From contig DASUCV010000019.1 of the NCBI GenBank assembly GCA_036275915.1, forward strand, positions 1-37,955: DNA of 37,955 bases, read 5' to 3'. Below, one piece after another: positions 1 through 37,955 of the stretch. The notes beneath the pieces were generated by a model. The model saw only the letters and a program-made list of their open reading frames with translations. It did not search any database and was not told the DNA's origin. The stretch is from Candidatus Polarisedimenticolaceae bacterium. Lineage in GTDB: Bacteria; Acidobacteriota; Polarisedimenticolia; Polarisedimenticolales; DASRJG01. The first letter of the stretch is position 1. Every line of letters begins with the position of its first letter. Position numbers and translations under genes: made by a program.

Positions 1-52
1 CAGGATCTTCCCTCGATAAAGTAGACACTTCCGCCTAACTAGGGGGTGTCGG

Positions 53-415
53 ATGGGGCGACCGGGCCCGAAGAAAACGCCAAGCTACGGCCTTGAGTTC
101 AAGCGAGCGGCAGTGCAACTCAGTTACCGTCCCGGGATTCAGGTTCAGGCGGTCGCCGAAGCGCTGGACATCCACCCGTACATGCTGTCGCGATGGCGGA
201 AGGAATTCCGCGAGGGACGCCTTCGGCCCAAAACTGGGGTGTCGAAGCAGAAGACGTCGAGGCCGCCAGTGCGAGAAGTTCGCGCACTGCAGGAGCTCGA
301 GCGTGAGCATCGGATGCTGCAGGAGGAGCATGCCCTCCTAAAAAAAGCCATCCGGTTCTGTTCCGAACAAAAGGCGAGACGTTCACGTTCATCGAAGCGC
401 ACCGGAAATCGATGA
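53..415 (+). CDS. IS3-family transposase OrfA (HTH protein)
   Basis: A 120-residue protein that begins 24 bases inside the left inverted repeat. Residues about 15-60 form the helix-turn-helix of IS3 OrfA proteins, including AVAEALDIHPYMLSRWRKEF, which would bind the element ends. A leucine-rich coiled coil at about 80-100 (LQELEREHRMLQEEHALLKK) fits the OrfA multimerisation zipper. It overlaps orfB by 4 bases (ATGA). A run of seven A at 340-346 permits a -1 shift giving the OrfAB transposase. Free OrfA normally modulates transposition. The reading frame is complete with no internal stop. Confidence 0.9.
   Translation: MGRPGPKKTPSYGLEFKRAAVQLSYRPGIQVQAVAEALDIHPYMLSRWRKEFREGRLRPKTGVSKQKTSRPPVREVRALQELEREHRMLQEEHALLKKAIRFCSEQKARRSRSSKRTGNR
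340..346 (+). other. Programmed -1 frameshift site (A7) for OrfAB transposase
   Basis: Seven consecutive A lie in the orfA frame as A AAA AAA, a standard slippery heptamer. Shifting back one base enters the orfB frame, which is open from here through the orfB ATG at 412. The extra 22 codons between 346 and 412 encode residues such as GETFTFIEAHRKS. This resembles the usual upstream N-terminus of IS3 OrfB domains, so the real transposase is probably the fusion protein. The site and open frame are visible in the sequence; frameshifting itself is inferred. Confidence 0.75.
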
Positions 416-1227
416 GCGTCGCCCGCCTGTGCACGCTGTTTGGCGTGACACGGGCCGGCTACTACGCGTGGCGGCAGCGCCCCGCGAGTCCTCGCCGGGA
501 ACAGGACCGGAGACTTCTTGAGACGATGGAATCAGTTTTCAAGCAGAGTGGCGGGACGTATGGAAGTCCGCGACTCCATCAGGCCCTCGCGACCCAAGGT
601 TTTCGCATCAGTCGCCGACGAGTTGAACGGTTGATGCGGGTCGGTGGATTGAGAGCGCGCGTCGTGCGCGTCTACCGCCGGAAGGCCGGGACACATCGAT
701 GGTTCAACCAGCACCCGAACCGTGTGCAGCGGACCTTGGCGACTCGCCGCGATCAGATCTGGGTGGGCGACGTGACGTATCTCCCGGTCGGAGGGCGCTG
801 GTGGTTTCTGGTGACGGTCCTGGATCAATATTCTCGCCGAGTGTTGTCCTGGCGGCTTGGTTCCGTTCGAGACGCACGATTCACGCGTGCGGCGATCGCG
901 GCCGCGATCCGTCGGCGAGGCCCTGAGAGGGGATTGATCTTTCACAGCGATCGGGGCAGTGAGTTTCTGGGCTCAGCGCTCCGTGATCACCTTGAGAAAC
1001 ATGGCGTGTACCAGAGCGTGACTCGAGGTGGCGCGCCGGACGAGAACGCACATATGGAATCGTTCTTTCACTCGCTGAAGGCTGACGTCATTCATGGTCA
1101 GCGCTTCGAAAGCGTGAGAGATCTTCGTCGAGAACTACATCGATACGTCAGCTACTACAACCGCAAGCGTCTTCATTCCGCACTGTCTTATCAATCACCA
1201 GTTGACTATGAAAAGGGAGCCGCGTAG
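412..1227 (+). CDS. IS3-family transposase OrfB (DDE integrase core)
   Basis: A 271-residue protein with the HTH_21 region near the N-terminus (about 35-90) followed by the rve integrase core. The DDE triad is visible: D in the QIWVGDVTYLP motif, D in FHSDRGSEF, and E in DENAHMESFFHSLK. The C-terminal YYNRKRLHSALSYQSPVDY block is typical of IS3 OrfB. It catalyses strand cleavage and transfer of the element. It is probably made as an OrfAB fusion through the slippery run at 340-346, since the ATG at 412 sits inside sequence that is already OrfB-like. No truncation or stop is seen, so the element may be active. Confidence 0.93.
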   Translation: MSVARLCTLFGVTRAGYYAWRQRPASPRREQDRRLLETMESVFKQSGGTYGSPRLHQALATQGFRISRRRVERLMRVGGLRARVVRVYRRKAGTHRWFNQHPNRVQRTLATRRDQIWVGDVTYLPVGGRWWFLVTVLDQYSRRVLSWRLGSVRDARFTRAAIAAAIRRRGPERGLIFHSDRGSEFLGSALRDHLEKHGVYQSVTRGGAPDENAHMESFFHSLKADVIHGQRFESVRDLRRELHRYVSYYNRKRLHSALSYQSPVDYEKGAA

Positions 1228-1264
1228 ATCACCTGCGTGTGTCTACCGAATCGAGGGAAGATCC

Positions 1265-1338
1265 CCCACTCGGCTGTCACGCCGCGTGCAGCGCACGCGT
1301 CGCGCCAGCCGGTGGTCGGCTGAACGCATTCGTTAGCG
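1265..1338 (+). repeat. attC-like site, right half, interrupted by the IS
   Basis: Immediately after the IS right end is a sequence with a perfect 7+7 bp hairpin (CGCGTGC 1283-1289, GCACGCG 1293-1299). It is flanked by the outer pair CGGCTG 1271-1276 and CAGCCG 1306-1311, and ends with an L'-like stretch GGCTGAACGC and the core GTTAGCG at 1332-1338. This matches the right three quarters of an integron attC recombination site. Its R''/L'' half should lie left of the IS, outside the window. The core departs from GTTRRRY at two bases, so this is a good but not perfect match. Confidence 0.6.
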
Positions 1339-1353
1339 ACACACGGAACTCGG

Positions 1354-1830
1354 ATGACTGAACTCGATTCCAGGACTAATCGACCGGCCCTGATTTGGAT
1401 GACCCAAGCACTCGTGATCCTGTTGTTTGGAATCGTGAGCGTTGGAGCGCTGGCCGCCACCTTCAAGAAGGGTAATTCGGCTGAGGCGGGCTTGCCCGTC
1501 CTGAGAGTGGTGATGGGCCTTCTGCTCTATTTCGTTTTGGCCGCTCCGATCGCCTACCTCTTCTATGGCCTCCTGCGTCGGCGACCATGGGCGTGGCGCG
1601 GCAGTATCGGATTCGCGATCGTCCTTCTGCTGCTTGTCCTCGTGTCACAACTGGTGCGCTCACAGGGTCCGCTTCCAAAACTCGAGATCGCGCCGAGTCA
1701 ACGCTTCGGAGCGATGTTGGCCCGGATCACCATTCCGCTCCTCCTGTGCGTGTACGTACTCCGCTTGTACTTCAGTACTAAGGTGCGCGCTTTCCTGGGC
1801 GCGCCGCAACGAGCGCAGCATGGTCGCTAA
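1354..1830 (+). CDS. Cassette-borne four-helix membrane protein, unknown function
   Basis: A 158-residue protein not recognised as a known family. It has four hydrophobic segments: about 14-36 (WMTQALVILLFGIVSVGALA), 47-72, 83-102 and 123-142. A basic segment RRRPWAWR separates helices two and three, and the C-terminus is arginine-rich. The start lies 16 bases after the core of the upstream attC-like site, and the stop codon overlaps the R'' core of the next (1825-1831). That is the usual layout of an integron gene cassette. Base composition is less GC-rich than the genes to the right, consistent with acquisition. Function cannot be assigned. Confidence 0.7.
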   Translation: MTELDSRTNRPALIWMTQALVILLFGIVSVGALAATFKKGNSAEAGLPVLRVVMGLLLYFVLAAPIAYLFYGLLRRRPWAWRGSIGFAIVLLLLVLVSQLVRSQGPLPKLEIAPSQRFGAMLARITIPLLLCVYVLRLYFSTKVRAFLGAPQRAQHGR

Positions 1831-1926
1831 CTGCGCGGTCAACGCGCCGCACTCCGTCGTCACGGCGCGTGCTTACTGCGGCACGCGCCGCGCCACCGGG
1901 CGCGCGCGTTACCGCGGGCGTTAGAC
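1825..1926 (+). repeat. Complete attC-like cassette recombination site
   Basis: The left part (R'' ending CTAAC at 1827-1831, then L'' CGCGGTCAACGCG) pairs with the right part (L' CGCGTTACCGCG, R' GTTAGAC at 1920-1926). One unpaired C remains in the left arm, as expected for the extrahelical base that orients attC recombination. The centre holds a perfect 10+10 bp stem (1863-1872 with 1881-1890) around an 8-base loop. R' fits GTTRRRY exactly; the left core is CGCTAAC, one base off RYYYAAC. The site starts on the stop codon of the preceding ORF. The size of 102 bp is within the attC range. Confidence 0.8.
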
Positions 1927-1976
1927 GTCACGAAAGGGGGCACCGCACGCTTCAAGCGCCCGCAAGAAACGCTGCG

Positions 1977-2486
1977 ATGCTCTTCGCCCTTGCATCCTTG
2001 TCGGGGTGCGATCTCGTAGGCAGCTATCTCCGCGGCGATAGGTGCGTCATCCCGGGAACCGTGTACCAGCTGGTGGGAACCGACGCTACTCTGAAGCGGT
2101 TCGAAAGCTCCCCGTGCGTGACAGTAGGAAGCGAATCTCGTGAGCCGGCGCTTCTCCTGTATGTCTTTGATGTCCGGGACTTGAAACGTGGTGGCTTTTC
2201 GAGCATGCAGGGTGGGAGTCAATGGACCCGATACTATGAACGGAGCGATGACGAAGAATTGGAGATCGATACAAGAGCGGGAACTGTGCTTATCAATGGA
2301 ATGAAATTCAAATTGAAAGATGGGAATCTCTTTATCAAGTCCATGTCAGACATGTGCGCGCCAAGAGCTGCGCAAGTGCGGAGGGCCATCACGCCCACTA
2401 TGCCCGTCCGCGAGGTCCTCGGGGTACTGCAGTCGGAGCTGAGCGGTGAATGCGGAACGCTGTCGCTCAGGCCGGGACAACGGTAA
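1977..2486 (+). CDS. Cassette-borne putative lipoprotein, unknown function
   Basis: A 169-residue protein whose N-terminus MLFALASLSGC contains a lipobox (LSGC, Cys 11), so it is probably exported and lipidated. No family is recognised. There are several cysteines in the mature part and a stretch rich in charged residues (RSDDEELEIDTRAG) before a beta-like segment. ATG 1977 is the first conventional start after the attC core at 1920-1926. The resulting signal lacks a basic n-region, although the same frame upstream (GVRRHERGHRTLQAPARNAA) would supply one, so a non-standard start is possible. Parts of the gene are clearly A/T-richer than the surrounding chromosome. The ORF ends just before another attC-like core. 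Confidence 0.6.
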   Translation: MLFALASLSGCDLVGSYLRGDRCVIPGTVYQLVGTDATLKRFESSPCVTVGSESREPALLLYVFDVRDLKRGGFSSMQGGSQWTRYYERSDDEELEIDTRAGTVLINGMKFKLKDGNLFIKSMSDMCAPRAAQVRRAITPTMPVREVLGVLQSELSGECGTLSLRPGQR

Positions 2487-2492
2487 CGTGAC

Positions 2493-2517
2493 GTCTAACT
2501 GGCGCGTCAGCCCGTCG
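2493..2517 (+). repeat. attC-like left half (R''-L''), interrupted by IS fragment
   Basis: GTCTAAC at 2493-2499 is a perfect RYYYAAC core lying 7 bases after the stop of the lipoprotein gene. It is followed by GGCGCGTCAGCC, an L''-like segment. The remainder of the site is replaced by an IS left end starting at about 2520. The L'' segment is complementary, apart from one extra base, to the L' segment of the half site at 1265-1338, as expected for related attC sites in one array. Confidence 0.6.
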
Positions 2518-2519
2518 CA

Positions 2520-2594
2520 GGATCTTCCCTCGATAAAGTAGACACTTCCGCCTAATTACGGGGGTGTCGGATGGGGCGACCAGGCCCAGAGAAA
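2520..2594 (+). mobile_element. Truncated left end of a related IS3-family element
   Basis: These 75 bases closely match the left terminus of the IS at 3-1264. They include the whole inverted repeat and the orfA start; the matching ATG at 2571 begins MGRPGP as in the full copy. Differences (for example CCTAATTACG against CCTAACTAGG, and changes after GGGCGACC) show it is a diverged copy, not a recent duplicate. The orfA remnant stops after 11 codons at the TAG within GTTAGCC. All of orfB and the right repeat are missing, so this is a non-mobile relic left by a deletion. Confidence 0.85.
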
Positions 2595-2608
2595 GAACAT
2601 CGTTAGCC
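2595..2608 (+). repeat. Residual attC-like right tail (L'-R')
   Basis: GAACATCGTTAGCC directly follows the IS fragment. It resembles the tail of the half site at 1265-1338 (GAACGCATTCGTTAGCG) with small deletions, and ends in a GTTAGCC core at 2602-2608. It is most simply the right tail of the same attC whose left half is at 2493-2517. The deletion that removed most of the second IS also removed the central stem. The short length makes this tentative. Confidence 0.45.
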
Positions 2609-2648
2609 GGACAACATCAGGGCGGTCGGTGTCTCAAGAGGCATTCGA

Positions 2649-3350
2649 GTGAAGGTCATCGGCATCGTCGGTGGAATCGGGCCGGAGTCGACGGTCGATT
2701 ACTACCGATTGCTTCTGTCCCGCTTCCGTAAAGCCGGCAGCCACGAGACTCCCGGCATCTTCATCAACAGCATCGATCTGTCGAGGTTACTGTCCCTTGC
2801 AGGACTGGATGACCGTGCCGGCCTCATCGAGTATTTGCTCGGGGCGGTCGAAGCGCTGGCCCGCGCCGGGACGGAGCTCGCCTTGTTTGCGGCGAACACT
2901 CCTCATCTCGTTTTCGACGAGGTCCAGCAGCGCTCGCCGATCGAGCTCGTGAGTATCGTGGAAGCCACGTGCGAGACCGCGCAGGGCATGGGATTGAAGC
3001 GAGTCGGACTGATAGGAGCACGGTTCACAATGCAGGGGGAGTTTTACCCGGCAGCGTTCGCAAGGCGCGGAATCGCCGTGGTCGTTCCGGTGGCCGAGGA
3101 TCAGGTCTACGTTCACGAGAGGTACGTCAACGAGCTGGTGTCGGGAAAGTTCTTGCCTGAGACACGCGCCGGATTCATGGCCGTGATCGAGCGCATGCAT
3201 CGGCGCGACGGGATCGACGGTGTGGTCCTCGGTGGGACCGAGCTGCCGTTGCTCTTGCGAGACTCCGCGCACCCATTGCCGTTCCTCGACACGACGCAGA
3301 TTCACGTCGATGCGGTGGTAGCTCGCGCCCTTGCGGACGCAGCCGGCTAA
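2649..3350 (+). CDS. Aspartate/glutamate racemase-family protein lacking both catalytic cysteines
   Basis: A 233-residue protein of the Asp/Glu racemase superfamily with the expected N-terminal motif IGIVGGIGPESTVDYY (residues 4-19). Family members use two cysteines, in a CNTxH motif and an LGCTE motif. Here these read AANTPH (81-86) and LGGTELPLLL (194-203), so both positions are non-cysteine while the surrounding motifs are intact. The fold is therefore clear, but ordinary two-base racemisation is unlikely. It could act on another substrate, as an isomerase or lyase, or as a binding protein. The start is GTG 2649, with the VOC gene 16 bases downstream, possibly co-transcribed. It lies just beyond the last attC-like core, so it may be the last cassette or the chromosomal flank. 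Confidence 0.8.
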   Translation: MKVIGIVGGIGPESTVDYYRLLLSRFRKAGSHETPGIFINSIDLSRLLSLAGLDDRAGLIEYLLGAVEALARAGTELALFAANTPHLVFDEVQQRSPIELVSIVEATCETAQGMGLKRVGLIGARFTMQGEFYPAAFARRGIAVVVPVAEDQVYVHERYVNELVSGKFLPETRAGFMAVIERMHRRDGIDGVVLGGTELPLLLRDSAHPLPFLDTTQIHVDAVVARALADAAG

Positions 3351-3366
3351 CGAGGGAGATACGCAG

Positions 3367-3828
3367 ATGTCCAAAGTGACACCTTTCTTGATGTTCAACG
3401 ACCAACTCGAAGCTGCAATGGCGTTCTACGCCGCCACATTCCCGGACTCCGAGATCAAGAACGTCGCCCGCACCGGTAAGGACGGCCCCGTCACGTCCGC
3501 CGAATTCGTCATCGGTGGTCAGTCCTTCATGGGATACAACGGCGGCCCGTACTTCAAGTTCTCCGAAGGCTTCTCGCTCTTCGTCGACTGTGAAGACCAG
3601 GGTGAAGTTGACCTGTACTGGAACAAGCTCGTCAGCGCCGGCGCAACCCCGTCGCAGTGTGGCTGGATCACCGATCAGTTCGGCGTCACGTGGCAGATCG
3701 TCCCGAGGCGTTTCATGGAGCTCATCGCCGACAAGAACCCGAAGAAGGTACAGGCTGTGATGGACGCGATGATGAAGATGGTGAAGCTCGACGTGGCGGC
3801 ATTGGAGAGAGCGTACGATGGCGCCTAG
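3367..3828 (+). CDS. VOC-superfamily protein, PhnB/3-demethylubiquinone-methyltransferase-like domain
   Basis: A 153-residue protein matching the PhnB-like (3-dmu-9_3-mt) branch of the vicinal oxygen chelate fold. Characteristic blocks are TPFLMFNDQLEAAMAFYAA near the N-terminus, SFMGYNGGPYFKFSEGFSLF in the middle, and GWITDQFGVTWQIVP near residue 110. The start at 3367 follows a clear GGGAG ribosome-binding site. Members are often annotated as methyltransferases but lack an SAM-binding fold; the biochemical role is usually unknown. It lies 16 bases after the racemase homologue on the same strand, so the two may form an operon. Confidence 0.88.
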   Translation: MSKVTPFLMFNDQLEAAMAFYAATFPDSEIKNVARTGKDGPVTSAEFVIGGQSFMGYNGGPYFKFSEGFSLFVDCEDQGEVDLYWNKLVSAGATPSQCGWITDQFGVTWQIVPRRFMELIADKNPKKVQAVMDAMMKMVKLDVAALERAYDGA

Positions 3829-3859
3829 CAGCGATGCTGCCCGGGCCGACTTCCGACCG

Positions 3860-5044
3860 TCAGTAGATGTGCAGCTTCTCCAGCAGGGATTCCGTGTCGC
3901 CGACACACTCCAGCAGGTCTTTGTTGTGCTTGATCATCTTGCTGCGCATGTAGACGCGAAGCCACTGTTTGTAGGCGTACAGCTCGTAGCGATCGAGCAG
4001 GTCCGCAAGCGGTAGGTCGCGCTGCGCGAGCAGCCCCGCCAGGAAGATCGCGCATTCGAAGCCCAGCGAGATCGACTGGAAGTACGGCGACCCCATCGCC
4101 GCGTCGCCGACCAGGAACACCGGGGAACGGCCGAACGGGTGATCGGCGCTCTGCCAGGCGCGGCTGGTGGCGTGGCGCGCGTGGTAGAGGTCGAGCGGGA
4201 TCCGGACGATCTCCAGGTCGCCCACGATCTCGCCGTGCGTCTCGTCCTTCACCTTGTCGATGAAGCGGTCCATCGACGCGGCGACGTGCGGGAAGTGGGC
4301 GCGAAGCCAAGGGCCGTCGAAGCGCGACGGCATCCGCTCGTACTCGTCGGCGGAGATGCTCACGATGCCGGTGACGTGGGTGAGGGTGCCGTCGTAGAAC
4401 GTGCGGTTGACCGCGGGGATGAACTTGTAGGCCTGGTTCTCGACGTTCTTGTAGTACTTGCAGTACTCGTTGCAGTCGTACGCCCGTCCGTAGAGGAACG
4501 TGACGACGAGCGCGTACTCGAGCCGGATCCGGAGCGTGTTCGCGTCGTCGTCGCCGGGGCCGGGGACGAGCCGGTCCCGGAGCACGGATCGCGTCCCCGT
4601 GCAGTCGATCAGGACGTCGCCGGGCTCGAGGCGTGCGATCGCGTCATCCGCGGTGACGACCGCCGGGATGCGCTCCACCCGCTGCGACGAGCGCGCGTCG
4701 ATGAGATCGCTGAGGGAGCGCTCGATCGTGTTGAGCGGGCAGAACCCCCGCGACCAATCCCGCAGGAGCGACATCAGATCGGGCGGAATCGACTGCCGGA
4801 ACGCGAGGCCCTCGTCGATCTCCTCGGGAGCGAAGACGGCCTGCACGCTCTCTTCGTCGATGGGGTCGGTGCAGTAGCTCGCGACCGACTCCGCGACGAG
4901 GTAGGGCGCGATCTGCACCATGCGGGTCCGCGTGTACTCGCGCCGCTTCTCGTAGAGGTGCACGGAGAACCGCTCGGTGGATTGGAGGAGCGCGGTGAGG
5001 AGCAGCCCCACGGGGCCCGCGCCGAGGACGTGGATTCTCGTCAT
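3860..5044 (-). CDS. FAD-dependent monooxygenase/hydroxylase-like protein
   Basis: A 394-residue flavoprotein. The N-terminus IHVLGAGPVGLLLTALL is a Rossmann GxGxxG dinucleotide-binding motif. A second FAD motif appears near residue 310 (VFLVGDAAMGSPYF), matching the GD motif of the p-hydroxybenzoate hydroxylase group. A DCTG stretch near residue 148 (VLIDCTGTRSVLRD) also fits these enzymes. Such proteins hydroxylate aromatic or polyketide substrates with NAD(P)H and O2. The substrate here is unknown. It is transcribed alone, divergent from the methyltransferase at 5111 with a 66-base gap. The long plus-strand frame antisense to it is a composition shadow. Confidence 0.82.
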   Translation of the reverse strand: MTRIHVLGAGPVGLLLTALLQSTERFSVHLYEKRREYTRTRMVQIAPYLVAESVASYCTDPIDEESVQAVFAPEEIDEGLAFRQSIPPDLMSLLRDWSRGFCPLNTIERSLSDLIDARSSQRVERIPAVVTADDAIARLEPGDVLIDCTGTRSVLRDRLVPGPGDDDANTLRIRLEYALVVTFLYGRAYDCNEYCKYYKNVENQAYKFIPAVNRTFYDGTLTHVTGIVSISADEYERMPSRFDGPWLRAHFPHVAASMDRFIDKVKDETHGEIVGDLEIVRIPLDLYHARHATSRAWQSADHPFGRSPVFLVGDAAMGSPYFQSISLGFECAIFLAGLLAQRDLPLADLLDRYELYAYKQWLRVYMRSKMIKHNKDLLECVGDTESLLEKLHIY

Positions 5045-5110
5045 GGCAATCGCCTCGTCAGTCTCTCGCTGGGGGCGTCATGCTAGCCGACCGGCGCGTA
5101 GAATCTCGCC

Positions 5111-5821
5111 ATGGTCGAACAACCGCCGGACGAGCCCGGGCACGTCGCCGAATTCGGCAAGGGCGGCACGCCACCTGCCGAGGCCGACGGCCGGCTCGAT
5201 GCGACGGCTTACCATCGCAACCACATGGCGATCTGGTCGGTGCTGTCACGCTTTCTCCCGGGCCGCAGCGGCGACGTGCTGGAGATCGGCAGCGGCACCG
5301 GTCAGCACGTGGTGGAGTTCGCCGGGCAATCGCCGGGGATCACGTGGTGGCCGAGCGACCATCTCGACGGTCACCTCCGCAGCATCGACGCTTGGCGCAG
5401 GCACGAGGGTCGCGACAACGTCCAGGCACCGGTCCGTCTCGATGCCGGCGCCAAGGACTGGAAGCTTGCGGAGCATGGGTTGCCATCAGCCTTTGCGGCG
5501 ATTCTCTGCGTCAACGTCATCCACATCGCGCCATGGCACGTGGCGGAAGGCATCTTCGCCGGCGCGGGGCGCCATCTCAGTCCGGGCGGCAGGTTGTTCC
5601 TCTACGGCGCGTTCCGCCGCGATGGCGCGCACAATGCGCCGAGTAACGAGGCGTTCGATGCCGGCCTCCGGCGCGACAACCCGGAATGGGGCGTGCGCGA
5701 CATCGCCGACCTGAGGAAGCTTGCGGAGGCGAACCGGCTCAGGCTCGCCGAGCTGGTCGAGTTGCCGACGAACAACGCGACGCTTGTCTTCGAGCGGATC
5801 GGAGAGCGAGGTCACCCATGA
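5111..5821 (+). CDS. DUF938-family SAM-dependent methyltransferase
   Basis: A 236-residue class I methyltransferase-like protein of the DUF938 family. Motif I is VLEIGSGTGQHVVEFA at about 56-71. The family signatures WWPSDHLDGHLRSIDAW, ILCVNVIHIAPWHVAEGIFAGAG, LSPGGRLFLYGAF, SNEAFD and GVRDIADL all occur in the usual order. The physiological substrate of the family is not established. Its stop overlaps the next gene by 4 bases (ATGA), so it probably heads a translationally coupled operon with the DUF1572 protein, the acyl-CoA ligase and a cupin. Confidence 0.9.
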   Translation: MVEQPPDEPGHVAEFGKGGTPPAEADGRLDATAYHRNHMAIWSVLSRFLPGRSGDVLEIGSGTGQHVVEFAGQSPGITWWPSDHLDGHLRSIDAWRRHEGRDNVQAPVRLDAGAKDWKLAEHGLPSAFAAILCVNVIHIAPWHVAEGIFAGAGRHLSPGGRLFLYGAFRRDGAHNAPSNEAFDAGLRRDNPEWGVRDIADLRKLAEANRLRLAELVELPTNNATLVFERIGERGHP

Positions 5822-6363
5822 ACGGCACCGCTTACCTCACCGACGTCATCGAACGCTTCCGGGAGCTGCGGCGGCAGTGCGACCGCGCCATCGCTCAGGT
5901 GGCGTACGACCAGTGGAGCCACCGGCTCGATCCCGGGTCGAACAGCATCGTCACGCTCATGCTCCATCTGTCGGGAAACATGCTCTCCCGCTGGACCGAT
6001 TTCTTGACCACCGACGGAGAGAAACCGACGCGCGACCGCGACTCGGAGTTCGAGGACCCGGCATCGCTGTCGCGAGAGGACCTGCTGGCGCGATGGGAGC
6101 GGGGCTGGGCGTGCCTGTTCGACGCTCTCACATCGCTCGCCGAAACCGACCTGGACCGCGACGTCACCATCCGCTCGGAGCCTCATTCGGTGGTCGAGGC
6201 GATCAACCGCCAGCTCACGCACTACGGCGCCCACACGGGCCAAATCGTATTCCTTGCGAAGCACCTCGCCGGTCCCAAGTGGCGCACGTTGAGCATTCCT
6301 CGCGGGGGCTCCTCGGCCTTCAACGAGCAGCTCACGAAGGGCAAGTCGGGAGGGTCCCGGTGA
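5818..6363 (+). CDS. DUF1572/DinB-like four-helix protein
   Basis: A 181-residue protein of the DUF1572 branch of the DinB/YfiT-like four-helix-bundle superfamily. The hallmark stretch SNSIVTLMLHLSGNMLSRWT, then DFLTTDGEKPTRDRDSEFED, is present near residues 42-80. A His in the HLSGN motif and the HYGAHTGQIVFL block near residue 140 supply the histidine triad that often binds metal in this superfamily. Related proteins include mycothiol- or bacillithiol-dependent transferases; the substrate is unknown. The ATG overlaps the stop of the methyltransferase (ATGA), and the stop overlaps the GTG of the ligase (GTGA). Confidence 0.9.
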   Translation: MNGTAYLTDVIERFRELRRQCDRAIAQVAYDQWSHRLDPGSNSIVTLMLHLSGNMLSRWTDFLTTDGEKPTRDRDSEFEDPASLSREDLLARWERGWACLFDALTSLAETDLDRDVTIRSEPHSVVEAINRQLTHYGAHTGQIVFLAKHLAGPKWRTLSIPRGGSSAFNEQLTKGKSGGSR

Positions 6364-8255
6364 AGACCGGATATCGGGAAACGTACGATCGTTGGCGGCG
6401 CGACCCGGAGCGATTCTGGGCGGAGGCGGCGGAGGCGATCCACTGGGAGCGGAAGTGGGATCGCGTGCTCGACGACACGAAGGCGCCCTTCTACCGGTGG
6501 TTCACCGGCGGCGTGCTCAACACCTGTTACAACGCGCTCGACGTGCACGTCGACCGCGGCCGGGGTGAGCGAGCTGCACTGATCTACGACAGCCCGGTCA
6601 CCGGGACGATGAAGACCTACACCTACCGCGAGCTTCAGGGCGAGGTGGCGCGGTTCGCGGGCGCGCTCGCCGCGAGCGGCGTGGGGAAGGGCGACCGCGT
6701 CATCATCTACATGCCGATGGTGCCGGAGGCGGTGGTCGCGATGCTCGCCTGCGCGCGTATCGGTGCCGTGCACTCGGTCGTCTTCGGCGGATTCGCCGCG
6801 CACGAGCTGGCCGCGCGCATCGACGACGCGAAGCCGAAGGTCGTCGTCAGCGGGTCGTGCGGCATCGAGCCGGGGCGCGTCGTTCCCTACAAGCCGCTCC
6901 TCGACCGCGCGATCGAGATCGCCACGGCGAAGCCGGAGCGGTGCGTGATCCTCCAGCGGCCGCAGCTCGAGGCGTCGATGGTCGCGGGGCGCGACGTCGC
7001 GTGGTCGGAGTTCGTCGCCAAAGCGCGGCCGGCGGAGTGCGTCAGCGTCGCCGCGACCGATCCGCTCTACATCCTCTACACATCCGGCACCACGGGGATG
7101 CCGAAGGGCGTCGTCAGGGACAACGGCGGGCACGCGGTGGCGCTGAAGTGGAGCATGGGAAGCGTCTACGGCGTCTCGCCGGACGAGGTGTTCTGGTCCG
7201 CGTCCGATCTCGGCTGGGCCGTCGGCCACTCCTACATCGTGTACGGCCCGCTGCTGCACGGGAACACCACGGTGCTCTACGAGGGGAAGCCCGTCGGCAC
7301 GCCTGATCCGGGAGCGTTCTGGCGCGTGGCGTCGCAGCACGGTGTGAGCGCGCTCTTCACGGCGCCGACGGCGTTCCGCGCGATCAAGCGCGAGGATCCC
7401 GAAGGCACGCACATGCACCGGTACGACATGAGCCGCTTCCGCACGCTGTTCCTCGCCGGCGAGCGTTGCGATCCGGACACGTTGCTGTGGGCGGGCGAGA
7501 AGCTGGGCGTTCCCGTCATCGATCACTGGTGGCAGACGGAAACGGGCTGGCCGGTCGGAGCGAACTTCGCGGGCCTCGGACTGTTTCCGGTGAAGCCGGG
7601 GTCGTGCGGCAGGGCGGTGCCCGGCTACGACGTGCGCGTGCTGGGCGACGACGGGCACGACGTGCCCGCAGGCACCACGGGCAATATCGTCATCAAGCTT
7701 CCGCTGCCGCCGGGCTGCCTTCCGACTCTCTGGAAGCGCGACGATGCGTACCGCGACGGCTACCTGACCGCGTTCCCCGGCTTCTACAAGACCGCCGATG
7801 CGGGGTTCATGGACGAGGAGGGCTACATCTCGGTCATGAGCCGCACCGACGACGTCATCAACGTCGCGGGGCACCGCCTCTCCACCGGCGTCCTCGAAGA
7901 GGTGCTCGCGGCGCACCACGACGTGGCGGAGTGCGCGGTCTTCGGCGCGGCCGACGAGATGAAGGGCGAGGTCCCGCTGGGGCTCGTCGTCCTCAAGGCC
8001 GGTGTCGCCCGGCCTCCTGCGGAGATCGTTGCGGAGCTCATCGAGATGGTGCGCGAGAGGGTGGGGCCCGTCGCGTCGTTCAAGGTGGCGACGGTCGTGA
8101 AGCGCCTTCCCAAGACGCGGTCGGGAAAGATCGTCCGCGGGACGATCAAGCACATCGCAGACGGGACGCCCTACCACGTGCCGCCGACGATCGACGACCC
8201 CGCGATCCTCGACGAGATCAAGGCCGACCTCGCGTCGCTCGGTTACCCGAGATGA
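6360..8255 (+). CDS. prpE: Propionyl-CoA synthetase-type acyl-CoA ligase
   Basis: A 631-residue AMP-forming acyl-CoA synthetase. The ACS N-terminal domain is at about 4-60, and the adenylation P-loop YTSGTTGMPKG at 240-250. The motif WWQTETGWP lies mid-protein, and GYISVMSRTDDVINVAGHRL marks the hinge. The acetylatable catalytic lysine in KTRSGKIVRG is near residue 590. The VVPYKPLLDRAIE block and hinge sequence fit the PrpE/ACSS3 propionyl-CoA group better than Acs, which suggests a C3-C4 carboxylate substrate; specificity is inferred. The GTG start overlaps the upstream stop. It likely belongs to the four-gene operon 5111-8688. Confidence 0.9.
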   Translation: MKTGYRETYDRWRRDPERFWAEAAEAIHWERKWDRVLDDTKAPFYRWFTGGVLNTCYNALDVHVDRGRGERAALIYDSPVTGTMKTYTYRELQGEVARFAGALAASGVGKGDRVIIYMPMVPEAVVAMLACARIGAVHSVVFGGFAAHELAARIDDAKPKVVVSGSCGIEPGRVVPYKPLLDRAIEIATAKPERCVILQRPQLEASMVAGRDVAWSEFVAKARPAECVSVAATDPLYILYTSGTTGMPKGVVRDNGGHAVALKWSMGSVYGVSPDEVFWSASDLGWAVGHSYIVYGPLLHGNTTVLYEGKPVGTPDPGAFWRVASQHGVSALFTAPTAFRAIKREDPEGTHMHRYDMSRFRTLFLAGERCDPDTLLWAGEKLGVPVIDHWWQTETGWPVGANFAGLGLFPVKPGSCGRAVPGYDVRVLGDDGHDVPAGTTGNIVIKLPLPPGCLPTLWKRDDAYRDGYLTAFPGFYKTADAGFMDEEGYISVMSRTDDVINVAGHRLSTGVLEEVLAAHHDVAECAVFGAADEMKGEVPLGLVVLKAGVARPPAEIVAELIEMVRERVGPVASFKVATVVKRLPKTRSGKIVRGTIKHIADGTPYHVPPTIDDPAILDEIKADLASLGYPR

Positions 8256-8271
8256 GCAAGGGAGACATCGA

Positions 8272-8688
8272 ATGAATCGAGTCATGGCCCTGGCCGGAGT
8301 CTTCGCAGTCGGAATGGTGGCGGGCAGCGTCGCGAACGAGCTCGTCCACGCTCAAGCTCCGCCCTACGAAACGAAGCAGGTTCTTCAATCAGACTTGAAG
8401 AACCTTCCGGGTCAGGAAGTTGTCGTCTTCGAATCGACGTGGCAACCCGGAGCCCGGCTGCCCCTGCACTTGCATCCGAACGGCCACGAGATCACGTACG
8501 TCGTCGAGGGAGAACAGACGTTCGAGATCGAAGGCGTCGGGACGAAGGTGGTGAAGGCGGGGGAGGCGATCTACACGCCTCCCAACACCCCTCACTTCGG
8601 TCGCAACGCCACCGACAAGATCTCGAAGACCGTCGTGATCCGGATCAAGGACAAGGACAAGCCGGTCATGGTCGAGATCAAGAAGTAG
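8272..8688 (+). CDS. Exported single-domain cupin protein
   Basis: A 138-residue protein with a signal peptide or N-terminal anchor (MNRVMALAGVFAVGMVAGSV) and a likely cleavage near VHAQA. It is followed by a cupin_2 barrel. Metal-binding positions appear in HLHPNGHEITYVVEGE (His, His and Glu of motif 1) and in PPNTPHFGRN (motif 2 His). It may act in the periplasm; the reaction is unknown. It begins 16 bases after the ligase with an AGGGAG site, so it is probably the last gene of the operon. Its 3' end overlaps the convergent AHSA1 gene by 11 bases. Confidence 0.88.
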   Translation: MNRVMALAGVFAVGMVAGSVANELVHAQAPPYETKQVLQSDLKNLPGQEVVVFESTWQPGARLPLHLHPNGHEITYVVEGEQTFEIEGVGTKVVKAGEAIYTPPNTPHFGRNATDKISKTVVIRIKDKDKPVMVEIKK

Positions 8689-9154
8689 CGAATAGCTCGT
8701 CGAGCTGCTCGAACTGCTCGACCATCCCGCCGCTCGTGCTGCCGGAGGCGACGGCATCGTCGAGGGCTTGCTTCGAGGGGTAGAGGTCGGTCATGACGAG
8801 GTGCGTCTTGCCGCCCTTCTCTTCGAAGGTGACCGTGGTGACCGCTCCGCCGTCGCCACCCTCGTCGTTGGTCCAGACGAGGCGTGCATTCGGTATCACT
8901 TCGACGTACGTGCCGAAGAACGGCATGGGCTCGGGGAAGTCGGGGTGGCGGAACACCAAGCGGTAGGTGCCCCCGACACGAACGTCCATCTCACACGAGA
9001 GCAGGGTCATGCCGAACGACTTCGGTACCCACCAGCGTTTGAACAGCTCGGCCTTGGTCCACGCCTCGAACACGATGCGCGCCGGGGCATTGAAGGTTCG
9101 TGTGACGACGAGCTCACGATCGGACTTCCGTTCCGACGTCGTGCGGTTCGTCAT
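8678..9154 (-). CDS. AHSA1/SRPBCC-domain protein paired with ArsR regulator
   Basis: A 158-residue START-like (SRPBCC) protein of the AHSA1 group. It has the usual opening VVTRTFNAPARIVFEAWTKA, then LFKRWWVPKSF, GGTYRLVF and the C-terminal helix block GGMVEQFEQLDELFA. Such proteins bind small hydrophobic ligands, and pairs with ArsR regulators are common. I chose ATG 9154, which has a GTGAGG ribosome-binding site and lies 10 bases after the ArsR stop; an in-frame ATG at 9187 would overlap ArsR. It is probably co-transcribed with the ArsR gene and controlled by the operator at 9519-9542. Confidence 0.9.
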   Translation of the reverse strand: MTNRTTSERKSDRELVVTRTFNAPARIVFEAWTKAELFKRWWVPKSFGMTLLSCEMDVRVGGTYRLVFRHPDFPEPMPFFGTYVEVIPNARLVWTNDEGGDGGAVTTVTFEEKGGKTHLVMTDLYPSKQALDDAVASGSTSGGMVEQFEQLDELFATS

Positions 9155-9164
9155 GGCCGTGGCC

Positions 9165-9530
9165 TCACTCTCTCTTCTTGCGTCCATCGATCTTCTCCTT
9201 CAGTTTCAGCTCCTCGACAACCCTGTCCAACTCGTCAAATCGTGCTTCCCAGCGCTGGTGGAACCTCTCGAGCCACGCCGTCGCTTCCTCCAACCGGCGT
9301 GAGCCGAGCTTGCAGGTCCGCACGCGCCCAACCTTCTCCGTGGAGACGAGCCCGGCCTGCTCCAGGACGCCGACGTGCTTCTTCATGCCCGTGAGGGTCA
9401 TGTGGAACTTCGCGGCGAGGTCCGTGATCGAAGCGTCGGAGCGTCCGAGCTGCTCCAGAACGCCGCGCCGGGTGGCATCCGACAGCGCGGCGAACGCGAC
9501 ATCCAGCCGGGCTTGTACATACTGAACCAT
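9165..9530 (-). CDS. ArsR-family winged-helix repressor
   Basis: A 121-residue winged-helix regulator beginning MVQYVQARLDVAFAALSDAT. The conserved ALSDATRRGVLEQL entry helix and the recognition region ITDLAAKFHMTLTGMKKHVG are present, followed by LEQAGLVSTEKVGRVRTCKL. No metal-binding cysteine motif is seen, so it is not an arsenic sensor of the classical type. It probably responds to an organic ligand, perhaps one bound by its AHSA1 partner. ATG 9530 lies inside the palindromic operator, suggesting a leaderless or very short leader transcript and autorepression. An in-frame ATG at 9566 is less attractive. Confidence 0.9.
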   Translation of the reverse strand: MVQYVQARLDVAFAALSDATRRGVLEQLGRSDASITDLAAKFHMTLTGMKKHVGVLEQAGLVSTEKVGRVRTCKLGSRRLEEATAWLERFHQRWEARFDELDRVVEELKLKEKIDGRKKRE

Positions 9531-9542
9531 ACGGTTCAGTAT
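9519..9542. promoter_or_regulatory. Palindromic operator over the ArsR start codon
   Basis: ATACTGAACC (9519-9528) and GGTTCAGTAT (9533-9542) form perfect 10-bp arms around the spacer ATAC. The minus-strand ATG of the ArsR gene (9530-9528) lies inside it. The position and symmetry fit an autoregulatory ArsR-dimer site. It also sits upstream of the divergent gene at 9603, so it may control both directions. Binding is inferred; the palindrome is directly visible. Confidence 0.8.
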
Positions 9543-9602
9543 ACGGTGAGGTGGGACGGCATGCAAGGGGTATTAAGATGCGCGAGGAGGTCATGTCAAC
9601 GC

Positions 9603-10079
9603 ATGAAACCGACTCCCAGTGCGCAGCTTTCCAAGCTGCTGTCGCGGTTCCCGCCCGAGATCGTCGCTCTGGCGAAGCGCACTCTGCCGAAGCTCCGCCG
9701 CGCCTTCCCCGGCACGTACGAGCTCGTTTACGACTACGCCGGATCGCTCGTGGTGTCGTTCAGTCCGACGGAGCAAGGCTATGAGGGCATCGTCGCCCTT
9801 TCGATCGATCCGCGGAGAGTACGGCTGTACTTCGACAAGTCGCTCGCCGACCCGAAAGGTCTCCTCGAAGGCGCCGGCAGCAAGGTGCGCAGCGTGACCC
9901 TCGAGGCCGCATCGCAGCTCGATCGCGGGGATGTCCATGAGCTCGTCGCGGCCGCGATCGAGCATAGCGGCGTCACGTTCACGCGCACGGTCGCGACCCG
10001 CATGATCTTCAAGTCGGAGGCGAAGAAGTCGAAGCCAACGAAGTCGAAGAAGGCGATGAAGAAGAGTCCCAAGAAATGA
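9603..10079 (+). CDS. DUF1801-like (YdhG-type) small protein with lysine-rich tail
   Basis: A 158-residue protein resembling the DUF1801/YdhG fold: LSKLLSRFPPEIVALAKRTLPKLRRAFPGTYELVY, then a beta-rich stretch VVSFSPTEQGYEGIVALSID and VRLYFDKSLADPKGLLEGAG. The last 22 residues are almost all Lys, Ser, Pro and Thr, a basic tail that could bind nucleic acid or membrane. ATG 9603 follows GAGGAGG at a long spacing of about 13 bases. Family assignment is moderate and the function unknown. It overlaps the next gene by 4 bases and is divergent from the ArsR gene. Confidence 0.7.
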   Translation: MKPTPSAQLSKLLSRFPPEIVALAKRTLPKLRRAFPGTYELVYDYAGSLVVSFSPTEQGYEGIVALSIDPRRVRLYFDKSLADPKGLLEGAGSKVRSVTLEAASQLDRGDVHELVAAAIEHSGVTFTRTVATRMIFKSEAKKSKPTKSKKAMKKSPKK

Positions 10080-10492
10080 TCGAGGGGCTCATCGGCGCCG
10101 CGGTCGGTGTCGTCACCATCGTCGTGGCACGCGTCATTCGCGGGCAGCAATGGTTGTATTCCATAGGGCTGCTGACGCTGCCGAGCTTGTACGCGATGTG
10201 GGCGCTGCGGGCCGGGGAGCACGCTCTCGCCTTCAAGGAGCTGATCTACGGCGTTCCGTTCCTCGTCGCCGGCGTCGCCTTCGCCTTCGTGAGCGTTCGG
10301 TTCTCGGCGGTCGCGGTCGGCGTCCTCTGGATCCTTCACGGACTGTACGACTTGACGCACGCGCGGTTCTTCACGAACCCGGGCGTTCCCGGTTGGTACC
10401 CCGTGTGGTGCTTCGCGGTCGACCTCGTCGTGGGCGCCTACGTTCTCTGGCTGGCCGGCCGTCTCCCCAATGGCGATCTTCGCAAGGCGTGA
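10076..10492 (+). CDS. Small polytopic membrane protein (DUF6010-like)
   Basis: A 138-residue integral membrane protein with about five hydrophobic helices: 2-20, 28-45, 58-75, 78-95 and 115-132. The pattern IRGQQWLYSIGLLTLPSLYAM and a late WILHGLYDLTHARFF resemble DUF6010 proteins, for which no biochemical role is established. It is translationally coupled to the DUF1801-like gene (ATGA overlap). The 43-base gap before the propeller gene makes a separate transcript for the latter possible. Confidence 0.75.
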   Translation: MIEGLIGAAVGVVTIVVARVIRGQQWLYSIGLLTLPSLYAMWALRAGEHALAFKELIYGVPFLVAGVAFAFVSVRFSAVAVGVLWILHGLYDLTHARFFTNPGVPGWYPVWCFAVDLVVGAYVLWLAGRLPNGDLRKA

Positions 10493-10535
10493 AGCCGTGA
10501 ATTGACCGTAGATTCTCCGGAACAGGGGGCACGCC

Positions 10536-12269
10536 GTGACACGCATCATCATCGCCGCGATCGCGCTCACGATTCCCGCGGCCGCTCACGCCGCCGGTGT
10601 GACGAACGCCGCCGACGACCGGCGGACCGGGTGGTACCCGGACGAAGCGTCGTTGTCGCCGTCGTTCGTCGCCGGAGCCGGCTTCGTGCAGCAGTTCTCG
10701 ACACCGGTCGAGGGGCAGGTGTACGCGCAGCCGCTCGTCATCAACCGGTCGCTGTTCGTGGCGACCGAGGAGAACTGGATCTACCGTCTCGATCCGGAAT
10801 CGGGGGCGATCCTGTGGAGCCGCCAGGTCGCGCCGCCGTGGAACCCGGCGGACATCGGGTGCGGCGACCTCACGCCGTGGATCGGCATCACGGGCACACC
10901 GGTCGTCGACGAGTCGACGAACACCGCCTACTTCTTCTCCAAGACCTACGCGAGCGGGACGTCGGGGCCCGCTGCGTGGTTCGCTCACGCGGTCGACCTG
11001 ATCACCGGCGACGAGAGGCCCAACTTCCCCGTCGAGATCTCCGGGACCGCGCAGAACAGCCCGCAGATGTTCGACGCGGATGACGAGCTGCAGCGCCCCG
11101 GGCTCCTCCTCATGAACGGCATCGTCTATGCCGGATTCGGCGGGCACTGCGACATCGCTCCGTGGCAGGGGTGGATCGCGGGCGTGTCGACGAGCGGCGT
11201 GCTCAAGGCGCTCTGGACTTCGCGTGGGACGCTGGGCGGGAACGGCGCCGCGATCTGGCAGTCGGGCGGAGGGCTCGTCTCCGACGGTGCGGGGCGCATC
11301 ATCGTCGCGACCGGGAACGGCGGCTCGGCGGGAGCGCAGATCCCGAGCAACGCTCCTCCCGCGGATCTCGGAGAGGCGGTCGCGCGCCTCAACGTGCAGG
11401 CCGACGGGACTCTCGCCGCGGCGGATTTCTTCTCGCCCTGGAACGGGCCGGCGATGGACGTCGCCGACGCCGATCTCGGATCCGGGGGGCCGATCGCGCT
11501 TCCCGACGCGTACTTCGGGACGACGGGCCATCCGCATCTGGCGCTCGAGATCGGGAAGCAGGGGATCCTCTATGTCCTGGACCGCGATGTGCTGGGCGGG
11601 TGCCAGCAGGCGACACACAAGAAGGACGACGTCATCAACGAGATCTCCGGGCTGACCGGCGTGTGGGCGCGTCCGTCGTGCTGGCCGGGCGACGGCGGTT
11701 ACGTCTACTTCCCGACGAACGCCGCGCCGCTGCGCGTCATGAAGTACGGGCTCGACAGCCGCAGCAACCCAACCTTCACGCTCGTGGCGAGCTCGACGGA
11801 CAATTTCGGATTCGGGTCGAGCTCGACCGTCGTGACGAGCAACGGAACCACGAGCGGCTCGGCGCTCGTGTGGACGGTCTTCATGCCCGACGGCTCCGGC
11901 GTCAACGCAGCGTTGCGTGCCTACGACGCGGTCCCGTCCGCCGGGGCACCGGTGCTGCGATACTCGGCGCCGGTGGGAACCGCGTCGAAGTTCAACCCTC
12001 CCGGGATCGGATTCGGCCGCGTCTACGTCGGCGCACGCGACGGCCACGTGCTCGGCTTCGGACCGGTGCCGATCCAGATCCACGCCGACAAGGCCGGCGG
12101 GAGCCTTCATCTCTCGTGGACCGGCGGGAACGCGCCGTTCACGCTGCGGCGCGCGGAAGATCCGGACTTCAAGGTCAACCCGGTGACGCTCGTCGATCAC
12201 CAGGCGGTGACCTCGTTCGACGACCCGGCGCTATCCGACGGCAAGACCTACTACTACGACGTCCGCTGA
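10536..12269 (+). CDS. Exported PQQ-like beta-propeller protein
   Basis: A 577-residue protein with a clear signal peptide (MTRIIIAAIALTIPAAAHA, cleavage after AHA). The mature part has repeated propeller blades, for example VINRSLFVATEENWIYRLD with GAILWSRQ, a later GKQGILYVLDRD, and GRVYVGARDGHVLGFGP, as in pyrrolo-quinoline-quinone-type repeats. The last 70 or so residues (SLHLSWTGGNAPFTLRRAED, TYYYDV at the end) look like a fibronectin-III-like domain. No PQQ ligands or cytochrome motif (CxxCH) are evident, so a binding or structural role is more likely than dehydrogenase activity. It is followed 14 bases later by the SnoaL-like gene. Confidence 0.85.
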   Translation: MTRIIIAAIALTIPAAAHAAGVTNAADDRRTGWYPDEASLSPSFVAGAGFVQQFSTPVEGQVYAQPLVINRSLFVATEENWIYRLDPESGAILWSRQVAPPWNPADIGCGDLTPWIGITGTPVVDESTNTAYFFSKTYASGTSGPAAWFAHAVDLITGDERPNFPVEISGTAQNSPQMFDADDELQRPGLLLMNGIVYAGFGGHCDIAPWQGWIAGVSTSGVLKALWTSRGTLGGNGAAIWQSGGGLVSDGAGRIIVATGNGGSAGAQIPSNAPPADLGEAVARLNVQADGTLAAADFFSPWNGPAMDVADADLGSGGPIALPDAYFGTTGHPHLALEIGKQGILYVLDRDVLGGCQQATHKKDDVINEISGLTGVWARPSCWPGDGGYVYFPTNAAPLRVMKYGLDSRSNPTFTLVASSTDNFGFGSSSTVVTSNGTTSGSALVWTVFMPDGSGVNAALRAYDAVPSAGAPVLRYSAPVGTASKFNPPGIGFGRVYVGARDGHVLGFGPVPIQIHADKAGGSLHLSWTGGNAPFTLRRAEDPDFKVNPVTLVDHQAVTSFDDPALSDGKTYYYDVR

Positions 12270-12283
12270 GCGAAGAGGAGTCC

Positions 12284-12685
12284 ATGGACAACGTGAGTTT
12301 TCTCAAGAGTCTCTACGAGGCGTTCGGCCGCGGCGAGATCCCGGCCGTGCTCGGGGCGATGAGCCCGGACATCAAGTGGTATCAGGCCGAGAGCAACCCG
12401 TACCGGCCCAGCGGCGAGCCGTGGGTGGGACCGGACACGGTCCTGAACAGTCTCTTCGTCAGGCTGGGTTCGGAGTGGGACGGCTTCACGGTTCATCCCA
12501 AGTCGTTTCACGACGCGGGCCGCAGCGTCATCGTCGAGGGCCGCTACACCGGCAAGTACAAGGCGACCGGGAAGAGCATGGACGCACAGGTCTGCCACGT
12601 GTGGGACATCAAGGACGGCAAGCTCACCAGATTCCAGCAGTACATGGACACGGCGAAGGTCCAGGACGTGATGGGGGCCAAGTAG
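12284..12685 (+). CDS. SnoaL/NTF2-like protein
   Basis: A 133-residue protein with the cone-shaped NTF2-like fold. The pattern VSFLKSLYEAFGRGEIPAVLGAMSPDIKWY at the start and CHVWDIKDGKLTRFQQYMDT at the end are typical of SnoaL-like ketosteroid-isomerase relatives. Such proteins are small-molecule isomerases, hydrolases or binding proteins; the substrate is unknown. The ATG at 12284 follows an AGAGGAG ribosome-binding site. It sits 14 bases after the propeller gene and 8 bases before the methyltransferase, so all three could be one transcript. Confidence 0.88.
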   Translation: MDNVSFLKSLYEAFGRGEIPAVLGAMSPDIKWYQAESNPYRPSGEPWVGPDTVLNSLFVRLGSEWDGFTVHPKSFHDAGRSVIVEGRYTGKYKATGKSMDAQVCHVWDIKDGKLTRFQQYMDTAKVQDVMGAK

Positions 12686-12693
12686 CCTCCGGC

Positions 12694-13407
12694 ATGCAGA
12701 TCGTTCGCCTCAGGTCGGTCGGTCGACGTCTGTCGGAGGCGGGCATCGCCCTCTTCTTCCCCGGCGGACATCGTGTTTCCGGAATCATGTGGTCGGTCGA
12801 GGGCTACCTCTTCCCTCAAGAGGGTGTGTTCCTCTACCAGCTCGGAAGGTCGATCTCTGCGGGCCGTCCCATCGTGGAGATCGGATCGATGCGAGGCCTC
12901 TCGACGTGCTGCCTCGCCGCCGGCATCGTCGCGTCGAAGGCACCCGGCCGGCTCGTCTCCATCGATCCGCACCTGTACCGCACCGAGGCGGAGCTTCGAT
13001 ACAACCTGCGGAAGATGCGCGTCGACGAAGTGGTGGACGTGCGGGTCGCCCGTGCCCAGGACGTCGCGCGCGAGTGGACCGAAGAAATCTCGGCGGTCTT
13101 CATCGACGGCGCGCACGATCTCCCGAGCGCCACGCAGGACTTCGAGACGTGGAGCCCGCGGGTCCGGCCCGGGGGCTTCGTGTTGATTCACGACTCGACG
13201 CCACTGAGCAAGTTCCCGGGCCCGGCGGCCATCGCGGATGCCGAGCTCAAGGTCGGTCCGCGGTTCGACCTGGCGGGCCGGATCGGCAGCATCAGCTGGG
13301 CGAGGGTGCGCGGCGGCGACGGCTGGGCGCCGCGCTTGTTCGGCTCGTCGGCCGTCGATGCCCTCATCGGGCTCGCGAAGAGAGGACGGAACGTTCCGGG
13401 GGGATGA
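12694..13407 (+). CDS. Class I SAM-dependent methyltransferase (Methyltransf_24-like)
   Basis: A 237-residue protein with SAM-binding motif I as PIVEIGSMRGLSTCCLAAG (about 49-67). It continues with GRLVSIDPHLYR, then the acidic post-motif EISAVFIDGAHDLPSATQDF and RPGGFVLIHDSTP. The EIGSxxGxST and IDGAH signatures match the Methyltransf_24/cephalosporin-hydroxylase-like group, whose members often modify sugars or natural products. The substrate is not known. It overlaps the following GyrI-like gene by 4 bases. Confidence 0.85.
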   Translation: MQIVRLRSVGRRLSEAGIALFFPGGHRVSGIMWSVEGYLFPQEGVFLYQLGRSISAGRPIVEIGSMRGLSTCCLAAGIVASKAPGRLVSIDPHLYRTEAELRYNLRKMRVDEVVDVRVARAQDVAREWTEEISAVFIDGAHDLPSATQDFETWSPRVRPGGFVLIHDSTPLSKFPGPAAIADAELKVGPRFDLAGRIGSISWARVRGGDGWAPRLFGSSAVDALIGLAKRGRNVPGG

Positions 13408-13883
13408 GCGGTAGGATTCGTCACGTGAGTCATGAGGTCACCCTCGAGAACGTGACCGCCCGGCACGTCGCGGCGGTGCGCGACCGCCGTCCGTGGACCG
13501 AGCTCGGTCCGAAGCTCATCCCGCTCCTCGACCGCGTCTACGTCGCCGTCCGCGCAGGGCAAGTGGTTCAGCCGGGCCAGAACCTCTTCATCTTCCGCGA
13601 CGGATCGGACGACGAGGTCACGGTCGAGATCGGTGTCGAGATCGCCTCTCCGCTCCGCGCCGTCGACGGCATCGTCTCGACGACGACGCTCGCTGGGGAG
13701 GTCGCGCGGACGTTGCACACCGGTCCCTACTCTGGTCTCCGCGATGCGCATCAAGCCGTGCGCCGCTTCATTCGCGAGCACGGCCGCCGGCACGCGAACG
13801 TGTGGTGGGAGGTTTACGGCCACTGGCAGAATGATCCTGCGAAGCTGGAGACCGAAGTGTTCCACGCGGTGCTGCCGGCGTGA
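13404..13883 (+). CDS. GyrI-like/AraC effector-binding-domain protein
   Basis: A 159-residue stand-alone SOUL/GyrI-like domain without a DNA-binding domain. After a variable start, VTLENVTARHVAAVRDRR and WTELGPKLIPLLDRVY lead into a central beta region (EVTVEIGVEIASPL). The C-terminal YSGLRDAHQAVRRFIREHGR and VWWEVYGHWQNDPAKLETEVF are typical. Single-domain members bind hydrophobic small molecules and sometimes hydrolyse them. Start ATG 13404 overlaps the upstream stop; a downstream in-frame GTG at about 13425 is an alternative. It overlaps the VOC gene at 13880 (GTGA). Confidence 0.87.
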   Translation: MSGRIRHVSHEVTLENVTARHVAAVRDRRPWTELGPKLIPLLDRVYVAVRAGQVVQPGQNLFIFRDGSDDEVTVEIGVEIASPLRAVDGIVSTTTLAGEVARTLHTGPYSGLRDAHQAVRRFIREHGRRHANVWWEVYGHWQNDPAKLETEVFHAVLPA

Positions 13884-14281
13884 GCACCGCGAATCTCAAC
13901 GCAATCTGGCCGTTCTTCATCGTCAAGGATCTGCACGCGTCGATCGCCTTCTATCGGAAGCGCCTCGGCTTCCGTCTCGAGTTCGAGGGCCCGGAAGGCG
14001 ACCCGTACTACGCGGGCGTGACCCGGGACCGGGTCGGCATCATGCTCAAAGCGATCGCTCCCGATGTGCTGCCGCAACCGAATCGGACCCGTCACGCGTG
14101 GGCGCGGTGGGATGCCTACATCTCCGCGGCGGATCCCGATGCGCTGTTCGAGGAGTTCAAGCGGCAAGGGGTCTCGTTCGTGAAGGAATTGTCGTTCATC
14201 GACGACGGCCTCTGGGGGTTCGAGATCACCGATGCCGACGGGTACGTTCTCGCCTTCGCTTGCCTGCGGAATCCTGCTTGA
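13880..14281 (+). CDS. VOC-family (glyoxalase/bleomycin-resistance-like) protein
   Basis: A 133-residue protein with two beta-alpha-beta-beta-beta modules. The first is NAIWPFFIVKDLHASIAFYRKRLGFRLEFEG and the second HAWARWDAYISAADPDALFEEFKRQG, ending GLWGFEITDADGYVLAFA. The closing Glu position of the metal site is the E of GFEITDADG. The likely role is binding, isomerisation or detoxification of a small molecule; no substrate can be named. The GTG start overlaps the upstream stop. Its TGA lies within the -35 hexamer of the promoter for the second ArsR gene. Confidence 0.88.
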   Translation: MSTANLNAIWPFFIVKDLHASIAFYRKRLGFRLEFEGPEGDPYYAGVTRDRVGIMLKAIAPDVLPQPNRTRHAWARWDAYISAADPDALFEEFKRQGVSFVKELSFIDDGLWGFEITDADGYVLAFACLRNPA

Positions 14282-14306
14282 CAATCCATAAGCATGTGCT
14301 TATAGT
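14278..14306 (+). promoter_or_regulatory. Sigma70-type promoter with ArsR operator in the spacer
   Basis: TTGACA (14278-14283), a 17-base spacer, and TATAGT (14301-14306) form a near-consensus promoter. The spacer and -10 element contain the palindrome ATAAGCA-TG-TGCTTAT (14288-14303), the half-site type commonly bound by ArsR/SdpR-like repressors. Repressor binding there would block RNA polymerase. The ArsR ATG at 14313 is 7 bases after the -10 hexamer, at the expected transcription start, so the mRNA is probably leaderless. Motifs are seen directly; regulation is inferred. Confidence 0.85.
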
Positions 14307-14312
14307 TTGTTC

Positions 14313-14636
14313 ATGCAGAGCGCGGCGGCAGAGAACAGGATCTTCCAGGCGCTCGCCGACCCGAGCCGCCGCGCGATCCTGAAGTCGCTCATGGGCGGCG
14401 AAGCGGCGGTCAAGGACCTGACGGCCCGCTTCGACATCACGCAGCCGGCCGTCTCGCAGCACCTCGCGGCGCTCAAGGGCGCCGGCCTCGTGAGCGACCG
14501 GCGCGAAGGGCGCCTCGTTTACTACCGGGTCGATCCGCGCGGGATGAAGCCGCTCATCGACTGGCTCGCGCACTACCGCAGCTTCTGGACGGAGCACGTG
14601 CGCCGCCTGGAGAAGCTGCTCGAGAGGATGGACTGA
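14313..14636 (+). CDS. ArsR/SdpR-like winged-helix repressor
   Basis: A 107-residue regulator with the ArsR pattern IFQALADPSRRAILKSLMGGEA. The recognition helix region is ITQPAVSQHLAALKGAGLV, followed by the wing SDRREGRLVYYRVDP and a C-terminal dimerisation helix. It lacks cysteine metal-binding motifs. ATG 14313 lies at the predicted transcription start of the promoter at 14278-14306, whose spacer carries the palindrome it probably binds. It is followed 2 bases later by an AHSA1 gene, repeating the ArsR/AHSA1 arrangement found at 8678-9530. Confidence 0.93.
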   Translation: MQSAAAENRIFQALADPSRRAILKSLMGGEAAVKDLTARFDITQPAVSQHLAALKGAGLVSDRREGRLVYYRVDPRGMKPLIDWLAHYRSFWTEHVRRLEKLLERMD

Positions 14637-14638
14637 CG

Positions 14639-15076
14639 ATGGTCACCGACAAGACGGCCCCTGGCCAGACCGAGACGATCGAGATGGAATTCGACCTCCC
14701 TCATCGGCCCGAGAAGGTGTGGCGCGCGCTCACCGATCCCGAGCTGCTCCGCGAGTGGCTGCTTCCGGTGATCGGATTCAAGGCCGAGCCCGGCGCGGAG
14801 TTCATGTTCAAGACGCAGCCGTACCCCGGCTGGGACGGCACCGTGAGCTGCCGCATGCTTGCGATCGACGAGAACCGGTCGCTCCGCTACGCGTGGACGG
14901 TGCCGTTCCTCGAGACGGTCGTGACGTTCACGCTGGCGCCGACGGCTTCGGGGACGCGCCTCACGCTCGTGCAGACCGGCTTCAAGGCCGAGCAGAAGCG
15001 CGAGTCGGGCGGAGCGCGCTACGGCTGGAAGATGATGGGCGGCAAGCTCGCCGACCTGCTCGGGAGGATCGCATGA
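14639..15076 (+). CDS. AHSA1/SRPBCC-domain protein
   Basis: A 145-residue START-like protein. The opening TIEMEFDLPHRPEKVWRALTDPELLREWLLP and the core FMFKTQPYPGWDGTVSCRML and RSLRYAWTVP are typical of AHSA1 proteins linked to ArsR repressors. It probably binds a hydrophobic ligand; whether this signals to the repressor is unknown. It starts 2 bases after the ArsR stop and overlaps the DUF1801 gene by 4 bases, so the three genes form one operon under the promoter at 14278. Confidence 0.9.
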   Translation: MVTDKTAPGQTETIEMEFDLPHRPEKVWRALTDPELLREWLLPVIGFKAEPGAEFMFKTQPYPGWDGTVSCRMLAIDENRSLRYAWTVPFLETVVTFTLAPTASGTRLTLVQTGFKAEQKRESGGARYGWKMMGGKLADLLGRIA

Positions 15077-15459
15077 AGAAGACGACCGCATCCGCCGCCA
15101 AGCCGGCTTCGAAGATGATCGACGCCAGGATCGAAGAGCTCGGCGGCTGGCGCGGTGCGATGCTCGCGAAGCTCCGTGCCGTCGTGAAGGCCGCCGACCC
15201 CGGCATCGTCGAGGAGTGGAAGTGGGAGAACCCCGTGTGGTCGCACGACGGGCTCATCTGCACCGGCGAGGCGTACAAGAAGGTGGTGAAGATGACCTTC
15301 GCGAAGGGCGCGTCGCTCGACGACCCCTCGAAGCTCTTCAACTCGAGCCTCGACGGGAACGTGCGGCGCGCGATCGACTTCCACGAAGGCGAGAAGGTCG
15401 ACGAAAAGGCGCTCAAGGCGCTCATCCGCGAGGCGGTGGCGCTCAACAAGGCGAAGTGA
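15073..15459 (+). CDS. DUF1801-domain protein
   Basis: A 128-residue protein of the DUF1801 (YdhG-like) family. The pattern is IDARIEELGGWRGAMLAKLRAVVKAADPGIVEEWKW, then ENPVWSHDGLICTGEAYKKVVKMTFAKGASL and the C-terminal helical HEGEKVDEKALKALIREAVAL. The N-terminus is Lys/Ala/Ser-rich. Function is unknown, although these proteins often sit in ArsR/AHSA1 operons as here. Its ATG overlaps the AHSA1 stop. No other gene follows closely on the same strand before the transporter at 15530. Confidence 0.9.
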   Translation: MKKTTASAAKPASKMIDARIEELGGWRGAMLAKLRAVVKAADPGIVEEWKWENPVWSHDGLICTGEAYKKVVKMTFAKGASLDDPSKLFNSSLDGNVRRAIDFHEGEKVDEKALKALIREAVALNKAK

Positions 15460-15529
15460 AGACGATGCCGGAGTAGACTCGTTGACTTCGCCGGGCGTGC
15501 GCCGCCATGATGGTGCGGCGAGGCACCCC

Positions 15530-16594
15530 ATGAACGCAAACGAGCAGCGCGACTCCTCCCGCTCGATGGACTTCGTGATCCGCGTCGGCCTGATCGGCGG
15601 GCTGGCGGTCCTCTGCTACCAGGTCCTCTCGCCGTTCCTCATGCTCGCCGTCTGGTCGATCATCCTCGCGGTGACGTTGTATCCGCTCGACCGTTGGCTC
15701 GCGCGGAAGGTCGGCAAGCAGTGGCTCGCCTCGACGCTGATCGTCGTCATCGGCGTCGTCCTCATCGTCGTTCCGACGGCGCTCCTCATGAGCTCGTTCG
15801 CCGACTCGATCCGCGGGTTCATCGACTCGGTGCAGAGCAACACGATCGAGATTCCCGCACCGCGCGAGTCCGTTCAGGAATGGCCGGTCGTGGGCAACAA
15901 GATCTACGGCGTATGGGCCAAGGCCTACGAGGACCTTCCCGCGTTCGTGCAGAGCATGCAGCCGAAGATCGGCGAGCTGGCGAGGCGCGCGGTCGCGATG
16001 ATCGCGAGCATCGGCGGCGGCATTCTGCTCTTCCTCGCGTCGTTCATCGTCGCCGGGATCCTGATGGCGTACGGCGAGGCCGGGGCGGGCGCGAGCCGCG
16101 CGATCTTCCGCCGCGTCGCGGGGCCGGCGAGGGGCGACGCGTTCACCAAGCTCTCGACCGCGACGATCCGCACGGTGGCGCAGGGGGTCGTCGGCGTCGC
16201 CGCGATCCAGGCGATCCTCATCGGGATCGCGCTCCTCATCGCGGGGATCAAGGTGGCCGGCGCGCTCGCCATCGTCGCGCTCGTCCTCGGGATCGCCCAG
16301 GTACCGGCGCTCATCGTCACGCTGCCGGTCATCATCTACATCTGGACGAAGGGCGACTACGGCACCGGCGCCGCGATCACCCACACGATCGTGCTCCTTG
16401 TGACCGGCATGGCCGACAACGTCCTGAAGCCGCTTCTCCTCGGGCGCGGCGTCGATGCGCCGATGCCGGTGATCCTCTTCGGCGCCCTCGGCGGGATGGC
16501 GGCCCTGGGCATCCCGGGGATGTTCGTCGGCGCGACGGGGCTGGCGCTCGGGTACGAGATCTACAGGGAATGGGTCGCGGCGGATCCGACCTGA
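15530..16594 (+). CDS. AI-2E family transporter (TqsA/PerM-like)
   Basis: A 354-residue polytopic membrane protein. Two N-terminal helices (about 15-55) precede a third at about 65-87 and a soluble loop at about 88-145. A dense helical region follows at 150-345, including GGGILLFLASFIVAGILMAYG, VVGVAAIQAILIGIALLIAG and the signature KPLLLGRGVDAPMPVILFGALGG. This is the AI-2E family, whose members export autoinducer-2 or act as Na+/H+ antiporters, so the name does not prove AI-2 transport. I start at ATG 15530 (MNANEQ) rather than the upstream in-frame TTG at 15482. Confidence 0.9.
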   Translation: MNANEQRDSSRSMDFVIRVGLIGGLAVLCYQVLSPFLMLAVWSIILAVTLYPLDRWLARKVGKQWLASTLIVVIGVVLIVVPTALLMSSFADSIRGFIDSVQSNTIEIPAPRESVQEWPVVGNKIYGVWAKAYEDLPAFVQSMQPKIGELARRAVAMIASIGGGILLFLASFIVAGILMAYGEAGAGASRAIFRRVAGPARGDAFTKLSTATIRTVAQGVVGVAAIQAILIGIALLIAGIKVAGALAIVALVLGIAQVPALIVTLPVIIYIWTKGDYGTGAAITHTIVLLVTGMADNVLKPLLLGRGVDAPMPVILFGALGGMAALGIPGMFVGATGLALGYEIYREWVAADPT

Positions 16595-16652
16595 ATTGAG
16601 GGAAGAAACCCGCTAACATCCGCGCCGTGACATCTTTCAACGGGGAGGGAAG

Positions 16653-17036
16653 ATGAAAGTCCTTGCGCTCGCGGCCGTCGCCGCCCTGTCGCTCGTCAGC
16701 GGTTCCATGGCGGCACAGCCTGCCGGCGGCGTGCCGTTCAGCATGTTCGCCATCACCAACACGCAGAGCGTTCCGATGAAGGTGACGCTCGAGGCGCCGG
16801 CCGGCACGGTCGTCTACGGCCCGGTCGAGGTCGCCGCCGACGGCAGCCTCTCGATCGACCCGAAGGTGACGAACATCGTCTCGGCGCGCGTCGTCGTCGA
16901 ATACAAGGACCACGGCTCCGAAGGCCAGACGGTGACCTTGGGCGGCGAGAAGAACAAGCTCTACATCAAGACGCTCATGGCCTCGGGCGGGATCGGCAGC
17001 GTCAAGGTGAGCGACGTCACCGGCTCGAACCCCTAA
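16653..17036 (+). CDS. Small exported protein of unknown function
   Basis: A 127-residue protein with a good signal peptide (MKVLALAAVAALSLVSGSMA, cleavage near SMA-AQ). The mature domain is rich in beta-strand pattern, for example FSMFAITNTQSVPMKVTLEA and ARVVVEYKDHGSEGQTVTLG, suggesting a small periplasmic beta-sandwich. No family is recognised. The ATG is preceded by GGGAGGG with good spacing. It ends exactly one base before the GTG of the RimJ-like gene. Confidence 0.75.
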   Translation: MKVLALAAVAALSLVSGSMAAQPAGGVPFSMFAITNTQSVPMKVTLEAPAGTVVYGPVEVAADGSLSIDPKVTNIVSARVVVEYKDHGSEGQTVTLGGEKNKLYIKTLMASGGIGSVKVSDVTGSNP

Positions 17037-17537
17037 GTGTCTCGCGTCCTGATCCGGCCGCCCGTGCCCGCCGACATGAACGAGTTCGTGACGGCGGCCA
17101 GGCGGAGCCGGCGGTTTCACCGGCCGTGGGGAGCGGCCCCCGACACGCCGGCGAAGTTTCGCGCGTACCTCGCGCGGACGCAGCGGCCGACCCACCGCGG
17201 CTTTCTCGTTTGCCGCAGGGACGACGGCGCGATCGCCGGCGCGATCAACATCTCGGAGATCGTGCGCGGGAGCTTCCGGAGCGCGTACCTCGGCTACTAC
17301 GTCTTCAAGGGGTTCGAACGGCAGGGGTACATGACGGAAGGGCTCCGCGCGGCGGTGCGCCACGGCTTTCGCGTGCTCCGGCTGCATCGCCTCGAGGCGA
17401 ACATCCAGCCGCGGAATGCCGCGTCGCTCGCACTCGCGAAGCGCTGCGGCTTCCGTCGCGAGGGGCTGTCGCCGCGTTATCTCAAGATCGGCGGCCGTTG
17501 GAAGGATCACGAGCGTTGGGCCATCCTGTCGTCATGA
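17037..17537 (+). CDS. RimJ/RimL-like GNAT N-acetyltransferase
   Basis: A 166-residue GNAT protein close to ribosomal-protein alanine N-acetyltransferases. The LIRPPVPADMNEFVTAARRS start, the acetyl-CoA region YYVFKGFERQGYMTEGLRAAVRHGFRVL (motif A) and LHRLEANIQPRNAASLALAKRCGFRREG (motif B) are all present. It probably acetylates a protein N-terminus or small amine; the target is unproven. The GTG start at 17037 is adjacent to the upstream stop. It overlaps the VOC gene by 4 bases and opens a four-gene chain of 4-base overlaps to 18884. Confidence 0.9.
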   Translation: MSRVLIRPPVPADMNEFVTAARRSRRFHRPWGAAPDTPAKFRAYLARTQRPTHRGFLVCRRDDGAIAGAINISEIVRGSFRSAYLGYYVFKGFERQGYMTEGLRAAVRHGFRVLRLHRLEANIQPRNAASLALAKRCGFRREGLSPRYLKIGGRWKDHERWAILSS

Positions 17538-17917
17538 GCCGGGCCGGTGCGGTGCTGTACGCCAAGGATGTCGATCGCGTGGCGTCGTTCTACGCGGGCG
17601 TCGCCGGTCTGAGCCTCCGCGCGGAGGCGGGGCACGCCGAGCTCCACGCGCCCGGCTTCCGCCTCGTGGTCGTGAAGATCCCGGACGCGATCGCGCGCAC
17701 GATCTCGATCGCGAGCCCGCCGGCTCCTCGCGAGAGCACGCCGATCAAGCTCGTCTTCCCCGTGGCGAGTCTCGACGAGGCGCGCGCCGCCGCATCGCGG
17801 CTCGGCGGCGCCATGAACGCCGCGGAGAAGGAGTGGCGCGACGAAGGGTGCCGGGTGTGCGACGGTCACGATCCCGAGGGGAACCTGTTCCAGCTCCACG
17901 AGATCGGCCGCGCATGA
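17534..17917 (+). CDS. VOC-family protein
   Basis: A 127-residue glyoxalase/bleomycin-resistance-fold protein. The N-terminal module AVLYAKDVDRVASFYAGVAGL and the C-terminal DEGCRVCDGHDPEGNLFQLHE, with a metal-site Glu in QLHE, are typical. No substrate is suggested. The start overlaps the upstream GNAT stop and the stop overlaps the phosphoesterase start (both ATGA), so translation is coupled. It is the third VOC-fold protein of the window, with those at 3367 and 13880. Confidence 0.88.
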   Translation: MSRAGAVLYAKDVDRVASFYAGVAGLSLRAEAGHAELHAPGFRLVVVKIPDAIARTISIASPPAPRESTPIKLVFPVASLDEARAAASRLGGAMNAAEKEWRDEGCRVCDGHDPEGNLFQLHEIGRA

Positions 17918-18384
17918 GCGCGCCCACGCGCCTCGGCCTGATCTCCGACACGCACGGCCTCCTCCGCCCGGAGGCGCTCGAGCTGTTGCGAGGGGTCGAT
18001 CACATCGTGCACGCGGGCGACGTCGGCGATCCCACGATCCTCGAGGCGCTCGGCGTCATCGCCCCGGTGACGGCGGTGCGCGGCAACGTCGATCGCGAGC
18101 GCTGGGCCGAAGCGCTCCCGGAGACCGAGATGATCGAGCTCGGCGGTCTCACCGTCTACGTCCTCCACGACCTCGGGCGGCTCACCATCGATCCCGGCGC
18201 CGCGGGAGTCGGCCTCGTCGTCTCCGGCCACTCGCACAAGCCGCTCATCGAGCAGAGGCGCGGCGTCCTCTACGTCAACCCCGGAAGCGCGGGGCCGCGG
18301 CGCTTCAAGCTGCCGATCACGCTCGGAGAGGTCGTCATCACGCGCGGCGCGCCCTCGGCGCGGCTCGTCGAGCTGTGCGCATGA
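17914..18384 (+). CDS. YfcE/MJ0936-type metallophosphoesterase
   Basis: A 156-residue calcineurin-like phosphoesterase of the compact YfcE group. All metal-binding motifs are seen: LISDTHG (about 9-15), HAGDVGD (about 33-39), GNVDRE, LHD and VVSGHSHKP, ending with YVNPGSAGPRR. YfcE-like enzymes are Mn-dependent phosphodiesterases with unclear natural substrates. The gene is complete and of normal length. It overlaps neighbours at both ends within the operon 17037-18884. Confidence 0.93.
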   Translation: MSAPTRLGLISDTHGLLRPEALELLRGVDHIVHAGDVGDPTILEALGVIAPVTAVRGNVDRERWAEALPETEMIELGGLTVYVLHDLGRLTIDPGAAGVGLVVSGHSHKPLIEQRRGVLYVNPGSAGPRRFKLPITLGEVVITRGAPSARLVELCA

Positions 18385-18884
18385 AGCCCGCGGCAAAGGT
18401 CGCGCTCATCGCGGGCGGCTACGTCGCGGCGTGGCTCGCCGCGAAAGCGGTCGTCGCGATCCACGGCGCCGGCCGTCACGGCGCTGAAGCGATGAACGTG
18501 TTCGGCGACAGCCTCTACTTCCTGGCGGCGTTCGGGCTCGTCGCGCTGATCCCCACCGCCGTCGCGCTGATCTCCCTCCGCCCGTATCCGAGATTCTGGC
18601 TCGGGCTCACGATCACCGGCGTCACGCTCGCGACGAGCGGCCTCCTCGCGGTGACGGCGTTCCTCCTCGCGCGCGGCGGCCGCATGGGACCGTTCATGCA
18701 AACGGCGGCCGGCCTCTCCGTGATCCGGATCCTCGCAGCACCGCTCGTCACGCTGCTCCTTCTCGTCGCCGGCGTCACCGCTCCCACGCGCGGGTGGCGG
18801 ATCGCGCTCCTCGTCTCCGCTGCGGTCGAGTGCGTGGGGTTCGCCTGCGTCGCCACGGTCTGGTCGCTCGGCTTGAGGTTCTAG
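18381..18884 (+). CDS. Four-helix integral membrane protein, unknown function
   Basis: A 167-residue hydrophobic protein with about five predicted helices (8-27, 46-66, 74-97, 110-130, 139-160) and short loops. No family or catalytic motif is recognised. ATG 18381 overlaps the phosphoesterase stop. The gene ends immediately before the TTG start of the DUF2007-Clp-N protein, so the two may be coupled. Confidence 0.72.
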   Translation: MKPAAKVALIAGGYVAAWLAAKAVVAIHGAGRHGAEAMNVFGDSLYFLAAFGLVALIPTAVALISLRPYPRFWLGLTITGVTLATSGLLAVTAFLLARGGRMGPFMQTAAGLSVIRILAAPLVTLLLLVAGVTAPTRGWRIALLVSAAVECVGFACVATVWSLGLRF

Positions 18885-19559
18885 TTGGACGAGCGCGTCG
18901 TGCTCCGGACGTTCCTCACGCGCGTCGAAGCGGAAGCGGCACGCGCGCTCCTCGCGGGCAGCGGCGTCGAAGCGTTCACGACCGGCGACGATTGCGGTGC
19001 CGTCGATCCCGCCCTCTCGTTCGGTCGCGGCGTCCAGCTCCTCGTCGCGCGCGACGACGAGGCCGCCGCCGAGGAAGTCCTGGCGGCGGAGCTTCCGAAG
19101 GACGACGAGGCGGACCTGGCCAGCTTGGCGGAGCACCTGATGCTCCCGATGTCGGAGCGGTACTCGGCGCCCGCGCTGCGCTCGCTCTTCGAAGCGCGAC
19201 GCCTCGCGTTCGTCCACGGCGCGAGCACGATCGGCACGACCCACCTGCTCGCGGCGATCCTCCGCCACCACGATTGGGGCACGACGAGGCTGCTGACGAA
19301 GGCCGGTGTGGACGTCGGCGCCCTGCGTCGTTCCCTCGGCGGGCCGCCCGCGGCGGAGCCTCAGGAGAAGCGCGAGATCCCGTTCGACGATGCCGTGAAG
19401 AAGGTGCTCGCGCTCGCGGGCGAAGCCGCCGGCACCCCGGGAGAGGCGACGATCCAATCCGCGCACCTGCTCCAGGGACTGCTTCTCGTCGAGCAGGAAT
19501 CGGGCGGAGGACCTCTCATCGCCCATGGGGCGACGTTGGACGCGTTGAGATCGAAGTAA
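18885..19559 (+). CDS. DUF2007 plus Clp-N double-repeat fusion protein
   Basis: A 224-residue protein. Residues about 5-68 (VVLRTFLTRVEAEAARALLAG, ending VQLLVARDDEAAAEEVL) resemble DUF2007, a putative signal-transducing domain. Residues about 90-150 (YSAPALRSLFEARRLAFVHG then GTTHLLAAILRH) and about 165-222 (IPFDDAVKKVLALAGEAAG, SAHLLQGLLL) are the two Clp-N repeats that bind adaptors or substrates in ClpA/ClpC. No AAA+ ATPase follows, so it could tether or regulate a Clp machine. The start is TTG 18885, directly after the upstream stop, with only a weak GAGGT site. Domain calls are by eye. Confidence 0.78.
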   Translation: MDERVVLRTFLTRVEAEAARALLAGSGVEAFTTGDDCGAVDPALSFGRGVQLLVARDDEAAAEEVLAAELPKDDEADLASLAEHLMLPMSERYSAPALRSLFEARRLAFVHGASTIGTTHLLAAILRHHDWGTTRLLTKAGVDVGALRRSLGGPPAAEPQEKREIPFDDAVKKVLALAGEAAGTPGEATIQSAHLLQGLLLVEQESGGGPLIAHGATLDALRSK

Positions 19560-19571
19560 ACTCCGCCCCTC

Positions 19572-20033
19572 ATGCCGACGACGATCGACGCAGAGCGCCC
19601 CGACACCGACGACGCGAAGGCGCTGATCGTCGAGCTGGACGCGCACCTCGATGTGCTCTACCCGAAGGAGAGCCGCCACGGGTACAGCGTCGACAAGCTC
19701 CTCAAGCAGAACGTCGCCTTCTTCGTCGTGCGGCACGACGGGACGCCCGCGGCGTGCGGCGGCATCGAGCTCGTTGGAAGCGAGTACGGCGAGGTCAAGC
19801 GGATGTACGTGCGCCCGGCGTACCGGGGCCTCGGCCTCGGGAAGCTCGTGCTCGAGCGTCTCGGAGAGCACGCCGTGTCCCGCGGGATCGCGCTCCTGCG
19901 TCTCGAGACCGGCATCCATCAGCGCGCGGCGATCCGCCTCTACGAGGGCGCAGGATTCACGGAGATCGGTCCGTTTCCTCCGTACGTGCCGGATCCCCTG
20001 AGTCGCTTTTACGAGAAGAGGATCGACGCGTGA
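19572..20033 (+). CDS. GNAT-family N-acetyltransferase
   Basis: A 153-residue GNAT protein. After a variable N-terminal part containing LDAHLDVLYPKESRHGYSVD, it has FFVVRHDGTPAACGGIELVG. The acetyl-CoA-binding motif A is VKRMYVRPAYRGLGLGKLVLERL, and motif B is LRLETGIHQRAAIRLYEGAGF. The sequence suggests a small-molecule acetyltransferase like those annotated PhnO or YedL-like; the substrate is unknown. It is followed by a GTGA overlap with the DUF1801 gene. Confidence 0.9.
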   Translation: MPTTIDAERPDTDDAKALIVELDAHLDVLYPKESRHGYSVDKLLKQNVAFFVVRHDGTPAACGGIELVGSEYGEVKRMYVRPAYRGLGLGKLVLERLGEHAVSRGIALLRLETGIHQRAAIRLYEGAGFTEIGPFPPYVPDPLSRFYEKRIDA

Positions 20034-20425
20034 AATCCAAGACGATCGACGAGTACCTCGCGGACGTCGAGCCGGAGAAGCGCCGCGCGCTCGGGGCTCT
20101 CCGCAAGACGATCAAGAAGCTCTACCCCGGCGTCGAGGAGTGCATCAGCTACGGGATTCCCGCATTCCGCTTGAACGGCAAGCTCCTCGTTTGGTTCGGC
20201 GCCGGTGCGCACCACTGTGCCCTCTATCCCGGCGGCGTCGTCGAGACGATGAATGACGAGCTCCGGGGCTACGAGACGAGCAAGGGCACAGTGCGCTTTC
20301 CGCCGGGAAAGCCGCTCCCGGCCGTTCTCGTCAAGAAGCTCATCGATGCCCGCCTGGCTCGCGGGGGCGTCCGGAAAAAAGCTACGGGCCGCGCTCGCGC
20401 TTCCTCGCGCGGCGGCCGACGCTGA
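20030..20425 (+). CDS. DUF1801-domain protein
   Basis: A 131-residue DUF1801 protein with the classical block TIDEYLADVEPEKRRALGALRKTIKKLYPGVEECISYGIPAF, then VWFGAGAHHCALYPGG, GTVRFPPGKPLPAVLVKKLIDARL and a basic Arg/Lys tail. The function of the family is unknown. The GTG start at 20030 overlaps the GNAT stop, indicating coupled expression. It is the clearest of three DUF1801-type proteins in the window (9603, 15073 and this one). Confidence 0.92.
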   Translation: MKSKTIDEYLADVEPEKRRALGALRKTIKKLYPGVEECISYGIPAFRLNGKLLVWFGAGAHHCALYPGGVVETMNDELRGYETSKGTVRFPPGKPLPAVLVKKLIDARLARGGVRKKATGRARASSRGGRR

Positions 20426-20493
20426 CCTCTCCGCGTCCCTCGCGCCGTGGGCGCGCGCATGGGCTAGGATCGTTTCCCTCGGAGGGTACGTCC

Positions 20494-21135
20494 ATGCACA
20501 CCGTCGGCGTGATCGGCTCGGCGAGCGTCGGTCAGACGTTGGCCGCGGGATTCAAGAAGCACGGCTACGAGGTCAGGATCGGGAGCCGCGACCCGTCGAA
20601 GCTCGCGGAGTTCTCAGCGAAGAGCGAGATCCCCGCGGGGACGTTCGGCGAAGTCGCCGCGTGGGCCGACACGATCGTCCTCGCGGTCAAAGGGTCGGTC
20701 GCGGAGTCGGCGCTCGGCGAGGCGGGCGCCGCCGCGCTCGCCGGCAAGGTTGTCATCGACACGACGAACCCGATCGCCGAGGGCCCGCCGGTCGACGGCG
20801 TGCTCCAGTACTTCACCGGCCCGAACGAGTCGCTCATGGAGCGGCTGCAGGCCGCGCACCCGAAGGCGCGGTTCGTCAAGGCGTTCAACAGCGTCGGCAA
20901 CGGTCGGATGGTGAATCCGTCCTACCGCGGAGGGAAGCCGACGATGTTCTACTGCGGCAACGACGATGCCGCGAAGGCGGACGTGAAGACCGTGCTCGAG
21001 CAGTTCGGCTGGGAGCCCGCCGACATGGGCCGCGCCGCAGCCGCACGCGCCATCGAGCCGCTCTGTCAACTCTGGTGCATCCCCGCCTTCTTGCGGGGCT
21101 CCAGGACACACGCTTTCAAGGTGTTGTGGGAGTAG
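20494..21135 (+). CDS. NADP-binding oxidoreductase, F420-dependent reductase-like
   Basis: A 213-residue Rossmann protein with VGVIGSASVGQTLAAGFKKHGYEV at the N-terminus. The glycine motif is GSASVG, and IGSRDP follows, with an Arg typical of NADP preference. TIVLAVKGSVAESALG, then VIDTTNPIAEGP and KAFNSVGN, match the NADPH-dependent F420 reductase/F420-dependent NADP oxidoreductase group. The true cofactor is uncertain because many members in non-F420 organisms use other partners. ATG 20494 follows GGAGGG. The stop is 22 bases from the convergent M20 peptidase stop. Confidence 0.88.
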   Translation: MHTVGVIGSASVGQTLAAGFKKHGYEVRIGSRDPSKLAEFSAKSEIPAGTFGEVAAWADTIVLAVKGSVAESALGEAGAAALAGKVVIDTTNPIAEGPPVDGVLQYFTGPNESLMERLQAAHPKARFVKAFNSVGNGRMVNPSYRGGKPTMFYCGNDDAAKADVKTVLEQFGWEPADMGRAAAARAIEPLCQLWCIPAFLRGSRTHAFKVLWE

Positions 21136-21157
21136 CGCGCCAAGTAACCGGCCGCCT

Positions 21158-22522
21158 CTACTTCGCGGCTTCCTTGACGATCTCGTAGAGGATTTCGGCG
21201 CCGTCCCTCACGTTGTCGAGGGAGACGCGCTCGTCGTCGCCGTGCGAGAGACCGGCCTCGTGCTCGTCGAGCGCGAGCGGGTCGAAGCCGTAGGCCTGGA
21301 TCCCGAGGGGGCGGAGGAGCGCGCTCTCCGTCCATGACGTCAAGAGCGTGGGGACGACGGGGACGCCCGCGGCCCGCCGCGCGGCGACCCGTTCGATCGC
21401 GCGGAAGAGGTCGGTGTCGGTCCGCGACGACGACGTCGCGACGACCGGCTGCAGCGGCTCGATCGTGATCGATGCGTCGGCGACCACCTGACGAATCTCC
21501 TCGATGAAGGAATGCGGGTCCTCGCCGGGAAGGAGCCGGCAGTCGAGGTGGGCGAACGCCTCCGACGGGATGACGTTCGTCTGCGGGCCGCCCTGGAGGA
21601 CGGTGATCGCGATCGTGTTGCGGACGCGCGCCGCGCGCTCGCCGTCGGCGAGGAACGCCTGACGAAACGCCGCGTCGGACTCGAGTGACGCTTGGAGGTG
21701 CGCCAGCTTCTGCGGCGCGAGCCCCGGGTACGAGCCCTGGAGCGCCGAGAAGAAGCGTTGCACGGCGGCGGACACGTTGAACGGCGTCTCGTGGCGCGCG
21801 ATGCGGTCGAGCGCGGCCGTGAGGTGCGTGACGGCGGTGCCCTCCTGCGGCGGGGTGGAGGCGTGGCCGGCCTGGCCGTGCGCGGTGAGCTTGAGCCAGA
21901 GGACCGCCTTCTCGGCGACGTCGACGTTCCACGAGCGTACGCGTCCGCCCTTCGTGTCGATGACGTCCCCTTCGGTGAGCGACAGCTCGGCATCCTTGAA
22001 GAGGTCCGGGCGCTTCGCGATCAGCGCCTGCATGCCGGTCGTCTCGACCTCCTCGTCGGCGGTGCCGACGAGGATGAGGTCGCGCGCGAGCGGGACGGCC
22101 TCGCGCTTGAGGCGGACGAGCGCGGCGAGATGGAGAATCCCCGAGGTCTTCATGTCGAGGCTGCCGCGCCCGTAGAGCCAGCCGTCCCTGATCTCGGCAC
22201 CGAACGGGTCGGCGGTCCACTTCGCGCGATCGGCATGCACGACGTCCATGTGATGCGAGAGGATGAGGGCCTTCTTGGCGCCCGTTCCCGGGAGGCGCGC
22301 GACGAGATCGGCCCGGCCGGGCGCGACCTCGACGATCTCCGACGGGATTCCCTCGCGGTCGAGGATCGTCTTCAGGAACGCGGCCGCTGCCGCTTCGTTG
22401 CCCGGCGGGTTCGAGGTGTCGATCTTGAGGTAGTCGCGCAGCACTGGAAGCGGATCGAACGCCTGCGCGTGCGCGAGGCCGGCGGCCGCCAGCGCGGCGA
22501 GGACGGCGAGCGCGCGCCTCAC
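21158..22522 (-). CDS. Exported M20-family metallopeptidase
   Basis: A 454-residue zinc peptidase with a signal peptide (MRRALAVLAALAAAGLAHAQ). Metal ligands are visible: H91 and D93 in LILSHHMDVV, D123 in GRGSLDMK, E157-E158 in TADEEVE (catalytic and bridging), and a late His in GLSHGDDERV. A dimerisation lid lies between (about 190-310). It probably degrades peptides in the periplasm. The start is GTG 22522; the longer open frame upstream belongs to antisense of the helicase. The GTG overlaps the helicase stop by 4 bases, so the two unrelated genes are translationally coupled. Confidence 0.9.
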   Translation of the reverse strand: MRRALAVLAALAAAGLAHAQAFDPLPVLRDYLKIDTSNPPGNEAAAAAFLKTILDREGIPSEIVEVAPGRADLVARLPGTGAKKALILSHHMDVVHADRAKWTADPFGAEIRDGWLYGRGSLDMKTSGILHLAALVRLKREAVPLARDLILVGTADEEVETTGMQALIAKRPDLFKDAELSLTEGDVIDTKGGRVRSWNVDVAEKAVLWLKLTAHGQAGHASTPPQEGTAVTHLTAALDRIARHETPFNVSAAVQRFFSALQGSYPGLAPQKLAHLQASLESDAAFRQAFLADGERAARVRNTIAITVLQGGPQTNVIPSEAFAHLDCRLLPGEDPHSFIEEIRQVVADASITIEPLQPVVATSSSRTDTDLFRAIERVAARRAAGVPVVPTLLTSWTESALLRPLGIQAYGFDPLALDEHEAGLSHGDDERVSLDNVRDGAEILYEIVKEAAK

Positions 22523-24927
22523 GGCGTGCCCACGATCACCGCGGCGACGGCGGCCGGATCGGGGCGGGGGAGGGCGGCCGCCATGCGCCGGATCCCCTCT
22601 TCCCAGTCGGGCTGCGAGGTGAGCGCCTCGGCGCGCGCGCGGCGCGAGCGCAGCGGCCGCTCGGCGAGCGCCTGCGCCCAGTCGGGACGCGGACGGCCCG
22701 ACGCGTCGACGCAGACCGCTTCGAATCCGGTCGGCGTTCGATAGAGGGCGAGGAGGCCGAGCCCGCTCTCGCCCTTGCGGTCGACGAGGAGGAGCGCCGT
22801 GCGGCCGACCGGCCCGTCGTCGATCTCGGCGAGGAGGCCCTCGACGAGCGGATGTCCCGACGCGTAGAAATCGAGCGACTCGTCGGCGACCGCCTCCTCG
22901 CGGTCGAACGTGCCGAGGAAGCTCGCGCCGCCCGCGACGCCGGGGAGCGAGTCGACCTTGGCCGTCGCGCCGAAGTCGATCGCGTGAACTCGGCCGCCGC
23001 GGTGCTCCTCGTACCGGAAGCCGAGCTGCCCGCACATCCCGAGCACGACCTCCTCGGTCAGCTCGTCGAGGTCGCCGGGGATTCGCGCGAGGATCTCGGC
23101 CCCGCGCGCGGGGACGAACGGGTCGTCGTAGAGCGCGTGGTACGCGGCGTCCGCGACACGGTCGCGCGCGCTCGCCGCCTCGCGCGCGGCGCCGGCAAAG
23201 GTCGTGTCGTCGACCGGATCGTTCCCGGCCGCCGCGTCTTCGATGGCGCGCTCGAGGCGCGCGAGCTCGCGCGCGATCCCGCCGAGCGGCTCGCGGAACA
23301 GGCCGATCGACTCGTAGAGCCCCGCGATCGCGCGACCGAGCCCGGCGGGCGGCCGGACGTAGACGATCTCGACCGGGCGCTTTCTCCCGATCCGGTCGAG
23401 GCGCCCGATCCGCTGCTCGACCGCCATCGGGCCCCACGGCAGATCGAAGAGGACGAGCCGGTCGCAGAACTCGAAGTTCCTTCCCTCGCCGCCGCACTCG
23501 GTGGCGAGGAGGAGCGAAGGTCCCGAAGGCAGGCGGAACTGCGCGACCTCGATGTCGCGCTGGCCGGGCGAGAGGTCTTCGTGGAAGACGCCGGTGCGCA
23601 GCTGGACGCGGCGCGAGAGCTCGCTGCGCAGATGCTCGACCGTCACGCGCTCGGCGGCGAAGACGAGGGTCTTGCCGCCCTCATCCCTCCATCGCGCGGC
23701 GGCGCGGGCGAGCCAATCGAGGCGCGGATCGCCCGCCGACCACTCCCGCGCGAGCGCGCGGAGCTCCGCGTCGTCCTTGGGAGCCTTCTCGAGGAGCGAC
23801 ACGCCCGACGAGAGCGCGGCTCGGAGGAGGCGCGCGTTCTCGCGGCGGGCGACGGCGTGCGGCGCCGGCCTGCCGCGGATCGCCTCCTCGAGCTGGGCGA
23901 GCGTCCGCCAGCTCGGGTCGCCGGGAAGATCGACCGGAGCGGCGATGCGCGGGGGCAGGCCGCCGATGTCGGCGCGGCGGGTCGAGCTGGCGCACGGCGG
24001 CAAGGGAACGCGGCGCGCGAGCCGGTCGTCGAAGTTCTCGCCCTCGGGAAGCTCGTCGGGTCGGAGGAGCTGCAACAGACGGAAGAAGCCGTGCGCGTCG
24101 TCCTCGAGCGGCGTCGCGGTCAAGAGGAGGACGTGGCGACCGAGCGCCGCGATCGGCGCGATCGCCCGGTACGCGGGGTCGCCCGGATGGCCGGGAGGCC
24201 GCCTGAGGTGGTGAGCCTCGTCGACGATGAGGAGGTCGATCCCGGCGGCGACCGCCTGCTCGGTGAGCTTCGGCCGCGCGATCAGGGTGTCGAGCCCGAT
24301 CACGGCGCGGCGGTGGACGTCGAACGGGTTGAACCCGGGCCCGAAGTCCTTCTCGACGTCGGCGAGCCGCGCCTCGTCGATGAGCACGAAGACCTGGTGG
24401 TACTTACGCCACAGCTCGCCGAGCCACTGGACGGTGAGGGTCTCGGGGGCGACGACGAGCGTCCTCTCGGTGCGCCGCGTGCGGAGGAGATGGTTCGCGA
24501 TGAGGCACGCCTCGACGGTCTTTCCGAGGCCGACCTCGTCGGCGAGGAGCCAGCGGACCGGATCTTGCCGCGTCGCCTTGAGCGCGACGTCGAGCTGGTG
24601 CGGGAAGAGCCGGATCCGGCCGCCGAGGAACGACCCGAGCGGGTCCTCGGTGCGGCGCCGTTCGAGATGGAGCGCGTCGAGGCGCACGCCGAACGCCTCG
24701 AGCGAGCCGACGTCGCCGCGTGCGAGCCGCTCGACTGGCGCGTCGTCGAACGCGGGCACGCCTTCGGCGCCGACCTCGGCGAGCGCGTCGGTCGCGGCGC
24801 CGAAGCGGAGGGTCGTCGCCGCCTCGGGGAACTCGACGACGAGCGTGCGCCCCTCGAGCGCGACGACGCGGCCCACGCCGAGGGCGGGGTTGTCGCGGTG
24901 CATGACGCGGTCGCCTTTGGTCCACAT
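22519..24927 (-). CDS. RapA/HepA-like SNF2-family helicase
   Basis: An 802-residue SF2 ATPase. The N-terminus (MWTKGDRVMHRDNPALGVGRVV) is a small Tudor/SH3-like segment found in RapA-type proteins. Walker A is LLADEVGLGKTVEA (about 127-140), Walker B DEAHH (236-240), motif III LLLTATPLEDD, motif V LLATECGGEGRNFEF and motif VI EQRIGRLDRIGR. RapA homologues recycle stalled RNA polymerase; shorter relatives also occur in defence systems, but no nuclease or methylase is nearby. ATG 24927 is chosen because upstream sequence in this frame does not look like protein. Overlap with the M20 gene suggests an operon. Confidence 0.9.
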   Translation of the reverse strand: MWTKGDRVMHRDNPALGVGRVVALEGRTLVVEFPEAATTLRFGAATDALAEVGAEGVPAFDDAPVERLARGDVGSLEAFGVRLDALHLERRRTEDPLGSFLGGRIRLFPHQLDVALKATRQDPVRWLLADEVGLGKTVEACLIANHLLRTRRTERTLVVAPETLTVQWLGELWRKYHQVFVLIDEARLADVEKDFGPGFNPFDVHRRAVIGLDTLIARPKLTEQAVAAGIDLLIVDEAHHLRRPPGHPGDPAYRAIAPIAALGRHVLLLTATPLEDDAHGFFRLLQLLRPDELPEGENFDDRLARRVPLPPCASSTRRADIGGLPPRIAAPVDLPGDPSWRTLAQLEEAIRGRPAPHAVARRENARLLRAALSSGVSLLEKAPKDDAELRALAREWSAGDPRLDWLARAAARWRDEGGKTLVFAAERVTVEHLRSELSRRVQLRTGVFHEDLSPGQRDIEVAQFRLPSGPSLLLATECGGEGRNFEFCDRLVLFDLPWGPMAVEQRIGRLDRIGRKRPVEIVYVRPPAGLGRAIAGLYESIGLFREPLGGIARELARLERAIEDAAAGNDPVDDTTFAGAAREAASARDRVADAAYHALYDDPFVPARGAEILARIPGDLDELTEEVVLGMCGQLGFRYEEHRGGRVHAIDFGATAKVDSLPGVAGGASFLGTFDREEAVADESLDFYASGHPLVEGLLAEIDDGPVGRTALLLVDRKGESGLGLLALYRTPTGFEAVCVDASGRPRPDWAQALAERPLRSRRARAEALTSQPDWEEGIRRMAAALPRPDPAAVAAVIVGTP

Positions 24928-24981
24928 GAGTGCGTGCGAAGAGTCTGGCGGAGGCCGAGATGGTAGCAGTACCCTCGCGCC

Positions 24982-26634
24982 GTGAACCTCCTCCCGAAGC
25001 CCCGGAGCATCCGCCCGGGCGCCGGCACCCTCGCCTCCGACCTCGCGCGGCCCGAGGTGCGCCTCGGCGCGCCGGGACTCGGCCCTCAGGCGTACCGGCT
25101 GGCGGTGACGCCCGAGAAGGCGGTCATCGAGGCCGGCGACGCGGCCGGCGCCTTCTACGCACGCACGACGTTGAGCCAGCTCGCGCGCGGCGGCTCGGTC
25201 CCCGCGGTGACGATCGAGGACTCTCCCGACTTTCTCGAGCGCGGCGTCATGCTCGACGTCAGCCGCGACAAGGTCCCGACGATGGCGACTTTGTACCGCC
25301 TCGTCGACGAGCTGGCGTCGTGGAAGATCAACCGTCTCCAGCTCTACATGGAGCACACCTTCGCTTACCGCGCGCACCGGGACGTGTGGGCGAACGCGTC
25401 GCCGTTCACCGGCGACGAGATCGAGGCGCTCGATGCGTACTGCCGCGAGCGGTTCATCGAACTGGTCCCCAACCAGAACTCGTTCGGCCACATGGAGCGC
25501 TGGCTGAAGCTCCCGCGCTACGCGCCGCTCGCGGAGGTCGCCGAGCCCCAGGGCGATTACATGTCGCTCTGCCCGATCGATCCGCGCTCACTCTCGCTGC
25601 TCGCCGGCCTCTACGACGAGTTGCTCCCGCACTTCACGAGCCGCAGCTTCAACGTCGGCTGCGACGAGACGATCGACCTGGGCAAGGGGAGGAGCAAGGA
25701 GGAGGCCCTGCGGCTCGGCGTGGGGCCCGTGTACCTCGCCTTCCTCGAGAAGATCCATGCGCTCGTCGCGGCGCGCGGCCGGCGCATGCAGTTCTGGGGC
25801 GACATCGTGCTCGAGCATCCCGAGCTCATCTCGTCGCTGCCGAAGGATGTCCTCGCGCTCGAGTGGGGGTACGAAGCCGACCATCCGTTCGACGACGAGG
25901 GGGCTCGCTTCGCCGACGCGGGGATCGAGTATCAGGTCGTGCCGGGAACCTCGGCGTGGCTCTCCCTCGGCGGGCGCACGACGAATGCGCTCGGCAACCT
26001 GAGCGCTGCGGCGCGGGCCGGGCGCGCGCACGGCGCGACCGGGATGATGGTCACCGACTGGGGCGACTTCGGTCATTGGCAGCCGCTGCCGGTCTCGTAC
26101 CTCGGTCTGGCCTACGGCGCCGCGGTGGCGTGGGGCCTCGACGCGAACCGCGATCTCGACGTCCCAGCGATGCTCGACACGTTCGTCTTCAGCGATGGCG
26201 CGCGAGTCATGGGGCGCGTCGCGTACGACCTCGGCGAGGTCTACCGTCTCACCGGAGTCGCTGTGAAGAACGCGTCGGTGCTCGCGCTCCTCCTCCTCTT
26301 TCCCGAGCGGCCGCTCGGCGAGGGCCGCCTGGCCGGGCTCACCGTCGAGGGTCTGGAGCGTGCACGCGCCGGCGTCGATGCGGCGATCGCTCCTTTGTCG
26401 CGCGCGCGCTCGAATCGCGACGACGCGGCGACGATCGCGGCGGAGCTCGATCTGGCCGCCGCGCTCATGCGCCACGCTTGCGATCGCGGCATCGCGCGCT
26501 TGACCGGCACGTCACAGGCGGCGCTCGGCGATGAGCTGCGCGGCATCATCGACGAGTACGAGCGGATCTGGCGCCTGCGCAATCGCGAAGGCGGCCTCGT
26601 CGACAGCGTGGGTCGTTTGAAGCGGTTGCTGTAA
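24982..26634 (+). CDS. GH20-family beta-N-acetylhexosaminidase-like enzyme
   Basis: A 550-residue protein with a small N-terminal GH20b-like domain (about 1-80) and a catalytic barrel starting near GVMLDVSRDKVPTMATL (residue 88 on). The catalytic Asp-Glu pair is D228-E229 in RSFNVGCDETIDLG. A conserved HMERWLKLPRY and a TDWGDFGHWQ block line the active site. No signal peptide is evident, so it is probably cytoplasmic, for example recycling GlcNAc-containing fragments. The GTG start at 24982 is 54 bases from the divergent helicase start. It converges with the minus-strand gene ending at 26653. Confidence 0.88.
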   Translation: MNLLPKPRSIRPGAGTLASDLARPEVRLGAPGLGPQAYRLAVTPEKAVIEAGDAAGAFYARTTLSQLARGGSVPAVTIEDSPDFLERGVMLDVSRDKVPTMATLYRLVDELASWKINRLQLYMEHTFAYRAHRDVWANASPFTGDEIEALDAYCRERFIELVPNQNSFGHMERWLKLPRYAPLAEVAEPQGDYMSLCPIDPRSLSLLAGLYDELLPHFTSRSFNVGCDETIDLGKGRSKEEALRLGVGPVYLAFLEKIHALVAARGRRMQFWGDIVLEHPELISSLPKDVLALEWGYEADHPFDDEGARFADAGIEYQVVPGTSAWLSLGGRTTNALGNLSAAARAGRAHGATGMMVTDWGDFGHWQPLPVSYLGLAYGAAVAWGLDANRDLDVPAMLDTFVFSDGARVMGRVAYDLGEVYRLTGVAVKNASVLALLLLFPERPLGEGRLAGLTVEGLERARAGVDAAIAPLSRARSNRDDAATIAAELDLAAALMRHACDRGIARLTGTSQAALGDELRGIIDEYERIWRLRNREGGLVDSVGRLKRLL

Positions 26635-26658
26635 AGCGGCTGGCTGCCCTCTTTACAG
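26629..26658. terminator. Inverted repeat spanning two convergent stop codons
   Basis: CTGTAAAG (26629-26636) and CTTTACAG (26651-26658) form perfect 8-bp arms around a 14-base loop that can pair internally (GGC with GCC). Each arm contains the TAA stop of one of the two convergent genes, so both genes end inside the stem. It may work as a bidirectional terminator. There is no T-run on either side, so the terminator role is inferred. Confidence 0.5.
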
Positions 26659-27162
26659 AAGAGGTTCGAGGCCGCCCCAGGTGTCGCGGTCGAGGACGTG
26701 GAGCGTCGCCAGATACAGCTCGACCTCGTCCTCGGGAAACGCGACGCGGAGCGAGGCGACCGCTTGCTTGAGCTTCGCCGCGTCCGGCGGCTTCATCTCG
26801 TGGTCGTCGGTGATGAGCCCATCCTGATGAGGGATTCCGAGCGCATCGAGGAACGCGCTCAGGATCGGACGGCGATGCTCGAGGTGGAGGGCGAGGAGGA
26901 GCGACGACGCGAGCGAGTCGGTCGGCCGGATGGAGCGCGCGAGATAGCCGGCACGCTTCTCCACGGGAAGCTGGCGCACGGCCGATTCGCGGAACCGCAT
27001 CCCGTGCATGATCGAGGCGTCGGCTTCGTGCCGTGTCGGGGCCTGCCCCCAGTCGTGCGCGTAGAGGGCGCGCGCGGCGACGACCCGCAGCTCGGGGGAG
27101 AGCGCGCCCCAGAGCTGCGACGGGCCGCACGACTTCAGGTCGAGCCGGGTCGCGAGAGTCAT
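26653..27162 (-). CDS. Unrecognised protein coupled to an RsbW-like ATPase
   Basis: A 169-residue soluble protein not recognised as any family. It is mostly helical, with conserved-looking blocks QLWGALSPELRVVAARALYA, VEKRAGYLARSIRP and SLRVAFPEDEVELYLATLHV. No catalytic motif, signal peptide or membrane segment is seen. Its ATG overlaps the stop of the upstream HATPase gene (ATGA), and the pairing suggests it is an effector or target of that anti-sigma-like kinase. That role is inferred only from position. The stop lies in the shared inverted repeat at 26629-26658. Confidence 0.65.
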   Translation of the reverse strand: MTLATRLDLKSCGPSQLWGALSPELRVVAARALYAHDWGQAPTRHEADASIMHGMRFRESAVRQLPVEKRAGYLARSIRPTDSLASSLLLALHLEHRRPILSAFLDALGIPHQDGLITDDHEMKPPDAAKLKQAVASLRVAFPEDEVELYLATLHVLDRDTWGGLEPLL

Positions 27163-27650
27163 CTCAGCTTCTTGAAGAGCACGACTTCGCGGCCGCCCTT
27201 CCGGTGCTCGATGTGGTCCATCAGCTCGCGCATGAGGAAGATGCCGCGTCCGTGGGACAGATGGCGCCGGTCTTCGTTGCGCGGGTCGGGCACCGCGGCG
27301 GGGTCGAAGCCGTTCCCCTCGTCGCGCACGGCGATGACGAAGCCTTGCGACGGATCGCAGTAGGCACGCACGAGCACCTTCTTCGTGCCGTCCTGCCGGT
27401 TCCCGTGCATGACGGCGTTCGCGAGCGCCTCACGGAGGGCGATCTCGAGCTCGGCGTGATGGTCGGCGAGACAGCCGGTGAGGCTCGCGCGCTTCATGAT
27501 GTCCTTGACCGTGCGGTTGATGCCGTCGGTCGTGCTCGTGAAGCTGCGCCGGAAGCGGAAGACGAACGACCGGCGATCGAGGGGGAACGGCAGCCGCGGC
27601 GATGCCGCCCTGCGCCTCTCCGCATCGTTCACGACCGCCTCCCCGCCCAT
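27159..27650 (-). CDS. RsbW-like anti-sigma regulatory ATPase (HATPase_c_2)
   Basis: A 163-residue GHKL-fold protein of the RsbW/SpoIIAB type. The N box ELEIALREALANAVMHGN, G1 box AVRDEGNGFDPA and G2-like SHGRGIFLMRELMD are in order. These kinases phosphorylate anti-anti-sigma factors and hold sigma factors or other partners. No sigma factor or STAS protein lies beside it; the only partner is the unrecognised gene downstream. ATG 27650 follows a weak GGGGCGG; internal GTG codons near residue 6 are possible starts. The 73-base gap to the divergent EVE gene probably holds both promoters. Confidence 0.9.
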   Translation of the reverse strand: MGGEAVVNDAERRRAASPRLPFPLDRRSFVFRFRRSFTSTTDGINRTVKDIMKRASLTGCLADHHAELEIALREALANAVMHGNRQDGTKKVLVRAYCDPSQGFVIAVRDEGNGFDPAAVPDPRNEDRRHLSHGRGIFLMRELMDHIEHRKGGREVVLFKKLR

Positions 27651-27723
27651 GACCGCCCCGTATCCCGCCCAGCATAAGGCAAAATGGCCAAGTTCCGCAC
27701 CCCCCCGGAGGCGTAAGACCGAG

Positions 27724-28143
27724 ATGGCGCGACGTTACTGGCTCATGAAGTCCGATCCGGAGACGTTCGGATGGGATGATCTCCTGGCCGCCCCGGGCCG
27801 CCGTACGACCTGGGACGGGATCCGGAACTACCAGGCCCGGAACTATCTCAGGGACGAGGTCCAGCGCGGCGACGGGGTCCTCTTCTACCACTCGGGGGAC
27901 GAGAAGGCGGTCCGCGGCACCTGCCGCGTGACCCGTCCGGGTTTTCCGGATCCCGCCGACGCCGCCTGGACCGCGGTCGAGATCGCCATCGACCGGCCGT
28001 TCCGTCACGCGGTCACGCTCGCCGAGATCCGCGCGGCGGACGAGCTGCAGGAGATGGCGCTCATCCGCAACAGCCGTCTCTCCGTCCAGCCGGTGACGGC
28101 GGCGGAGTGGGCGTCAGTGCTCGAGCGGGGGCAGGGCCGCTGA
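27724..28143 (+). CDS. EVE-domain protein (THYN1-like)
   Basis: A 139-residue EVE domain protein of the PUA-like superfamily. It has RYWLMKSDPETFGWDDLL at the N-terminus, TTWDGIRNYQARNYLRDEVQ, GDGVLFYHSGDEKAVRG and a C-terminal LIRNSRLSVQPVTAAEW. The aromatic cage fold recognises modified bases in nucleic acid, in other families 5-methylcytosine derivatives. Stand-alone copies like this one are of unknown role; no restriction endonuclease or methylase is in the window. It overlaps the GNAT gene if the latter starts at GTG 28107. Confidence 0.92.
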   Translation: MARRYWLMKSDPETFGWDDLLAAPGRRTTWDGIRNYQARNYLRDEVQRGDGVLFYHSGDEKAVRGTCRVTRPGFPDPADAAWTAVEIAIDRPFRHAVTLAEIRAADELQEMALIRNSRLSVQPVTAAEWASVLERGQGR

Positions 28144-28613
28144 TTCGGCAGGGGATCAAAGGCGACGCCCCGTTCGTGATCGCGGCGGGTGTGGAGGCGT
28201 TCGCCCGCTTCGGGGACTACGAACCGATCCTCCGCGCGTTCCTCGGGAAGGACGACGTGTCGTCGTGGATCGCGGAGGAGGACGGTCACCCGGCGGGATT
28301 CGCACTCGTCGAGCGGCCGCTCGTTCTCCCCGGGTTCGCGGACCTCGTCGCCATCGCGGTGACGCCGGAGCACCGGCGCCGCGGCCTCGCCGGCGGCCTC
28401 CTCCGGGCGGTCGTGCAGGACGCCGAGCGCCGCGGAGAGCCGCTGCTCGCGCTCACCGTCGCCGAGGACAACGCGGCCGCGATCGCGCTCTTCACCCGGC
28501 ACGGGTTCCGAATGATTCCCGGCTCGGCCGGGCACTACGCGGGCGGCCAGCGCAGCCGGCGCATGGTGCGCCCCGGCGCCGCTCCGCCGCACGAAATGCC
28601 GGAGAACCGTTGA
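28107..28613 (+). CDS. GNAT-family N-acetyltransferase
   Basis: A GNAT protein of up to 168 residues. PLIRQGIKGDAPFVIAAGVE opens the fold. PGFADLVAIAVTPEHRRRGL and AGGLLRAVVQDAERRG form the acetyl-CoA motif A, and LTVAEDNAAAIALFTRHGFR motif B. The C-terminus (AGGQRSRRMVRP) is basic. The substrate is unknown. The start is uncertain: GTG 28107 overlaps the EVE gene by 37 bases, and the fold itself begins near codon 12 (CTG at 28140, overlapping the EVE stop by 4 bases). Confidence 0.85.
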   Translation: MGVSARAGAGPLIRQGIKGDAPFVIAAGVEAFARFGDYEPILRAFLGKDDVSSWIAEEDGHPAGFALVERPLVLPGFADLVAIAVTPEHRRRGLAGGLLRAVVQDAERRGEPLLALTVAEDNAAAIALFTRHGFRMIPGSAGHYAGGQRSRRMVRPGAAPPHEMPENR

Positions 28614-28647
28614 CGCGGCGCGCCGGGTGCCGTAAGAGAGGGCCCGC

Positions 28648-30168
28648 ATGAGCGACCGAGACGGACAGCGAGAGCTCTTCGGCCACCCGATCGCCCTCTA
28701 CCTCCTCTTCTTCACGGAAGCGTGGGAGCGTTTCTCTTACTACGGGATGCGGGCGATCCTCATCCTCTATCTCACGATCTACCTGAAGATGTCCGACAAG
28801 GTCGCGGGCGGGATCTACGGCGACTACACCGGCCTCGTCTACCTGACCCCGCTCCTCGGCGGGTACCTCTCCGACCGCTTCCTCGGGCTGCAGCGCGCGA
28901 TCCTCATCGGCGCCGCGACGATGGCGGTCGGGCAGTTCTGCCTCATGGCGCACGCGTGGCCGGGGCCGGGCGGGGGCGAGGCGGCCGCGGGGTCGCTCGG
29001 CCTCCTCTACCTCGGGCTCGTGCTCATGATCCTCGGCAACGGCTTCTTCAAGCCGAACATCACGACGATCGTCGGCAAGCTCTACGCGAAGGGGGACATC
29101 CGGCGCGAGGCCGCGTTCACGATCTTCTACATGGGGATCAACGTCGGCGCGCTCAGCCCGTTCCTCGTCAGCTACCTCGCCGAGAAGGTGTCCTGGCACT
29201 ACGGGTTCATGTCGTGCGGGATCGGCATGACGCTCGGCTTCTTCACCTTCCTCTTCTGGCGGGGGCTCCTCGGCCCGCGCGGGAGGGTGCCGGAGGGGTC
29301 GTCGTCCGCCACTTCCGCAGCCGTCGCCGAGGCTCCGCTCACGGGCGGACAGAAGCTCGCCCTCGCCGTCGCCGCGCTCCCGGGCCTTCTCTGCGCCGCC
29401 TGGTTCGCGCTCCGGCCGGGCATCGAAAACCCGTCGCTCATCGACTCGCTGCGCGCGACGCTCTGGCCGGTCATCTTCTCGATCTGCGTCTGCATGTACG
29501 TGCTCCTCAAGATCCGGTGCACGCGCGAGGAGATGAAGAAGATCAACGTCGTCTTCATCCTCTTGATCTTCGTCCTGTTTTTCTGGGCGGCGTTCGAGCA
29601 GGCAGGCTCGTCGCTCAACCTCTTTGCCGAGCGCTATACGCGCCTGTCGTACTTCGGCTACGAGTTCCCCGCGGGATGGTTCCAGACGGTGAACTCGATC
29701 TTCATCATCCTGCTCGCGCCGATCTTCTCCTGGCTGTGGCTCCGCCTTGGACGCGCCGGCAGAGATCCGAGCGCGCCGGCGAAGATGGGGATCGGCATCC
29801 TGCTCAACGCGGCGTCGTACGTCGTCATGATCATTCCGATGATCGGGCTCGCCGAAGGGCAGCGTGTGAGCCCGAACTGGCTCGTCATCCTGTATTTCCT
29901 GCAGACGTGTGGCGAGCTGTGCCTCTCGCCGGTCGGCCTCTCGATGGTGACGAAGCTCGCGCCGGTGCGCTTCGGGGCGATGATCATGGGCGTGTGGTTC
30001 CTCGCGAACGCATGGGGGAACAAGCTCGCCGGCGTCGGCGCGCAGCACCTCGAGTCGCTCGGCCCGTCGCAGCTCTTCAAGCTCGTCGCGGCGATCCTCG
30101 CCGGAGCCGGTCTCGTGCTCGTCTTTTTCGTGCCGTACCTGCGGCGGCAGATGGGCGACGTCCACTAG
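28648..30168 (+). CDS. POT/PTR-family proton-coupled peptide transporter
   Basis: A 506-residue major-facilitator protein of the POT family with about 14 membrane segments. The proton-coupling ExxERFSYYG motif is E24AWERFSYYG. The family block GNGFFKPNITTIVGKLY and FYMGINVGALSPFLVSYLAE follow in the N-terminal half. EMKKINVVFILLIFVLFFWAAFEQAGSSLNLFA is the usual middle region of bacterial DtpT/YjdL-like members. It imports di- and tripeptides with H+. This suits an organism with exported M20 and M28 peptidases. It starts 34 bases after the GNAT stop. Confidence 0.93.
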   Translation: MSDRDGQRELFGHPIALYLLFFTEAWERFSYYGMRAILILYLTIYLKMSDKVAGGIYGDYTGLVYLTPLLGGYLSDRFLGLQRAILIGAATMAVGQFCLMAHAWPGPGGGEAAAGSLGLLYLGLVLMILGNGFFKPNITTIVGKLYAKGDIRREAAFTIFYMGINVGALSPFLVSYLAEKVSWHYGFMSCGIGMTLGFFTFLFWRGLLGPRGRVPEGSSSATSAAVAEAPLTGGQKLALAVAALPGLLCAAWFALRPGIENPSLIDSLRATLWPVIFSICVCMYVLLKIRCTREEMKKINVVFILLIFVLFFWAAFEQAGSSLNLFAERYTRLSYFGYEFPAGWFQTVNSIFIILLAPIFSWLWLRLGRAGRDPSAPAKMGIGILLNAASYVVMIIPMIGLAEGQRVSPNWLVILYFLQTCGELCLSPVGLSMVTKLAPVRFGAMIMGVWFLANAWGNKLAGVGAQHLESLGPSQLFKLVAAILAGAGLVLVFFVPYLRRQMGDVH

Positions 30169-30191
30169 GGATTTCGTCTAGAATCCCCGCG

Positions 30192-31844
30192 ATGTCTCGA
30201 CGCGATGTCGGGGAAGAGGGAGCGGTGCGTTGGACGGCGCCGCACCGCGCGGCGCTCGTCGTCGCCGCGATCGCCTTGCCGCTCTACCTCATCAAGCTGG
30301 GCGCGGCTCCTCTCGTGGATCCCGACGAGCCGTACTACGCCGTGCCGGCGCTCGAGATGCTGAAGTCGGGGACGTGGGCGTACACCGTCTTCCACGGTCA
30401 GCCGTGGTTCGACAAGCCGATCCTCTTCTACTGGGCTGTGCTCGCGGCGTTCAAGACGTTCGGGGTCACCGAGTGGTCGGCGCGACTCGCCTCCGCGCTC
30501 GCCGGGGCCGGCGGCGCGATCGCGATGGCGGCTCTGGCGCCGCGGTCGTGGCGTGCGCGCGGCATGCACCTCTTCGCCGCGATCGTGCTCGCGACCTCGC
30601 TCGAGTACGCGTTCCTCGCGCGCGCCGCGGTCACCGACATGATGCTGACGTGCTTCCTGACGATCGGCTTCCTGGCGACCGCACGGTTCCTCGAGTCGGG
30701 GCGGACGGTCGCCGCGGCGGCCGCCGGCGCCGCGTTCGGCCTGGCGACGTTGACCAAGGGGCCGGTCGGCGTGCTCGTGCCGGCGGTCGGGCTCGGGGCG
30801 TACGCCGTCCTCACCCGGCGCCGTGAGCTCGTCCGCCCGGTGGTGTTGGCGGCGGCTGGCGCGGGGTTCGTCGTCGCCGCGGTACCCTGGTACGCCTATA
30901 TGGTCCTCGTGCACCGCGACCTGCTCGTCAAGACGTTCCTCGGCGACGAGAACCTCGGGCGCTTCCTGCACCCGGAGCATCAGCAGTTCCCGCTCTTCTA
31001 CGTCGCCGTCTTCGCGGCGGGCCTGCTGCCGTGGTCGGCGGCGCTTCCCGCAGGACTCCTGCGCGCATGGCGTGCCTTCCGCCGGCACGAGGAGCAGGCG
31101 CCCGGCGGGTCGCCCGGTCTCGTGTTCGCGGCGTGCTGGTTCCTCTCGGTCGTCGTGATCTTCTCCCTTTCCGCGAGCAAGCTCTTCAGCTACGTCCTGC
31201 CCGCGTACCCCGCGGCGGCGCTGCTCATCGCGGCGTACTGGACGGAGGCGCTCGGGCGCTCGCCCCGAGCGACCCGCGTCGCTGCCGCATCGAGCGCCGT
31301 CGCCGTCCTCGCGGGCATCGCCGCGATCGTCACGACGCGGCGGGCGAAGTTCGCGGATCTGAAGACCGAGGCGCTGATGCTCGCCGCGGTCCTGGTCGTG
31401 GGTGCGGTCGCCGTGCTCGTCGCGGCGCGCCGCGGCCGGCTCGTCGCGCTCGTGTCGGCGCACGCGGCGCTCGCCGTCGCGATCGTGCTCACCTCGGTCG
31501 CCGTCGCGGGGCCGCGGATCGAAGATCAAAATTCGACGAAAGGTCTCGTGACCCGACTGCAGGCACGTGGCCTCGACGGCGACGTCGCCGGCGCGTTCCA
31601 CGTGCCCGACGTCAGCCTCGACTTCTACCTTGGACGCACCCTTCCGCGCGAGCGGGACGAGGAGAAGCTGAAAGCCGCCGTCGCCGAGAACCCGAAGGGC
31701 CTCTGGGTCGTCCGCGCCGAGGAGGTCGGAGCGGTCGCCGCCCGTCTCGGGCTCACGGTCGATCCGGTGGACACGGCGTCGCGCCGCTGGGTCGTGCGGC
31801 TCGGGCCGGCGGTCGGCGAAGCGGCGCTCGAGAGGACGCCATGA
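30192..31844 (+). CDS. ArnT-like/GT39-type membrane glycosyltransferase
   Basis: A 550-residue polytopic GT-C enzyme. The catalytic loop after the first helix contains VDPDEPYYAVPALEMLKSG (D43, D45, E46), as in ArnT and PMT proteins, followed by PWFDKPILFYWAVLAAFKTFG. A second acidic position lies in RAAVTDMMLT. About ten further helices and a short soluble C-terminal part (about 450-550) follow. The enzyme should transfer a sugar from a polyprenyl-phosphate donor to an envelope acceptor such as lipid A or protein. Its stop overlaps the GT2-deacetylase start (ATGA), strongly suggesting that the two proteins share a pathway. Confidence 0.9.
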   Translation: MSRRDVGEEGAVRWTAPHRAALVVAAIALPLYLIKLGAAPLVDPDEPYYAVPALEMLKSGTWAYTVFHGQPWFDKPILFYWAVLAAFKTFGVTEWSARLASALAGAGGAIAMAALAPRSWRARGMHLFAAIVLATSLEYAFLARAAVTDMMLTCFLTIGFLATARFLESGRTVAAAAAGAAFGLATLTKGPVGVLVPAVGLGAYAVLTRRRELVRPVVLAAAGAGFVVAAVPWYAYMVLVHRDLLVKTFLGDENLGRFLHPEHQQFPLFYVAVFAAGLLPWSAALPAGLLRAWRAFRRHEEQAPGGSPGLVFAACWFLSVVVIFSLSASKLFSYVLPAYPAAALLIAAYWTEALGRSPRATRVAAASSAVAVLAGIAAIVTTRRAKFADLKTEALMLAAVLVVGAVAVLVAARRGRLVALVSAHAALAVAIVLTSVAVAGPRIEDQNSTKGLVTRLQARGLDGDVAGAFHVPDVSLDFYLGRTLPRERDEEKLKAAVAENPKGLWVVRAEEVGAVAARLGLTVDPVDTASRRWVVRLGPAVGEAALERTP

Positions 31845-33457
31845 GCCTCCGCCGCGACGCCGCGAGGATCGACGCCACCCTCGTCATTCCGGCCTACAAC
31901 GCGCAGGGCCTCATCGCGACGACCCTTCGCGACGTGAGGGACTGGCTCGGAGGCCGTCCCGAGGCCTGGGAGGTCGTCGTCGTCGACGACGCGTCGAGCG
32001 ACGGCACCCTCGCGGTCGTCGAGGCGTTCGCCGCGGCCCACCCGGACGAAGCCTGGCGCGTCATCCGGTTCACGCAGAACCGCGGCAAGGGGTTCGCGGT
32101 CCGGGCGGGGCTCGACGCCGCGCGTGGCGAGGTGTCCGTCTTCACCGATTGCGACCTCGCGTACCCGATGGCCAACGTGGCGACGATCCTCCGCGCGCTC
32201 GCGGACGGCGCCGACGCGGCGATCGCGTGCCGCGTGCACCCGGACACGACCTACCTCATCAAGCCCGACTTCTTCTCGTACCTTTTCACGCGGCACATCA
32301 TGGGACGCTGCTTCAGCACCATCTGCCGCATCGTGACGTTGCCCGGGCTGTCGGACACGCAGGCCGGTCTCAAGGGGTTCCGTACCGCGGTCGTGCGCCC
32401 GATCCTCGGGCGCCTGCGCCTCGACGGCTTCTCGTTCGACGTCGAGCTGCTCCGCGCGCTCGTCGACGGCGGCGCGAAGATTGCGGAGGTCCCGGTCGCG
32501 TACCGTTACGACAGCGAGCCGACGACGGTGCGCTTCACGATGGACGCCCTCTCGATGGCGCGAGACCTCCTGCGCATCCGCTACCGCTCGCTGCGCAAGC
32601 GCTACGCGCCGCGGCGGGAAAGCCCCAAGCGTCTCGTCATCCACGCCGACGATTTCGGCCTGGCCGCCGGCGTCAACCGCGCGATCCAGGAAGGCCTTCT
32701 GGCCGGAGAGATCACGAGCGCGTCGATCCTCGTCGGCGGCCGGCAGTCGGCCGAGGCGCTCGCCTGGGCGGCGTCGCACCGGGAGTTCGATTTCGGCGTC
32801 CACCTCAACATCACGCAGGGGCGCCCGGTGCTTCCCCCGGACCACGTGCCCTCGCTCGTCGATCGCGAAGGTCGGTTCCGTCCGCTCGGCGCGCTCCTGT
32901 TCCGGCTGGCCACCGGCCGGGTCCGCCGTGCGGAGATCGAGGCGGAGTGGCGCGCCCAGATCGCCGCCGTCCGCAGCGCGGGCGTCGCGATCAGCCACCT
33001 CGACAGCCACCAGCACGTCCACCTGCTCCCGCCGATCTTCCGGCGCGTCGCCGTGGGGCTCGCGGAGAGCGAAGGGCTCGTGCTCCGCGCGATGAACGGC
33101 CCCGTCGTCGTCCGCTCGATGCACCCCGACATCAAGGGGCTCGCGCTCGCGATCGCGACACGGATCGACCTCGGCCGGCGCCATCGCGGCCTTCCCGGTG
33201 CGCGCGGCGCCGGGACCGCGCTCATGGAGCACGGCAGCTTCGACGCGCTCCGGGCGACGCTCCAGAACGCGGAGCCGGGGGAGACGTACGAGCTGGTCGT
33301 CCACCCGGGCGTCGTCGACGACGACCTGCGCTCGTCGGGCGATCGCTACCACGCGGGGCGCGAGCGCGAGCGCGAGCTCCTCGCCGCGGATGAGACCCGA
33401 GCATGGCTGCGCTTCGCCGGCTTCGAGCTTTGCGATTTCAAGCGCCGGGCTTCCTGA
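31841..33457 (+). CDS. Fusion of polyprenyl-phosphate GT2 and ChbG/NaxD-type deacetylase
   Basis: A 538-residue single-chain protein. Residues about 10-245 are a GT2 domain like DPM1/ALG5: LVIPAYNAQGLIATTL, VVVVDDASSDGT (D49-D50), FTDCDLAYP (D103, D105), and LSDTQAGLKGF with FSFDVELLRAL. Residues about 263-535 are a ChbG/HpnK (YdjC) carbohydrate deacetylase: RLVIHADDFGL (ADD at 269-271), FGVHLNITQG (H321), ISHLDSHQHVHLLP and YELVVHPGVVDDDL. The GT2 would load a sugar on polyprenyl phosphate and the second domain would deacetylate it. The overlap with the ArnT-like gene suggests the product is then transferred. No frameshift or stop separates the domains. Confidence 0.92.
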   Translation: MSLRRDAARIDATLVIPAYNAQGLIATTLRDVRDWLGGRPEAWEVVVVDDASSDGTLAVVEAFAAAHPDEAWRVIRFTQNRGKGFAVRAGLDAARGEVSVFTDCDLAYPMANVATILRALADGADAAIACRVHPDTTYLIKPDFFSYLFTRHIMGRCFSTICRIVTLPGLSDTQAGLKGFRTAVVRPILGRLRLDGFSFDVELLRALVDGGAKIAEVPVAYRYDSEPTTVRFTMDALSMARDLLRIRYRSLRKRYAPRRESPKRLVIHADDFGLAAGVNRAIQEGLLAGEITSASILVGGRQSAEALAWAASHREFDFGVHLNITQGRPVLPPDHVPSLVDREGRFRPLGALLFRLATGRVRRAEIEAEWRAQIAAVRSAGVAISHLDSHQHVHLLPPIFRRVAVGLAESEGLVLRAMNGPVVVRSMHPDIKGLALAIATRIDLGRRHRGLPGARGAGTALMEHGSFDALRATLQNAEPGETYELVVHPGVVDDDLRSSGDRYHAGRERERELLAADETRAWLRFAGFELCDFKRRAS

Positions 33458-33471
33458 GTTAGGCTTCCCGC

Positions 33472-33942
33472 ATGCCGATCCGCGAAGGGCGCGCAGCCCC
33501 CGACTTCACGCTGCAGGACATGTCAGGGAAAGAAGTGTCGCTCACCGATCTCTCGGGGAAGGACGTCATCGTCTACTTCTATCCGGAGGACGACACGCCG
33601 GGATGCACCAAAGAGGCGTGCGCCTTCCGCGACGGGTGGTCCGACCTGAAGAAGCTCGGCGTCGTCGTGCTCGGCGTCTCGCCCGACGACGCGGCGTCAC
33701 ACAAGAGCTTCGTGAAGAAGTACAAGCTGCCGTTCACGCTCCTGTCGGACCCCGAGAAGAAGGTCATGAAGAAGTACGGCGCCTGGGGCAAGAAGCTTCT
33801 CTACGGCAAGCCGGTCATCGGCTGCATCCGCTCGACGGTGTGGATCGGCCCGGACGGCAAGGTCCGCAAGCACTGGGCGCGCATCCCGGATGCGGGAAAG
33901 CATCCGGATGTGGTGCTGAGGACGCTGCAGGAAAGTCGGTAG
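33472..33942 (+). CDS. bcp: BCP/PrxQ-type peroxiredoxin
   Basis: A 156-residue thiol peroxidase. The peroxidatic Cys45 and resolving Cys50 lie in DDTPGCTKEACAFRD, the hallmark of the BCP/PrxQ group with an intrahelical pair. The N-terminus GRAAPDFTLQDMSGKEVSLTD and the GVSPDD then SHKSFVKKYKLPFTLLSDPE blocks are conserved. It reduces hydroperoxides using thioredoxin in the cytoplasm. It begins 14 bases after the deacetylase fusion stop, and its stop is only 4 bases from the convergent M28 peptidase stop. Confidence 0.95.
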   Translation: MPIREGRAAPDFTLQDMSGKEVSLTDLSGKDVIVYFYPEDDTPGCTKEACAFRDGWSDLKKLGVVVLGVSPDDAASHKSFVKKYKLPFTLLSDPEKKVMKKYGAWGKKLLYGKPVIGCIRSTVWIGPDGKVRKHWARIPDAGKHPDVVLRTLQESR

Positions 33943-33946
33943 TCGT

Positions 33947-35425
33947 CTACTTCTTCGCGACGCCGCGCTTCCCCGCCGTCCAATCGTCCCACTGACCGAA
34001 CGCGCGCATCTGGTCTTCGAGCTTCGTCGCCTCGATGAGCTTCTCGACCTCGGCGCGCGACTGGTGGGGGAGCGGACGATCCGCGTTCGCCAGCTCCCAG
34101 ACGACCGCGGCGAGCGCGGCCTCGGCGGCCTTCGCCTCGCGCGCATCGACTTTGTCGAAGGTGTCCGACTCGGCGTGGTAGTCGGGGAGGTAGGGCGCCG
34201 GGTCCTGGAAACCGACGAGGTTCGGGATGCCGTGCAGGAGGAAGTCGAAGTTGTCGGTGCCGTCGAGCGCATCCGGGAGGTTCACGAACGGTCCGAGCGA
34301 CGCGACGTGCCCGAGCGCGGCGTCGAGCGTCGCGCGCAGGTCCTCGCGGCCGTTCAAGAAGAAGCCGGTCAGCCTCCCCGAGCCGATGTCGTAGACCAAC
34401 GCCGCGGCGTGCTTCGGGAGCTCGGCGGCGTGACGGTCGGCGTAGGCGCGCGAGCCGAGCATGCCCTGCTCCTCGCCGGTGAAGAGGGCGAAGCGGATCG
34501 TCCGCTTCGGCTTCAGGCCGAGCGCGCGGATCTGCCGCGCGAGGTCGATCAGCTCCGTGCACGAGACGCCGTTGTCGTTGGCGCCGGTCCCCAGGTCGAA
34601 CGAGTCGAGGTGCGCGCCGACGAGGACGATCTCGTCGGGGCGCTCGGCGCCGGTGAGGTCGGCGACGACGTTGCGCGACGTGACCGGCGCGGGGGGCGCG
34701 TTGTCGATCGCGACCCGTACCTTGACGGGACCGGAGGAGGCGAGGCGGAGCAGGCGCTCGGCCTGCTCGCGCGGGATGACGGCGACCGGCGTCTTGTCGA
34801 TCTCGCCGCCAAACGTCATCGTGTGACGGTAGAGGAGGCCGCGCGGGCGGCTCGACTCGATGAGGACGGCGGCGACGCCGGCCTTGCCGGCGTCGACGAG
34901 GAGCTCCCTCGCGACCATGTACTCGGCGAAGAGATCGTCGAGCGATTTCATCTCGGGGTTGCGGACGAGCGCGATCGCACCCTTCGCCCGTGTGCCGAGG
35001 GCCGTCCACGATGCCGCATCGCCGCGGCCGGCATCCACGAGCGGCGCTTCGACCGGGCCCGCGGTGCCGGCGGTGCCGGGCGCCGCCGCGAGCCGGATCG
35101 GGAACGCGACCGGAGCGACGCACGAGGCCTCGGCGCCGCGGGGAATCCAGGCGTTCGGAAGGGTGAAGCTCTCGGTCCCCACGCGGTCGGCGCCGGCCGC
35201 CTTGAACTTCGCCGCCGCCCACTCGACGGCGCGGTCGCACGCCGGCGAGCCCGAGAGACGGCCGCCGATCCCGTCGAGCATCTCCTGGAGGTCGGCGATC
35301 ATCGGCGTCTCGCCGAGGATCCGGCCGGTGAGGCGTGCGACGTCGGCGCCGGAGTCGGCCGCGCCGGCCGCCGCCACGGCGGCGACGGCGAGCGCGGCCA
35401 GGATCGAGCCGGTCTTTGCCTTCAA
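33947..35425 (-). CDS. Exported M28-family zinc aminopeptidase
   Basis: A 492-residue peptidase with a signal peptide (MKAKTGSILAALAVAAVAAAGA). A PA-like inserted domain (about 120-230) precedes the M28 catalytic domain. Zinc ligands and catalytic residues appear as H272 and D274 in VLVGAHLDSFD, D284 in GANDNGV, E318-E319 in FTGEEQGMLGS, D346, and a late His in DYHAESDTFDKVD. It probably trims peptides in the periplasm or outside the cell. The start is TTG 35425, overlapping the upstream dehydratase stop (TTGA); the apparent longer frame upstream is antisense or out of frame with the dehydratase. Confidence 0.9.
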   Translation of the reverse strand: MKAKTGSILAALAVAAVAAAGAADSGADVARLTGRILGETPMIADLQEMLDGIGGRLSGSPACDRAVEWAAAKFKAAGADRVGTESFTLPNAWIPRGAEASCVAPVAFPIRLAAAPGTAGTAGPVEAPLVDAGRGDAASWTALGTRAKGAIALVRNPEMKSLDDLFAEYMVARELLVDAGKAGVAAVLIESSRPRGLLYRHTMTFGGEIDKTPVAVIPREQAERLLRLASSGPVKVRVAIDNAPPAPVTSRNVVADLTGAERPDEIVLVGAHLDSFDLGTGANDNGVSCTELIDLARQIRALGLKPKRTIRFALFTGEEQGMLGSRAYADRHAAELPKHAAALVYDIGSGRLTGFFLNGREDLRATLDAALGHVASLGPFVNLPDALDGTDNFDFLLHGIPNLVGFQDPAPYLPDYHAESDTFDKVDAREAKAAEAALAAVVWELANADRPLPHQSRAEVEKLIEATKLEDQMRAFGQWDDWTAGKRGVAKK

Positions 35426-35754
35426 GCGGCGCCCAGAGCGTCGACCTTCGCCGCACAGACGAAGTCGTTTTCCGAGAGGCCGCCGACCGAATGGGTCGCG
35501 TAGGTGACCGAGACGTTGTTGTAGCCGACGAACAGGTCGGGGTGGTGGTCTTCTTTGTGGGCGATCCAGGCGACGGCGTTCACGAACGCCATCGTCCTGT
35601 AGTAGTTCTCGAACTTGAACGTGCGGCGGATCGACGTGGCCTTCTCGTCCATCGTCCAGCCGGTGAGCTGGCCGAGGAACGCCGCGGCGGCCGCGCGATC
35701 GAGCTTCTCGCCGCGTTGCGGCGTGCAGGAGCGGGAGGCGAGCTGCATCGTCAT
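35422..35754 (-). CDS. phhB: Pterin-4a-carbinolamine dehydratase
   Basis: A 110-residue protein with the PCD fold. The catalytic His block HKEDHHPDLFVGYNNVSVTYATHS contains the two adjacent histidines and Asp, and GLSENDFVCAAKVDAL ends the protein. WTMDEKATSIRRTFKFENYYRTMAFVNAVAWIA precedes it. It recycles 4a-hydroxytetrahydrobiopterin formed by aromatic amino-acid hydroxylases, although no such hydroxylase is in the window. ATG 35754 follows GGAGG in the minus-strand sequence GAGGAGGGATCC; the in-frame ATG at 35748 is an alternative. It is coupled to the downstream M28 gene by TTGA. Confidence 0.95.
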   Translation of the reverse strand: MTMQLASRSCTPQRGEKLDRAAAAAFLGQLTGWTMDEKATSIRRTFKFENYYRTMAFVNAVAWIAHKEDHHPDLFVGYNNVSVTYATHSVGGLSENDFVCAAKVDALGAA

Positions 35755-35808
35755 GGATCCCTCCTCGTTTCGGGTCCATCGTAACGCAGCGTGGCAGAAT
35801 GGCGGGTC

Positions 35809-37479
35809 ATGCGCCGCCGGATACTCGTCCTGTGTCTCGCCGTCCTGGCGGGCCTCGGTTCCACGGGCGCGAAGCGCGCAGCCGCGGCGCCCGCGCGACC
35901 GCGCCTCGTCGTGCTCGTCGCCGTCGACGGGCTCTCGTGGAGCCGCCTCGAGGCGTGGCGCCCTTGGCTCACGGCAGGCCTGAAGCGCCTTCTCGACGAG
36001 GGGGCGGTCGCGACCGCCTGCCGCTACCCGCATCTCGACACCGAGACGGGGCCGGGCCACGCGTCGATCGCGACCGGGACGCCGCCGCGCGTCCACGGCA
36101 TCGCGCTCAACCAGTGGTACGTCCCGACGGCGGACGGCGGCGGCATGACGAGCGAGTACTGCGCCGCCGACGCGAGCCCGCGCCTCCTGCGCGTTCCGAC
36201 CGTCGGCGACGCGCTCGTCGGCTCCGACCCGCGCGCGAAGGTCGTCTCGATCTCGATCAAGGACCGCGCGGCGATCCTGCTCGCCGGACGCGACCCGCGA
36301 CACGCCGTCTACTGGTACACGTCGAAGGACGGGACGTTCGCGACGAGCGGCGCCTACGACGCTGGCTCGCCGGCCGGGCGCGCCACCGCCGCGGTCGTCG
36401 CGCGCTTCAACGCCGGGAAGGCGGGACCGCACATCGCCGAGCGATACGGCACCGTCGTGCGGCGCTTGCCCGTTCCGTCGCCGCCGCCGGCGGCGGTCTC
36501 GGACGACGGGATCGAGCCGTACCAGGACCCGATCGCCGGACGGTTCCCGATGGACCTCGCGCAGGCACGCAAGCCACTCACGACCGTGCTCCCGTGGACG
36601 ACGCTCGCCGACCGTCTCCTCGTCGATCTCGGCCTCGACCTCGTCGCCGACGACGCGCTCGCGCTCGGGCGGGACGAGGTTCCCGACCTCCTCGCGATCT
36701 CATTCTCCGCGAACGACTACGCCTCGCACTATTACGGCCCCGAATCGGTCGAGGCGCTCGAGGTGGTGCGAGGCCTCGACGTCGAGCTGGGGCGGCTCCT
36801 CGACGACCTGACGCGCCGGCTCGGCAAGGACGCGTTCGACGTCGTGCTGTCGGCCGATCACGGCATGCTGCCGCTTCCCGAGGATCCTCGCTCCGGCAGC
36901 GGCGCCGCCGCTCGGATCAAGGACACGAAGATCGTCGCGGCGCTCAACGCCGCGGTCGATGCGCGCCTCGGTCTCGATCCGAAGGCGGCGCCGGTCTACC
37001 GGCTCGAGGGCTCGTTCCTCTGGCTCGACCGCGCGTGGCTCGCGAAGCCGGGCGCTCCCGCCGCCGCGCGCGTGATCGCCGCGTTGCGCGACGAGCTCGC
37101 GACGACGTGGAAGGCCGCGATCGAGCGCACGATCGCGGTCGACGCGCCGTTCCCACCGGTCGGCGACGACGAGACCCTCGCCCGCGCGTGGAATGCGATC
37201 GTTCCCGGGCGGAGCGGCGACCTCCTCGTCATCGCGCGCCCCGGCGTGCTCATCGATCCGTACGACGGCACGGGGACGAGCCACGGCACGCCGTGGGACT
37301 ACGACACGCACGTCCCGCTGATCTTCTGGGGCGGCGGCATCGCGCCGTCGACGCTCGCGCAGCCGTCGACGCCCTACGACATCGCGCCGACGATCGCCTC
37401 GTGGATCGGCATCGCGCTTCCCGACGCCGCGGGCACCCGCATAGACGTGCGGGTGTCGCCGTTGCCTCGGCGGAAGTAG
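35809..37479 (+). CDS. PafA-like exported alkaline phosphatase
   Basis: A 556-residue alkaline-phosphatase-superfamily enzyme with a signal peptide (MRRRILVLCLAVLAGLGSTGA). Metal Asp D40 lies in VAVDGLSW. The nucleophile is probably T80 in LDTETGPGHASIATG. The later DHGM metal motif is in VLSADHGMLPLPED, and a late H is in YDTHVPLIFWGGG. N101 and the K151-D152-R153 triplet (ISIKDRAA) match the Asn and Lys-x-Arg substrate residues of PafA phosphomonoesterases. It should release phosphate from organic esters outside the cytoplasm. ATG 35809 is preferred over an upstream in-frame ATG at 35791. Confidence 0.88.
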   Translation: MRRRILVLCLAVLAGLGSTGAKRAAAAPARPRLVVLVAVDGLSWSRLEAWRPWLTAGLKRLLDEGAVATACRYPHLDTETGPGHASIATGTPPRVHGIALNQWYVPTADGGGMTSEYCAADASPRLLRVPTVGDALVGSDPRAKVVSISIKDRAAILLAGRDPRHAVYWYTSKDGTFATSGAYDAGSPAGRATAAVVARFNAGKAGPHIAERYGTVVRRLPVPSPPPAAVSDDGIEPYQDPIAGRFPMDLAQARKPLTTVLPWTTLADRLLVDLGLDLVADDALALGRDEVPDLLAISFSANDYASHYYGPESVEALEVVRGLDVELGRLLDDLTRRLGKDAFDVVLSADHGMLPLPEDPRSGSGAAARIKDTKIVAALNAAVDARLGLDPKAAPVYRLEGSFLWLDRAWLAKPGAPAAARVIAALRDELATTWKAAIERTIAVDAPFPPVGDDETLARAWNAIVPGRSGDLLVIARPGVLIDPYDGTGTSHGTPWDYDTHVPLIFWGGGIAPSTLAQPSTPYDIAPTIASWIGIALPDAAGTRIDVRVSPLPRRK

Positions 37480-37490
37480 TTTGTCCGCCG

Positions 37491-37496
37491 AGGAGG
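37491..37496 (+). promoter_or_regulatory. Strong ribosome-binding site
   Basis: AGGAGG lies 6 bases upstream of ATG 37503, the best Shine-Dalgarno match among the window's secreted genes. It fixes the start of the small exported protein and suggests high expression. Confidence 0.85.
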
Positions 37497-37502
37497 ATAC
37501 CC

Positions 37503-37880
37503 ATGCTCAAGAAGCTCGCGATCGCCGTCTTCGCCGCCGCTCTCGTCGTACTGCCCGCGCTCGCATCCGGACCGCTCGACGGCAAGACCTTCCACGGCAA
37601 GCTCACCGAGGTCGGCAAGGGCGGCCATGCGGATAACTTCGAATTCAAGAACGGTCAGTTCCTCTCGACGGCCTGCCAGCACGAGGGGTTCGGATCCGGC
37701 GCCTACACCACCGAGGGCTCGGGCCCGTCCTTCACTTTCACCGCGCAGACGATGAGCAAGAAGGATGGGACGATGGACTGGAAGGGCGCGGTCAACGGCG
37801 ACTCGATCTCCGGCACGGCGACCTGGACGAAGTCCGGCATGGCTCCGGTGAACTACACGTTCGAAGCGAAGATGAAATAA
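37503..37880 (+). CDS. Small exported protein of unknown function
   Basis: A 125-residue protein with a signal peptide (MLKKLAIAVFAAALVVLPALA, cleavage near ALA-S). The mature part is glycine-rich and beta-like: LDGKTFHGKLTEVGKGGHAD, then FGSGAYTTEGSGPSFTFTAQ and a closing WTKSGMAPVNYTFEAKMK. The repeated aromatic/glycine spacing resembles a small lipocalin-like or beta-barrel fold, but no family is recognised. It lies 23 bases after the phosphatase gene with an excellent ribosome-binding site, so it may be a separate, strongly translated message or an operon tail. Confidence 0.75.
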   Translation: MLKKLAIAVFAAALVVLPALASGPLDGKTFHGKLTEVGKGGHADNFEFKNGQFLSTACQHEGFGSGAYTTEGSGPSFTFTAQTMSKKDGTMDWKGAVNGDSISGTATWTKSGMAPVNYTFEAKMK

Positions 37881-37955
37881 GGGGACAGCTACCGAATTTC
37901 CACCCGAAGTCAGAGGGGTGGTTTCTTCACACACGATTCAGGGCCTGACCACACA
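37881..37955. repeat. Possible repeat-type sequence at the right edge
   Basis: The 75 bases after the last gene have lower GC than the rest of the window. They begin with GGGGACAGCTACCGAATTTC, a phrase I associate with dispersed repeats next to IS200/RAYT-like transposases in several bacteria. The window ends before any ORF can be seen. The association is from memory and unverified; only the composition change is direct. Confidence 0.25.
37900..37928 (+). terminator. Possible intrinsic terminator after the last gene
   Basis: CCACCC (37900-37905) and GGGTGG (37916-37921) form a 6-bp GC stem around a 10-base loop, followed by TTTCTTC. This is a short but plausible Rho-independent terminator 20 bases after the stop at 37880. 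The stem is only six pairs and the T-run is broken. Confidence 0.45.

Follow-up and report, generated by a model that had tools for sequence, protein, structure and literature searches.

Gene cassettes, attC sites and an insertion sequence at the start of a contig

The stretch of DNA analysed here (the window, 37,955 nt) is the start of contig C19 in an Acidobacteriota assembly of 24 contigs and 4.5 Mb, and this contig breaks at an insertion sequence (IS). All on the plus strand, its leftmost part contains an intact IS3-family element of 1262 bp lying within an attC (3–1264), the 3′ part of that site as cut by the IS (attC no. 1, 1265–1338), a cassette ORF (1354–1830), a complete attC no. 2 (1825–1926), a further cassette ORF (1977–2486) and an attC no. 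3, the 5′ part of which (2493–2519) is separated from its 3′ remnant (2595–2608) by the left end of a second IS copy (2520–2594; 75 bp, 94 % identical to window positions 1–76).

The complete attC shares 94 % identity with an attC of contig C2 across 93 bp (BLAST), and 73–89 % with ∼13 other attCs of the same genome on contigs C24, C15, C8 and C4. Its bottom strand folds with −43.6 kcal/mol (z = −4.4 against shuffled sequences, no shuffle being as good) into a structure that has a long central stem and one unpaired base. From an alignment of 12 attCs of this genome a covariance model, R1, was derived, which scored the site at 109.9 bits; as the site was itself among the 12 sequences used for training, more independent evidence comes from the BLAST identity and the fold. 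R1 also matched the remainder of attC no. 1, at 26.6 bits despite the truncation. A complete site with these structural features had been proposed from the letters of the DNA by an earlier, sequence-only reading, and this was borne out. Throughout the genome R1 identified at least 17 attCs, with 17 strong matches on the array strand plus weaker or truncated ones, all confined to six contigs (C2, C4, C8, C15, C19 and C24).

The two incomplete sites are likewise genuine parts of attCs. The first retains its R′ box (CGTTAGCG), whilst the 5′ part of the third comprises L″ and R″ (GTCTAAC) and stops exactly 20 nt past the AAC. An R′ box (GTTAGCC) is retained on the far side of the gap, which exists because the IS fragment is lodged there. 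The sequence-only reading had recognized both as partial sites but overlooked the IS as the cause. Paired R″/R′ and L″/L′ arms and an extrahelical base were found, and attC nos. 1, 2 and 3 lie between ORFs in a single common orientation, as had been claimed. Both ORFs are orphans, again as described beforehand: one specifies a hydrophobic protein of 158 aa with no confident Pfam match, and the other a protein of 169 aa with no Pfam match, the translation of which has a signal with a lipobox-like LSGC. The observation that an ORF stop adjoins every left core is correct for the two that are present, with TAA at 1828–1830 inside R″ of attC no. 2 and TAA at 2484–2486 just ahead of R″ of attC no. 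3; the left core of the first site falls outside the window.

To the right of attC no. 3, the R1 search revealed no credible attC within the window, in agreement with the earlier placement of this region at the distal end of an integron cassette array. A minus-strand R1 match at 4001–4105 (20.7 bits) was rejected as chance, as it falls within a gene on that strand. Rfam gave zero matches in the window at gathering thresholds. Directly after the last attC remnant is an Asp/Glu racemase-family gene (2649–3350), which could be the last cassette minus its attC or the chromosomal flank.

The IS3-family element

The element was assigned on the basis of Pfam and NCBIfam matches. Its ends were set against complete copies elsewhere, the left flank being on another contig, and carry terminal inverted repeats, GGATCTTCCCTCGATAAAGTAGACAC on the left (3–28, plus) and its counterpart on the right (1239–1264, minus), that match at 23 of 26 positions. 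Two overlapping ORFs and a frameshift-prone run, as in IS3 elements, are present. OrfA (53–415, plus) is a helix-turn-helix protein (HTH_Tnp_1, 1.5e-10) with a segment, EALDIHPYMLSRWRKEFREG, that in the alignment is common to the attC-inserted elements. OrfB (412–1227, plus) is the catalytic part of a DD(35)E transposase (rve, 8.1e-22; NF033516, 279 bits), in which D120, D180 and E216 are invariant in the alignment and 35 residues separate the last two; it is thus of the rve/IS3 type, and its Pfam and NCBIfam matches include no IS110-type domain. An A7G run within orfA (340–347, plus), also carried by several relatives, is the likely site of −1 frameshifting between the two, by analogy with the IS3 family.

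The right end of the IS, at 1264, directly adjoins the attC remainder at 1265. Two further IS ends in this genome (C24:1–141 and C8:91095–91210) also lie in attCs at the same place, which brings the ends sharing this one location inside attC to four, all that the genome has of this IS; a search of the whole assembly gave no further long match to the element. The flanks of these ends read GGCA and CGCA versus CCCA and CACA, so that no left and right pair has a common duplication. C24–IS–C19 or C24–IS–C8 might be a single array, but their target duplications do not match. Recombination between copies and missing contigs would explain this equally well.

Integrase and other arrays in the host genome

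The sequence-only reading had suggested that an integrase, if any, lay to the left of the window. A full-length integron integrase is indeed encoded in the genome (TIGR02249, 455 bits), but it is on contig C2 (2546–3493, minus), and profile searches of contigs C19, C24 and C8 returned no intI match. C24 is the only other contig that ends in a left end of the IS. As C19 breaks at the IS and C24 is without intI, the window array could equally be a CALIN or part of a complete integron linked to the C2 integrase.

With regard to the arrays themselves, the C2 integrase gene is codirectional with its cassettes (attCs at 1937–135, minus) and its 3′ end adjoins the array; in class 1 integrons, the integrase is divergent from the cassettes. 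Additionally, the same ∼540 bp cassette, with an open frame of ∼170–180 codons, occurs three times (C2 760–1300, C2 1830–2420 and L074 735–1280) at 89–94 % identity. Clusters of attC with no integrase were seen on five contigs (C4, C8, C15, C19 and C24), which may represent several CALINs or a single array scattered by assembly breaks.

Related elements in other bacteria

OrfB was used to search 84,980 species genomes, which yielded 12 loci. The seven closest relatives (62–76 % identity), all in other species of Acidobacteriota and Gemmatimonadota and two of them right ends only, without exception adjoin attC halves, and always in one and the same orientation. Locus L110 is in an attC, as is L111 (43 % OrfB identity), and distant relatives at 31–37 % (L083–L085) had no attC at their flanks. 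As R1 missed the attCs of other phyla, those sites were judged by R″/R′ boxes, arm pairing and target duplications. An integrase scored above the cut-off in five of the seven host genomes tested.

Searching plasmids with OrfB identified an element inside an attC of pKAZ2 (KR827391.1), a plasmid typed as conjugative IncC, at 43 % OrfB identity; a further attC of the same type is found near record position 91,660. The closest OrfB relatives of the pKAZ2 element outside the clade (L130–L134, 43–46 %) are not in attC. With the window OrfA as query, four plasmid records only were returned: pKAZ2, Salinivibrio proteolyticus, Salinivibrio costicola and Candidatus Tenderia electrophaga. In S. proteolyticus the element occupies a VCR-like attC with the duplication TTC, the S. 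costicola left junction lies 19–20 nt from the AAC of R″, and the Tenderia copy lies in the attC loop, at a spacing of 24 nt, with the duplication CGT. A segment of OrfA close to ALDIHPFMLSRWRKE is common to the attC-inserted elements, the Tenderia form being diverged. Genome searches with an OrfA profile added ten Gemmatimonadota loci and one new Acidobacteriota locus, L162, to the copies already known; viral contigs gave distant IS3 OrfAs only, with neither the motif nor attC flanks, and phage records gave no OrfA match.

The termini are 5′-TG…CA-3′ in the pKAZ2, Salinivibrio and Tenderia copies; those in Acidobacteriota and Gemmatimonadota mostly start with AG, GG or GA and end in CC. We also observed that the S. 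proteolyticus copy (NZ_CP114585.1) is itself split by an IS21-type element, and that S. costicola (NZ_CP050268.1) carries two truncated IS3 left ends, head to tail, at 2430–2960.

Position, orientation and target duplications

For 21 of 22 OrfA-side (left) junctions from Acidobacteriota, Gemmatimonadota and gammaproteobacterial plasmids, the AAC of R″ is situated 19–20 nt before the element. More distant IS3 elements served as controls (n = 14); none is in attC, and one has an AAC at this distance. A binomial value calculated for these data presupposes random flanks and should be taken to mean no more than 'not chance'. All insertions have one orientation, with the OrfA end toward R″.

A perfect target duplication flanks all 14 copies for which both ends are available, of 4 bp in 11 copies and 3 bp in three, the longer form belonging to Acidobacteriota and Gemmatimonadota and the shorter to Proteobacteria. 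The window copy is without its left flank, and the evidence for duplication therefore comes from its relatives. In the nine copies read first, the ends of the element were adjusted within one base to show the duplication; for the later five complete copies (L148, L150, L151, L152 and L155) the ends were fixed as GG…ATCC, and a 4 bp duplication was again present in each.

Furthermore, 13 loci (S. costicola, Tenderia, L148–L157 and L162) were selected blind, on the similarity of their OrfA and with their flanks still unread. L149 was unreadable, as it begins at the edge of its contig, and L153, L154, L156 and L157 are truncated, such that the R″ side alone was seen. All 12 readable loci abut an R″-like box, degenerate in L156 (CCAAAC), at 19–20 nt in 11 cases and at 24 nt in Tenderia.

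Folding of the target sites and phylogeny of the transposase

When empty sites were restored by rejoining the flanks minus one duplication, the bottom strand folded better than shuffled sequences, with z of about −3 to −5.7 in eight of nine cases (L079, only −1.1), and the junction fell in the inner stem or close to the loop. Across phyla, these sites have the TAAC of R″ and a hairpin in common and little else. This diversity of target sequence suggests that the IS may recognize the structure of attC, although TGCAGC is indeed present in many of the sites.

In a tree of 27 OrfBs, the nine attC-inserted proteins were placed on one side of a single branch (support 83/95, or 96/87 for the eight without Tenderia), and none of 500 label shuffles gave as low a value. 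As three of the attC-inserted rows are long branches, a single origin of the attC-inserted lineage is no more than likely.

Interpretation and alternative explanations

Taken together, the region is best read as belonging to a chromosomal array of integron cassettes, of which it is the distal part, and as having been invaded by an IS3-family lineage that, judging by where its copies lie, homes to attC (probability ∼0.9). IS3 elements transpose through a circle, and the OrfAB transposase made by −1 frameshifting would form one as in other members of the family, which would then be inserted into the inner stem of attC. Instead of a long sequence, the transposase would recognize R″ together with a hairpin that is extruded or single-stranded, and the candidate reader is the distinctive helix-turn-helix of OrfA. 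As R″ and R′ survive insertion, the IS would become part of the cassette tail and may travel with the cassette. As the insertions are all in one orientation, copies within an array would be direct repeats, and recombination between them would delete or duplicate cassette blocks and could thereby remodel arrays. The fuller proposal, namely that a cross-phylum IS3 lineage reads the folded attC hairpin by means of a specialized OrfA and inserts at a fixed distance from R″, leaving the R boxes intact and using cassettes as vehicles, is one that we advance tentatively, at a little under even odds.

Alternatively, the IS might read a short duplex sequence within attC (YTAAC with its spacing, and in part TGCAGC), the hairpin being irrelevant. 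The near invariance of TAAC at a fixed spacing and the recurrence of TGCAGC in the Acidobacteriota and Gemmatimonadota sites speak for such a mechanism, which is a serious possibility although on balance a doubtful one: TGCAGC is missing from the pKAZ2, both Salinivibrio and the Tenderia sites, a genome contains thousands of bare TAACs and yet all copies are in attC, and the Tenderia site has kept the hairpin but not the spacing.

We consider it very improbable that there is no targeting at all, and that the element inserts widely and survives only in non-essential attC arrays. Although arrays are dispensable DNA, cassettes commonly contain IS3 elements (which made up 23 % of the cassette transposases in one plant survey; PMC11089894) and the IS3 copies of the Vibrio cholerae integron lie in cassette coding sequence (PMC11023631), survival leaves the one orientation and the one position in attC (21/22 junctions) unexplained, as it does the absence of copies from the bodies of cassettes and from intergenic DNA elsewhere. 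There is similarly hardly any room for a cassette-like unit moved by the integrase, with the attC halves as its own ends. Such halves are always at the flanks and R″ and R′ remain, which speaks for it; however, the halves vary between copies and in this genome belong to the attC family of the host array, and a target duplication of its own lies at the inner ends of every complete copy.

Comparison with known systems

Homing to attC by IS3-family elements appears to be new, although an earlier report is possible in subscription papers or ISfinder; in the open-access papers searched, the IS1111-attC group and group II introns were the only elements described as targeting attC. The former (ISKpn4 and ISPst6; Tetu & Holmes, 2008; Post & Hall, 2009), as far as the account citing these studies describes it (PMC11187229), also inserts at a specific attC location. 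It has, however, a DEDD transposase of the IS110 type that is guided by RNA from a noncoding region (PMC11187229), and it occurs at one end of certain attCs, whereas the lineage described here has a DDE OrfA/OrfB, inverted repeats, 3–4 bp duplications and an insertion point in the inner stem. Group II introns (groups IIC and IIB) are mobile elements likewise associated with integron attCs (PMC7923331), but are retrotransposing ribozymes and, unlike the IS3 lineage, have no transposase. Within the IS3 family itself, IS1397 and ISKpn1 insert in REP palindromes, with a specificity attributed to the transposase (PMC1525189); their targets are REP or palindromic units rather than integron attCs, but they provide a precedent that supports a palindrome preference set by the transposase. 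IS3 copies are also known from a chromosomal cassette array in the V. cholerae superintegron, where recombination between them rearranges the array (PMC11023631), but these are in cassette coding sequence and in opposite orientations, whereas those studied here are in attC and in one orientation. A survey of plant microbiomes found IS3 among the commonest cassette transposases and named IS1111 alone as attC-targeting (PMC11089894).

Integrons carry resistance and other genes between bacteria, and attCs are their working parts. With an unrelated enzyme in an independent lineage, attC would have been chosen as a target more than once. The lineage makes it possible to test clearly whether DNA hairpins can be read by a DDE transposase; were that so, such an enzyme would be using the same hairpin as the integron integrase. 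Moreover, the copy on pKAZ2 indicates that the lineage is not confined to the chromosomes of uncultured bacteria. This environmental plasmid also contains an apparent cassette array (76000–102000 of the record), in which orphan ORFs are accompanied by attCs of at least two types.
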